In this document: positions 1 to 44,243 of the stretch, in pieces
How the letters are laid out: the number at the start of each line of letters is the position of its first letter
How positions within the stretch are numbered: position 1 is the stretch's first letter
From: an uncultured Shimia sp.
GTDB lineage: Bacteria > Pseudomonadota > Alphaproteobacteria > Rhodobacterales > Rhodobacteraceae
Direction of reading: 5' to 3'
NCBI RefSeq assembly: GCF_913054185.1
Contig: NZ_CAJXIV010000023.1
Coordinates: 1 to 44,243, forward strand
Length of the DNA stretch: 44,243 nucleotides
Notes under the pieces: model-generated
The model's input: the letters and a program-made list of their open reading frames with translations, nothing else
Databases searched by the model: none
Told to the model about the DNA's origin: nothing
Translations under genes and position numbers: made by a program

Positions 1-107
1 TGGCGCAGAATGTCGATCGCGACTTGCGCAGCCAACGGCGTCGACGTGGCGCACATGCCGTTGGTCGCCATCACTGGTGACCGGCCCGGAAAATGAAAAT
101 CTCGCAT
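1..107 (-). CDS. Gamma-glutamyltransferase family protein, N-terminal fragment
   Basis: Only the first 35 codons lie in the window; the gene runs off the left edge. The translation starts MRDFHFPGRSPVMATNGMCA and continues with S-T-P-LA and a helix ending in DILR. This matches the N-terminus of gamma-glutamyltranspeptidases, where a MCATSHPLA-like stretch precedes the RRGGNAVDAA motif. The family cleaves gamma-glutamyl bonds of glutathione and related peptides, usually after autoprocessing in the periplasm; none of the catalytic part can be seen here. The start is supported by GGGAG five bases upstream. A perfect 16-bp palindrome (119-134) abuts that ribosome binding site. The typical histidine of the S-H-P motif is threonine here. 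Confidence 0.75.
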   Translation of the reverse strand, partial: MRDFHFPGRSPVMATNGMCATSTPLAAQVAIDILR

Positions 108-118
108 GATGTCTCCCT

Positions 119-134
119 ACTTCACATGTGAAGT
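119..134. promoter_or_regulatory. 16-bp perfect palindrome upstream of the gamma-glutamyltransferase gene
   Basis: ACTTCACA followed directly by TGTGAAGT is a perfect dyad with no central spacer. As RNA it could not form a hairpin loop without losing pairs, so a DNA operator is more likely. It lies 12 bp upstream of the ATG and touches the ribosome binding site of the gene at 1-107. A regulator of the GntR or TetR type would fit such a site, but no regulator gene is adjacent in the window. Confidence 0.45.
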
Positions 135-191
135 TTATCGGGAGTTACGGTTTATGCAACCAGTTGGTCCAAGCAGGCCCAAAAACGGTGC

Positions 192-647
192 TTAGTCAGG
201 GACGCGGAAGCTGAGTTCGTTGTGCCCTGTTGCGTGGCGATTGTAGCCAATGTCCTGTGCCAAAGACCGCACAAGCCCCCAGCCAAATCCACCTTCAGGC
301 ATGTCAAGAAGGTCGCGATCCAGATCAGGCATAACCCCATCCGGAAGCTGGTTGTCAGGCATCTCCGCACCATTGTCGCGCACTTCCACAAACCAACATT
401 GGTCCGCGTAGTTGCAAGCAATCACAATTTGGCCGTCATTGCGCCCGGCCAGCGCGTGTTCCACAACATTGTTCAACACTTCGGCCAGCACAATTTCGAG
501 CACACCCGCATTGCAGGCTGCAAACTCTTGTGCCGTCAACTTGTGACGCAGAGTCTCAAGCGCATTGCGCACCTCCGTGGGGGTGCCCTTAAGCTCGATG
601 TGGATATCAGCCTTAGGTTTAATCAATCTGGGGTGTGTCCCTAACAT
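192..647 (-). CDS. RsbW-like anti-sigma factor kinase (HATPase domain)
   Basis: A 151-residue, single-domain GHKL ATPase. The N box carries E56, N60, E63 and H64 (EVLNNVVEHA), the G1 box is DNGAEMP at 91-97, and the glycine lid is GGFGWGLVRSL at 119-129. This is the architecture of RsbW/SpoIIAB-type serine kinases, which bind a sigma factor or other partner and phosphorylate a STAS antagonist. The STAS gene lies 11 bp upstream on the same strand, so the two form a partner-switching pair. No sigma factor or PP2C phosphatase gene is adjacent, so the output is unknown. The start has only a weak ribosome binding site; no better start is nearby. Confidence 0.88.
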   Translation of the reverse strand: MLGTHPRLIKPKADIHIELKGTPTEVRNALETLRHKLTAQEFAACNAGVLEIVLAEVLNNVVEHALAGRNDGQIVIACNYADQCWFVEVRDNGAEMPDNQLPDGVMPDLDRDLLDMPEGGFGWGLVRSLAQDIGYNRHATGHNELSFRVPD

Positions 648-658
648 CAGATCAAAAG

Positions 659-988
659 TCAGATGACAATCGCGTCATCTAAAGAATTGTGAATACGGAA
701 CACAGTGTCCATACGGGTCAACCGGAAAACTTTATCCACATTTTCGTTAAGTCCCGCCAATTCCAACGGATTTTTACCGCCCAGCTGCTTCATGGCCGCC
801 ACAATGGCGCCCAAGCCACTGGAATCAATGAAATCCACCTCGGACAGGTTTAGAACCACGCGGCCATCTGCCGTGTCGGTTTCTTCGCGCATGCGATCTT
901 TAAATTGAATGGCCACGGATGCATCAATCCGTGTTTCGTGAACAGATACCACCAGGGCATCACCCTCTGCCTTACTCGACAGATTCAT
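659..988 (-). CDS. STAS-domain anti-sigma factor antagonist
   Basis: 109 residues covering a single STAS domain of the RsbV/SpoIIAA type. The signature DSSGLGA is at 55-61, and S57 corresponds to the serine phosphorylated by the cognate kinase in SpoIIAA. Unphosphorylated antagonist would be expected to bind the RsbW-like kinase encoded just downstream (192-647) and release its target. A strong AAGGAG lies eight bases before the ATG at 988. It is first in the STAS-kinase pair, which is divergent from the thiolase gene; the 195-bp gap must hold both promoters. Confidence 0.92.
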   Translation of the reverse strand: MNLSSKAEGDALVVSVHETRIDASVAIQFKDRMREETDTADGRVVLNLSEVDFIDSSGLGAIVAAMKQLGGKNPLELAGLNENVDKVFRLTRMDTVFRIHNSLDDAIVI

Positions 989-1115
989 ATGACGTCTCCT
1001 TCACCTTTCGTCCTTGGCACAGTCTAGGCCGCAATGGTTACCAATGTATGAGCGCGCCCCGTGGATCTACGGAATTGCGCACCTGCCCCAATTGGCGCAA
1101 AGAACTTTGTAACAT

Positions 1116-1139
1116 CCTTGCAAAGATTTTCAGGCAAGG
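1116..1139 (+). promoter_or_regulatory. Inverted repeat in the STAS/thiolase divergent promoter
   Basis: CCTTGC and GCAAGG flank a 12-base A/T-rich spacer, 45 bp before the thiolase ATG. It may be an operator half-site pair or a leader hairpin. The repeat is short and could be chance. Confidence 0.2.
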
Positions 1140-1183
1140 CCAAGAGCAATTGATTGTGACAGGGCTGCGGAGGAGCAAAAACC

Positions 1184-2356
1184 ATGAAAAAAGTAGTGAT
1201 TGCAGGGGCGTCCAGGACGCCGATGGGTGGTTTTCAAGGCGCGTTTGATGGTGTGGAAGCTGCCGAGCTTGGCGGCACCGCGATTCGTGCGGCGCTTGCG
1301 GATGCCGGGGCCACCACCGCGGACGAAGTGTTAATGGGCTGTGTGCTGCCCGCGGGTCAGGGGCAAGCGCCCGCACGTCAAGCAGGCTTCAAAGGTGGTC
1401 TGGAAGAGGACGTTCCGGCCACAACGCTTAACAAGATGTGCGGCTCCGGCATGAAAGCCGCGATGATGGCGTTTGACAGCGTCGCGCTTGGCGACCGCGA
1501 CGTTATGATTGCAGGCGGCATGGAAAGCATGACCAACGCGCCTTACGTTTTGCCAAAAATGCGCGGCGGGGCGCGGATTGGCCATCAGCAGGTGGTGGAC
1601 CACATGTTCCTTGATGGTCTGGAAGATGCCTATGACAAAGGCCGCCTGATGGGCACCTTTGCCGAAGACTGCGCCGAGAGCTTCCAATTCACCCGTGAAG
1701 CGCAGGACGAATATGCGTTAAAATCTTTGGCCAACGCTCTGGAGGCGCAGAAATCCGGTGCGTTTGAAGGCGAGATTGCCGCTGTAACCCTAAAAACCCG
1801 CAAGGGGGATGTGGAAATTGCGCAAGACGAGCAACCAGGCAATGCCCGCCCCGCAAAAATCCCTCAGCTCAAGCCTGCCTTCCGCAAAGACGGCACTGTG
1901 ACCGCGGCAAACAGTTCTTCCATTTCAGACGGTGCCGCGGCGCTTGTGGTCGCCTCGGCAGAAGCTGCCGAAGTGCAAGGTCTAAAAGTGCGCGCAGAGA
2001 TTGTTGGTCATGCCAGCCATGCGCAAGCCCCAGGCCTGTTCACCACCGCGCCTGTGCCTGCCGCGCAGAAGCTGCTCGAAAAAATCGGTTGGAAAAAAGA
2101 AGACGTCGACCTGTGGGAAGTCAACGAAGCCTTTGCCGTGGTGCCAATGGCCTTCATGCACGAGATGGGCTTGAGCCGTGACATCGTAAACGTGAACGGT
2201 GGTGCCTGTGCATTGGGTCACCCAATTGGTGCCTCTGGCGCACGCATCATGGTGACGTTGCTGAACGCATTGGAAAAACGCGGGTTGAAGCGCGGCATTG
2301 CCGCGATTTGCATCGGCGGCGGCGAAGGCACAGCCATTGCGATTGAGCGTATTTAG
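1184..2356 (+). CDS. Thiolase (acetyl-CoA C-acyltransferase)
   Basis: A 390-residue thiolase of normal length. The nucleophilic cysteine is C86 (NKMCGSGMKA). The C-terminal catalytic pair is H346 in GHPIGASG and C376 in CIGGGEGTA, and NEAF lies between. Such enzymes condense two acetyl-CoA, or cleave 3-ketoacyl-CoA, in the cytoplasm. The family includes PhaA-type acetoacetyl-CoA thiolases and beta-oxidation enzymes, and sequence alone does not decide between them. No phaB, hydroxyacyl-CoA dehydrogenase or CoA transferase is adjacent, so it appears monocistronic. GGAGG lies nine bases before the ATG, and a strong terminator follows within 25 bp of the stop. Confidence 0.95.
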   Translation: MKKVVIAGASRTPMGGFQGAFDGVEAAELGGTAIRAALADAGATTADEVLMGCVLPAGQGQAPARQAGFKGGLEEDVPATTLNKMCGSGMKAAMMAFDSVALGDRDVMIAGGMESMTNAPYVLPKMRGGARIGHQQVVDHMFLDGLEDAYDKGRLMGTFAEDCAESFQFTREAQDEYALKSLANALEAQKSGAFEGEIAAVTLKTRKGDVEIAQDEQPGNARPAKIPQLKPAFRKDGTVTAANSSSISDGAAALVVASAEAAEVQGLKVRAEIVGHASHAQAPGLFTTAPVPAAQKLLEKIGWKKEDVDLWEVNEAFAVVPMAFMHEMGLSRDIVNVNGGACALGHPIGASGARIMVTLLNALEKRGLKRGIAAICIGGGEGTAIAIERI

Positions 2357-2378
2357 GCGAAACTGCCGATAGAAATGC

Positions 2379-2412
2379 AAAACGCCGCGAGACTGTCTCG
2401 CGGCGTTTTTTT
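2379..2412. terminator. Bidirectional intrinsic terminator between thiolase and DUF2065 genes
   Basis: A 14-bp perfect stem (2379-2392 with 2396-2409) and a 3-base loop. It has an A run on the left and a T run on the right. It therefore terminates both the plus-strand thiolase transcript and the minus-strand rpiA-gor-hflK-hflC-DUF2065 transcript. Confidence 0.95.
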
Positions 2413-2423
2413 GTTTTTTGGCC

Positions 2424-2621
2424 TTAAGCCCCCAGAGCTTTGGCGATCCAAACCACCAAGACGCCCAGCGCCACGGCCATCAACCCCATAGTACGACGTT
2501 GGCCTTCGCTGAAGCTGCGCAGCATTTCCAGCAGCTCCTCAACGATAGAAGGGGCCAGTGCGTACACCAGCCCCTCCAAAACCAAAACCAACCCGAAAGC
2601 CAGAAGTGCGGTTTCAACCAT
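2424..2621 (-). CDS. DUF2065 family small membrane protein
   Basis: 65 residues with two hydrophobic helices (about 3-22 and 44-62) joined by a short amphipathic linker rich in E and R. This is the DUF2065 pattern. The ATG overlaps the hflC stop codon by one base (TGATG), so the genes are translationally coupled. DUF2065 genes often follow hflK-hflC, which suggests a role with the HflKC/FtsH membrane protease complex. No function has been shown that I know of. Confidence 0.88.
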   Translation of the reverse strand: MVETALLAFGLVLVLEGLVYALAPSIVEELLEMLRSFSEGQRRTMGLMAVALGVLVVWIAKALGA

Positions 2622-3490
2622 CAGCGACCCTGGGAGTTGCCGAAGTAGTTGAAAAACTCGCTGTTCGGGGACAGCACCATCGAAGAGGTGCCACCGGTCA
2701 GCGATGCACGGTAGGCGTTGAGCGAACGGTAGAATTCAAAGAACTCCGGGTCCGCACCAAAGGCATCGGCAAAGATTGCGTTACGTTGCGCATCCGCTTC
2801 ACCACGAGAGATCTCAGACTGACGTTTGGCATCAGACACAAGTTCCACCACGGTACGATCCGCCTGCGCGCGTTTGCGTTGCGCGGCTTCGTCACCACGG
2901 GCAATCTCGTCGGCAGCTTCCCGTTCACGCTCTGCACGCATACGAGAGAAAGTTGCTTCCAAGTTGGCTTGTGGCAGGTCGGTGCGCTTCAAACGCACAT
3001 CGATCACCTCAAGACCCAGCGCACGCGCTTCGGTGATGGCGTTGTCGCGGATACGGTTCATCAGGCTTTCACGCTCTGTGGAGAGCACCTGATCAGACCG
3101 CACTGAGCCCAGCACTTCACGGGTTTGCGCCCGCAAGATGTTGTCCAGTCGACGTTCCGCCAACTCTACACCACCGGCACCAACGGCCTGACGGAACTGG
3201 TTCACGTCAGCGATGCGATAGCGCGCAAAGGCATCCACAACCAGACGACGGTCATCCAGAGGGGTTACCTCAAGCGGACCAACTTCGCGGCTCAGGATAC
3301 GGTCGTCATAGGTGACCACTTCCTGAATGAGCGGAATTTTGAAGGCCAAGCCAGGATCTTCTTTCACAGTGACCACACGGCCAAACTGCAGAACCAGGGC
3401 TTTTTCACGCTCGTCCACAATGAAGATTGAGGACAGAAGGCCAGCGATCGCGATCACCAAGATTGGCAAAAGATACGTTGTCTTTTTCAT
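2621..3490 (-). CDS. hflC: HflC, SPFH-domain modulator of FtsH protease
   Basis: 289 residues. An N-terminal membrane anchor (about 6-25) is followed by an SPFH/band 7 domain starting VDEREKALVLQFG. A long charged helix (about 165-235) is rich in R, E and A and contains RAEREREAADEIARGD. HflC assembles with HflK into a large periplasm-facing ring that surrounds FtsH and limits its access to membrane substrates. The gene starts one base after the hflK stop codon and overlaps the DUF2065 gene, so the order hflK-hflC-DUF2065 is conserved. degP, often next in alphaproteobacteria, is absent here. Confidence 0.95.
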   Translation of the reverse strand: MKKTTYLLPILVIAIAGLLSSIFIVDEREKALVLQFGRVVTVKEDPGLAFKIPLIQEVVTYDDRILSREVGPLEVTPLDDRRLVVDAFARYRIADVNQFRQAVGAGGVELAERRLDNILRAQTREVLGSVRSDQVLSTERESLMNRIRDNAITEARALGLEVIDVRLKRTDLPQANLEATFSRMRAEREREAADEIARGDEAAQRKRAQADRTVVELVSDAKRQSEISRGEADAQRNAIFADAFGADPEFFEFYRSLNAYRASLTGGTSSMVLSPNSEFFNYFGNSQGR

Positions 3491-3491
3491 A

Positions 3492-4637
3492 TCAGTTGCT
3501 CCCCTTGCGCAGCTCGTTCAGCGGCAGATACGGCACCACACCAGAGCCACCGGATTGTTCGTCGATGATCACCTTGTCGATGTCGCCAAGAACCTCTTCC
3601 ATGGTCTCAAGATACAAACGCTTGCGTGTCACTTCCGGAGCCTTTTGATACTCGGTCAAAACCGCCGAGAAACGGCTGGCTTCACCTTCGGCCTCGTTCA
3701 CAACGCGCGCACGGTAGGCTTCAGCTTCTTCCAGGATTTGCGCCGCTTCACCACGGGCACCCGCTGTCACACGGTTGGAATAGGCATCCGCTTGCTTCTC
3801 CAAACGGTCCCGCTCTTGGGAAGCCGATTGCACTTCGCGGAACGCGTCTTTTACTTCCTCGGGGGGATCGGCACCGTCAAAGTTCACCCGCACGATGTTC
3901 ACGCCGGAGTTATATGTGTCCAAAGTCACCTGGATCGACTCTTGCAGACGGTCGGTGATCACACCACGGTCCCGGTTGAGGATCGGCGCAAGCTCAGACT
4001 GCGCAATGATTTCACGCATCGCGGATTCAGACACCGCGCGAATGGTCTCACGTGGGTCACGTAGGTTAAACAAGAACTGCGCTGGGTCAGAAATGTTCCA
4101 AACCACCTGATAGTCGATGTCGACGATGTTTTCATCACCGGTCAGCATCAGGCCATCTGTGCCACGACCAGGAATTTCCTCGGTCTGTTCGTTTGTGACT
4201 GGCAGCACTTCGGCTGTGACCAAAGGCCATGGCGCAAAGTTCAGACCAGGCTCACCCGTTGCGGAGTATTTGCCAAGGAACAACTCAACAGATTTCTCTT
4301 CCGGTTTTACGGAATAGAAGCTGGTGGCGCCCCAGGCGACAACTGCAAGCCCCAGACCGGCCAGCACAGCGCCACGGCTGATACCGGGACCACCAGAGCC
4401 ACCGGCGCTGCCGCCATTTTGGCCGCCTCCGCCTTGACCACCGCGACCGCCCATAAGCACACGCAACTGATCCTGACCCTTTTTCATCAGGTCATCGATG
4501 TCGGGAATCTGCGGGCCATCGCCCTCAGGGGGACGTCGACCGCCACCGTTTTCATTGTCGCGATTGCCGCCACCTTGGTTGCCTCCGCCTTGGTTGTTGC
4601 CGCCCCCTCCCCAGGGGCCGCCGCTGTTTCCTGCCAT
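3492..4637 (-). CDS. hflK: HflK, SPFH-domain modulator of FtsH protease
   Basis: 381 residues from the chosen start. The N-terminus (about 1-85) is low-complexity and rich in G, N and Q. A membrane helix follows at about 89-108, then an SPFH domain and a coiled-coil-like C-terminal helix. HflK pairs with HflC in the inner membrane. The frame extends upstream to 4706, but the ATG at 4637 is preceded by AAGGGA nine bases away and gives the family-typical MAGNSGGPW start. It follows gor on the same strand with about 80 bp between them. Confidence 0.94.
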   Translation of the reverse strand: MAGNSGGPWGGGGNNQGGGNQGGGNRDNENGGGRRPPEGDGPQIPDIDDLMKKGQDQLRVLMGGRGGQGGGGQNGGSAGGSGGPGISRGAVLAGLGLAVVAWGATSFYSVKPEEKSVELFLGKYSATGEPGLNFAPWPLVTAEVLPVTNEQTEEIPGRGTDGLMLTGDENIVDIDYQVVWNISDPAQFLFNLRDPRETIRAVSESAMREIIAQSELAPILNRDRGVITDRLQESIQVTLDTYNSGVNIVRVNFDGADPPEEVKDAFREVQSASQERDRLEKQADAYSNRVTAGARGEAAQILEEAEAYRARVVNEAEGEASRFSAVLTEYQKAPEVTRKRLYLETMEEVLGDIDKVIIDEQSGGSGVVPYLPLNELRKGSN

Positions 4638-4718
4638 TCGGGATATTCCCTTCCTGTATCGTGTTTGGCGTTCCCCTAAATCTGAGGTTTGCGCCAGAAA
4701 AATCAACCCATATACGGC

Positions 4719-6074
4719 CTAAAGGCTGCGTACAGGGGCTTTCATGGTTACCAGTTCTTCAGACATTGTGGGATGAACCGCCACTGTCCGATCAAAGTCT
4801 TCTTTGGTTGCGCCCATCTTTACGGCAATGCCAGCCAACTGGATCATCTCACCGGCGCCCGGCGCAACGATGTGACAACCAAGCACTTTACGTGTCGCTT
4901 TGCTGACAATCAGCTTCATCAATACCCGTTCTGCACGCCCGGCAAAAGCCTGCTGCATTGGCTTGAAGCTGGTGGAATAAACCTCAACCGGCTCTTGCAT
5001 TGCGGCGTCTTCTTCCGACAGCCCGACAGTGCCCATTTCCGGCTGGGTAAAGATCGCAGTTGGAATCAAATCGTGATCCACCGGTGTTGGATTGCCTTTG
5101 AACACAGTTTCCACAAAAGCCATGCCTTCGCGGATCGCCACTGGGGTCAGGTTCACACGGTCGGTCACGTCACCCACCGCATAGACAGACGGCACACCGG
5201 TCTGGCTGTACGCGTCCACAACCACCTCGCCTTTGCGGCCCAGTTTCACACCAATCTCTGCGAGGCCCATGCCGTCTGTGTTTGGCGCACGACCAGTGGC
5301 AAACATCACCTGATCAAACAGGCGATCACGCCCGTTGGAATCTGTCACCCGAATCTTGTCGCCGTCTTTCACCAGCGAGATCGCGTTGGTGTTGAGTTGC
5401 ACATCAATGCCCCGTGTGACCATCTCTTCGCTGATCAGCGTGCGGGCTTCATTGTCAAAGCCACGCAGGATTTGCTCACCGCGGTAGAACTGCGTGGTTT
5501 TCACACCAAGGCCGTTCATGATGCCGGCAAACTCAGACGCGATGTAACCACCACCCACAATCAACATGCTGTCTGGCAGTTTTTCCAGGTGGAAAATTTC
5601 GTTGGAACTGATGCCCAGCTCTGCGCCGGGCAGCTCCGGCCAGACCGGACGCCCACCCATGGCCAACAAAATGTGCTTGGCGGTTTTCTGGGTGCCATCA
5701 GCGAGTTCGACAGTATGAGCGTCGACCATCTTGGCGCGCAGATCAAAGCTTTCGACTCCACTGTTTTTCAACAGGTTGCGATAGATGCCTTCAAGACGGT
5801 CAAGTTCGGCGTGTAGTTTGCCTTTAAAGGCGTCCCAGTCAAACGCGCCCGGCGTGATGTCCCAGCCATAAGCCTGCGCATCCTCAACCATGCCTGCGTA
5901 TTCAGACGCAAAGACCATCAGTTTTTTTGGCACACAGCCCCGGATCACACAGGTGCCGCCATAGCGGTCTTCCTCGGCCAATGCGACTTTTACACCTTCG
6001 GCTGCCGCAACACGCGCAGCCCGTACGCCACCGGAGCCACCGCCGATGACAAAGAGATCATAATCAAAGGACAT
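4719..6074 (-). CDS. gor: Glutathione-disulfide reductase
   Basis: 451 residues, a class I flavoprotein disulfide reductase. The FAD motif GGGSGG is at 11-16. The redox disulfide is C42-x4-C47 in GGTCVIRGCVPKK. The NADP-binding segment GGGYIASEFAG is near 174-184, and the C-terminal catalytic HPT motif (AVHPTMSEE) closes the active site of the partner subunit. The C-V-I-R-G-C form is seen in glutathione reductases of plants and many alphaproteobacteria. It reduces glutathione disulfide with NADPH in the cytoplasm. It lies 14 bp after rpiA and before hflK on the same strand; rpiA in the pentose phosphate pathway is a reasonable metabolic neighbour for an NADPH-consuming enzyme. Confidence 0.95.
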   Translation of the reverse strand: MSFDYDLFVIGGGSGGVRAARVAAAEGVKVALAEEDRYGGTCVIRGCVPKKLMVFASEYAGMVEDAQAYGWDITPGAFDWDAFKGKLHAELDRLEGIYRNLLKNSGVESFDLRAKMVDAHTVELADGTQKTAKHILLAMGGRPVWPELPGAELGISSNEIFHLEKLPDSMLIVGGGYIASEFAGIMNGLGVKTTQFYRGEQILRGFDNEARTLISEEMVTRGIDVQLNTNAISLVKDGDKIRVTDSNGRDRLFDQVMFATGRAPNTDGMGLAEIGVKLGRKGEVVVDAYSQTGVPSVYAVGDVTDRVNLTPVAIREGMAFVETVFKGNPTPVDHDLIPTAIFTQPEMGTVGLSEEDAAMQEPVEVYSTSFKPMQQAFAGRAERVLMKLIVSKATRKVLGCHIVAPGAGEMIQLAGIAVKMGATKEDFDRTVAVHPTMSEELVTMKAPVRSL

Positions 6075-6088
6075 GATGTGCCTTCTTG

Positions 6089-6877
6089 TTAGTCCACCAG
6101 ATCGGTGAACAGATTGTCTGTTTCAGCGAAGTCGAGCATCGCCTCTTCGATTGTGCCAGCGTTGATGTCGCGCACTTCCACGCGCCCATCGCCGTAGCCC
6201 ACAACCACCGCATCACAAATATCGATGAACAGCCCGTTTTCAACCACACCCGGCATCTGGTTGATCACAAGTGCGAGTTGGCGGGCATCACCAATGCGGT
6301 TCAGATGCAGATCAAGGATATGGTTGCCTTCATCCGTTATGAACGGTGCGTCACCATTCATGCGCAACGTGCTGTTGCGGCCCAATACATCCATGCTCAC
6401 AAGGGTTTCTTCAATCAACGCCTGTGTGGTCTGCCAGCCAAATGGCACCACTTCTACTGGCAGCGGGAAAGCCCCCAAGGTTTCGACCTCTTTGCCCACA
6501 TCGGCAATCACAACCATTTGATCCGATGCAGTCGCCACAATCTTCTCTTGCAGGAGGGCGCCGCCGCCGCCTTTGATCAGGTTGAGGTCGGCATCAAATT
6601 CGTCCGCACCGTCAATAGTCACATCGAGCCATTTGGCTTCATCGAGACTGATGACCTCAATACCAACCTCTCGTGCCAGCTCAGCTGTACGGGTCGAGGT
6701 CGGCACACCTTTGATGCGCAATCCTTGTTCACGCACCATCTCACCGAGGCAGCGCACCAGCCATGCGGCGGTCGAGCCTGTGCCCAACCCAACGCGCATG
6801 CCATCCTCAACATAGTCGGTGGCGCGTTTGGCGGCGACAAATTTGGCCTTGTCGATGGGCGACAACTCTCCGGTCAT
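6089..6877 (-). CDS. rpiA: Ribose-5-phosphate isomerase A
   Basis: 262 residues from the ATG at 6877, which has AGGGAG eight bases upstream. An in-frame ATG 18 bp earlier has no ribosome binding site. RpiA signatures are clear: GLGTGSTA near the N-terminus, DGADE-F-D in the middle, and KGGGGALLQEK. The enzyme interconverts ribulose 5-phosphate and ribose 5-phosphate in the cytoplasm. It is the first gene of the rpiA-gor-hflK-hflC-DUF2065 run. A TATAAA-like element at about 6907-6913 on the minus strand could be its -10 box. The gene is divergent from the serine dehydratase gene. Confidence 0.95.
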   Translation of the reverse strand: MTGELSPIDKAKFVAAKRATDYVEDGMRVGLGTGSTAAWLVRCLGEMVREQGLRIKGVPTSTRTAELAREVGIEVISLDEAKWLDVTIDGADEFDADLNLIKGGGGALLQEKIVATASDQMVVIADVGKEVETLGAFPLPVEVVPFGWQTTQALIEETLVSMDVLGRNSTLRMNGDAPFITDEGNHILDLHLNRIGDARQLALVINQMPGVVENGLFIDICDAVVVGYGDGRVEVRDINAGTIEEAMLDFAETDNLFTDLVD

Positions 6878-7012
6878 TGCGGCAACTCCCTGCATGCTTT
6901 GAGACTTTATAAGAAAGAAGGGCGTCGGGCGCGAGGGGGGAATGTCGGAAATTACACGCCAAAGCCGCCTGATTGCGCCACCTCACCTCATACAAGCGCA
7001 AAAGACAAGCGG

Positions 7013-7049
7013 TTGACCCGCTTACCCGCGCGTGTTTCCTATCGGAAAC
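7013..7049 (+). promoter_or_regulatory. Candidate sdaA promoter with an overlapping dyad operator
   Basis: TTGACC at 7013-7018 resembles a -35 box. At the -10 distance lies a perfect dyad, GTTTCC-TATC-GGAAAC, at 7034-7049. The dyad would overlap the -10 region, as expected for a repressor site. The ATG of the serine dehydratase is 82 bp downstream. The regulator is unknown. Confidence 0.4.
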
Positions 7050-7131
7050 GTCGCTTTTGCACTGCCAAGAAAGAGCGGTGCATCTTAGAAAGACTTCAAA
7101 TTCCGCGCGCAGGACGAAGGACCACTTACTT

Positions 7132-8505
7132 ATGTTTCTCTCAGTCTTTGATATGTTCAAAGTGGGTGTTGGCCCGTCTTCGTCACATACAATGGGGCCG
7201 ATGGTGGCGGCTGCGCGGTTCCTCGACGCGATGCGCGCCTCTCCGTTTGAATTCCACGGGCTGCGCGGGTCTCTGCATGGCTCCCTCGCCTTTACCGGCG
7301 TCGGCCACGCCACCGACCGTGCAACGATACTGGGCCTCGCAGGCTTCCTGCCTGACAGCTATGACCATGAGCTAGCGGAAGCTGCGCTTGAACACATCCG
7401 CGAGACCGAAACGGTGCAGCCAGAAGGCTTGCCAGTTCTGAAGTTCAATCCACGCGAAGATCTGAAGTTTGACTTTGGGCCCAACCTGCCCGGCCATGCC
7501 AATGGCATGATCTTGATGGCAACCGACGCACAGGGCGACGTGACCTTACAAGAGACCTACTACTCTATTGGCGGCGGCTTTATCCTCACCGAAGCAGAAC
7601 TGGCCGAAGGCAAAGCCACCGACGAAGGCACGCCGGTGCCCTACCCGTTTAAGTCTGCGGTGGAGATGCTGGAGATGGCTGAACATTCCGGCAAGACAAT
7701 TGCCGAGATGAAAAAGGCCAACGAAGTGGCACGTGGCTGTCATGAGAGCCTGTCCAAAGGCTGCGCCCGTATCTGGCAGGTGATGAATGACTGTATTGAT
7801 CGCGGGCTGGTCACCGACGGCACTTTGCCCGGAGGCCTAAACGTGCGGCGCCGCGCCAAAGCAATCCATGATGCCCTACAAGCCGAGCGCGGCATGAACC
7901 TGAATGCGCCACACACCATCAATGATTGGATGAGCGCCTATGCCATGGCGGTGAACGAAGAGAACGCGGCTGGCGGCCAAGTGGTGACTGCGCCGACCAA
8001 TGGCGCGGCGGGCGTGATGCCCGCGGTGATCCGCTATTGGCTCGATCACGTGCCTGGCGCCACAGCATCACGCGTGGATGAGTTCCTGCTCACCGCCGCT
8101 GCGATTGGCGGCTTGGTGAAGTTCAACGCGTCGATCTCTGGAGCTGAAGCAGGGTGTCAGGCCGAAGTAGGCTCAGCTGCTGCTATGGCTGCGGCCGGAC
8201 TATGCGCCGTGATGGGGGGCACGCCGGAGCAAGTGGAAAATGCAGCCGAGATCGCGTTGGAGCATCACCTTGGTATGACCTGTGATCCGGTCAAAGGCCT
8301 GGTTCAAGTGCCATGTATTGAACGCAACGGGCTGGGCGCGATCAAGGCCGTGTCGGCAGCCTCTCTGGCGTTGCGCGGAGATGGGCAGCATTTTGTGCCA
8401 TTGGACTCGGTGATAGAAACCATGCGCCAAACCGGGGCCGATATGCATGAGAAGTACAAAGAGACCTCATTGGGTGGCCTCGCGGTGAACGTGCCAAACT
8501 GCTGA
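7132..8505 (+). CDS. sdaA: L-serine ammonia-lyase, single-chain iron-sulfur type
   Basis: 457 residues from the ATG at 7132, with AAGGA about 11 bases upstream. The start [20 protein letters not shown] is typical of the family. The N-terminal beta domain carries the SSSHT motif (16-20). The alpha domain binds a 4Fe-4S cluster through C342 (EAGCQAE), C384 (GMTCDPV) and C395 (VPCIER). The protein ends in cysteine (NVPNC, C457). In the Legionella enzyme a C-terminal cysteine tail enters the active site and caps the cluster iron, so the same self-capping is likely here. It deaminates L-serine to pyruvate and ammonia. The stop lies 2 bp from the stop of the convergent lytic transglycosylase gene. 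Confidence 0.95.
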
Positions 8506-8507
8506 TC

Positions 8508-9332
8508 TTAAGGCTGCGCAAACACGCAGCCATCTGAAATCAACTCCGGCGGTGTCATGCATAAGGCCCGTGCGACCTGAAACGCGGCAAGCACTTTGGG
8601 GACATAGGCGCGGGTCTCCGCATAAGGCGGCACCCCGGCGTGCTCTGCAATGCTGTTCTCCCCGGCATTATATCCGGCCAACACCAAAATAGGGTCGTCC
8701 TCAAATTTCTCCATAAGGAAATCGAGGAACCTCGCCCCCCCGGCAATATTGTCGGCCCCCGCAAAACTGTCTTCGACGCCAAAACGTGCGGCAGTGTCCG
8801 GCATCAATTGCATCAGCCCTTCCGCGCCCGCACCACTCACAGCATCCGACTTCCCCCCGGATTCCACCGCGATCACAGCCAACACCAACGCGGGCGAGAC
8901 CTGCGTGCCAATCGTGCTGCGCAGTATGTCGATGCCATGGCCCTGCACAATGGATTGCAATGTCGTCAAGCGCGGCGTGGGCACGCCGTGCCCTACAGGC
9001 GGCTTGGACACTTTGTTCAAAGCGTTCTCCAGACGACCGGGACCGGAATCATCTAAGTTTGGTGAGACCTCTTCCCAAAACCACGCCATCGCACCAACTG
9101 CGGCTTGAGACGGGGAGTCGCCTGCGGTGCCCGCGTCCTGCGCCTCCGGCACAACCACTGTTGGCGTGATCTGGACATTGATGCGGCTGCCCTGCCCTGG
9201 CTTGGGAGGCTTCACGCGTTTGGCCGAGAAATCGGGAAAAGGCTTGGGGGCCTCGGCAAAAGCCGACTCACTGGCCGCAAAACCTACCAAAACGGACAGC
9301 GCTGCGGCCCACACACTCTTTTGTACCAACAT
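8508..9332 (-). CDS. Secreted lytic transglycosylase (SLT domain)
   Basis: 274 residues. A signal peptide with a hydrophobic core at 8-20 probably ends at AFA-EA near residue 26. A proline-rich linker follows. The SLT domain spans about 135-260: catalytic E157 in AVIAVESGG, then GLMQLMP (172-178) and AGYNAG (219-224). These enzymes cleave peptidoglycan in the periplasm to give 1,6-anhydromuropeptides. The gene is divergent from the Tad pilus cluster. That is compatible with a role in opening the wall for the pilus, but this is inference from position; a general wall-turnover enzyme is equally possible. Confidence 0.92.
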   Translation of the reverse strand: MLVQKSVWAAALSVLVGFAASESAFAEAPKPFPDFSAKRVKPPKPGQGSRINVQITPTVVVPEAQDAGTAGDSPSQAAVGAMAWFWEEVSPNLDDSGPGRLENALNKVSKPPVGHGVPTPRLTTLQSIVQGHGIDILRSTIGTQVSPALVLAVIAVESGGKSDAVSGAGAEGLMQLMPDTAARFGVEDSFAGADNIAGGARFLDFLMEKFEDDPILVLAGYNAGENSIAEHAGVPPYAETRAYVPKVLAAFQVARALCMTPPELISDGCVFAQP

Positions 9333-9677
9333 GTTGATTGCCTGCTCAGGTCATTTTGCGCCAGTTTCGCAGATTTTGGGCATTCAGGCCAGTTTTGCTG
9401 CCTCATTGCTGCCCAAGTCTCCCGATTCGGCCCCAATCCCCTCACATTGGCAGCACCCATTAACAAGATATGAAGATTTATATTCCGATATTTCAGTCGG
9501 TTAAACGGAAAACAACAACAATCAGCATTTGATCCAAAATCGAACCACTTGCGCCCAATTCCCGCCCCATTCGAAGGGGATATTGCTGTCATACCAAGTC
9601 GAGCAGGCATGAGAGAGACACGCCAACGACGCCCGACACGGTGACACAAATTATCTGATCCTTTGGAGGGACACATC
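9333..9677 (+). promoter_or_regulatory. 345-bp upstream region of the flp/Tad cluster, with a CtrA-like site
   Basis: This is the gap between the divergent transglycosylase and first pilin genes. At 9460-9474 it holds TTAA-N7-TGAA, one base from the TTAA-N7-TTAA half-site pair of CtrA. At 9488-9503 there is a short CCG/CGG dyad. I could not assign a convincing -35/-10 pair. The pilin promoter should lie here because no gene upstream reads in the same direction. Confidence 0.35.
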
Positions 9678-9878
9678 ATGATCAAGTTTTTCAAAAACTT
9701 CCGTAAAGACGAAGCTGGCGCCGTAACTGTTGACTGGGTTGTTCTGACCGCAGCCGTTGTTGGCCTGGCCGTTGCAGCTTTCACCGCAATCGAAAGCACA
9801 ACTTCCACACTGACAACCGAAGCTGCCGTGGCTCTGAACGCTGCTGACGCATCTTCCGGCGCAATCGCCACCGAATAA
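9678..9878 (+). CDS. flp1: Flp-type pilin, copy 1
   Basis: 66 residues: a short basic leader, then the processing region DEAG-AVTVDW, then a hydrophobic helix (about 20-42) and a small A/T/S-rich tail ending ATE. Cleavage is predicted after G14, leaving a 52-residue mature pilin with D at +5 and W at +6; classical Flp pilins have E at +5 and Y or F at +6. The ATG at 9678 is preceded by GGAGGG. From 9705 to the stop the DNA is identical to copy 2. Flp pilins polymerise into the Tad adhesion pilus after cleavage by the CpaA peptidase, here at 20295-20828. Confidence 0.93.
   Translation: MIKFFKNFRKDEAGAVTVDWVVLTAAVVGLAVAAFTAIESTTSTLTTEAAVALNAADASSGAIATE
9705..9878 (+). repeat. 174-bp exact direct repeat, first copy (inside flp1)
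   Basis: Identical, including all silent positions and the stop codon, to 9987-10160. The first 27 bases of the two genes differ at four positions, and the flanking sequence is unrelated. This suggests recent duplication or gene conversion limited to the body of the gene. Confidence 0.97.
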
Positions 9879-9902
9879 TAGCAGCCTCGTTCTGCAGGGC
9901 GT

Positions 9903-9921
9903 GCAGGCCTGAATGGCCTGC
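9903..9921 (+). other. Hairpin between flp1 and flp2
   Basis: GCAGGCC and GGCCTGC pair around a 5-base loop, 25 bp after the flp1 stop. No T run follows, so it is unlikely to be an efficient terminator. It could stabilise or delimit the upstream pilin mRNA. Confidence 0.5.
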
Positions 9922-9959
9922 CCCCACTTACCAAACACATCTATTTCTGGAGTATTCCA

Positions 9960-10160
9960 ATGATCAAATTCATCAAAAACTTCCGCAAAGACGAAGCTGG
10001 CGCCGTAACTGTTGACTGGGTTGTTCTGACCGCAGCCGTTGTTGGCCTGGCCGTTGCAGCTTTCACCGCAATCGAAAGCACAACTTCCACACTGACAACC
10101 GAAGCTGCCGTGGCTCTGAACGCTGCTGACGCATCTTCCGGCGCAATCGCCACCGAATAA
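9960..10160 (+). CDS. flp2: Flp-type pilin, copy 2
   Basis: 66 residues, differing from copy 1 only at residue 5 (I instead of F). The mature pilin, predicted to begin after G14 of DEAG-AVTVDW, is therefore identical in sequence, and only the leader differs. It has its own upstream gap of about 80 bp and ends 15 bp before a strong intrinsic terminator. The likely effect is a doubled dose of the main pilin; antigenic variation is not supported because the products are the same. Confidence 0.93.
   Translation: MIKFIKNFRKDEAGAVTVDWVVLTAAVVGLAVAAFTAIESTTSTLTTEAAVALNAADASSGAIATE
9987..10160 (+). repeat. 174-bp exact direct repeat, second copy (inside flp2)
   Basis: Partner of 9705-9878. The offset between copies is 282 bp. 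Homologous recombination between them would delete one pilin gene and leave a single intact copy. Confidence 0.97.
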
Positions 10161-10175
10161 TTCGGATGAGTTTCT

Positions 10176-10206
10176 AAAAAGGGCGCGATTATTGCGCCCT
10201 TTTTCC
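10176..10206 (+). terminator. Intrinsic terminator after flp2
   Basis: A perfect stem of AAAAAGGGCGC with its complement around a 7-base loop, ending in a T run. It separates the two near-identical pilins from flp3 and all the assembly genes, so transcription beyond it needs read-through or another promoter. Confidence 0.9.
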
Positions 10207-10246
10207 CAAACCGAGGGCCTCCCTCATCTATTGCTGGAGAACGCAC

Positions 10247-10447
10247 ATGAAACCGTTCATCAAAAACTTCCGCAAAGACGAAGCCGGCGCAGTCACAGTT
10301 GACTGGGTTGTGCTGACCGCGGGCATCGTGGGGCTGGCCGTCGTAGTGTTTGCTGCCATTGAATCCGCAACTGCGACACCGGTGACCGCCGCAGCCGTCA
10401 CAATCAACGGTGCTGACGCAAACACAGCTGCCTTTGCAACTGAGTAA
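10247..10447 (+). CDS. flp3: Flp-type pilin, copy 3 (divergent)
   Basis: 66 residues. The leader and processing region (KNFRKDEAG-AVTVDWVVLTA) match copies 1 and 2, but the helix end and tail diverge: GIVGLAVVVF replaces AVVGLAVAAF, and the tail is rich in T, P and V. The ATE ending is kept. It may be a minor or alternative pilin. It lies between two terminators, so its mRNA is probably monocistronic or made by read-through. GGAGA precedes the ATG by seven bases. Confidence 0.92.
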   Translation: MKPFIKNFRKDEAGAVTVDWVVLTAGIVGLAVVVFAAIESATATPVTAAAVTINGADANTAAFATE

Positions 10448-10456
10448 ACACCGATT

Positions 10457-10470
10457 CTCAAATATTTGAG
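10457..10470. promoter_or_regulatory. 14-bp perfect palindrome after flp3
   Basis: CTCAAATATTTGAG is fully self-complementary. It lies 9 bp after the flp3 stop and just before the terminator. It could be a protein site or part of the mRNA 3' end; nothing decides between them. Confidence 0.3.
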
Positions 10471-10476
10471 CTTTGC

Positions 10477-10510
10477 ACAGGCGCCCAGAACGGGTCGCCT
10501 GTTTGCGTTT
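10477..10510 (+). terminator. Intrinsic terminator after flp3
   Basis: ACAGGCG-CCC pairs with GGG-CGCCTGT around AGAAC with one bulged T, followed by an interrupted T run. It ends the flp3 transcript before cpaB. Confidence 0.75.
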
Positions 10511-10647
10511 TGATGGCACAGCTGTTTCCGATTGCCCTCAAACCAGCGCCGTGGCTCCCAGAATTCGCCACATTTGCCACTCAGACTGACCCATGAACCA
10601 TTCCCATTGCGCCCTTTGCGCGGGGATCAACATACGAGGTGGAACCC

Positions 10648-11517
10648 ATGCGTGCTATTTTTGCAGCCGTTATGCTTTTTGGATTGGGGATCGCTGGATT
10701 CGCGGTCTACATGGCGCAGAATTATATCAAGGGCTACGAAAACGCCCTGGAACAGCAAAAAACCGAAAGCCCAACCGTTGAGTTGGTGGACGGGTATGTT
10801 GTTGCGCGCCCAATGAAATTTGGCGAAAAGCTCGCTCTGAAAGATGTGCGCCGCGTACAGTGGCCCAAAAAAGCCGCTCCCGAAGGCATGTTCACAGACG
10901 CCGAAGTGTTGTTCCCAGACGGCAACAATCGGCAGCGCGTGATTTTGCGCTCCATGGAGAAAGGCGAGATCCTGCTGGCAGCCAAGGTCACAGAACCTGA
11001 CGAAGAAGCTGGCATCACCTCGCGCCTGAAAAATGGGGAGCGCGCCTTTACCATCAAAGTTGACGTGACCAGCGGTGTCTCCGGGCACATCCGTCCAGGT
11101 GACCGCGTGGACATCTATTGGACCGGCCGCATTGAGCGTGACGAAACCAACCGTGGTGAGTTCACCAAGCTGATTCAAGCCAACGTGAAGTTGGTTGCCG
11201 TGGATCAGTCGGTGAACGAAGAGCAAGCGGAAGCCAAAGTTGCTCGCACCGTCACCGTCGCCGCCACAACCGAACAGGTGCCAGCCCTGACCCAGGCGCA
11301 AAGCTCCGGTCGCCTGTCCCTGTCCTTGGTAGGCGCAAACGACAACACCGTTGCGGAAGTCATCGAGGTGGATCAACGCATGTTGCTTGGCATCGAAGAG
11401 GTGGAAGACGCCCCGGAAGTACGAAAGATTGTCCAGGTTCAACAGCCAAAAGTCTGCACAATCAAGAACCGCAAAGGCGCACAGGTTGTGGAAATTCCGA
11501 TCCCCTGCACCAACTGA
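10648..11517 (+). CDS. cpaB: CpaB/RcpC, Flp pilus assembly protein
   Basis: 289 residues from the ATG at 10648 (GAGGTGG six bases upstream; a GTG nine bases earlier is less likely). An N-terminal membrane helix is followed by a SAF-like domain (RPMKFGEKLALKDVRRVQWP) and the RcpC region containing SGHIRPGDRVDIYW. Two cysteines lie near the C-terminus. CpaB sits in the periplasm with the secretin and is needed for Tad pilus assembly. It follows the pilins and precedes cpaC, as in other Tad loci, but is fenced by terminators on both sides. Confidence 0.93.
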   Translation: MRAIFAAVMLFGLGIAGFAVYMAQNYIKGYENALEQQKTESPTVELVDGYVVARPMKFGEKLALKDVRRVQWPKKAAPEGMFTDAEVLFPDGNNRQRVILRSMEKGEILLAAKVTEPDEEAGITSRLKNGERAFTIKVDVTSGVSGHIRPGDRVDIYWTGRIERDETNRGEFTKLIQANVKLVAVDQSVNEEQAEAKVARTVTVAATTEQVPALTQAQSSGRLSLSLVGANDNTVAEVIEVDQRMLLGIEEVEDAPEVRKIVQVQQPKVCTIKNRKGAQVVEIPIPCTN

Positions 11518-11552
11518 CGCAAATTTTAACGATCTGATCGTAGTACAATTTT

Positions 11553-11590
11553 CAAAGGCGCCACCACCTCGGGCGCCTTTGTTTGTTTGA
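11553..11590 (+). terminator. Intrinsic terminator after cpaB
   Basis: CAAAGGCGCC and GGCGCCTTTG form a 10-bp stem around a 9-base loop. A T-rich tract (TTTGTTTG) follows. Confidence 0.85.
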
Positions 11591-11612
11591 CCAAAGCCAA
11601 CTTAATCCCTGA

Positions 11613-11642
11613 CTGCCCTGTGACACTTGTCCCACAGGGCAG
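11613..11642 (+). other. Second strong hairpin between cpaB and cpaC
   Basis: CTGCCCTGTG and CACAGGGCAG form a perfect 10-bp stem with a 10-base loop, about 20 bp after the cpaB terminator and 118 bp before cpaC. It has no T run. It may be an operator or a 5'-leader structure of the cpaC transcript. Confidence 0.5.
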
Positions 11643-11760
11643 CGCCTCAACAAACCGCCGGAACCCTTTGATTCTTGCAATATTTCGACACTTGGCGCAG
11701 AGTGGCTGAAAATGTGGGCAAAAGACCCGCGAACCGAGGCGTGATCGAGAGGCAGGTCAC

Positions 11761-13161
11761 ATGACACTAAAAAGTATTTTTGGGGCGGCCCTTTTGGGAG
11801 TCGCCGTTGGGGTTTTGCCAATGATGGCACCCCCGTCATTCGCGGATTCTCTGCGTGTGGTGCGAAGTGGAACATCCTCTTCGCTCAGCGTGCCGATGAA
11901 CCGCGCGGTTGTGGTGGAAAGCGACGTTCCTTTTGCGGAACTGTCCATTGCCAACCCAGCCATTGCGGACATCTCGTCGCTGTCAGACCGCACCATCTAC
12001 GTGCTTGGCAAATCGCCGGGACGGACCACGCTGACCTTGTTGGATGCCACTGGCAAACTCATCACCAACGTGGACGTGCGTGTGGCGCCGGATCTCTCAG
12101 AGTTCAAAGAACGCCTGAAGCAAATCTTGCCCAACGAAAAAATCGACGTGCGCTCGGCCAACGATGGCATCGTTATGTCTGGCACGGTATCTTCCTCGCA
12201 ACGCCTGCAACGGGCGCTGGATTTGGCGGAACGCTACGCACCGGAACGCGTGTCCAACCTGATGGTTGTTGGCGGTGTGCAACAGGTCATGCTGAAAGTG
12301 CGCTTTGCAGAGATGCAGCGCAGCGTGTCCAAAGCACTGTCGACCGACTTCCAGATTACCGGAAACGGAAACATCCTGCAGACCGGCTTCTTTAATCAGC
12401 CAGTTGACGCCACAACCGGACAGCGGCCCCTCAATCCTGGCACCCGCGGTGCTGGTTTGTTTAACTTGAATGCGGGCGCCTTCGAAATCAATCTGATGAT
12501 CCAAGCGCTGGAAAGCAAAGGCATGGTACGCACCCTTGCGGAACCAAACCTCTCCGCGCTGTCCGGCCAAGAGGCAAAGTTCCTCGCCGGTGGGGAATAC
12601 CCCATCCCAGTGGCGCAAGACGGTGGCGAAATCTCTGTTGAGTTCAAACCCTTTGGTGTCGAGCTCAACTTTGTGCCCCGCGTTGTCGATGGCGACCTGA
12701 TCAATTTGGAATTGGCCACCGCCGTGTCCGCACTGGATGAAGCCAATGGCTACAACGACGGCACCGTATCCATTGCAGCCTTTAGCCGCCGCGAAACCTC
12801 GACCACCGTCGAAATGCGCGACGGGGAAAGCTTTGCGATTGCCGGTCTGTTGCAGGACAACTTCCTGGACAACAACGCGCAGCTGCCTTGGCTTGGTGAT
12901 GTGCCGGTTTTGGGCACCTTGTTCCGCAGCGCCGACTACTCCCGCTCCCAGTCCGAACTGGTTGTGATCGTGACCGCTCATTTGGTCACGCCAACCCGTG
13001 GCGAAGCACTTGCTCTGCCAACGGACCGGATCAAACCACCTACCGAGCAGGAACTGTTCCTGTTTGGTCATGTCACCAGCGGTGCCAAAAAGCAGCGCGG
13101 GGCGGCTGGCGAAGTTGCCAAACAAGACTTCACCGGCTCCTACGGCTACGTGATGGACTAA
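11761..13161 (+). CDS. cpaC: CpaC/RcpA, outer-membrane secretin of the Tad system
   Basis: 466 residues with a signal peptide ending near residue 28 (PPSFA-DS). The N-terminal pilus-secretin domain and a BON-like segment (about 100-165) come first. The secretin domain (about 240-425) contains VRTLAEPNLSALSGQEAKF, EYPIPV and the VPVLGTLFRS...SELVVIVTAHLV signature. It forms the outer-membrane ring through which the Flp pilus leaves. GAGG lies about ten bases before the ATG. The OmpA-like lipoprotein gene starts 14 bp downstream, so the two are co-transcribed. Confidence 0.95.
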   Translation: MTLKSIFGAALLGVAVGVLPMMAPPSFADSLRVVRSGTSSSLSVPMNRAVVVESDVPFAELSIANPAIADISSLSDRTIYVLGKSPGRTTLTLLDATGKLITNVDVRVAPDLSEFKERLKQILPNEKIDVRSANDGIVMSGTVSSSQRLQRALDLAERYAPERVSNLMVVGGVQQVMLKVRFAEMQRSVSKALSTDFQITGNGNILQTGFFNQPVDATTGQRPLNPGTRGAGLFNLNAGAFEINLMIQALESKGMVRTLAEPNLSALSGQEAKFLAGGEYPIPVAQDGGEISVEFKPFGVELNFVPRVVDGDLINLELATAVSALDEANGYNDGTVSIAAFSRRETSTTVEMRDGESFAIAGLLQDNFLDNNAQLPWLGDVPVLGTLFRSADYSRSQSELVVIVTAHLVTPTRGEALALPTDRIKPPTEQELFLFGHVTSGAKKQRGAAGEVAKQDFTGSYGYVMD

Positions 13162-13175
13162 GGAAAGGCTGAGAC

Positions 13176-13832
13176 ATGTATCAAAAACTCGCCGCACTTG
13201 CCCTGCTGTTGATCACCGCCTGTTCAGACGGTGACAACAGCGCAGTGCCCTCTTGGGTCCGTGAATCCGGCTCCGTCATTGACAGTGGAACCTTTGGATC
13301 AGCAACATCCAACAACATTGGCATTCAAAATGGCGATAAGTCATACGTACTAAGCCTCGCCACCCGATTTGCCGAAGAAGTGCCAACCATGGTGAACTTC
13401 GACTTTGACAGCGCTGTGCTTGACCAAAACGCGCGGACCGTTCTGCGCCAGCAAGCCGAATGGATCCGTCAATTCCCGGAAGTGCGCTTTAAAGTCTACG
13501 GACACACGGACGCAGTGGGCAGCAACAGCTACAATAAGTCACTTGGTATGCGCCGCGCGCGCGCCGTTGTGTCTTACCTGTCCAGTCAAGGCATCGGCCG
13601 CAATCGACTGGAAGCCGTTGTGTCTCTTGGTAAAACCCAACCGCTGATTGCAACCGGAAACCGCGAGCGGCGTAACCGCCGTACTGTAACCGAAGTCACC
13701 GGTTTTGTGTCTAAACATCCAAACATCCTGGATGGGCGCTATGCCTCGGTCATCTACCGCGAGTATGTCGCAAGCGCGATTCCACCCGCCAAGATCACTG
13801 GCTTGTCATTGACCGGCGGCGGCGGCGAATAA
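13176..13832 (+). CDS. OmpA-family lipoprotein of the Tad locus
   Basis: 218 residues. A lipoprotein signal peptide ends in the lipobox LITAC with acylated C16. An OmpA C-terminal peptidoglycan-binding domain follows (about 75-185): NFDFDSAVLDQNA, YGHTDAVGSNSYN-x-SLGMRRA, and NRRTVTEV at its end. It occupies the place of cpaD, the usual small lipoprotein of Tad loci. It could anchor the secretin to the cell wall or act as its pilotin; this is inferred from position and domain. AAGGAAAGG precedes the ATG, and a terminator follows within 30 bp. Confidence 0.9.
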   Translation: MYQKLAALALLLITACSDGDNSAVPSWVRESGSVIDSGTFGSATSNNIGIQNGDKSYVLSLATRFAEEVPTMVNFDFDSAVLDQNARTVLRQQAEWIRQFPEVRFKVYGHTDAVGSNSYNKSLGMRRARAVVSYLSSQGIGRNRLEAVVSLGKTQPLIATGNRERRNRRTVTEVTGFVSKHPNILDGRYASVIYREYVASAIPPAKITGLSLTGGGGE

Positions 13833-13858
13833 CACATACAAATCAAAGCACTAACAAG

Positions 13859-13886
13859 AGCCGGCCCCTGGGTCGGCTTTTTTGCG
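13859..13886 (+). terminator. Intrinsic terminator after the OmpA-like gene
   Basis: AGCCGGCC and GGTCGGCT pair, with one G-U, around a short loop, followed by six T. It separates cpaC-ompA from cpaE and the motor genes. Confidence 0.88.
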
Positions 13887-14118
13887 TTTCAGAAACGATC
13901 CGTCACATTTGAGAGGATCGTCGCACAATACCGCACAATTTCGGCTTTTTGGCCCCAATGTTGCCCAAGTTGGGGGTGATCTTCATTCCCGAGGCAAAGT
14001 GTGTCTGACGCGAGTCGGGCCGCCGGCAATCGGGGTGATTGACGGGCCAATGCCAAAAGAGGTGGGCACCTCTGCACAACAACAGGCGCAAGATGCGCCA
14101 GAGGACTTGAGGCTGAAG

Positions 14119-15357
14119 ATGAGTAGCGAAGCGCTGCAAACCGATCAAAATCCAATCCTGGCATGTACAATCTGCCGGGATGTGCAGAATTTTGAACTTC
14201 TGATCGTGGATATGGAAGAAGCTCTTGGGGAACAATGGGGCGACCTCGGCTTTGAGGATGCCGTGCCATTCATGGCGCAACCCGAAGCGGAGCAGCTTGA
14301 ATTCATTGCCATCGCGATGGATGACATGGATGAGGATTCGCTGGATGAGCTCACCGAGATCATCACAGAGGCACGCAACCGCAACATTCGCACACTTTTG
14401 ATCGCTGAGGACGTGACCCCTGCGTCTTTGCACACATTGCTGCGCCACGGCGCCGATGAGTTTATCCCCTACCCGATTCCGCCCGGCGAATTGCAAGCCG
14501 CCATCGACAAAATTCGCGCCGCCGCCAAGGCCGCCGAGATTCCTGCAGCATCACAAGTGAAGCTGGCCGCCACCGAAGATTCACGTGAAGGCGTGTTGAT
14601 CGCAGTGCACGGCCTTGCCGGAGGCACAGGCGCCACCACTTTGGCGACCAACCTTGGTTGGGAATTGGCCACAACAGGCAAAGATGCCCCCAGCGTATGC
14701 CTGGTGGATTTGGATCTCCAGTTTGGCACCATGTCGACATATCTGGACATGCCACGGCCAGATGCTGTGTTTGAGCTTCTGACAGACACCGAAAGCATGG
14801 ATAGCGAGAGCTTTGGCCAGGCGTTGCAAACTTACGAAGAGACGCTGCATGTTCTGACGGCCCCTGCCGAGATCATTCCCTTGGATCTTGTCAGCCCAGA
14901 TGACATTGCACGCATGTTGGAGATGGCGCGCAAACACTATGATTATGTGATTGTCGACATGCCATCAACGCTGGTGCAGTGGTCTGAAGTCGTGCTGCAG
15001 GCGGCTCATGTCTACTTTGCCACCATGGAAATCGACATGCGTTCGGCACAAAACGCCATGCGCCTTAAGCGGGCGTTGCAGGCTGAAGACCTGCCATTTG
15101 AAAAACTGCGCTATGTCATGAACCGGGCACCGAAATTTACCGATCTGGCTGGCAAAAGCCGCGTGAAACGTCTGGCGGAAAGCCTGGGCATCTCGATCGA
15201 TTTGAACATGCCGGATGGCGGCAAACAGGTGACCCAATCTTCGGATCACGGCCAACCTCTCGCCATCAGCGCTGCGAAAAATCCGCTGCGCAAAGAAATT
15301 GCCAAACTCGCCGCCAGCCTGCACGCGCTGGATCAATCCAGCGAAAAAGCCGCGTAA
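14119..15357 (+). CDS. cpaE: CpaE/TadZ, pilus localisation ATPase
   Basis: 412 residues from the ATG at 14119 (GAGG about seven bases upstream). The frame is open back to the terminator at 13886, but the upstream part looks non-coding and the chosen start gives the expected N-terminal receiver-like domain (about 12-125). The MinD/ParA-like domain has a deviant Walker A, GLAGGTGATT at 165-174, lacking both usual lysines, as is common in CpaE/TadZ. VDLDLQFG (196-203) matches the Walker A-prime region. CpaE places the pilus machine, often at a pole. It starts the second transcription block, cpaE-cpaF-tadB-tadC. Confidence 0.92.
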   Translation: MSSEALQTDQNPILACTICRDVQNFELLIVDMEEALGEQWGDLGFEDAVPFMAQPEAEQLEFIAIAMDDMDEDSLDELTEIITEARNRNIRTLLIAEDVTPASLHTLLRHGADEFIPYPIPPGELQAAIDKIRAAAKAAEIPAASQVKLAATEDSREGVLIAVHGLAGGTGATTLATNLGWELATTGKDAPSVCLVDLDLQFGTMSTYLDMPRPDAVFELLTDTESMDSESFGQALQTYEETLHVLTAPAEIIPLDLVSPDDIARMLEMARKHYDYVIVDMPSTLVQWSEVVLQAAHVYFATMEIDMRSAQNAMRLKRALQAEDLPFEKLRYVMNRAPKFTDLAGKSRVKRLAESLGISIDLNMPDGGKQVTQSSDHGQPLAISAAKNPLRKEIAKLAASLHALDQSSEKAA

Positions 15358-15372
15358 CAAAGGACCGTCGTA

Positions 15373-16851
15373 ATGTTTTCCCGCTACAAAAAGTCCGAAG
15401 CAAAGCCTGATGCCGCGGTTGCCCAAAAAGTCGCCAAGGTTGATGCTAAGAAGGCCGATCCCGCGCCAAAACCTACGGCTGCTGCCCTTGAGGCGGCTGT
15501 CGCAGAGAAAAAGGTCATGCGCCGCCCGATTGTCGAAAAGACTGCGGGTGTGGTTGTCGCCGGTGACAAGGAACGCCGCCGCAAGGAACGCCTGGGCGAA
15601 ATCAAGCTTGAGCTGCACCGCGAGCTGCTGGACAACCTGAACCTCGCCGCCCTGGACAAAGCCTCCGAGCGCGAGCTGCGGGCGGAAATCACTGCAATTG
15701 CCACCGAAGTGCTGCAGGAAAAAGCAATTGTGCTCAATCGCGAAGAGCGCACAACGGTGTTTCAGGAGCTCTATGATGAGGTCACCGGCCTCGGTCCGCT
15801 GGAAACCCTGCTGCAAGACGAAACCGTCAACGATATTCTGGTCAATGGTCCCAAACAGATCTTTGTCGAGCGCGCTGGTAAGCTGGAACTCACAGACATC
15901 GTCTTTAAAGACGAGCGTCACCTGCTGCGCATTATCGATAAGATCGTATCTGCTGTGGGTCGTCGGGTTGATGAATCCAACCCGTATGTGGATGCCCGTT
16001 TGGCTGATGGCTCGCGCTTTAACGCCATGGTGTCCCCCATTGCGGTGGACGGCTCACTCGTCTCCATTCGTAAGTTTAAGAAAGACAAGCTGGGCATTGA
16101 TGACCTGGTGAAGTTTGGGGCGTTTTCCGAGGAAATGGCCGCCTACTTGCAGGCAGCGGTATCCACCCGCCTCAACTTGATTGTGTCTGGCGGTACGGGT
16201 TCCGGTAAAACCACAACCTTGAACGCACTGAGTTCGTTTATCGACAACGCCGAGCGCATTCTGACCATCGAGGATACAGCGGAACTTCAACTGCAACAGA
16301 CGCACGTTGGCCGCATGGAAAGCCGCCCGCCAAACGTCGAAGGCAAAGGCGAAGTGTCCCCACGCGACTGTCTGAAAAACGCCCTGCGTATGCGCCCTGA
16401 CCGCATCATCGTTGGCGAGACACGTGGCGAGGAAGTGATCGATATGCTGCAAGCCATGAACACCGGCCACGACGGCTCTATGACCACCATTCACGCCAAC
16501 AACGCACGCGACGGTATTTCACGTCTGGAAAACATGATCGCCATGGCCGGGATCGAGATGCCACTCAAAGCAGTGCGGTCTCAGATTTCCTCAGCTGTGA
16601 ACCTCATTGTGCAGGCCTCCCGTCTTCAGGACGGGTCGCGCCGCATGACCTCGATCACCGAGATCACCGGCATGGAAGGCGACGTAATCTCCATGCAGGA
16701 AATCTTCCGCTTCCAGCGCACAGGTTTGACGCCGGAAAACAAGATTATCGGCCATTTCACCGCGACCGGCGTGCGCTCGCACTTTTCCGAGCGCTTCCGT
16801 CTCTGGGGTTACGATCTGCCGCCTGAAATTTATGAACCGTCTGCGGGGTAA
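15373..16851 (+). CDS. cpaF: CpaF/TadA, secretion ATPase
   Basis: 492 residues. After a lysine- and alanine-rich N-terminus (1-60) comes a type II/IV secretion ATPase core: Walker [10 protein letters not shown] at 273-281, Asp box LTIEDTAEL near 297-305, Walker B region [11 protein letters not shown] near 344-354, and His box [12 protein letters not shown] at 365-376. It is the cytoplasmic hexameric motor for Flp pilus extension; no separate retraction ATPase is present, as usual for Tad systems. It starts 15 bp after cpaE with AAAGGA upstream. Confidence 0.97.
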
Positions 16852-16857
16852 TCAGAC

Positions 16858-17826
16858 ATGCCATTTTCACCCGAACTCATTGTTTACGGACTGATTTTTG
16901 TCGGCGTCTTTGTCTTGGTCGAAGGTGTCTACCTGACAGTATTTGGCAAATCCATCAGCCTCAATAGCCGCGTGAACCGCCGGTTGGAGATGCTGGATAA
17001 AGGCGCCAAACGTGACGAAGTGTTGGAACAACTCCGCAAGGAGATGAAACAACACAGCGAGAGCAAAGGTATTCCGCTCTATTCGGCGCTTGCAGAAAAG
17101 GCACAAAAGGCTGCCATTGCGTTTACGCCCATACAATTGATCCTCATCATGGTTGCGGTCACGATCTTTGCGTTTCTGGGCCTGACCATTGGCACCCAAA
17201 CCGGCGTGATCACACGCGCAGGCATTGCGGTGATGATGGGCGTTGGTGGTGTGTACACTTGGGTTTCGATGAAGGCTGGTAAGCGCATCTCGATGATCGA
17301 AGAACAGCTGCCCGATGCCATTGAATTGATGGTGCGCTCCCTACGGGTCGGCCACCCGTTTTCTGCCGCGCTGCAAATTGTCTCCAAAGAAATCGACGAC
17401 CCTCTGGCCACCGAGTTTGGGGTGATCTCAGATGAGGCCGCTTACGGCCGCGATCTGGGCGAAGCGCTGAAGGACATGGCGGAACGCCTCGATATGCAAG
17501 ACATGCGTTTCTTGTCGGTTGCCGTGACCATCCAGCAGCAATCCGGTGGTAACTTGGCCGAGATTCTCGCAGGTCTTTCCAAAGTGATCCGTGCGCGCTT
17601 CCGGCTGTTTCGCCGCGTAAAAGCGATTACGGCTGAGGCCAAATGGTCCGGCAAATTTCTATCTGCCTTCCCGGTGCTTGCGCTGATCGCAATCAACGTG
17701 ATGGACCCAAATTACTATGACGAAGTGAAAGATCACTGGCTCTACATCCCTGGCTGTATCGCCGTGGGCGTGTTTCTGGGCATGAACCTCATTGTCATGA
17801 AAATTCTGACCAACATCAAAGTTTAA
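16858..17826 (+). CDS. tadB: TadB, inner-membrane platform protein (T2SSF domain)
   Basis: 322 residues. Three N-terminal hydrophobic segments (about 5-26, 96-115, 120-138) come first. A cytoplasmic GspF/T2SSF domain follows, with QLPDAIELMVRSLRVGHPF and an LRVGHPFSAALQ amphipathic stretch, then two C-terminal membrane helices (about 263-280 and 293-318). With TadC it forms the membrane platform on which the CpaF ATPase acts. The gene starts six bases after cpaF, a sign of tight coupling. Confidence 0.95.
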   Translation: MPFSPELIVYGLIFVGVFVLVEGVYLTVFGKSISLNSRVNRRLEMLDKGAKRDEVLEQLRKEMKQHSESKGIPLYSALAEKAQKAAIAFTPIQLILIMVAVTIFAFLGLTIGTQTGVITRAGIAVMMGVGGVYTWVSMKAGKRISMIEEQLPDAIELMVRSLRVGHPFSAALQIVSKEIDDPLATEFGVISDEAAYGRDLGEALKDMAERLDMQDMRFLSVAVTIQQQSGGNLAEILAGLSKVIRARFRLFRRVKAITAEAKWSGKFLSAFPVLALIAINVMDPNYYDEVKDHWLYIPGCIAVGVFLGMNLIVMKILTNIKV

Positions 17827-17838
17827 GGAGATCCCGCG

Positions 17839-18813
17839 ATGACCACTATGGAAGCCCTAAACATGATGCTGACCGATATGCTTGGACCACGTGGTCCGAT
17901 GATAGCGATCCTGGTCCTGGGCCTGTTCTTTGCTCTTCTCGTGGCCGCCGCCGTCATGGCGCGCCAAGACGACCCCATTTCCAAACTCAACAAGTCGCAG
18001 ACCCAAAAATCTTCGGCGCGGGCCACAAAAGAAGAGCGCCTGCGCCGCAAGGCGTCCAATGCCAAGCTCGACAAATACAAAGCTTTCCTTGAGCCGCAAA
18101 GCGAAGAAGAGCTGAGCTCGGTGCGCCTCAAACTGATGCAGGCCGGATACCCATCTCGCGACGCGGTCCGGGCCTTCCACTTGGCACAGATGGTGTTGGG
18201 CATTGGCGGCTTGGTGCTTGGCGTAACCTACTTTATCCTTGTGAAGCAAACCGATCAGTCCTCCACAACGGACATGTTGTTCTGGACCCTTGGCCCCGGG
18301 GGCGCTGGATATTTCCTGCCCAAATACTGGGTTACCCGCCGCGTGGAAGAGCGCAAAGAGGAGATCACCGCTGGTTTCCCCGACAGCCTTGACATGATGC
18401 TGGTCTGCGTCGAAGCGGGTCAGTCCTTGGATCAATCCATTGTGCGCGTGGCCGGTGAATTGCGCGCCTCCTACCCTGCGCTTGCTCAAGAGTTCGAAAT
18501 TGTGGCCCACGAAATGAAGGCCGGTAAAGACAAATCTCAGGTTTTGGCCGACATGGGCGAACGCTGTGGTGTGCAAGACGTGTCCTCCTTTGTGACCGTT
18601 TTGATCCAATCGGCCACCTTTGGTACCTCGATCGCCGAAGCGTTGCGGGTCTATGCTGGCGAGATGCGTGACAAACGGGTGATGCGCGCCGAAGAAGCGG
18701 CAAACAAGTTGCCAACAAAGATGACATTGGCCACTATGGGGCTCACTGTACCGCCGCTGTTGATTATCTTGGTCAGCCCTTCTGTGATTGGGATCACCCA
18801 GCTCGGCCAGTGA
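17839..18813 (+). CDS. tadC: TadC, inner-membrane platform protein (T2SSF domain)
   Basis: 324 residues. N-terminal membrane helices at about 17-37, 115-135 and 147-163 precede the T2SSF domain with GFPDSLDMMLVCVEAGQSLDQ. A C-terminal hydrophobic pair follows (about 293-320). It is paralogous to TadB and is its usual partner. AAGGAG precedes the ATG, and the gap to tadB is 12 bp. The TPR lipoprotein gene follows after 28 bp. Confidence 0.95.
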   Translation: MTTMEALNMMLTDMLGPRGPMIAILVLGLFFALLVAAAVMARQDDPISKLNKSQTQKSSARATKEERLRRKASNAKLDKYKAFLEPQSEEELSSVRLKLMQAGYPSRDAVRAFHLAQMVLGIGGLVLGVTYFILVKQTDQSSTTDMLFWTLGPGGAGYFLPKYWVTRRVEERKEEITAGFPDSLDMMLVCVEAGQSLDQSIVRVAGELRASYPALAQEFEIVAHEMKAGKDKSQVLADMGERCGVQDVSSFVTVLIQSATFGTSIAEALRVYAGEMRDKRVMRAEEAANKLPTKMTLATMGLTVPPLLIILVSPSVIGITQLGQ

Positions 18814-18841
18814 GGCAAAAACGAGCAAAAAAGCGTCCCAA

Positions 18842-19405
18842 ATGACACACCTCCGGGCTTTGGCCCTGATGACCCTGACTTGTGCTGTAGCCGCCTGTGA
18901 CCCAGGCGGCTTTGGCGCGTCAAACGACAGCCCTTACGCCCCATCCGTTGATCACGGAGGTGAGGCCGTTGATGGGCTGGTTGTTGGCTGGCGGCTTATG
19001 GAAGCTGGCGAAACCGAGTTGGCAATGGACGCCTTTGTCCGTGCAGGACTTGAGCAAGGCCGCACCCCGGATGTGCTGGCCGCCGTGGGCACTGCGAACC
19101 TTGTCATGGGACGTCTGGGCCAGGCCGAAGATCTTTTGCGCGCGTCTATCGAGGCTGACAACTCCCACCCTGAAACGTGGAACAACCTTGGCATCACGCT
19201 TCTGGAGCAGGGCAAGTTTGGCGAGGCAGAACAGATCCTGCGCCGCGCTTATGCGCTGGACAATGGCGAAAGTGACGCAATCCGCGATAATTTGCGCTTG
19301 GCACTCGCAAATTCGAATCAACCCGTCTATGGTGACGTAAAAGAACAAGAATATAAATTGGTGCGGCGGGGTAGCAGCGACTACGTGATCCGCCAGACGC
19401 CATGA
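18842..19405 (+). CDS. TPR lipoprotein, TadD-like (first)
   Basis: 187 residues from the ATG at 18842. This start gives a lipoprotein signal with lipobox AVAAC and acylated C18; longer in-frame starts inside tadC would bury the signal. At least two tetratricopeptide repeats are visible (about 55-150), including ADNSHPETWNNLGITLLEQGKF-like and GEAEQILRRAYALDNGE units. TadD-type TPR lipoproteins are needed for Flp pilus assembly and may help the secretin reach the outer membrane. No good Shine-Dalgarno is visible, so translation may be coupled to tadC. Confidence 0.85.
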   Translation: MTHLRALALMTLTCAVAACDPGGFGASNDSPYAPSVDHGGEAVDGLVVGWRLMEAGETELAMDAFVRAGLEQGRTPDVLAAVGTANLVMGRLGQAEDLLRASIEADNSHPETWNNLGITLLEQGKFGEAEQILRRAYALDNGESDAIRDNLRLALANSNQPVYGDVKEQEYKLVRRGSSDYVIRQTP

Positions 19406-19436
19406 ATTGAGAGCAAGAGCAGCAAAGGACGCAAAC

Positions 19437-20285
19437 ATGCGCCATCCTGTTTTGGGGACTATTTGTGTGGCCGGGCTAGTCGCGTTGACAGCTTGCGCTG
19501 ACAAGAGTGATGAAAGCGTTGAACGGGCCATTCAGGACGTGAACGCGGTGGATGAGGCGAACCTGTCTGACGTGATGTTGACGGTTGCCGATCCCAATGA
19601 AGGCATCGCCTATTTCCAACGCACCTTAAAAGGCAACCCCGACCGCATTGATATTCAGCGTGGCTTGGCTGTGTCTTATGTCCGCGCCAAGCGCTTCACC
19701 GAAGCCGTGCCAGCATGGAAACAGGTTACCAAGCACAAAGACAGCACGGCCAACGACCGCGTGGATATGGCCGACGCACAAATCCGTGCAGGTATGTGGG
19801 ACGACGCTGAGAAAACACTCGACAGCATCCCGCCGACCCATGAAACCTTCAAGCGCTACCGCCTTGAAGCGATGATTGCTGACAGCAACAAAGAGTGGAA
19901 CCGGGCTGACAGCTTCTATGAGATTGCTGTAGGCCTGACAACGCGCCCGGCTGGTGTGATGAACAACTGGGGCTACTCCAAGCTGACCCGCGGGGATTAT
20001 ACCGAAGCGGAGCGTCTGTTTGGTGAAGCCGTGCGTCAGGACAGCACACTGTTCACCGCCAAAAACAACATGGTTCTGGCCCGAGGTGCCCAACGTCAAT
20101 ACACGTTGCCAGTGATTCCGATGGTGCAAACCGAGCGGGCACAGCTTCTGCACACGCTGGCACTGTCTGCGATCAAGCAGGGCGACACCGAAACCGGAAA
20201 AGTGTTGTTGCGCGAAGCGGTGGAAACCCATCCGCAACACTTTGAGGCCGCGGTGCGCGCCTTGGATGCACTCGAAAACGGCTAA
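19437..20285 (+). CDS. TPR lipoprotein, TadD-like (second)
   Basis: 282 residues from the ATG at 19437, with AAGGA seven bases upstream. A lipobox LVALTAC places acylated C20 at the mature end. TPR-like helices cover about 50-270: NPDRIDIQRGLAVSYVRAKR, then MNNWGYSKLTRGDYTEAERLF, and a C-terminal repeat around LLHTLALSAIKQGDTE. It is the second TPR lipoprotein in a row and probably the TadD counterpart; its neighbour may be a paralogue or a separate pilotin. The prepilin peptidase gene begins nine bases later. Confidence 0.87.
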   Translation: MRHPVLGTICVAGLVALTACADKSDESVERAIQDVNAVDEANLSDVMLTVADPNEGIAYFQRTLKGNPDRIDIQRGLAVSYVRAKRFTEAVPAWKQVTKHKDSTANDRVDMADAQIRAGMWDDAEKTLDSIPPTHETFKRYRLEAMIADSNKEWNRADSFYEIAVGLTTRPAGVMNNWGYSKLTRGDYTEAERLFGEAVRQDSTLFTAKNNMVLARGAQRQYTLPVIPMVQTERAQLLHTLALSAIKQGDTETGKVLLREAVETHPQHFEAAVRALDALENG

Positions 20286-20294
20286 GGTTTCTTG

Positions 20295-20828
20295 ATGCAG
20301 GTTTCCAGCACATTTGCGCTCTGGGCTTTGATCCCAGCGTTGCCGCTTTGTGTCTACATTTTTTGGGTGGACATGAAGTATAAGAAGATCAGCAACCTGT
20401 CCGTCTGGGCGCTGTTTGCGATCTTTGTTGTGGTAGGCTTAACCACTTTGCCGATCATGGAATTTGCCTGGCGTTTCGCCAATTATGGCGTCGTGTTTGC
20501 GGTGCTTCTGCTGATGTGGATGGCACGTCAGGTCGGTGCTGGTGACGTAAAAATGGCCGCTGTGGTCGCGCTTTTTGTCGACAAAAATGATGCCAGCTAC
20601 ATGTTGATCATCACATTTGCATCCATTGTTGTGGCCGTCTTGGCCACGTTGATTGTCCGCGCGACGCCTTTGCGCAAGCTTGCACCGGATTGGGCCGCTT
20701 GGAAGCTCAAAGCCTCTGAGAACAACATCAATGTTGGCAAAGGCGATCAGATCACCATTCCGATGGGCACGGGCATTGGATTGGCCCTCTGCACCTACCT
20801 TTTGTTGGGCGTTCTGCACGGTCAATAG
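20295..20828 (+). CDS. cpaA: CpaA/TadV, A24-family prepilin peptidase
   Basis: 177 residues, mostly membrane helices. The two catalytic aspartates of A24 peptidases are D26 (WVDMKYKKISN) and D84 (GAGDVKM). It lacks the N-terminal methylase domain of PilD-type enzymes, as is normal for TadV/CpaA. It should cleave the three Flp precursors after glycine 14. The start at the second codon of the frame is preferred, with AAGG eight bases upstream. It closes the recognisable Tad genes; the next gene is 115 bp away. Confidence 0.93.
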   Translation: MQVSSTFALWALIPALPLCVYIFWVDMKYKKISNLSVWALFAIFVVVGLTTLPIMEFAWRFANYGVVFAVLLLMWMARQVGAGDVKMAAVVALFVDKNDASYMLIITFASIVVAVLATLIVRATPLRKLAPDWAAWKLKASENNINVGKGDQITIPMGTGIGLALCTYLLLGVLHGQ

Positions 20829-20943
20829 ACGGCGCGCACCTTGATACTGGCCCGATGCGGCCCAAAAAACGCCACCTTTTGATTGTTTATGGGATGGAAA
20901 CAGACCGAGGGCTAAACGGCCCTCTCTCAGGAGTGTTGCGTCG

Positions 20944-22251
20944 ATGAATATGCAGACCGCCAACGTGATGGCCCCCCCGCCCCCCAAGCGGATTGAGGAG
21001 ATGAAACTCCCACGGGTGATGATGCGCGACATCCTTCTGAAAACAATGTTCCGCAAAAACGTGGATATGGTCACCGACATTTCCAAAGCCATCTGCCTAC
21101 CTTCTGCGGTGACGCAAGAGCTGGTGGATATGGCGCGTGAGCAAAAACTGCTTGAGGCCACCGGCACGCTGAACGCCAACTCCGGCAATGAAATGGGTTA
21201 TCAACTCACCGATGCGGGCAAGAACCGCGCTTTGGACGCTTTGGCCCAGTCTGAGTACTTTGGCGCGATGCCAGTGCCGCTGGATGTGTACCGCGAGCAG
21301 GTGAAACGCCAGTCGATCCGCAACATTCAAATCTCCCGCGATCAGCTCACCGGCGCGATGGGCCACCTGATCCTGCCGCCGGACCTGCTCGATCAGCTTG
21401 GCCCTGCTGTGGGCGCAGGTCGCTCGATCCTGATGTATGGCCCTCCCGGCAACGGTAAATCTTCGATTTCCAATGGCATTCGTGACGCTATGGGTGACAA
21501 GGTCTACGTGCCGCACGCCATCGAATATGCCGGTCAGGTGATCACCGTCTATGACCCGATTGTGCACTCTGCCGCTGAAGGTGATGAGCAAGACATGTCA
21601 AGCCTGCGCCGCGTTGCCAGGTTTGACAGCCGCTATGTAAAATGTGACCGCCCAACCGTGATCACCGGGGGCGAATTGTCCCTGAACATGCTGGACCTGG
21701 TCTACAATCCAACAGCCCGCACCTATCAGGCGCCGCTGCAACTCAAATCCACCGGTGGCATTTTTATCGTGGACGATCTGGGCCGCCAGGAAGAGTCGCC
21801 TCAATCCTTGGTGAACCGCTGGATTGTGCCGCTGGAAGAAAGCAAAGACATTCTTGCGCTTCAGTCTGGTGAGAAATTTGAAGTGCCCTTTGACACGTTG
21901 GTTATCTTCTCCACCAACTTCCATCCAAACGAGATTTTTGACCAAGCCGCCCTGCGCCGGATTTTCTACAAGATCAAAATCGACGGCCCAAGCCAGGAGA
22001 ACTTCCTGAAAATCTTTGCGCTGGTCGCCAAGAAAAAGGGTCTGCCGCTGGATGAGACATCTCTCATTCACCTGCTCAAAACCAAATACCCCACCATCGA
22101 CAACACCTATGCCAACTATCAGCCGGTGTTCCTAATTGATCAGATCATCTCGATCTGTGAGTTTGAGGGCATTCCTTACCAAATGCGGCCCGATCTGATC
22201 GACCGCGCCTGGGCCAATATGTTTGTGAAAGACGAGCACATCGTCAAGTAA
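20944..22251 (+). CDS. AAA ATPase of unknown role at the end of the Tad cluster
   Basis: 435 residues. Residues about 25-105 look like a winged-helix-like or helical domain (MMRDILLKTMFRKNV and YQLTDAGKNRALDAL). The AAA domain follows: Walker A GPPGNGKS at 166-173, Walker B IFIVDD at 273-278, a sensor asparagine at N325 (FSTNFHPNE) and an arginine pair R338/R339 in ALRRIF. A C-terminal helical lid precedes the end. The ATPase core is intact. It is not one of the standard Tad motor proteins and I cannot assign a family name. Position downstream of cpaA, same strand, with a terminator directly after it, suggests it belongs to the Tad region; function in pilus control is inference. Confidence 0.85.
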   Translation: MNMQTANVMAPPPPKRIEEMKLPRVMMRDILLKTMFRKNVDMVTDISKAICLPSAVTQELVDMAREQKLLEATGTLNANSGNEMGYQLTDAGKNRALDALAQSEYFGAMPVPLDVYREQVKRQSIRNIQISRDQLTGAMGHLILPPDLLDQLGPAVGAGRSILMYGPPGNGKSSISNGIRDAMGDKVYVPHAIEYAGQVITVYDPIVHSAAEGDEQDMSSLRRVARFDSRYVKCDRPTVITGGELSLNMLDLVYNPTARTYQAPLQLKSTGGIFIVDDLGRQEESPQSLVNRWIVPLEESKDILALQSGEKFEVPFDTLVIFSTNFHPNEIFDQAALRRIFYKIKIDGPSQENFLKIFALVAKKKGLPLDETSLIHLLKTKYPTIDNTYANYQPVFLIDQIISICEFEGIPYQMRPDLIDRAWANMFVKDEHIVK

Positions 22252-22255
22252 TCCC

Positions 22256-22283
22256 AAAAGGCCGCATACCGCGGCCTTTTTTA
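22256..22283 (+). terminator. Intrinsic terminator after the AAA ATPase gene
   Basis: AAAAGGCCGC and GCGGCCTTTT form a perfect 10-bp stem with a 5-base loop, ending in six T. It marks the end of the Tad block. Confidence 0.95.
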
Positions 22284-22311
22284 TGCGCGCCACTTCGCCT
22301 ACATAACGCGC

Positions 22312-22560
22312 ATGTCTCCGCTTGCACATATCGCCGCCCTTCCCGTTCGCCTGTATCGCTTGGTGTTCAGCCCGTGGGTTGGCTTTAATTGCCGCTATCA
22401 ACCAACATGTTCAGCCTATGCGCTGGAAGCGCTGGAAAAACATGGCGCGATCAAAGGCAGTTGGTTGACCCTGCGCCGCATTGGCCGGTGTCATCCCTTT
22501 GGTAGTAGCGGATATGACCCCGTCCCTCCCTGCCGCTGCGACAGCGAAGACAAGCCGTAA
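22312..22560 (+). CDS. yidD: YidD, membrane protein insertion efficiency factor
   Basis: 82 residues with the YidD (DUF37) pattern: [12 protein letters not shown], then [15 protein letters not shown] and RRIGRCHPF, with three conserved cysteines. YidD is a small amphipathic inner-membrane-associated protein that aids YidC-dependent insertion. It is commonly encoded between rnpA and yidC; here yidC is 3.6 kb downstream and rnpA is not in the window. No Shine-Dalgarno is visible; the ATG lies 28 bp after the terminator T run, so translation may start from a very short leader. Confidence 0.93.
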
Positions 22561-22650
22561 CCCTGCGACCAAACACACACAAACACGTCTGGACACCCGC
22601 CATAAGAGTGCTAGCCTGACGCCATTCAATTGTCCTTCAGGAGATTTCCC

Positions 22651-23154
22651 ATGCGCCTTTCTCATATTTTGGCCACCACGGCCGCACTAGCCCTGGGCAG
22701 CACTGCCGCCATGGCTGACAAATTTGTCGGATACGGTGCGGTTGATGGCTGGAACGTGCACATCGACACGGAAAAAGGCACCTGTATGGTGGAAACCAAA
22801 GACGGCTTGGACAACGTCATCCAAATGGGCCTGACCAAAGATCGCGCCATTGGCTACATCGGTATTTTCACCAAGGCCGACACCAACATCCGCACCGACG
22901 TCAAACAGGATGTGGCGCTGTTGATTGGTGAAAACCTCTATGTTGGCGAAGCCACCGGCATGCGCGGCAACATCACCAAAGGCTACAGCGGCGGCTATGT
23001 GCTGACCGACGACCCTGAGGTGTACGACGCCATTCGCCGTGCGCCCACCATGACCGTGTTCCCGGAAAAAGAATACTCGTTCATTGTTGATCTGGCTGGC
23101 ACCGCCAAGGCGCTGGATCTGGCCAAGAAATGCAACGAAGATCAACTTCAGTAA
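22651..23154 (+). CDS. Secreted protein of unknown function
   Basis: 167 residues from the ATG at 22651, with AGGAG eight bases upstream. A clear signal peptide (hydrophobic 5-20, AMA-DK near 24) leads to a soluble acidic domain. Two cysteines remain (in GTCMVE and KKCNEDQ), which could form a disulfide in the periplasm. Repeated hydrophobic strands (IGYIGIF, VALLIGENLYVG, YSFIVDLAG) suggest a beta-rich fold. I do not recognise the family. It lies between yidD and ttcA on the same strand and is followed by a strong hairpin. Confidence 0.8.
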   Translation: MRLSHILATTAALALGSTAAMADKFVGYGAVDGWNVHIDTEKGTCMVETKDGLDNVIQMGLTKDRAIGYIGIFTKADTNIRTDVKQDVALLIGENLYVGEATGMRGNITKGYSGGYVLTDDPEVYDAIRRAPTMTVFPEKEYSFIVDLAGTAKALDLAKKCNEDQLQ

Positions 23155-23503
23155 TCGGCAAATCATAGGCTGTGCGTGGTTTGTGAACACGCGCAGCCCC
23201 CGCCAAAAAGGAAACAAACTGTTTCCCTGAGCCCTTTCAAGCTCATGTTGTTAAGCCCTCCCCATCTCGGACCCATTTGAGAGCGCTATCAATTCGGCGC
23301 TGACACGGCAGAAGCCCAATAAAGGCAGGCTTTCGCAAGACACTGTCTCAGTCAATCACGCCTGCAGCCCATCACTATGATATCGTGTGCCTCAAATCAC
23401 ACGGGGTCTGGTTTTCCTTACGAGCGCTTGCGGTCCGATGCCAACCTGTGGATATCCTTGGGGATAGATTGACCCTGGACGATCCTTTCGCATAAGGCAC
23501 GGC
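23155..23503 (+). other. 349-bp intergenic region with two hairpins
   Basis: An 11-bp stem with one G-U (23168-23178 with 23188-23198) starts 13 bp after the secreted-protein stop. It has no T run. A smaller hairpin, GGAAAC-AAACT-GTTTCC, lies at 23210-23226. The remaining 280 bp up to ttcA show no open frame I trust, no tRNA and no convincing promoter pair. Confidence 0.5.
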
Positions 23504-24373
23504 ATGTTAGACGACCTCAATGATATCCATCCGCTGTTTCAGGACGCGCCTTCTTCGACCAATTTCAAGAAGTTGCGCAAGCGAATCGTGCGTCAAACGC
23601 GCGAGGCCATAGAACAGTACGGCATGATCGAACGCGGTGCGAAGTGGCTCATATGCCTTTCCGGCGGTAAGGATTCCTATACCCTGCTCGCAGTTTTGCA
23701 TGAGTTGAAATGGCGCGGATTGCTGCCGGTTGAACTTCTGGCCTGCAATCTGGATCAGGGACAGCCCAACTTCCCGGCCACAGTTCTGCCGGCGTTTCTG
23801 GAAAAGATGCAGGTGCCGCACCGCATCGAATACCAAGACACTTACTCGATTGTGAAAGACAAAGTGCCCGAAGGACGGACCTTTTGTGCGCTGTGTTCCC
23901 GTCTGCGCCGCGGCAACCTCTATCGCATCGCCCGCGAAGAGGGGTGTAGTGCCGTGGTCCTTGGACATCACCGGGACGACATCCTCGAAACCTTCTTCAT
24001 GAATCTGTTCCATGGTGGCCGTCTGGCCACCATGCCGCCCAAGCTTGTTAACGAAGAAGGCGATCTTTTTGTCTATCGCCCGCTGGCACATGTGGCCGAA
24101 CAGGATTGTGAGAAATTCGCCAAGGCCCTGAATTATCCCATCATCCCGTGTGACCTATGCGGGTCTCAAGATGGCCTGCAACGCCAACAGGTTAAGCAGA
24201 TCCTTGATCAGTGGGAGGCCAACAGCCCAGGACGTCGCCAAGTGATGTTCAAAGCTCTAACCAACATCCGTCCAAGCCATATGATGGATCCAAAACTGTT
24301 CGATTTTACCGGATTAATTCGAGAATCAGTAAAATTTGAGGAAAATTCGGATACCATCCCTAAGCTACGTTAA
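23504..24373 (+). CDS. ttcA: TtcA, tRNA 2-thiocytidine synthetase
   Basis: 289 residues. The PP-loop ATP-pyrophosphatase motif [10 protein letters not shown] is near 50-59. Two CxxC motifs follow, in [11 protein letters not shown] and [10 protein letters not shown]; with other cysteines they bind the iron-sulfur cluster of TtcA. The enzyme thiolates C32 of some tRNAs in the cytoplasm. Length and motif spacing are normal. The ATG has no strong ribosome binding site. It stands alone, 61 bp before the GGDEF/EAL gene. Confidence 0.95.
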
Positions 24374-24434
24374 CTGAACACTTAAGAGAATCGATGACAC
24401 TAAACTAAGATTTATGCGTCATAGGACACCACAT

Positions 24435-25985
24435 ATGCAGTCTCGACTGGATACATTCTTGGCTTCGTTCCGGGCTTACTGGGCTCGGGAATCTTCTGTG
24501 CGACGTGTGGTGCCTCTGCTGTTTCCCCTGGTGACGTTGGCGGCCTGGCTTGGATTTGGCGAAGTTGGGCTTTTGGTCTGTGCGTTCCTGTTGCCGGTGC
24601 CGTTTTTGATGCTCTCTCCGTTTGCGACAGGCAAACGGCGCAAGAAGAGCGAAGTGGACGGCTTGACCGGGCTGCTCACGCCGGCTGGTTTTGAACGCCA
24701 GATGCAGGAAAAAATGGAAACCCTTGAAGAAGACGGGCGCACCACCGCTTGTTTCTCGATCAAGATCGACAATTTTGCACGCCTGCGTGAAAACCACGGG
24801 GATCAAGCCGCCGAAGAGGTGTTGCGCTATGTCGCTGAACGCCTAAAAAACGCGCTGCGGTCCGGCGATTTAGTGTCTCGTTCTGGCGATGCGTCGTTTG
24901 CCGTGGCTTTGGAGCCCATTGCCTTTTTTGACATCGAAAGCGGCATTCAAATGGCAACACGCTTTCAAACCGCTATCGAAGAGCCCATGCCGCTGCAGAT
25001 GGCGTCCATTTACGTCAGCTGCTCCATTGGTTTCTGCCTGTCCTCCCGCCTCAACCGCCCCTCCGCAACGGCGATGGTTCAGGCCGCAGACATGGCCATG
25101 TGTGAAGCCCAGCTGACCGGCGACAGCAACATCCGCGCCTATTCCACAGATATGGGCCGCAAGGTGATTTCCCGCCGCAAAACCCAAAGCGAAGCAGCGC
25201 GCACCTTGCAGCGCGACCAAATTCGCGCCTGGTTCCAACCGCAAGTGTCCACAGACACAGGCCTTGTGACCGGTTTTGAGGCCTTGGCCCGCTGGGAACA
25301 CCCAGAACGCGGCATTCTGGCGCCCATCCAGTTCCTCGATGTGCTGCACCAGACTGGTCAAATGGGCCAGCTGGCGGACCTGATGCTGCGCCAATCGCTC
25401 GACGCAGTGCGCGCCTGGGACGACGCAGGGTTCACGGTGCCAATGGTCGGCGTGAACTTTGCCGGTGAAGAACTGCGCAGCCCCACGTTGGTGGAGCGTA
25501 TCCAATGGGAATTGGACCGCACTGAGCTCGAAGCAAAGCGTTTGGGCATCGAAGTGCTTGAAAGTGTTGTTGCTGGTACGCCGGATGACATGGTCGTGCG
25601 CAATGTCGAAGCCATCAGCGCTTTGGGCTGCACCGTGGATCTGGACGACTTTGGCACAGGTCACGCCTCGATATCTTCAATCCGCCGCCTGCCAGTCAAG
25701 CGCATCAAGATCGATCGGTCTTTTGTGACCAACATCGACAAAGACCCCGATCAACAGCGCATGATTGCCGCAATTGTCACCATGGCTGAGCGTTTGGGCC
25801 TGGAAACATTGGCCGAAGGTGTTGAAAACTCAGCAGAACACGCAATGCTGGCGCAGCTTGGCTGCTCTCATGTGCAGGGGTACGGCATCGCCCGCCCAAT
25901 GCCGTTTTATGAGACCATCAAGTGGATGACCGAGCATCAAGAAAAGATTGGTCCCGCGCTTCAGATTGGCAACAAGCCACAATAA
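24435..25985 (+). CDS. EAL c-di-GMP phosphodiesterase with a degenerate GGDEF domain
   Basis: 516 residues from the ATG at 24435, chosen because AGGA lies about nine bases upstream; an in-frame ATG at 24414 is also possible. Two N-terminal membrane helices (about 24-62) are followed by a GGDEF-like domain in which the signature is SGDAS (150-154), so diguanylate cyclase activity is unlikely. The EAL domain looks competent: EAL at 282-284, N341 in GVNFAGEE, E in IEVLES, the DDFGTG pair at 404-409, the IKID lysine and EGVE. It should hydrolyse c-di-GMP at the inner membrane. Being 2.2 kb from the Tad cluster, it could influence adhesion, but that is inference. Confidence 0.92.
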   Translation: MQSRLDTFLASFRAYWARESSVRRVVPLLFPLVTLAAWLGFGEVGLLVCAFLLPVPFLMLSPFATGKRRKKSEVDGLTGLLTPAGFERQMQEKMETLEEDGRTTACFSIKIDNFARLRENHGDQAAEEVLRYVAERLKNALRSGDLVSRSGDASFAVALEPIAFFDIESGIQMATRFQTAIEEPMPLQMASIYVSCSIGFCLSSRLNRPSATAMVQAADMAMCEAQLTGDSNIRAYSTDMGRKVISRRKTQSEAARTLQRDQIRAWFQPQVSTDTGLVTGFEALARWEHPERGILAPIQFLDVLHQTGQMGQLADLMLRQSLDAVRAWDDAGFTVPMVGVNFAGEELRSPTLVERIQWELDRTELEAKRLGIEVLESVVAGTPDDMVVRNVEAISALGCTVDLDDFGTGHASISSIRRLPVKRIKIDRSFVTNIDKDPDQQRMIAAIVTMAERLGLETLAEGVENSAEHAMLAQLGCSHVQGYGIARPMPFYETIKWMTEHQEKIGPALQIGNKPQ

Positions 25986-26128
25986 GCGCCGCAGCGCCCT
26001 TGCATCTACGGTATCCACACACGCAACGAACCGCCGCGTTTCGTGCCAATTGGGCCGAATCCCCTTGACCTTTGGCCGCCACCTCTGTTGAACCTCCCCA
26101 ACCTTTCAATGACAGATGGCTTGCGGCA

Positions 26129-27952
26129 ATGGACGATCAGAACAAGAACCTCATCCTCGCGACGGCGCTCAGCTTTGGCGTCATCCTGATCTGGTTCGTC
26201 TTGTTTCCCCCTCCTGAGGCCACTCAGGATCCAAATGCACTGACTGCAGTCGAAAGCATCGACGCGGTCACGCCATCCACCGCACCGGCCACTGCCACCA
26301 CAGATGCCGCGGACTCTGGCGCGGCCACATCCGTTGAGGCCACAGCCGTTGCCAACGCGCCACGTGTGGAGATCGACACGGCGCGTCTGTCGGGCTCCGT
26401 CTCCCTGCTGGGTGGCCGTCTGGATGATCTGAAACTCAACGACTATCGCGAGACGCAGGAACCGGATTCACCCATCGTGACCTTCCTGTCGCCCAACGGT
26501 GAACCAAACGCCTACTACGCGCTTTATGGCTGGGCACCAGGTGCCGGCCTGTCTTTGGATCAAGTGCCGGGTTCCAACACGCTTTGGGCCGTCGAAAGTG
26601 GTGAAACCCTCACCGTTGAGACCCCAATCACTTTGAAATGGGACAATGGCGCTGGCCTGATCTTCCGTCGCACCATTTCGGTCGACAAAGACTACATGTT
26701 CTCCGTTGAGCAGACCGTGGAAAACACCGGCGCAGGCACTGTTGCTCTGGCACCCTATGGCGTTCTGGCGCGCTACGGCGAGCCGGATGATCTGAAGAAC
26801 TTCTTCATCCTGCACGAAGGCCTGATCTCCATGGCCGACGGCGAGCTGACCGAAACTGACTACGATGGCATGACCGACTACACCTTCGATCAGCGCGAAG
26901 GCGCGCCCGCGGAAGTGTCCCAGGTCGAAGCCAACGGCTGGATCGGCTTCACCGACCACTACTGGATGGCCACATTGATCCCTGAACAGGGCAAGCCGTT
27001 TAAATCTGTGGCAAAATACGACGCATCGCGCGACATCTACCAAACCGAAGCGGTGATGCCGACCATGCAGGTGGCCGAGGGTGAAACCGCTTCCGTCAAC
27101 TCGCGCCTGTATGCGGGCTCCAAAGACTGGGGCAAAATTCGCGCCTACCAGAACGACGAAGGTGTTGAAGGCCTGCTGGAATCCATCGACTGGGGCTGGT
27201 TCTCTTTCCTGACCAAACCAATCATGTGGCTCCTGATGTGGCTCTATGGTGTCATTGGCAACATGGGCTGGGCGATCATTGCGCTGACCGTTGTTCTGAA
27301 AATCATCGTCTTCCCGCTGGCGTACAAATCTTATGCCTCTATGGCGAAGATGAAAGAGCTTCAGCCACAGATGGAGAAGCTCAAGGAAAACGCGGGCGAC
27401 GACCGTCAGAAGATGCAGCAAGCCATGATGGAGCTGTATAAGAAGGAAAAGGTCAATCCGGCGGCTGGCTGTTTGCCAATCCTGATCCAGATCCCAATCT
27501 TCTTCTCGCTCTACAAAGTGATTTTTGTGACCAAAGAGTTGCGTCACGCGCCGTGGTTTGGCTGGATCACCGATCTCTCCGCGCCGGACCCAAGCTCAAT
27601 TTTCAACCTGTTTGGCATCTTGCCCTACGGCGTACCGGAGCTCGGCTTCTTTGAAATCTTCTCCTTGGGCATCCTGCCAATCCTGCTGGGTATCTCCATG
27701 TGGCTGCAGCAGAAGCTGAATCCGGCCCCAACCGATCCAACGCAGAAAATGATTTTTGCCTGGATGCCATGGGTCTTCATGTTCATGCTTGGCAGCTTCG
27801 CCTCTGGTCTGGTGGTGTACTGGATCACCAACAACGTGATCACCTTCATCCAGCAGTACGGCATCATGCGTCAGCATGGCTATAAGCCGGATGTGTTTGG
27901 CAACATCACATCCAGCTTCAAGAAGAAGCCGCCGGAAGAGGACGCCAAGTAA
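26129..27952 (+). CDS. yidC: YidC, membrane protein insertase
   Basis: 607 residues from the ATG at 26129, which gives the family start MDDQNKNLILATALSF; a longer frame from 26072 begins with TTG and lacks support. A membrane anchor (7-27) is followed by an alanine/threonine-rich linker, a large periplasmic domain (about 80-345), and the five-helix insertase core (about 355-590). The positive groove residue is lysine, in VVLKIIVFPLAYKSYASMAK, where the E. coli protein has R366; lysine is common in alphaproteobacteria. It inserts inner-membrane proteins alone or with SecYEG. Its stop overlaps the MOSC gene by one base. Confidence 0.96.
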   Translation: MDDQNKNLILATALSFGVILIWFVLFPPPEATQDPNALTAVESIDAVTPSTAPATATTDAADSGAATSVEATAVANAPRVEIDTARLSGSVSLLGGRLDDLKLNDYRETQEPDSPIVTFLSPNGEPNAYYALYGWAPGAGLSLDQVPGSNTLWAVESGETLTVETPITLKWDNGAGLIFRRTISVDKDYMFSVEQTVENTGAGTVALAPYGVLARYGEPDDLKNFFILHEGLISMADGELTETDYDGMTDYTFDQREGAPAEVSQVEANGWIGFTDHYWMATLIPEQGKPFKSVAKYDASRDIYQTEAVMPTMQVAEGETASVNSRLYAGSKDWGKIRAYQNDEGVEGLLESIDWGWFSFLTKPIMWLLMWLYGVIGNMGWAIIALTVVLKIIVFPLAYKSYASMAKMKELQPQMEKLKENAGDDRQKMQQAMMELYKKEKVNPAAGCLPILIQIPIFFSLYKVIFVTKELRHAPWFGWITDLSAPDPSSIFNLFGILPYGVPELGFFEIFSLGILPILLGISMWLQQKLNPAPTDPTQKMIFAWMPWVFMFMLGSFASGLVVYWITNNVITFIQQYGIMRQHGYKPDVFGNITSSFKKKPPEEDAK

Positions 27953-28695
27953 TGGGAACCGTCTCCGCACTTTGGCGACACCCGATAAAGGCCCACGGAC
28001 GCGAGTCCGTGGGTCATATCTCTTTGGTGGAGGGGCAAACCTTCCCCTGGGATCGTCGTTACGCCGTTGCACATGAGCGCGCCAAAACCGAAGGCGGCGA
28101 ATGGGCCCGCTGCGTCAATTTCTCCCGCGCAGCCGGCGCCCCTTCCCTGCAGGCAATCACTGCCAAGGTCGACGCAGCCAGTGGTAAGATCACCTTGCAG
28201 CACCCGGACCTTTGGGAGCTGACCTTTGATCCGGAAACCCAAGGCGACAAGCTGATTGATTGGGTTCGCCCCATCATGCCCAAAGACCGTGCCGCAAGTG
28301 CCAAACTGGTGCCCGCCGGGGAATTTGGCATGACCGACAGCCCCTTCCCATCCATCTCGATCCACACCACAGCCAGCCATCGCGCCATCGAAGGCCGTCT
28401 GGGGCGCAAGCTCGCCACCGAACGCTGGCGCGGCAACATCTGGCTCGATGGCTTTGCCCCATGGGAAGAGTTTGACTGGATTGGCAAAACACTCCGCATC
28501 GGCGAAACCGAAATTGAGGTGCGTGAACGCATCACGCGCTGCAAAGCGACCACGGCCAACACCGACACAGGCCTGCGCGACGCGGACACTTTGGGTGTTC
28601 TGAACGAAGCCTTTGGCCATCAGGACTTTGGCGTCTACGGTGTGGTGACCAAATCCGGCGATATTTCTGTCGGCAACACAGCAGAGGTGCTCTGA
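27952..28695 (+). CDS. MOSC-domain protein
   Basis: 247 residues. The N-terminal beta-barrel part starts with LWRHPIKAHGRES and WDRRYAV. The C-terminal MOSC core carries the conserved cysteine in RITRCKATTANTDTG. MOSC proteins are sulfur carriers related to the C-terminal domain of molybdenum cofactor sulfurase and to YiiM/YcbX. A substrate cannot be told. The gene overlaps yidC upstream and engB downstream by one base each, so the trio is translated as one coupled unit. Confidence 0.92.
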   Translation: MGTVSALWRHPIKAHGRESVGHISLVEGQTFPWDRRYAVAHERAKTEGGEWARCVNFSRAAGAPSLQAITAKVDAASGKITLQHPDLWELTFDPETQGDKLIDWVRPIMPKDRAASAKLVPAGEFGMTDSPFPSISIHTTASHRAIEGRLGRKLATERWRGNIWLDGFAPWEEFDWIGKTLRIGETEIEVRERITRCKATTANTDTGLRDADTLGVLNEAFGHQDFGVYGVVTKSGDISVGNTAEVL

Positions 28696-29348
28696 TGCAG
28701 CTTCCCTTCCCCTTTGTCGAAGATCCTGAACCAATCGCGTATGAGCGTGGCCGTAAGCTGTTTGACGGCTCCAACTCCGAGTTCCTCAAAGGTGTGGTGG
28801 CCATGGATGGCCTGCCGGCGGGTGACCGCATTGAGGTCTGCTTTGCGGGCCGCTCCAATGTCGGCAAGTCCACGCTGATCAACGCGCTGACCAACCGCAG
28901 CCGCCTGGCACGCGCGTCCAACACACCGGGTCGGACGCAGGAGATTAACTTCTTCACCTTGACCGACAGCCACTATCTTGTGGATTTGCCCGGCTACGGC
29001 TACGCCAATGCGCCTCTGGCAGTGGTGGAGAAATGGCAACGCCTGCTGAAACGCTACCTCTCTGGCCGCGCCAACCTGCGCCGCGCTTTTGTGCTGATCG
29101 ACACCCGTCACGGCATCAAAGATGTCGACGAAGAGATCATGTCGCTGATGGACAGCTCCGCTCTGACGTTTCAGGTCGTGATGACCAAAGCGGATAAGGT
29201 CAAAGAGAAAGACCGCGAGAAGATCTTCAAGCAGGTCCGTGAGAAGCTCTCCAAGCATCCGGCAGCCTTTCCCGAGATTGTGCTGACCAGCTCTGAAAAG
29301 GGCGACGGCATCGCCACGCTGCGCTCGATCATCGCGGGTCTCGAATAA
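28695..29348 (+). CDS. engB: EngB (YihA/YsxC) ribosome-biogenesis GTPase
   Basis: 217 residues. G1 is GRSNVGKST, G2 lies in TPGRTQEINFF, G3 is DLPGYGYA, G4 is TKADK and G5 is near SSEKGDG. It is a TrmE-Era-like GTPase needed for late assembly of the large ribosomal subunit. The yidC-MOSC-engB order is common in alphaproteobacteria. The next gene starts three bases after its stop. Confidence 0.96.
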   Translation: MQLPFPFVEDPEPIAYERGRKLFDGSNSEFLKGVVAMDGLPAGDRIEVCFAGRSNVGKSTLINALTNRSRLARASNTPGRTQEINFFTLTDSHYLVDLPGYGYANAPLAVVEKWQRLLKRYLSGRANLRRAFVLIDTRHGIKDVDEEIMSLMDSSALTFQVVMTKADKVKEKDREKIFKQVREKLSKHPAAFPEIVLTSSEKGDGIATLRSIIAGLE

Positions 29349-29351
29349 CCC

Positions 29352-29717
29352 ATGCGCTTTGTGACGTCTTTGGTGCTTCTGCTGGCCATTATGGCCTCAG
29401 CGGCCATCCCTATGGGATGGATGCCAAAGACGTTGGCGGATGGCCAAATGGTGCTGGTGATCTGTACTGGCGATAATTTTGCAGAAGTCATCGTCGATGA
29501 AACCGGGACACCAGTGCCGTTCCACGAACAGACTGGCGAAGAGCGCAGCCCCTGTGCTTTCTCCGCCATTGCCGAGGCCGTTCAGGTTCTGAATGGCCCC
29601 TTCCCGATGCCGCTTTCTGCGTCCCTGACAGACCGCTGGCAGCATCAGGACTTCACCAACAATAGTGCTGGCTTTCACCGCCGATATGACGCCCGTGGTC
29701 CCCCAACTCTCTCCTGA
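29352..29717 (+). CDS. DUF2946-like small exported protein
   Basis: 121 residues. A hydrophobic N-terminus (3-20) is followed by IPMGWMP, then VICTGD and SPCAFSAIAEA, giving two cysteines that could bind metal or form a disulfide. This resembles DUF2946-type proteins, which are small, membrane-anchored and often next to PepSY or metal-uptake genes. Here the PepSY protein gene follows 73 bp downstream. A role with that protein in metal or redox handling at the inner membrane is inferred from the pairing only. Confidence 0.7.
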   Translation: MRFVTSLVLLLAIMASAAIPMGWMPKTLADGQMVLVICTGDNFAEVIVDETGTPVPFHEQTGEERSPCAFSAIAEAVQVLNGPFPMPLSASLTDRWQHQDFTNNSAGFHRRYDARGPPTLS

Positions 29718-29790
29718 GTTCTCAACACAATCAAACACAACATAAGCCGCCTTGCAGTGCCAAGCGCGGCCCATCAGGAGATGTTCCCTC

Positions 29791-31203
29791 ATGGCCAAGG
29801 ACAGCCAATTTGCCGACGTGCGCGCAGAGCAACCCAGCGCAACGTCTCTTTCTCAAAAACTTTATTTCGCCGCCTGGCGCTGGCACTTCTACGCCGCGCT
29901 ATACGTGGTGCCTTTTTTGATCATGTTGGCGGTGACCGGCATGATGATGATGTTCATCACTCAGTTTGACGGCCGCGACGGTGAAAAAATCACGGTTACG
30001 CCTCAAGAGACCGCGTTGAGTGTCTCCGACCAAGCCACTGCCGCCACATCCGCGGTGCCCGGCTCTGTAGTCGAATACATCGGCCCCAAATCCGACGCCC
30101 TTGCCACCGTGTTCCGCATCAACACTGGCGACAATCACCAGATGGTGGCCGTGGATCCCTACACTGGCGCGGTGCTGGGCAACTGGGACCGTCGCACCGG
30201 CTGGTATGATTTTGCTGACAATGTGCACGGGTCCCTGTTGCTGGGCGATACCGGGGATCGCCTGATCGAAATCGCAGCGGGCCTTGGCCTCGTGCTGGTG
30301 CTCACCGGGCTTTACCTCTGGTGGCCGCGCGGCGGCGACACCTCGGTGTTTATTCCCAACTTGAAGGCCCGAGGCCGTGCACTTTGGAAGAGCCTGCACG
30401 CGGTCACCGGGTTTTGGATCTCGGCGTTGTTGGTGGTGTTCCTGATCTCCGGCCTGGCTTGGGCAGGCATCTGGGGCGGCAAATATGTACAGGCCTGGTC
30501 CACCTTCCCGGCTGAAAAGTGGAACAACGTGCCACTCTCAGACAGCACCCACGCCAGCATGAACCACGGCAACCAAAACGATGTGCCTTGGGCGCTGGAG
30601 CAAACCCCAATGCCGGCCTCTGGATCTAATGTAGGCGTTACCGGCACCGCTGAAGGTGCACCTGTTGACCTCAACAGCCTTGTTGCCTTGGGCCGCGACC
30701 TGGGACTCGAAGGTCGTTTCCGTGTGGCTTATCCGCGTGACGACACCGGCGTCTGGACCATCAACCAGGACAGCATGAGCGGCGACAGCGCAACCCCAAC
30801 CGTTGATGCAACCATTCACGTGGATCAATACACCGGTAAAATCCTCGCCGAAGTCCGTTTTGCAGACTATTCGGTTGCGGGCAAATCCATGGCGGTGGGC
30901 ATTCCGCTGCATATGGGCCTCATGGGGCTGTGGAACCTGCTCTTGAACACCGTGTTCTGCCTCTTGGTGATCTTTGTCTGTGTCTCCGGCGTGGTCATGT
31001 GGCTCAAACGCCGCCCCGCCAAGGCCCTGCGCCTGGCTGCGCCTCCCGCGCCTTCAGACATGCCCCTGTTCAAAGGTGTTTTGTTGATCGCGGCCTTGCT
31101 CTCCGTGGCATTCCCGCTGGTAGGCGTGACGCTGCTGGCTGTGTTGGCGTTTGACGTGTTAGTGGTGGGCAACATTCCCGCGCTGAAACGCGCTCTGTCA
31201 TAA
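29791..31203 (+). CDS. PepSY-associated TM helix protein
   Basis: 470 residues from the ATG at 29791 (AGGAG ten bases upstream). The first helix follows the amphipathic WRWHFYAALYVVPF entry typical of the PiuB/COG3182 group. A PepSY domain with VAVDPYTGAVLG comes next, then LVLVLTGLYLWWPR, and HAVTGFWISALLVVFLISGLAW with a conserved histidine. A second PepSY-like stretch precedes the last helices. Relatives are linked to iron or copper acquisition, some as reductases of bound ferric complexes. It probably works with the DUF2946-like protein just upstream. No TonB receptor is adjacent. Confidence 0.88.
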   Translation: MAKDSQFADVRAEQPSATSLSQKLYFAAWRWHFYAALYVVPFLIMLAVTGMMMMFITQFDGRDGEKITVTPQETALSVSDQATAATSAVPGSVVEYIGPKSDALATVFRINTGDNHQMVAVDPYTGAVLGNWDRRTGWYDFADNVHGSLLLGDTGDRLIEIAAGLGLVLVLTGLYLWWPRGGDTSVFIPNLKARGRALWKSLHAVTGFWISALLVVFLISGLAWAGIWGGKYVQAWSTFPAEKWNNVPLSDSTHASMNHGNQNDVPWALEQTPMPASGSNVGVTGTAEGAPVDLNSLVALGRDLGLEGRFRVAYPRDDTGVWTINQDSMSGDSATPTVDATIHVDQYTGKILAEVRFADYSVAGKSMAVGIPLHMGLMGLWNLLLNTVFCLLVIFVCVSGVVMWLKRRPAKALRLAAPPAPSDMPLFKGVLLIAALLSVAFPLVGVTLLAVLAFDVLVVGNIPALKRALS

Positions 31204-31252
31204 CCTACCCGCCCTGCCCGCACCGGTGGGCGGGGCAATTTGAGGACCTTGC

Positions 31253-32065
31253 ATGCAGCTCACAGGAATTGGTGTCGCAGGATGTGGCCGCATGGGTGGA
31301 CCGATGCTGGCTGCGCTGCGCAGCGCAGGGTTTGACGCCTTTGGCTACGATGTCCGGGCTTCATCAGAGTTCGGCGACCTCGCCCCCCAAATGCGAGCAC
31401 TAGACACCTTCCGAAAAGACCTGCAAATCTTGATCACAGTGGTGCGCGACATCACCCAAACCGATGACGTGCTGTTTGGCATGCAAAACCTGATCAACAC
31501 CGCACCCAAGCTGCAAACAGTGATCATTTCGTCCACCCTGTCCCCCAAATACGTCCGCGCTCTACGGGACCGCGTACCAACGCACATCACCCTGATCGAC
31601 GCCCCGATGTCCGGTGCCGCCATTGCCGCAAAGGAGGCGCGCCTGTCGTTTATGTTGGGAGGAGACACAGAGGCTCTGGCCCATCATCAACCACTGTTTG
31701 ACGCCATGGGCGCGCATTTCCATCCCATGGGCGACTACGGCGCAGGCATGCAAGCCAAGGTGCTCAACAACCTGCTCGCCGCCTCCAACACCGCCATGAC
31801 GCGGCTGGTGCTCGACTGGGCGGATCAAGCGGGCATCGACGAAGAGGCGCTCTTGAGCCTGATCCACACCTCTTCTGGTCAAAACTGGCTGGCCTCCGGT
31901 TTCAACAACATCGAATTTGCCCGCGATGGCTGGGACCAGGACAACACCATAGGCATTCTGACCAAAGACGTGGCCTCCGCATTGGACGCCGCCCCGATGG
32001 GCGCTGACACCACCCTACCAGAGACCGTGCGCAAGGCGATTTTTGCGCTCAAACCGCGGCCCTGA
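31253..32065 (+). CDS. NAD(P)-dependent beta-hydroxyacid dehydrogenase family protein
   Basis: 270 residues. The Rossmann motif GVAGCGRMGGPM is at 7-18. The substrate-binding motif DAPMSGAAIAAKEARL near 121-136 and the catalytic lysine region GAGMQAKVLNN near 163-173 fit the 3-hydroxyisobutyrate dehydrogenase family. The family oxidises short 3-hydroxyacids; the actual substrate is not readable. The gene starts 49 bp after the PepSY gene and is followed by a CTCAAATATCCC-type intergenic motif. Confidence 0.9.
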   Translation: MQLTGIGVAGCGRMGGPMLAALRSAGFDAFGYDVRASSEFGDLAPQMRALDTFRKDLQILITVVRDITQTDDVLFGMQNLINTAPKLQTVIISSTLSPKYVRALRDRVPTHITLIDAPMSGAAIAAKEARLSFMLGGDTEALAHHQPLFDAMGAHFHPMGDYGAGMQAKVLNNLLAASNTAMTRLVLDWADQAGIDEEALLSLIHTSSGQNWLASGFNNIEFARDGWDQDNTIGILTKDVASALDAAPMGADTTLPETVRKAIFALKPRP

Positions 32066-32084
32066 CGCGCAGGGCTTCATTTGG

Positions 32085-32107
32085 CTCAAAATATCCCCGC
32101 CGGAGGC
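32085..32107. repeat. Dispersed intergenic motif, copy 1
   Basis: CTCAAAATATCCCCGCCGGA and a few further bases, 20 bp after a stop codon. A similar motif occurs at 40259-40278 after another stop codon. I recall comparable elements between genes in Rhodobacteraceae genomes, but cannot name a described family. Confidence 0.5.
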
Positions 32108-32187
32108 ACCTGTCCTTGCCGCCCTCAAACCGCCGCTTCAGGCGCACACCCGTTGCACTCCGCCCCCATTTCCGGCATGACACCCCA

Positions 32188-32883
32188 ATGAACATTCGTA
32201 CCCGCGCCCTCGCTGTCCACCTCCTCACCGCCACCGGGGCGGTTTTTGCAATGCTGGCCATGCTGGCTGCTGTGGATGGCAACTGGAGCCTGATGTTCCT
32301 CTGGCTGGTGGTGGCGTTTTTTGTGGACGGCATCGACGGTCCGCTTGCGCGCCACTACCATGTAAAGAAAAACGCACCTGAGTTTGACGGGGTCTTGCTC
32401 GACCTGATCATCGACTACCTCACGTATGTCTTCATCCCGGCTTATGCGCTGTTCAAATCCGGGCTGATGGACGGCTGGACCGGCTGGTTTGCGATCATCA
32501 TCATCACTTTTGCTTCCGCGCTCTACTTCGCGGATACGCGCATGAAAACCAAAGACAATTCTTTCTCCGGCTTCCCCGGATGCTGGAACATGCTGGTGAT
32601 TGTGATCTTTGCAGTGGAGCCTAATTTCTGGGTCAGTCTGGGCCTTGTGACCGTGCTTGCCGTCACCATGTTCCTGCCGATCAAATTTGTGCATCCGACC
32701 CGCACGGAGCGCTGGCGTTTGGTGACTTTTCCAATGGCATTGGGCTGGACCTTCTTTGCCGGTTGGGCCGCCTGGGTCGATTTCCATCCGGAAAGCTGGG
32801 CGCATTGGGGGTTGGTTGCAACCTCGGTTTACCTGACCCTCGCGGGTGCCGCGCAACAGCTCATATACCGCGAAACGCTCTGA
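32188..32883 (+). CDS. pcs: Phosphatidylcholine synthase
   Basis: 231 residues from the ATG at 32188. The CDP-alcohol phosphotransferase motif reads D50-G51-x2-A54-R55 ... G68-x3-D72-x3-D76 (IDGPLAR, then FDGVLLDLIIDYLTY). The longer gap between AR and G is typical of bacterial Pcs. Further family features are VFIPAYALFKSG and the GFPGCWNML segment. About seven membrane helices are visible. Pcs condenses choline with CDP-diacylglycerol in the inner membrane to make phosphatidylcholine in one step. No clear ribosome binding site was found. It is convergent with the ogt-type gene; the stops nearly touch. Confidence 0.92.
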   Translation: MNIRTRALAVHLLTATGAVFAMLAMLAAVDGNWSLMFLWLVVAFFVDGIDGPLARHYHVKKNAPEFDGVLLDLIIDYLTYVFIPAYALFKSGLMDGWTGWFAIIIITFASALYFADTRMKTKDNSFSGFPGCWNMLVIVIFAVEPNFWVSLGLVTVLAVTMFLPIKFVHPTRTERWRLVTFPMALGWTFFAGWAAWVDFHPESWAHWGLVATSVYLTLAGAAQQLIYRETL

Positions 32884-33336
32884 TTAAATCAGCAGGCCAC
32901 CGGCCCGCTCATGTTTGAGCAACCAGACCTTGGTCTCCACGCCACCTAAGCCAGAAAACCCGCCCAATCCATTTGCGCCGAGCACACGGTGACAGGGAAT
33001 GATCACCGGGATTGGATTGCCGCCGCAGCCCTGTCCAATCGCCTGTGCAGGCACGCCCAAGTCCTTTGACAGCTCACCATAGGTGCGCGTCTCACCCAGC
33101 GGAATCGCCGACATCGCGTCACAGACCCGTTGTTGAAACGCGGACGCCTCAACCTTCAAAGGCAAGTCAAACCCCTGCGCCGGATCGTCAAAATACGCCA
33201 CCAATTGCGCCGCCGCCGCGCGCAACAACGGGGTGTCATCTGCGCCGCCGCTCTCCCATTCAGCGCGCACAATCGCGCCGTCTTTCTCAGTCAGGGTCAT
33301 GGGGCCGGTTGGCGTATCTACGGTCATTTGTAACAT
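32884..33336 (-). CDS. ogt: Methylated-DNA-protein-cysteine methyltransferase
   Basis: 150 residues if the ATG at 33336 is used; starts at 33327 or 33357 are also possible because none has a strong ribosome binding site. The active-site motif is PVIIPCHRVLGANG, with the methyl-accepting cysteine in PCHR. The helix-turn-helix region around GETRTYGELSKDLGVPAQAIGQ and the N-terminal strand domain are present. It repairs O6-alkylguanine by irreversible transfer to the cysteine. It lies downstream of ileS on the same strand but behind the ileS terminator. Confidence 0.92.
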   Translation of the reverse strand: MLQMTVDTPTGPMTLTEKDGAIVRAEWESGGADDTPLLRAAAAQLVAYFDDPAQGFDLPLKVEASAFQQRVCDAMSAIPLGETRTYGELSKDLGVPAQAIGQGCGGNPIPVIIPCHRVLGANGLGGFSGLGGVETKVWLLKHERAGGLLI

Positions 33337-33353
33337 GACGCCACACTGCCCAA

Positions 33354-33382
33354 GCAAAAGGCGCCCCGCAAGCGGGACGCCT
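33354..33382 (-). terminator. Intrinsic terminator after ileS
   Basis: Read on the minus strand: AGGCG and CCCGC pair with GCGGG and CGCCT around a 2-base loop, with one mismatch, then TTTT. It lies 28 bp after the ileS stop. Confidence 0.85.
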
Positions 33383-33409
33383 CACAATGCGCATCATTTG
33401 GAGCGCAAA

Positions 33410-36316
33410 TTAGCTCAGCGCGTCGTTACAGCGACCGCAAACGCCCGCATGGCTGTGCTGGCCGACGTCTGGCAGGATCTTCCAGCACCGCTGGCATTTC
33501 TCACCATCAGCCTTCTCAAACACCACACCCACGCCTTCGATTTCCGGCAGGCGGAAGGCTTCGGCGGGCATCGGGTCGTTGCTGACTTCGATGGTGGAGG
33601 TGATGCAGATGTCGGCAAAGTTCACCGATTTGAGCGCCTCAACCACATCCGCGTCGCGCACATGCACCACAGGTGCCGCTTCCAGCGACGCGCCGATCAC
33701 CTTGTCGGTCCGCTGGATTTCCAACGCGGCGGTCACCACGCGGCGCACGTCCCGCACACCGGCCCATTTTGCCGCCAACGGCTCGTTGAGCCAATCCGCC
33801 GGTGTCTCAGGGAAGTCAATCAAGTGCACAGAGCTGTCCTCGCCCGGGAAGCGCTCCAGCCAGACCTCTTCCATGGTGAACACCATCACCGGCGCCAACC
33901 ATGTGGTCAGGCGGTGGAACAGGATGTCGAGCACGGTGCGGGCCGCACGACGGTTCAGCGTGTCACCATCACAATAGAGCGCGTCTTTGCGCACATCGAA
34001 GTAAAACGCGGACAGCTCCACAGTGGCAAAGTTGAACACGGCAGAGACTACGCCCTGGAAATTGAACTCCGCATAGCCCTTGCGCACCTGGTGGTCGAGC
34101 TCGGCCAGACGGTGCAGCACCCAACGCTCGAGCTCCGGCATGTCCGCCACGTCCACACGATCCGCCTCGGTGAACTCAGACAGGGAGCCCAGCATAAAGC
34201 GCATGGTGTTACGCAGACGACGATAGCTATCCGCCACACCTTTCAGGATCTCTGGTCCAATGCGCTGATCTGCGGTGTAATCGGTTTGGGCAACCCATAG
34301 GCGCAGAATATCGGCACCGTACTGCTGCACAATCTTTTCCGGCACAATCGTGTTGCCCAAGGACTTGGACATCTTGTTGCCCTTGGCATCCAGCGTGAAG
34401 CCGTGCGTCACAACATTGCGATAGGGCGCGTGGCCCTTGGTGCCACAGGCCTGCAACAGCGAACTGTGGAACCAACCGCGGTGCTGGTCGGTGCCCTCCA
34501 TGTAGACATCCGCAATGCCGTCGGCCACGCCGTCTTCGCGGTCGCGCAACACAAAGGCGTGGGTCGAGCCTGAGTCAAACCACACGTCGAGCACGTCAAA
34601 CACCTGCTCCCACTCATCGGCGTTGTACGTGTCACCCAGGAAGCGTTCTTTTGCGCCATCCATGTACCAGCAATCCGCGCCTTCTTCTTCAAAGGCAGCT
34701 TTCACACGCGCGTTCACCTCAGGATCACGCAGCAGGAAGCCTTCGTCGGTTGGCAGCAGGCCCTTTTTGACAAAACAGGTCAGCGGCACGCCCCAGGCGC
34801 GTTGACGCGACAGCACCCAATCCGGACGGTCTTCGATCATCGAGTACAGGCGGTTGCGGCCCTTTTGCGGGGTCCATTTCACCAGCTCATCAATCGAGCG
34901 CAGTGCGCGTTCGCGAATGCTGTCGCCCATTTCGCTTTTGCCGTCATCCAGCTTACGATCCACAGAGGCAAACCACTGCGGCGTGTTGCGATAGATGATC
35001 GGCGCTTTGGAGCGCCAGCTGTGCGGATAGCTGTGCTTGATCTTGCCACGCGCCAGCAGACCGCCAACTTCAACCAGCTTCTCGATGATGGTCTTGTTGG
35101 CGTCGCCTTCCTTGCCCTTACGGTTCAGGATGTAGGTGCCACCAAAGAATGGCAGCTCTTTGCGGAAACCACCATCGTCCATCACGTTATAGGTGATCAT
35201 CTGTTCCAGCATGCCGAGGTCACGGTAGAGTTCAAATTCCTCCATACCGTGAGACGGCGCACAATGCACAAAGCCGGTGCCTTCGGTGTCGGTCACAAAT
35301 GGCGCCGCGCGGAAGTCACGCAATCCGTCCCATTCGCCTTCGCCACCTTCAGCCCCATGCAGCGGGTGCTTCAGGTCCAGACCAGACAACTCATCCGCAG
35401 GCACGTCACGCACGCGGGTCCACATGTCCGCATCCAGACGTGCGCGAGTCATCACATCAGCGGCGAGATTGTCAGCCAGCAGGAAGCGATCGCCAACATT
35501 GGCCCAGCTTTCCTCCGGCGTGCCGGTCACTTCATAAAGGCCGTACGCAATGTCGGCGCCATAAACGACCGCTTTGTTGGACGGGATGGTCCAAGGTGTT
35601 GTGGTCCAGATCACAACCTGCGCGTCTTTCAGATCGCTGCCTTCATTGGCGACCTTAAACTTCACCCAGATCGTGAAGCTCTCTTTGTCGTGGTATTCCA
35701 CCTCAGCTTCAGCAAGCGCGGTCTTTTCAACCGGCGACCACATCACAGGCTTGGAACCTTGATACAGCGTGCCGTTCATCAGGAACTTCATGAACTCATC
35801 GGCGATCACGGCTTCGGCGTGATAGTCCATGGTGATGTAAGGATCAGGCCAGTTGCCGGTGATGCCCAGACGTTTGAATTCCTCACGCTGGATGTCGATC
35901 CAACCCTCAGCAAACTTGCGGCATTCCTGACGGAACTCGACAATATCAACCGCGTCTTTGTCTTTACCTTTTTTGCGGTATTGCTCTTCGATCTTCCACT
36001 CGATGGGAAGGCCGTGACAGTCCCAGCCCGGCACATAACGCGCGTCGCGGCCCATCATCTGATGGGAGCGTACAATCATGTCTTTGATGGTTTTGTTCAG
36101 CGCGTGGCCAATGTGCAAGTGGCCATTGGCGTAGGGCGGGCCGTCATGCAGGATAAACGGCTCGCGGCCTTCTTTCTCACGCAGGCGGTCATACACGCCC
36201 ATTTTTTCCCAACGCTCCAGCCACGCAGGCTCACGCTTGGGCAGGCCAGCGCGCATCGGGAAATCAGTTTTTGGGAGGTTCAGCGTTTGTTTGTATTCGG
36301 GTGTATCGGCACACAT
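33410..36316 (-). CDS. ileS: Isoleucyl-tRNA synthetase
   Basis: 968 residues. HIGH is at 68-71 (GHLHIGHALNK) and KMSKS at 648-652. The C-terminal zinc motif is C941-x2-C944 and C960-x2-C963. The editing (CP1) domain lies between the two catalytic signatures. It charges tRNA-Ile in the cytoplasm. Size and architecture are those of bacterial type I IleRS with a zinc-bearing tail. It is transcribed alone, divergent from the truncated haemoglobin gene. The leader shows no T-box, as expected for a proteobacterium. Confidence 0.97.
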   Translation of the reverse strand: MCADTPEYKQTLNLPKTDFPMRAGLPKREPAWLERWEKMGVYDRLREKEGREPFILHDGPPYANGHLHIGHALNKTIKDMIVRSHQMMGRDARYVPGWDCHGLPIEWKIEEQYRKKGKDKDAVDIVEFRQECRKFAEGWIDIQREEFKRLGITGNWPDPYITMDYHAEAVIADEFMKFLMNGTLYQGSKPVMWSPVEKTALAEAEVEYHDKESFTIWVKFKVANEGSDLKDAQVVIWTTTPWTIPSNKAVVYGADIAYGLYEVTGTPEESWANVGDRFLLADNLAADVMTRARLDADMWTRVRDVPADELSGLDLKHPLHGAEGGEGEWDGLRDFRAAPFVTDTEGTGFVHCAPSHGMEEFELYRDLGMLEQMITYNVMDDGGFRKELPFFGGTYILNRKGKEGDANKTIIEKLVEVGGLLARGKIKHSYPHSWRSKAPIIYRNTPQWFASVDRKLDDGKSEMGDSIRERALRSIDELVKWTPQKGRNRLYSMIEDRPDWVLSRQRAWGVPLTCFVKKGLLPTDEGFLLRDPEVNARVKAAFEEEGADCWYMDGAKERFLGDTYNADEWEQVFDVLDVWFDSGSTHAFVLRDREDGVADGIADVYMEGTDQHRGWFHSSLLQACGTKGHAPYRNVVTHGFTLDAKGNKMSKSLGNTIVPEKIVQQYGADILRLWVAQTDYTADQRIGPEILKGVADSYRRLRNTMRFMLGSLSEFTEADRVDVADMPELERWVLHRLAELDHQVRKGYAEFNFQGVVSAVFNFATVELSAFYFDVRKDALYCDGDTLNRRAARTVLDILFHRLTTWLAPVMVFTMEEVWLERFPGEDSSVHLIDFPETPADWLNEPLAAKWAGVRDVRRVVTAALEIQRTDKVIGASLEAAPVVHVRDADVVEALKSVNFADICITSTIEVSNDPMPAEAFRLPEIEGVGVVFEKADGEKCQRCWKILPDVGQHSHAGVCGRCNDALS

Positions 36317-36402
36317 CTGTCCGGTCCTTCTCGGGCGGTCTTAGCGGAAAATCGAGGGGCGGCGCGGCAGTCCATGCGCCTTGTCCCGGCGGCTCGTAGG
36401 TT

Positions 36403-36474
36403 CAGAGCGCCGGGCTGATAATTCGAATAATAATTGCGAATATCTGCGTCATAAGCGCCTTATAGGGCGCTCTG
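36403..36474. promoter_or_regulatory. Nested inverted repeats in the ileS/truncated haemoglobin promoter region
   Basis: CAGAGCGCC (36403-36411) is the exact complement of GGCGCTCTG (36466-36474). Inside lie an ATTCG/CGAAT dyad (36421-36441, A/T-rich centre) and an ATAAG-CGC-CTTAT hairpin (36451-36463). The block lies 87 bp from ileS and 74 bp from the haemoglobin gene. Either strand could use it as operator or leader structure. Confidence 0.45.
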
Positions 36475-36547
36475 GTCATATGGTAAAGCGGCGATACTTG
36501 TCGCCCGCGCACCGATCCCCTATCTCTCGCGCAACAGGGAGAGACCC

Positions 36548-36955
36548 ATGGCGACACTGCCTCCGAAATTTGATGTGACACGAGACGACATCGCCCGCGT
36601 TGTGGCTGCATTCTACGCGCTTGTACGTCAGCACCCCGGACTGGGCCCCGTTTTTGCCGTGCACGTCGACGATTGGCCCACACATGAAGCCAAAATTGTC
36701 GACTTCTGGGCCAACGCCATTCTGCATGAGCGCTCCTATGATGCGAATCCTCTCAAGGTGCATCGCGACGCGGGCAATGTGCGCCCCGGCATGTTTGAAG
36801 GCTGGCTGGCTCTGTTTGACTTGACCCTACGCGAAGAACTGCGTGAGGATCAGGCCGCAGCTTGGTCCGCACTCGCGCATCGCATTGGCCGCAGCCTGCG
36901 CGCCGGTGTGGTCGAAAAGATGAAAGGCCAAGGTGGCGTGCCAATCCTGCGCTAA
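36548..36955 (+). CDS. Group III truncated haemoglobin
   Basis: 135 residues. A VVAAFYALVRQHPGLGPVF helix pair is followed by a D-W-P-T-H segment and KIVDFWANAIL, typical of group III truncated globins. H72 in PLKVHRDAG is the likely proximal haem ligand, Y23 the probable distal B10 tyrosine, and W86 lies in the following helix. Members of this group are linked to oxygen or nitric oxide handling in microaerobic conditions. GGGAGAG precedes the ATG. The gene is divergent from ileS across a region with nested dyads and stands alone. Confidence 0.88.
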   Translation: MATLPPKFDVTRDDIARVVAAFYALVRQHPGLGPVFAVHVDDWPTHEAKIVDFWANAILHERSYDANPLKVHRDAGNVRPGMFEGWLALFDLTLREELREDQAAAWSALAHRIGRSLRAGVVEKMKGQGGVPILR

Positions 36956-36961
36956 TCGCGC

Positions 36962-37957
36962 TTAGCTCTCCTTGGAGAACAACCCGGTCAACGCCCGCTT
37001 TACCAGCCCGGCAACACTTGGGCGACGCCCCGCACCAAACGGCAAGGGCCGGCAGACTTCCATCGCAGCCACGCCCACCCGCGCGGTCAATGCGCCGTTG
37101 ACCAGCCCCTCCCCAAACCGACGGCTCAGCTTTGCCAAAGCCCCACCGCCCGCGATGGTCCCAATCAGATCATCCCCCGCCGCAACCGCACCGGTAGCAA
37201 CAAGATGGGTCATCACCGCCCGGAACAAGCGCCAGCTGCCCAATGTGCCTGAGCGCCCACCATAGATCTCTGCAATCCTCCGGATCATACAGATGTTGGA
37301 TGTGAGCGCCGCCACAACATCCGCCAATGCCAATGGCACCAAGGCGGTCACCGCCGCCACCTGCCGCGCCGCCGCCTCGACCTCGCGCTGCGCTGCCTGA
37401 TCCAAAGGCAACATCAACTCGCTCTCCGCAAGCGTCATGAGGGCGTCCGCATCCAACACGTCATTGCGCTGCTTGGCCAAGCTATCCCGCCCCCAGGCGA
37501 GATCCTCGCGGCCCCGATAAAATCGCAACAGCTCGTCAACAATGTCACGCGCCTGCCCCATCTCGCGGCTCTGCGCCGCCGTATCCGCGCGGGCTTTTAA
37601 GCCGTCCACGCGTTTTAGCCGCGCCAGACCTGCCAGTTCTTTTAGAATGATCAGCAACGCCAACAAAAGCGCCGCCCCACCAATCGCTGTGACCGCCCAG
37701 CCGAGGTATTGATTGCGTGCCACCATGCCCGTGGCAAAATCCCAAGCCGCCATAGACACAGCCGCGCTCAGGAACATGCCCACCAGCGCCCAGAACCACC
37801 GCGTCAACCGGCTTGGCTTGCGCGCGGCCAGCCGTGCCGCCACCTGCATCGCCTGCCCGCTTGGCGCTGGCGCATGTAGCTCCGGAACCGGCGCCGCATC
37901 CGCCACTTCTGGTGCCGCCTGATCTTCAAGCTCAATCAAAACCGGTCCATTGGTCAC
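36962..37957 (-). CDS. TIGR01620/YcjF family membrane protein (DUF697)
   Basis: 331 residues starting with GTG at 37957, GGGGA upstream. The N-terminus (1-50) is acidic and proline-rich. Two adjacent membrane helices lie at about 54-72 and 84-105. The C-terminal region with VTALVPLALADVVAALTSNICMIRRIAEIYG is the DUF697 core, which is itself partly hydrophobic. The GTG overlaps the ycjX-like stop by four bases. YcjX-YcjF pairs are widespread in proteobacteria; they respond to envelope stress in some species, but their activity is not established. The stop lies six bases from the convergent haemoglobin gene stop. Confidence 0.9.
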   Translation of the reverse strand: MTNGPVLIELEDQAAPEVADAAPVPELHAPAPSGQAMQVAARLAARKPSRLTRWFWALVGMFLSAAVSMAAWDFATGMVARNQYLGWAVTAIGGAALLLALLIILKELAGLARLKRVDGLKARADTAAQSREMGQARDIVDELLRFYRGREDLAWGRDSLAKQRNDVLDADALMTLAESELMLPLDQAAQREVEAAARQVAAVTALVPLALADVVAALTSNICMIRRIAEIYGGRSGTLGSWRLFRAVMTHLVATGAVAAGDDLIGTIAGGGALAKLSRRFGEGLVNGALTARVGVAAMEVCRPLPFGAGRRPSVAGLVKRALTGLFSKES

Positions 37958-39366
37958 AACATATCCCCAATCAAAAACTGCGCCGCGCGATCCATGCGGA
38001 TATGCGGCGGGCCGTCACCGGGCCGCAATGTGTTGGCAGCAGGGGCAAACTTCATCACCTGATAGTCCCGCTCTAGCCAACGCTCGGCGCCTTCTTTGGC
38101 TGGGTTGAGCAACGCGCTGGCATCCTGCGGCAAAGCCCCCGGATAAAACGCCGCCTGCCGCCCATCTTCCAACAAACGCCCGCGCACACAGTCGAGCTTT
38201 TGTCCTTCATGTGTCACCGTTTCTTCCACCGTTGCGCGCAACGCCGCCAAGGAAAGCGCCTCCGTGCTGGCCCCGGCAAACTGCGCTCGATCCGCCGCCT
38301 CGCGCGTCAACGCCTGCATGATGTTGGTCAACTGCGGGTGCTGGCTGTGATGCAGATGATCCGCCTTGGTCGCCGCAAACAGGATTTTCTCCACCCGTTT
38401 GCCCATCAACAACCGTTTCAGAAACGCATTTTTTCCGGGGCGAAACGCCGCCAGAGTATCCGCCAGCCCGCCGCGCATGTCCTCCACGGCGCGAGGGCCT
38501 GCATGGATTGCCCCCAGCACGTCGACCAGAACCACCTGCCGGTCGATCCGCGCAAAATGGTCGCGAAAGAACGGCTTCACCACCTGCGCCTTATAAGCTT
38601 CAAACCGCTTCTCAAAAGTGCGCCACATAGACCGCCGCCCCGGCTTCTCCACCGCCACCATGGGCGCAAAGGTCAACACAGGTGATCCGGCCAAATCCCC
38701 CGGCAACAAAAAACGCCCCGGTGTGCAATCTGAAAACCCTGCGCCACGCGCCGCGTGCAGATACTCGGTAAAGGCCGCCGCCAAAGCCTGTGCCTTCGGC
38801 TCATCAAGCTCCGCCGCGCCATCCATGGCCGACACTAGCCCCAGATACTCCGCCGCCTCATCGCGCCCTTTGAGGCGCTCCAAAACCTCCACGCTCCATT
38901 GCGCAAAGCTCTTGTCCATCAAGCCAAGATCCAGCAGCCACTCCCCCGGATAATCGACAATATCCAGATGCACCGTGCGCGCGCCCTGAAAGCCAGACAA
39001 CAGCCCATTGGGCCGCACCCGCAACGACACCCGCAGCTCGCTGATCGCGCGTGTACTTTCCGGCCAATGCGGCGTTTGCCCGGTCATCGCCGCCAGATGA
39101 GTCTCAAAATCAAAGCGTGGCACCAGATCATCCGGCTGCGGCTGCAAAAACGCCGCCTCGATACGCCCTTCGGCATTGGCCACCAGCTGCGGCATGCGCC
39201 CGCGATCCAGCAAATTGGCCACCAGCGAAGTGATAAACACCGTCTTGCCCGAGCGCGCCAGACCTGTCACGCCCAGCCGCACCACCGGCTCAAATACGCC
39301 GGTGACGGCATCAGAGGCCGCTTCAATTTGACGGGCCACCCCGTCCGCAAGTGTGGAAATGACCAA
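37954..39366 (-). CDS. YcjX family P-loop protein (DUF463)
   Basis: 470 residues starting with TTG at 39366, supported by AAAGGGG about nine bases upstream; no ATG or GTG lies nearby that would keep the N-terminus. The P-loop is GLARSGKT at 35-42 ([23 protein letters not shown]). [19 protein letters not shown] supplies the G3-like aspartate, and ATKADHLH a G4-like motif. It is a cytoplasmic GTPase-like protein of the DUF463 family. It is coupled to the TIGR01620 gene by overlap. Divergent from truA. Confidence 0.92.
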
Positions 39367-39475
39367 GCTTTTGGCCCCTTTGCCTGTTTCGCCCTCAACC
39401 TATGCGCGGCCCAGCGTCATTTCCAGTGGGCAGAAAGGCTTCAATTTCCCCGCCCAATGGTCTATCGCACGCCCC

Positions 39476-40243
39476 ATGCCCAGATACGCCTTGCAAGTTG
39501 AATACCACGGAGCCCCTTTTGCCGGATGGCAAAGGCAGGCAGACCAGCCTTCTGTGCAAGGCGCCATCGAGGCTGCCTTGGCCAAGCTGGAGCCGCGTGA
39601 GCACACCATCGCTGCCGCCGGGCGCACCGACGCCGGGGTGCATGGGCTTGCGCAAGTGGCCCATTGCGACATGGAAAAAGACTGGGACCCGTTCCGCCTC
39701 TCGGAAGCGCTGAACTTTCAGCTCAAACCGGCCCCGGTGGCGATCATTAACTGCGCCAAAGTTGCCGATGATTGGCACGCGCGGTTCTCGGCCACCGAAC
39801 GCCGCTACCTGTTCCGCATCCTGATGCGCCGCGCGCCAGCGACCCATCAAGCCGGCTTGGTCTGGCAGGTCAAACATGAGCTGGACCCAGAGGTCATGCA
39901 GGCCGGGGCTGATCGCCTGATTGGCAATCACGATTTTACGACGTTCCGGAGCTCGATTTGCCAGGCCGCCAGCCCGCAGAAAACCCTCGACGAACTGCGC
40001 ATCGAACATGTCGACACCATTGGCGGACCGGAAATACGCTTCCACGTCCGCGCCCGCTCCTTCCTGCACAATCAAGTCCGCAGCTTTGTTGGTACGCTTG
40101 AACGTGTCGGCGCTGGTGCCTGGTCCCCCGACGACGTGACTGCCGCGCTGGAGGCCAAAGACCGCGCTGCCTGTGGCCCGGTCTGCCCGCCACAGGGCCT
40201 ATATTTGGCAGGCGTCACCTACCCCGACGCACCTTTCGACTAG
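39476..40243 (+). CDS. truA: tRNA pseudouridine synthase A
   Basis: 255 residues from the ATG at 39476 ([19 protein letters not shown]). The catalytic aspartate is D52 in GRTDAGVHG. Other TruA landmarks are the RRYLFRIL strand and [13 protein letters not shown] near the C-terminus. It makes pseudouridine at positions 38-40 of the tRNA anticodon arm. The longer frame back to 39353 overlaps the ycjX start and is not expected. No Shine-Dalgarno was found. A CTCAAATATCCC motif follows the stop by 16 bp. Confidence 0.95.
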
Positions 40244-40258
40244 TCCGCTTTCTCCTTC

Positions 40259-40278
40259 CTCAAATATCCCGGTGGAGC
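40259..40278. repeat. Dispersed intergenic motif, copy 2
   Basis: CTCAAATATCCCGGTGGAGC, matching 32085-32107 with one base deleted and a few changes. Both copies have the same orientation and follow a stop codon by about 16-20 bp. Confidence 0.5.
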
Positions 40279-40425
40279 GATTTCGACCGTAAGCGCGGGG
40301 TGGCCCTTGCTTCTCCGCAGATCAGCGAAACAAGGCTGACGACGGATCTGCCCTAGGGGAAACTCTTGACCTTTTGGCGTAAATACCGCCTAGCTGCGCC
40401 CCACCAGAACTTTGTGAGGCCAAGT

Positions 40426-41547
40426 ATGTTCAAGCCTGCCATCACCGGCACCGGTGTTTTCACCCCCGAGCAGATCATCACCAACGACGAGCTTGTGGAA
40501 GCTTTCAACGCGTATGCTGACAAGATGAACTCTCAGAACGCCGAGGCAATTGCTGCAGGCGAGATGGAGTCGCTGCCACATTCCTCCAGCGAGTTCATCT
40601 TTAAGGCCTCAGGCATCGAGCAACGTCATGTTCTGGACAAAGAAGGTGTGCTGAACCCGGACGTGATGCACCCACAGCTGCGCCAACGCAGTGATGACGA
40701 GCCCGGTGTGATGACTGAAATGGCATTGGATGCCTGCACAAAAGCGCTTGCCAAAGCTGGTATTGACGCCTCCGAAATTGATCTGGTGATCTGTGCCGCC
40801 TCCAACATGGAGCGCGCCTACCCAGCTGTGGCGATCGAAATTCAGAAAGAACTGGGCGCAGGTGGCTTTGCCTTTGACATGAACGTCGCGTGTTCCTCAG
40901 CCACCTTTGGCATTCAAGCTGCCGCTGACATGGTCCGCTCCGGATCTGTGCGCAAAGCGATTGTGGTGAACCCCGAAATCTGCTCCGGCCATCTGGAATG
41001 GCGCGACCGCGATTGTCACTTCATCTTTGGCGACGTCTGCACCGCGACGGTGATTGAGCGCGACGAGGACGCCAAAGGCGCCTACTTCGAGATCATCTCC
41101 ACCCGCTGCGCCACGCAATTCTCCAACAATATCCGCAACAACAATGGCTTCTTGCGCCGCTCCCGTCCGGCAGGCGTGGAGGATCGCCGCGACATGCAGT
41201 TTATGCAAAACGGCCGCAAAGTGTTCAAAGAGGTGGTGCCCATGGTCTCCGCCCACATGCTGGCCCACATCGAGGCCGAAGGGGTGGCTCCAGACAATCT
41301 GAGTCGCCTGTGGCTGCACCAGGCCAATAAGTCGATGAACGACTTTATTGGCAAAAAGGTCTTGGGCCGCACGCCAGAAACGGAAGAGCAGCCCAACATC
41401 TTGCAGGACTACGCCAACACGTCGTCCGCTGGTTCAATTATCGCTTTTTCCAAGTATTCCGATGATTTGGCCGCTGGCGACCATGGTGTGATCTGCTCTT
41501 TTGGCGCCGGTTACTCCGTTGGATCTGTGCTTGTGAAGCGCCATTAA
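40426..41547 (+). CDS. Beta-ketoacyl-ACP synthase III-like protein
   Basis: 373 residues from the ATG at 40426 (GAGG eight bases upstream). The thiolase-fold triad is C156 (NVACSSATF), H298 (WLHQANKSM) and N331 (ANTSSAGS). It is longer than E. coli FabH by about 55 residues, with insertions near 35-90 and 225-260. This is the longer KAS III branch that includes Pseudomonas aeruginosa PA3286, which condenses octanoyl-CoA with malonyl-ACP. A fatty-acid shunt role is therefore possible; a housekeeping FabH is less likely. It is monocistronic, with a candidate small RNA locus downstream. Confidence 0.9.
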   Translation: MFKPAITGTGVFTPEQIITNDELVEAFNAYADKMNSQNAEAIAAGEMESLPHSSSEFIFKASGIEQRHVLDKEGVLNPDVMHPQLRQRSDDEPGVMTEMALDACTKALAKAGIDASEIDLVICAASNMERAYPAVAIEIQKELGAGGFAFDMNVACSSATFGIQAAADMVRSGSVRKAIVVNPEICSGHLEWRDRDCHFIFGDVCTATVIERDEDAKGAYFEIISTRCATQFSNNIRNNNGFLRRSRPAGVEDRRDMQFMQNGRKVFKEVVPMVSAHMLAHIEAEGVAPDNLSRLWLHQANKSMNDFIGKKVLGRTPETEEQPNILQDYANTSSAGSIIAFSKYSDDLAAGDHGVICSFGAGYSVGSVLVKRH

Positions 41548-41588
41548 CACGCGAACGATTCGAAAACTTCGGTATACCACGGTGCGCA

Positions 41589-41646
41589 GACTGTCATTTA
41601 TGACTGTCTAGCAGACGAAACCTATCGTAATTGGCAGGTATCGTAA
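41589..41646. promoter_or_regulatory. Two pairs of tandem direct repeats
   Basis: GACTGTC occurs at 41589-41595 and 41602-41608 (13-bp period). TATCGTAA occurs at 41623-41630 and 41639-41646 (16-bp period). They lie upstream of the candidate small RNA and could be regulator binding sites. The regulator is unknown; the LuxR-like protein encoded next door is one candidate. Confidence 0.4.
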
Positions 41647-41820
41647 CAATGGTTGCTAAGTTGTGCCCAAGAGACAGCCAGACCAATTTGCGCTAGCATG
41701 GTCTGTGGAGGGAGCCGTTGTCTCGTCGTGATGCTTCCCCAGGCATTCTGAGACAATGGGTTCGAGAGGTGATTTTTACTGATCCCCTTCTACTCTGCGC
41801 TGTCCCGTGCGGAGGTTTGT

Positions 41821-41862
41821 ATGCACACCCGTGCACTTTTTTCCCTAAAGGTCTTTTCATGA
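41821..41862 (+). CDS. Possible 13-residue mini-ORF in the candidate small RNA
   Basis: ATG at 41821 has GGAGG exactly five bases upstream. The frame reads MHTRALFSLKVFS and stops at TGA, six bases before the terminator stem. It looks like a leader peptide, but no plus-strand gene follows. Its first codons overlap the small hairpin at 41822-41835. Chance is quite possible for so short a frame. Confidence 0.2.
   Translation: MHTRALFSLKVFS
41822..41842 (+). terminator. Weak intrinsic terminator
   Basis: TGCAC-ACCC-GTGCA stem-loop of 5 bp followed by C and six T. It could give a shorter form of the candidate small RNA. Confidence 0.45.
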
Positions 41863-41868
41863 CGCTTG

Positions 41869-41899
41869 GGTGGCCCAGATCGCTGGGCCACCTTTTTTT
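41869..41899 (+). terminator. Strong intrinsic terminator facing luxR
   Basis: GGTGGCCCAG and CTGGGCCACC form a perfect 10-bp stem with the loop ATCG, followed by seven T. It is plus-strand specific: the minus strand lacks a T run. It ends 47 bp before the luxR-like stop. Confidence 0.95.
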
Positions 41900-41946
41900 G
41901 TCCCACACTTTATAGCTGTTCGTCGGCCCACCGGAATGGCGACGGC

Positions 41947-42828
41947 CTATTTGCGCCGATGCCGATATCGAGTCTTGCCAATGGACGGCACTCCCATCTC
42001 CACCAGGATACTGCCATCATCGTCACTCTTGCGATGAAGCGGATGTTCAACCAGCCCGGCACTCATCGCCAACGCCGCCAGATCTGCCCGATTGGACAGG
42101 CCAGTTTTGTTCAGGATATTGTTCATCCGCTGCCGCACAGCGGACACGGACACACCCAACTGCTCAGCAATCACCTTGTCCTGCAACCCGGCGCCCACCA
42201 TCTCAAGCAGCTCACGCTGTTTGTCGGAAATCTTGTTCCGTTCGGTAAATTCTGCTGCAAAATGGCCGTGATAGGCTTGATGGCCCATGGTCGCGACCGC
42301 TTGCAACACCCAGCCATGGGTCTGAATGATGTGCTTCATCTCCCGCTTGCTGTGATCCCCACAAAAAGTGATCAGCCCCGCCTGCGGAGGCGCATGCCAT
42401 CGCAAGGGGATGGAAAACCCCGCGCGCATGCCGCGACGCGCCGCTTCTTGCAGCACAACATGGCGCGCCTCTGGCATGTGATGGTATTCGTCGACAAATT
42501 CGATCCCCACGGCAACCGGCGTAAGGTGATGCACGGCATGCGTTCGGAAATAGCTCCACTTGGACACATCCGGGTCTTCATTCACCGTATTCAGCCAGGT
42601 GCTGTCATAAGACGTGCGAATGAAGAGCGTTTTTTTCCAATCCGCAAAATTACTCGCAGAAATGAAATCGATGTAGGGCAGGTTCAACAACCGCCCCACC
42701 TCAACAATCAAAGTCCACACCTCCGCCGAGCTCTGCGTGGTTTCCAGGTCCACCAGAAACCCTTGCAACAACTCCGGAATGTGGCGCTCGGCCTGCAACA
42801 GCGGCCGACGCCGGGAGGGGTCGCGCAT
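41947..42828 (-). CDS. LuxR-family regulator without a cognate luxI (LuxR solo)
   Basis: 293 residues. An N-terminal autoinducer-binding-like domain (about 15-180) is followed by a LuxR HTH domain (about 198-258: SDKQRELLEMVGAGL, VIAEQLGVSVSAVRQRMNNIL, GLSNRAD). A basic C-terminal extension of about 33 residues ends in RYRHRRK, which is unusual for the family. W78, D85-P86 and G137 can be matched to conserved positions of acyl-homoserine-lactone receptors. The tyrosine expected four residues after W78 is valine, and the loop between W78 and D85 is short. Ligand is therefore uncertain. No luxI gene is in the window. It follows the HTH-like gene by three bases. Confidence 0.88.
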   Translation of the reverse strand: MRDPSRRRPLLQAERHIPELLQGFLVDLETTQSSAEVWTLIVEVGRLLNLPYIDFISASNFADWKKTLFIRTSYDSTWLNTVNEDPDVSKWSYFRTHAVHHLTPVAVGIEFVDEYHHMPEARHVVLQEAARRGMRAGFSIPLRWHAPPQAGLITFCGDHSKREMKHIIQTHGWVLQAVATMGHQAYHGHFAAEFTERNKISDKQRELLEMVGAGLQDKVIAEQLGVSVSAVRQRMNNILNKTGLSNRADLAALAMSAGLVEHPLHRKSDDDGSILVEMGVPSIGKTRYRHRRK

Positions 42829-42831
42829 GGC

Positions 42832-43290
42832 TTAGACCGTTTCTTCTTCCAGATGCAGCTTCATATCCACGAGCACCTGCTGTAACGCCACAGTTTCCCG
42901 CAAAAGGCGCTTGGCTTCGGCCATCGTGATAATGCCGTCTTCAATGGACTGAGTGTATTCGCCCATCAACATCGCAAACCGCTGGCTCAACGCAATCACA
43001 TCAGAGTTGACGCCACCTTTGTCCGCAGAATTGCGCCGCCGATTGTCATGGCTCAAAGAATTGCCTTTGAGCTCTGCCAATGCCGCTGTGACATGTGGAT
43101 AAGACGCCGCCTCTTCCAGCGCGGCAACCGCATCGATTGGCATAAACCGATCCGCGTGTTCGTCATGACTGGAATAATAGCGGCCCAGAGTGGCCTTGGA
43201 TTTCCCGGTCAGCTCACAGGCCGCCTCAATTCCTACGTCTTTTACCAAAGCCTCGGAGTGTTTCTTAAGATAGCTGTCCACGACGCTCAT
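42832..43290 (-). CDS. Small putative HTH protein co-transcribed with the luxR-like gene
   Basis: 152 residues. The N-terminal half (about 18-38) reads VGIEAACELTGKSKATLGRYYS, like the helix-turn-helix of phage CII-type regulators. A middle linker is rich in N, R and S. The C-terminal half (about 95-150) is a long amphipathic helix (MGEYTQSIEDGIITMAEAKRLLRETVALQ). I do not recognise a named family. It is the first gene of the operon with luxR, four bases apart, so it probably acts in the same control circuit. Its upstream region holds paired dyads that could be autoregulatory sites. Confidence 0.75.
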   Translation of the reverse strand: MSVVDSYLKKHSEALVKDVGIEAACELTGKSKATLGRYYSSHDEHADRFMPIDAVAALEEAASYPHVTAALAELKGNSLSHDNRRRNSADKGGVNSDVIALSQRFAMLMGEYTQSIEDGIITMAEAKRLLRETVALQQVLVDMKLHLEEETV

Positions 43291-43414
43291 ATGTATTCCC
43301 CAAACCGTTTACTCATTAGACCTCCCCCGGAAACGCGGTCTGACGCCTCTAAGGGGAAAGCGGTCAGTCTTTTCCCATATTCGGCTTAACCTGAATTTGG
43401 CATTTGAGAAAGAC

Positions 43415-43459
43415 CGGATGCATTACATCCGACTGTGAGTGACTCGGATACTTATCCGA
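43415..43459. promoter_or_regulatory. Two similar dyads, half-site CGGAT
   Basis: CGGATG-CATTA-CATCCG (43415-43431) and TCGGATA-CT-TATCCGA (43444-43459) are both perfect inverted repeats sharing the CGGAT/ATCCG half-site. Their centres are about 28 bp apart, close to the same DNA face spacing allowed for paired dimers. They lie 125-169 bp upstream of the HTH-like gene start. Confidence 0.55.
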
Positions 43460-43595
43460 ACGTATTAGTTTCCGGCGGGTGAGGCCGGACCCAGGAAAGC
43501 GGTGTGTGATCTGTCACTCACATTCCGCTGGCCGTTTGGCCACGCGACCCGGCCTCATCATCCCCATGGCAATGCCAAGATGCGACGGGTCGCGT
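43435..43595 (+). ncRNA. Candidate structured RNA or attenuator with mutually exclusive helices
   Basis: P1: GTGAGTGAC (43435-43443) with GTCACTCAC (43513-43521). P2: TCGGAT/ATCCGA (43444-43449 with 43454-43459). P3: TCCGGC/GCCGGA (43471-43476 with 43484-43489). P4: TGGCC/GGCCA (43529-43533 with 43538-43542). Alternative P5: GGTGAGGCCGG (43478-43488) with CCGGCCTCATC (43549-43559), one G-U; its first six pairs could also form as a pseudoknot with P3 kept. Alternative P6: ACGCGACCCG (43542-43551) with CGGGTCGCGT (43586-43595), which shares bases with P5 and is followed by TTCACATTT. All pairings are equally possible on the minus strand apart from G-U. No known riboswitch consensus is recognisable. 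Confidence 0.4.
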
Positions 43596-43615
43596 TTCAC
43601 ATTTAGGGTGCCCAT
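43514..43615 (-). CDS. Possible 33-residue basic microprotein
   Basis: ATG at 43615, TGA at 43514, with GGGG about nine bases upstream. The peptide reads MGTLNVKRDPSHLGIAMGMM and goes on with a basic RPGRVAKRP stretch. Composition is protein-like, and the codons for RDP-S and RPGR account for part of the P6 inverted repeat. It lies upstream of the HTH-luxR operon on the same strand. A real small gene here would be an alternative explanation for the structured region; a frame this short may equally be chance. Confidence 0.25.
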   Translation of the reverse strand: MGTLNVKRDPSHLGIAMGMMRPGRVAKRPAECE

Positions 43616-43707
43616 ATCGAGACCCCAATACGACGCTTCAAATTTTCCGCAACGATCTGAGCAGCACAGCCTTGATCCCCACGCCAAATGCGGCTTATCA
43701 CGCGGCC

Positions 43708-44243
43708 ATGGCCAAACTTTACTACAACTACTCCACCATGAACGCCGGCAAATCGACTTTGCTGTTGCAGGCATCTTACAATTACCGAGAGCGCGGCATG
43801 GACACCTACCTGCTGACTGCGCAGTTGGATCACCGCGCAGGCGAAGGCCATATTGCCTCCCGCATCGGCATTTCTGACAAAGCGGATACGTTTGACGCCA
43901 ACTCTAACCTGCTCGACACCATCAAAACCCGGCTTGCAAAAGGTCCGCTGGCCTGTGTGTTCATTGATGAAGCGCAGTTTTTGAACGAGGATCAGGTTTG
44001 GCAACTGGCCCGTGCTGTGGACGATCTAAAAGTACCGGTCATGTGTTACGGGCTGCGCGTCGACTTCCAAGGCAAACTATTCCCGGGCTCCGCCGCGCTT
44101 CTGGCCTTGGCGGATGAGATGCGCGAAGTGCGCACCATCTGTCATTGCGGCAAGAAGGCCACCATGGTGGTGCGCCAAGACGAGCAGGGCAATGTGCTGC
44201 AAGAAGGCGCACAGGTGCAGATTGGTGGCAATGAGAGCTATGT
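43708..44243 (+). CDS. tdk: Thymidine kinase, C-terminus beyond the window
   Basis: 178 codons are present before the window ends. The start MAKLYYNYSTMNAGKSTLLL contains the Walker A MNAGKST (11-17). FIDEAQF is the Walker B motif typical of type II (TK1-like) thymidine kinases, and CHCGKKAT supplies the first zinc cysteines. VMCYGLRVDFQGKLFPGS is the conserved central block. It phosphorylates thymidine in the salvage pathway. No Shine-Dalgarno precedes the ATG at 43708. The long, repeat-rich upstream region could carry its control. Confidence 0.95.
   Translation, partial: MAKLYYNYSTMNAGKSTLLLQASYNYRERGMDTYLLTAQLDHRAGEGHIASRIGISDKADTFDANSNLLDTIKTRLAKGPLACVFIDEAQFLNEDQVWQLARAVDDLKVPVMCYGLRVDFQGKLFPGSAALLALADEMREVRTICHCGKKATMVVRQDEQGNVLQEGAQVQIGGNESY

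Follow-up and report, generated by a model that had tools for sequence, protein, structure and literature searches.

The window, by which we mean the whole stretch of 44,243 nucleotides that was analysed, contains a repeat-bearing intergenic stretch that is flanked by a regulator operon on the minus strand and by tdk on the plus strand:

41947..42828, minus strand: LuxR-type regulator with autoinducer-binding and GerE domains (Pfam PF03472 and PF00196, both above cut-off), second gene of the HTH-luxR operon
42832..43290, minus strand: HTH protein of 152 aa, first gene of the operon and probable binder of the operator described below
43708..44243, plus strand: tdk, thymidine kinase (Pfam PF00265), with its ATG at 43708; the gene runs off the contig

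The HTH protein had no Pfam match and matched the YmfL family of NCBIfam weakly (24.3 bits, cut-off 90), and its profile gave no match to PDB sequences at E-values up to 1. An AlphaFold model of the protein was set aside (mean pLDDT 55.4); a PDB fold search gave no match at E 0.001. The regulator, which has a weak likeness to phage YmfL regulators, is 78-89% identical among 11 aligned relatives, and its gene is present in 151/295 family genomes and 24/25 genus genomes. A LuxR relative (tblastn, E-value 1e-5) was detected at 9/30 family loci with the HTH gene and at 21/80 named loci, i.e., a LuxR gene adjoining the HTH gene is not general among such loci. An argument based on LuxR relatives in four loci lacking the HTH gene, found at a lax E-value of 0.5, was dropped (0/43 at 1e-5).

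The inverted repeats named in the first-pass annotation were all found in the intergenic sequence, with the correction that P1 has 10 bp instead of the nine given there. The P labels, which came without coordinates for the individual helices, were assigned by length match, and two additional repeats were located:

43415-43420 / 43426-43431: additional repeat, 6 bp
43434-43443 / 43513-43522: P1, 10 bp
43444-43450 / 43453-43459: additional repeat, 7 bp
43471-43476 / 43484-43489: P3, 6 bp
43478-43488 / 43549-43559: P5, 11 bp with one G-U
43542-43551 / 43586-43595: P6, 10 bp

That several such repeats together exceed chance, as had been proposed, was borne out by the three perfect inverted repeats of at least 9 bp within positions 43415-43595 (181 nt), a number reached in 0/500 dinucleotide shuffles (mean 0.07) and in 0/500 stretches of 181 nt drawn at random from the window (mean 0.09). 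The folding energy of the same positions was -77.2 compared to -62.0 in 300 shuffles (z about -3.6). Repeats of at least 6 bp were less unusual (seven vs. a shuffle mean of 3.7, with as many in 33/500 shuffles).

Homologs of the region and their pairing were examined in a genus set of 25 genomes, 16 of which match the region by DNA and seven of which (window included) match it over nearly its full length. In the alignment of the seven sequences, positions from about 43385 to 43600 were more conserved than the stretch from there to tdk, and single-base length differences in the genus alignment break reading frames. The predicted RNA and its parts are:

43413..43600, plus strand: structured small RNA, its ends placed by the promoter position and H5
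43415..43431, plus strand: hairpin H1a, 6 bp
43432..43443, plus strand: linker motif copy 1, ACUGUGAGUGAC (family form GUAACGAGUGAC)
43444..43459, plus strand: hairpin H1b, 7 bp, missing in three genomes (G007, G012 and G013)
43460..43470, plus strand: linker motif copy 2, ACGUAUUAGUU
43471..43489, plus strand: hairpin H2 (= P3), 93.3% of cells paired, double changes in 2/6 pairs
43498..43529, plus strand: hairpin H3, 11 pairs, double changes in 6/11, the most in the genus
43530..43541, plus strand: hairpin H4, 4 bp, 92.5% of cells paired, double changes in 0/4 pairs
43542..43595, plus strand: hairpin H5 (= P6), 100/100 cells paired, double changes in 4/10 pairs
43559..43565, plus strand: CAUCCCC, an exposed C-rich segment inside H5

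After addition of three more distant members (10 sequences in total), 95.2% of the 310 cells in the H2-H3-H4-H5 chain were paired and 12 of its 31 pairs had changes on both sides. The genus covariation score was 0.307, as compared to 0.171 in shuffles (0/500 reached it) and 0.06-0.13 when the pairing partners were slid. Compensatory changes were thus present in P3 (H2) and P6 (H5) and, in addition, in H3, a hairpin that the first-pass annotation did not contain. Together with the family-wide 5' domain described below, these changes support the annotation's proposal of a structured small RNA. H1a is invariant in the seven close relatives and therefore untestable for covariation among them; the equivalent H1 covaries family-wide.

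These changes also bear on the view that the repeats act as DNA only, i.e., as palindromic protein-binding sites without any RNA structure. The stretch does separate divergent genes and does contain a genuine site of two-fold symmetry at 43353-43376, and short palindromes such as 43444-43459 resemble binding sites. However, H2, H3, and H5 keep their pairing as their sequences change, the changes in H3 and H5 include G-C to G-U replacements that a DNA palindrome would not favour, and 34 nt separate the two arms of H5. We consider a DNA-only role very unlikely.

P5 and P1 behaved differently from the hairpin chain. P5 had a single double change, was paired in 78.5% of cells, and did no better than shuffles in the genus alignment; P1 had no double change, with an A-C plus an A-G mismatch in four of the seven sequences that have letters there. 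The helices that compete with P5 do exist in the window sequence, as the first-pass annotation had pointed out, but neither P5 nor P1 has covariation support. The comparison thus upholds the hairpins, while the switch built on P5 and P1 is not supported.

A riboswitch or attenuator, as proposed in the same annotation, would place the RNA in the leader of tdk (alternatively, of the luxR operon), where P5 would switch expression by competing with P3 and P6. In its favour are the competing helices themselves and five genomes that have no intact HTH gene and still carry the RNA beside tdk (L165, L166, L167, L168, and L232). The luxR operon, however, lies on the other strand, T runs follow the last stem in some relatives, and tdk has a putative promoter of its own downstream of the RNA:

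43672..43701, plus strand: tdk promoter TTGATC-N18-TATCAC, placed by the position profile of 94 regions

In the profile of these 94 upstream regions, T (0.77), T (0.56), and G (0.52) prevail at -35 to -33 from the A of the ATG, and an A/T-rich block is located at -12 to -9. With the -35 and -10 elements so placed, tdk transcription probably starts on its ATG, a start that is read from the 94-region profile and not from mapped ends. The tdk mRNA hence looks leaderless (43672-43708), which would leave no room for the RNA as a tdk leader; the RNA should end before the tdk promoter, its ends being read from promoter and terminator sequence. A role of the RNA as tdk leader thus seems improbable, and we give very little credence to the riboswitch or attenuator.

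Known RNA classes were searched for using Rfam. The earlier statement that no known riboswitch consensus fits held in an Rfam 15 search of the window (0 matches above the gathering threshold); positions 43291-43720 yielded four matches at E-values of 1.5-8.3, all far below gathering scores, and 17 relatives yielded 0 matches at E-values up to 0.5. A 6S or other housekeeping RNA missed by Rfam in this family would agree with the similar length and with the presence in many family members. The sole 6S (RF00013) match in the window's genome at E-values up to 10, however, is on another contig (C4; E-value 4.6e-4, 30 bits, cut-off 46.4), the predicted fold is a hairpin chain without a large central bubble, and the window and its 17 relatives are without an Rfam match, so that we regard a housekeeping RNA as extremely improbable.

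For comparison across the family, 105 intergenic regions between the HTH gene and tdk were taken (five of the 60 extra stretches and two earlier loci are without tdk). Many share a layout consisting of the operator, overlapping divergent promoters, H1, a GUAACGAGUGAC-type linker, and H2 beginning with CCGG, often with a C-rich loop after it; GGGUGGGG comes next and CAUCCCC further downstream. Covariance modelling at the family level was confined to a 5' domain of 63 positions. The model R1 of this domain, built from 18 sequences, had 50 matches in 99 loci (E-value limit 10), of which two or more were off the expected place. Double changes were present in 11/12 pairs of the domain across these 50 matches, 18 of which are the model-making sequences, and the score was 0.395 vs. 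0.181 in shuffles (0/500) and 0.05-0.15 for slid pairings. The model R2 was run on 80 named loci selected for the HTH gene and not for the RNA; it matched 20 at E-values up to 0.05 and missed 60. All 20 matches were on the strand opposite to the HTH gene and 84-180 nt before its start, and they again had double changes in 11/12 pairs (score 0.365 vs. 0.176, 0/500), although at least six of the 20 genomes had already contributed to the models and one pair of rows has the same sequence.

Among the 295 family genomes, R2 matched 57 (59 places). Fourteen places not adjoining a known HTH start were looked at: five are beside tdk (L165-L168 and L178), eight (L170-L177) were judged to be chance matches, and one (L169) was judged doubtful. 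The latter (L169:1515-1565; genome G075, with no tdk or HTH match) reads as an RNA-like hairpin, GUAACGAGU, and a second hairpin and scored 27.2 bits; it was not counted because the eight others, at 24.0-27.4 bits, look like chance and are mostly coding DNA by eye. Within the genus, the gap between the HTH gene and tdk has grown to 1365 bp in one member (L013 and L060, the same place), where the HTH-side part of the RNA is kept.

Many relatives are too diverged for model recognition. The window itself scored 9.9 bits with R1 (E-value 8.1), via the second linker copy and H2, and its genome had no R2 match in the search of the 295 family genomes. The kinship of the window RNA to the family RNA therefore rests on place, motifs, and layout. 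Its lineage appears to have diverged and to have doubled a hairpin and linker unit, with H1b and linker copy 2 looking like the product of a tandem duplication. In a class-wide sample, R1 matched one of 385 genomes, a family member; this search was insensitive, since at least four other family members, the window's genome included, were not matched. As comparison among genomes shows, a predicted folded RNA of the same strand lies in the same place in many family members.

The strand was judged by counting G-U and A-C combinations, because the consensus energies made no difference between the strands (-130.2 for plus and -130.6 for minus). In the pairs of the family domain (47 of the 50 rows), G-U was found in 61 cells and A-C in 23 of 514, an excess that fits an RNA of the plus strand. 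At the 5' end, the putative promoter of the RNA has conserved boxes and spacing among relatives. At the 3' end H5 is a probable terminator stem; it is followed by T6 in one relative (L015), and a T run after the last stem is also present in another (L009). A stem with a T run was found by script in 16/64 relatives, in some of them away from the 3' end.

The linker motif has 47 plus-strand copies in the RNAs of 64 relatives, 12 on the minus strand, and 8.4 in shuffles. Two or more copies occur in 8/64 RNAs (0.9 in shuffles), and 29/64 have no copy by the pattern used. This repetition, and the apparent duplication of the linker with its hairpin in the window lineage, would be expected if the RNA titrated a protein in the manner of CsrB or RsmY, i.e., if its hairpin and ACGAGU modules sequestered an RNA-binding protein. 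The motif is, however, only moderately unpaired in predictions (0.47 vs. 0.31), the RNAs lacking a copy are many, and there is no known candidate for the protein; we hold titration to be unlikely.

The second conserved element of the intergenic region is a 24-bp operator located between the two divergent promoters, which are inferred from the sequence as follows:

43353..43376, no strand assigned: operator GGGGAA-N12-TTTCCC, 24 bp
43375..43403, minus strand: putative promoter of the HTH-luxR operon (TGACA-N17-TAATGG on the minus strand in relatives)
43403..43412, plus strand: putative -10 element of the RNA promoter, poor here (GAGAAA) and resembling TATAAA in many relatives

The operator was found in 78 of 94 intergenic regions with the HTH gene using patterns that allowed 17 to 35 bases overall, and all 78 were exactly 24 bp long. 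A TGTCA/TGGCA box was located for 58 of the sites, and for 53 of them it lay 21 bp from the operator. The upstream regions of tdk in genomes without the HTH gene, which were not chosen for the RNA and comprise those with a high-scoring tdk instead of a random draw, had the site in 1/43 and the RNA in 1/43 (L232), and the difference in operator occurrence (78/94 vs. 1/43) gave a Fisher test value of 8e-21. In the genus, all 24 genomes with the HTH gene have a site beside it, and the single genome without the gene (G001) has none anywhere.

Genome-wide, 341 exact sites were counted in the 151 genomes with the HTH gene (control pattern: 73) and 50 in the 144 genomes without it (control: 62), where a symmetric site may count on both strands. 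Fourteen of the 50 stem from a repeated near-palindrome, possibly a mobile repeat, in one genome (G297). The mean number of copies per genome across the 295 genomes was 2.26 with the HTH gene (control 0.48) and 0.35 without it (control 0.43), and at least one exact site was present in 138/151 and 30/144 genomes, respectively; the p-value of 1.5e-35 for genomes with vs. without the gene counts genomes without correction for kinship. The operator was also kept in 17 of the 19 regions of the first family set that have the HTH gene and tdk and no LuxR relative, and one locus with a LuxR relative and no HTH gene (L166) has no operator before the RNA. Since the site is enriched genome-wide only together with the HTH gene and is kept without an adjoining LuxR gene, the HTH protein is likelier than LuxR to be its reader and probably binds the 24-bp site.

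Further sites were examined in 12 loci among the 30 listed for the genus; L330, one of the 12, is the locus of the HTH gene. Seven neighbour proteins, one representative per name, were searched against Pfam, and 'ribD-like' was assigned by eye. The neighbours were:

L340, L334, and L344: NrdR and a ribD-like gene near an exact site
L347: ribD-like and UPF0047-like neighbours near a site, with no NrdR frame listed
L331, L336, and L343: DUF2853 near an exact site
L346 and L348: mitofilin-like membrane protein near a site (L348 at 25.6 bits in Pfam, cut-off 27.4)
L341: SmpB near an exact site
L335: PqiA and an ATPase taken as RadA by eye, near an exact site

The sites near nrdR, DUF2853, smpB, and the RadA-like gene suggest links to nucleotide and DNA metabolism. 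In the window's genome, 43353-43376 is the only exact site, so the regulon is a lead from relatives.

Downstream in the RNA, CATCCCC occurs in 31 of 64 relatives (2.5 expected; the exact form is missing in 33/64) and CATCCCCA in 25 of 64 (0.4 expected). The mean predicted probability of being unpaired was 0.75 for CATCCCC and 0.35 for other C-rich 7-mers. By these predictions, CAUCCCC is a probable pairing seed, and it could pair with G-rich ribosome-binding sites. As one such target, an autoregulatory pairing with the HTH leader was considered and rejected: across 22 genomes, CAUCCCC paired with its own HTH leader no better than with swapped leaders (-12.9 vs. -13.1 kcal/mol, p 0.7).

The explanation that we favour, and regard as reasonably likely, is a stand-alone regulatory sRNA that is encoded divergently from the operon of an HTH regulator, shares with it a site read by this regulator, and acts in trans. 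Its transcript, some 190 nt long here and very roughly 150-300 nt in relatives, would start at a promoter that overlaps with the promoter of the HTH operon and points away from it, and would end ahead of the tdk promoter. ACGAGU-type linkers would connect its successive hairpins, and CAUCCCC would be left unpaired. The HTH protein would repress its own operon and switch the RNA on, and the RNA in turn would control mRNAs in trans through pairing of CAUCCCC with G-rich ribosome-binding sites, which is the least certain of these steps.

More speculatively, the RNAs could form an undescribed Rhodobacteraceae family of multivalent scaffolds, in which the ACGAGU modules bind an RNA-binding protein and the CAUCCCC bulge pairs with mRNAs, under the control of a new, weakly YmfL-like HTH regulator whose regulon (the RNA, nrdR-ribD, DUF2853, smpB, and the RadA-like gene) would link the RNA with the metabolism of nucleotides and DNA. 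This combination as a whole we consider decidedly unlikely.

For the roseobacter Ruegeria pomeroyi DSS-3, 30 trans-sRNAs have been listed, with RNA-seq evidence for intergenic sRNAs (PMC4809877), and one of the 30 may be the tdk-side RNA. The word thymidine is absent from the main text of that article, which refers to its Table S1 for coordinates, and the tdk-side RNA is not described in the main-text portions available of PMC4809877, PMC5107571, and PMC2864571. The open-licence literature, supplements aside, yielded nothing on a tdk-linked sRNA in Rhodobacter or R. sphaeroides, nor on the thymidine kinase of Dinoroseobacter shibae.

Many genera of a major marine family thus appear to keep a structured RNA without an Rfam match at one and the same position, adjoined by a probably dedicated regulator whose DNA site is legible from genomes alone. 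The proposed circuit has few components (a single protein, its 24-bp site, the RNA, and a few further sites) and is directly testable, and if the link to nrdR holds, it would bear on how roseobacters tune their nucleotide supply.

In the OxyR/OxyS, GcvA/GcvB, and SgrR/SgrS systems of enterobacteria, the genes for a transcription factor and an sRNA share one intergenic region and have divergent promoters with the site of the factor between them. The HTH gene and the RNA gene likewise share an intergenic region with a site between their promoters, and the proposed circuit would work like the OxyR/OxyS or GcvA/GcvB pairs. Unlike in these systems, the protein is a weakly YmfL-like HTH protein, the RNA is a different one, and its control by the protein is a proposal. 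RNAs of the CsrB/RsmY type carry a repeated short motif between hairpins and GGA in loops; the RNA described here also repeats a short motif between hairpins, but the motif is ACGAGU-like instead of GGA in loops. The CcsR 'cuckoo' RNAs of Rhodobacter and other alphaproteobacteria have C-rich loops with CUCCUCCC. They resemble the tdk-side RNA in having an exposed C-rich segment able to pair with ribosome-binding sites, and differ from it in the segment itself (CAUCCCC here vs. CUCCUCCC), in layout, in locus, and in that the RNA described here has no Rfam match.
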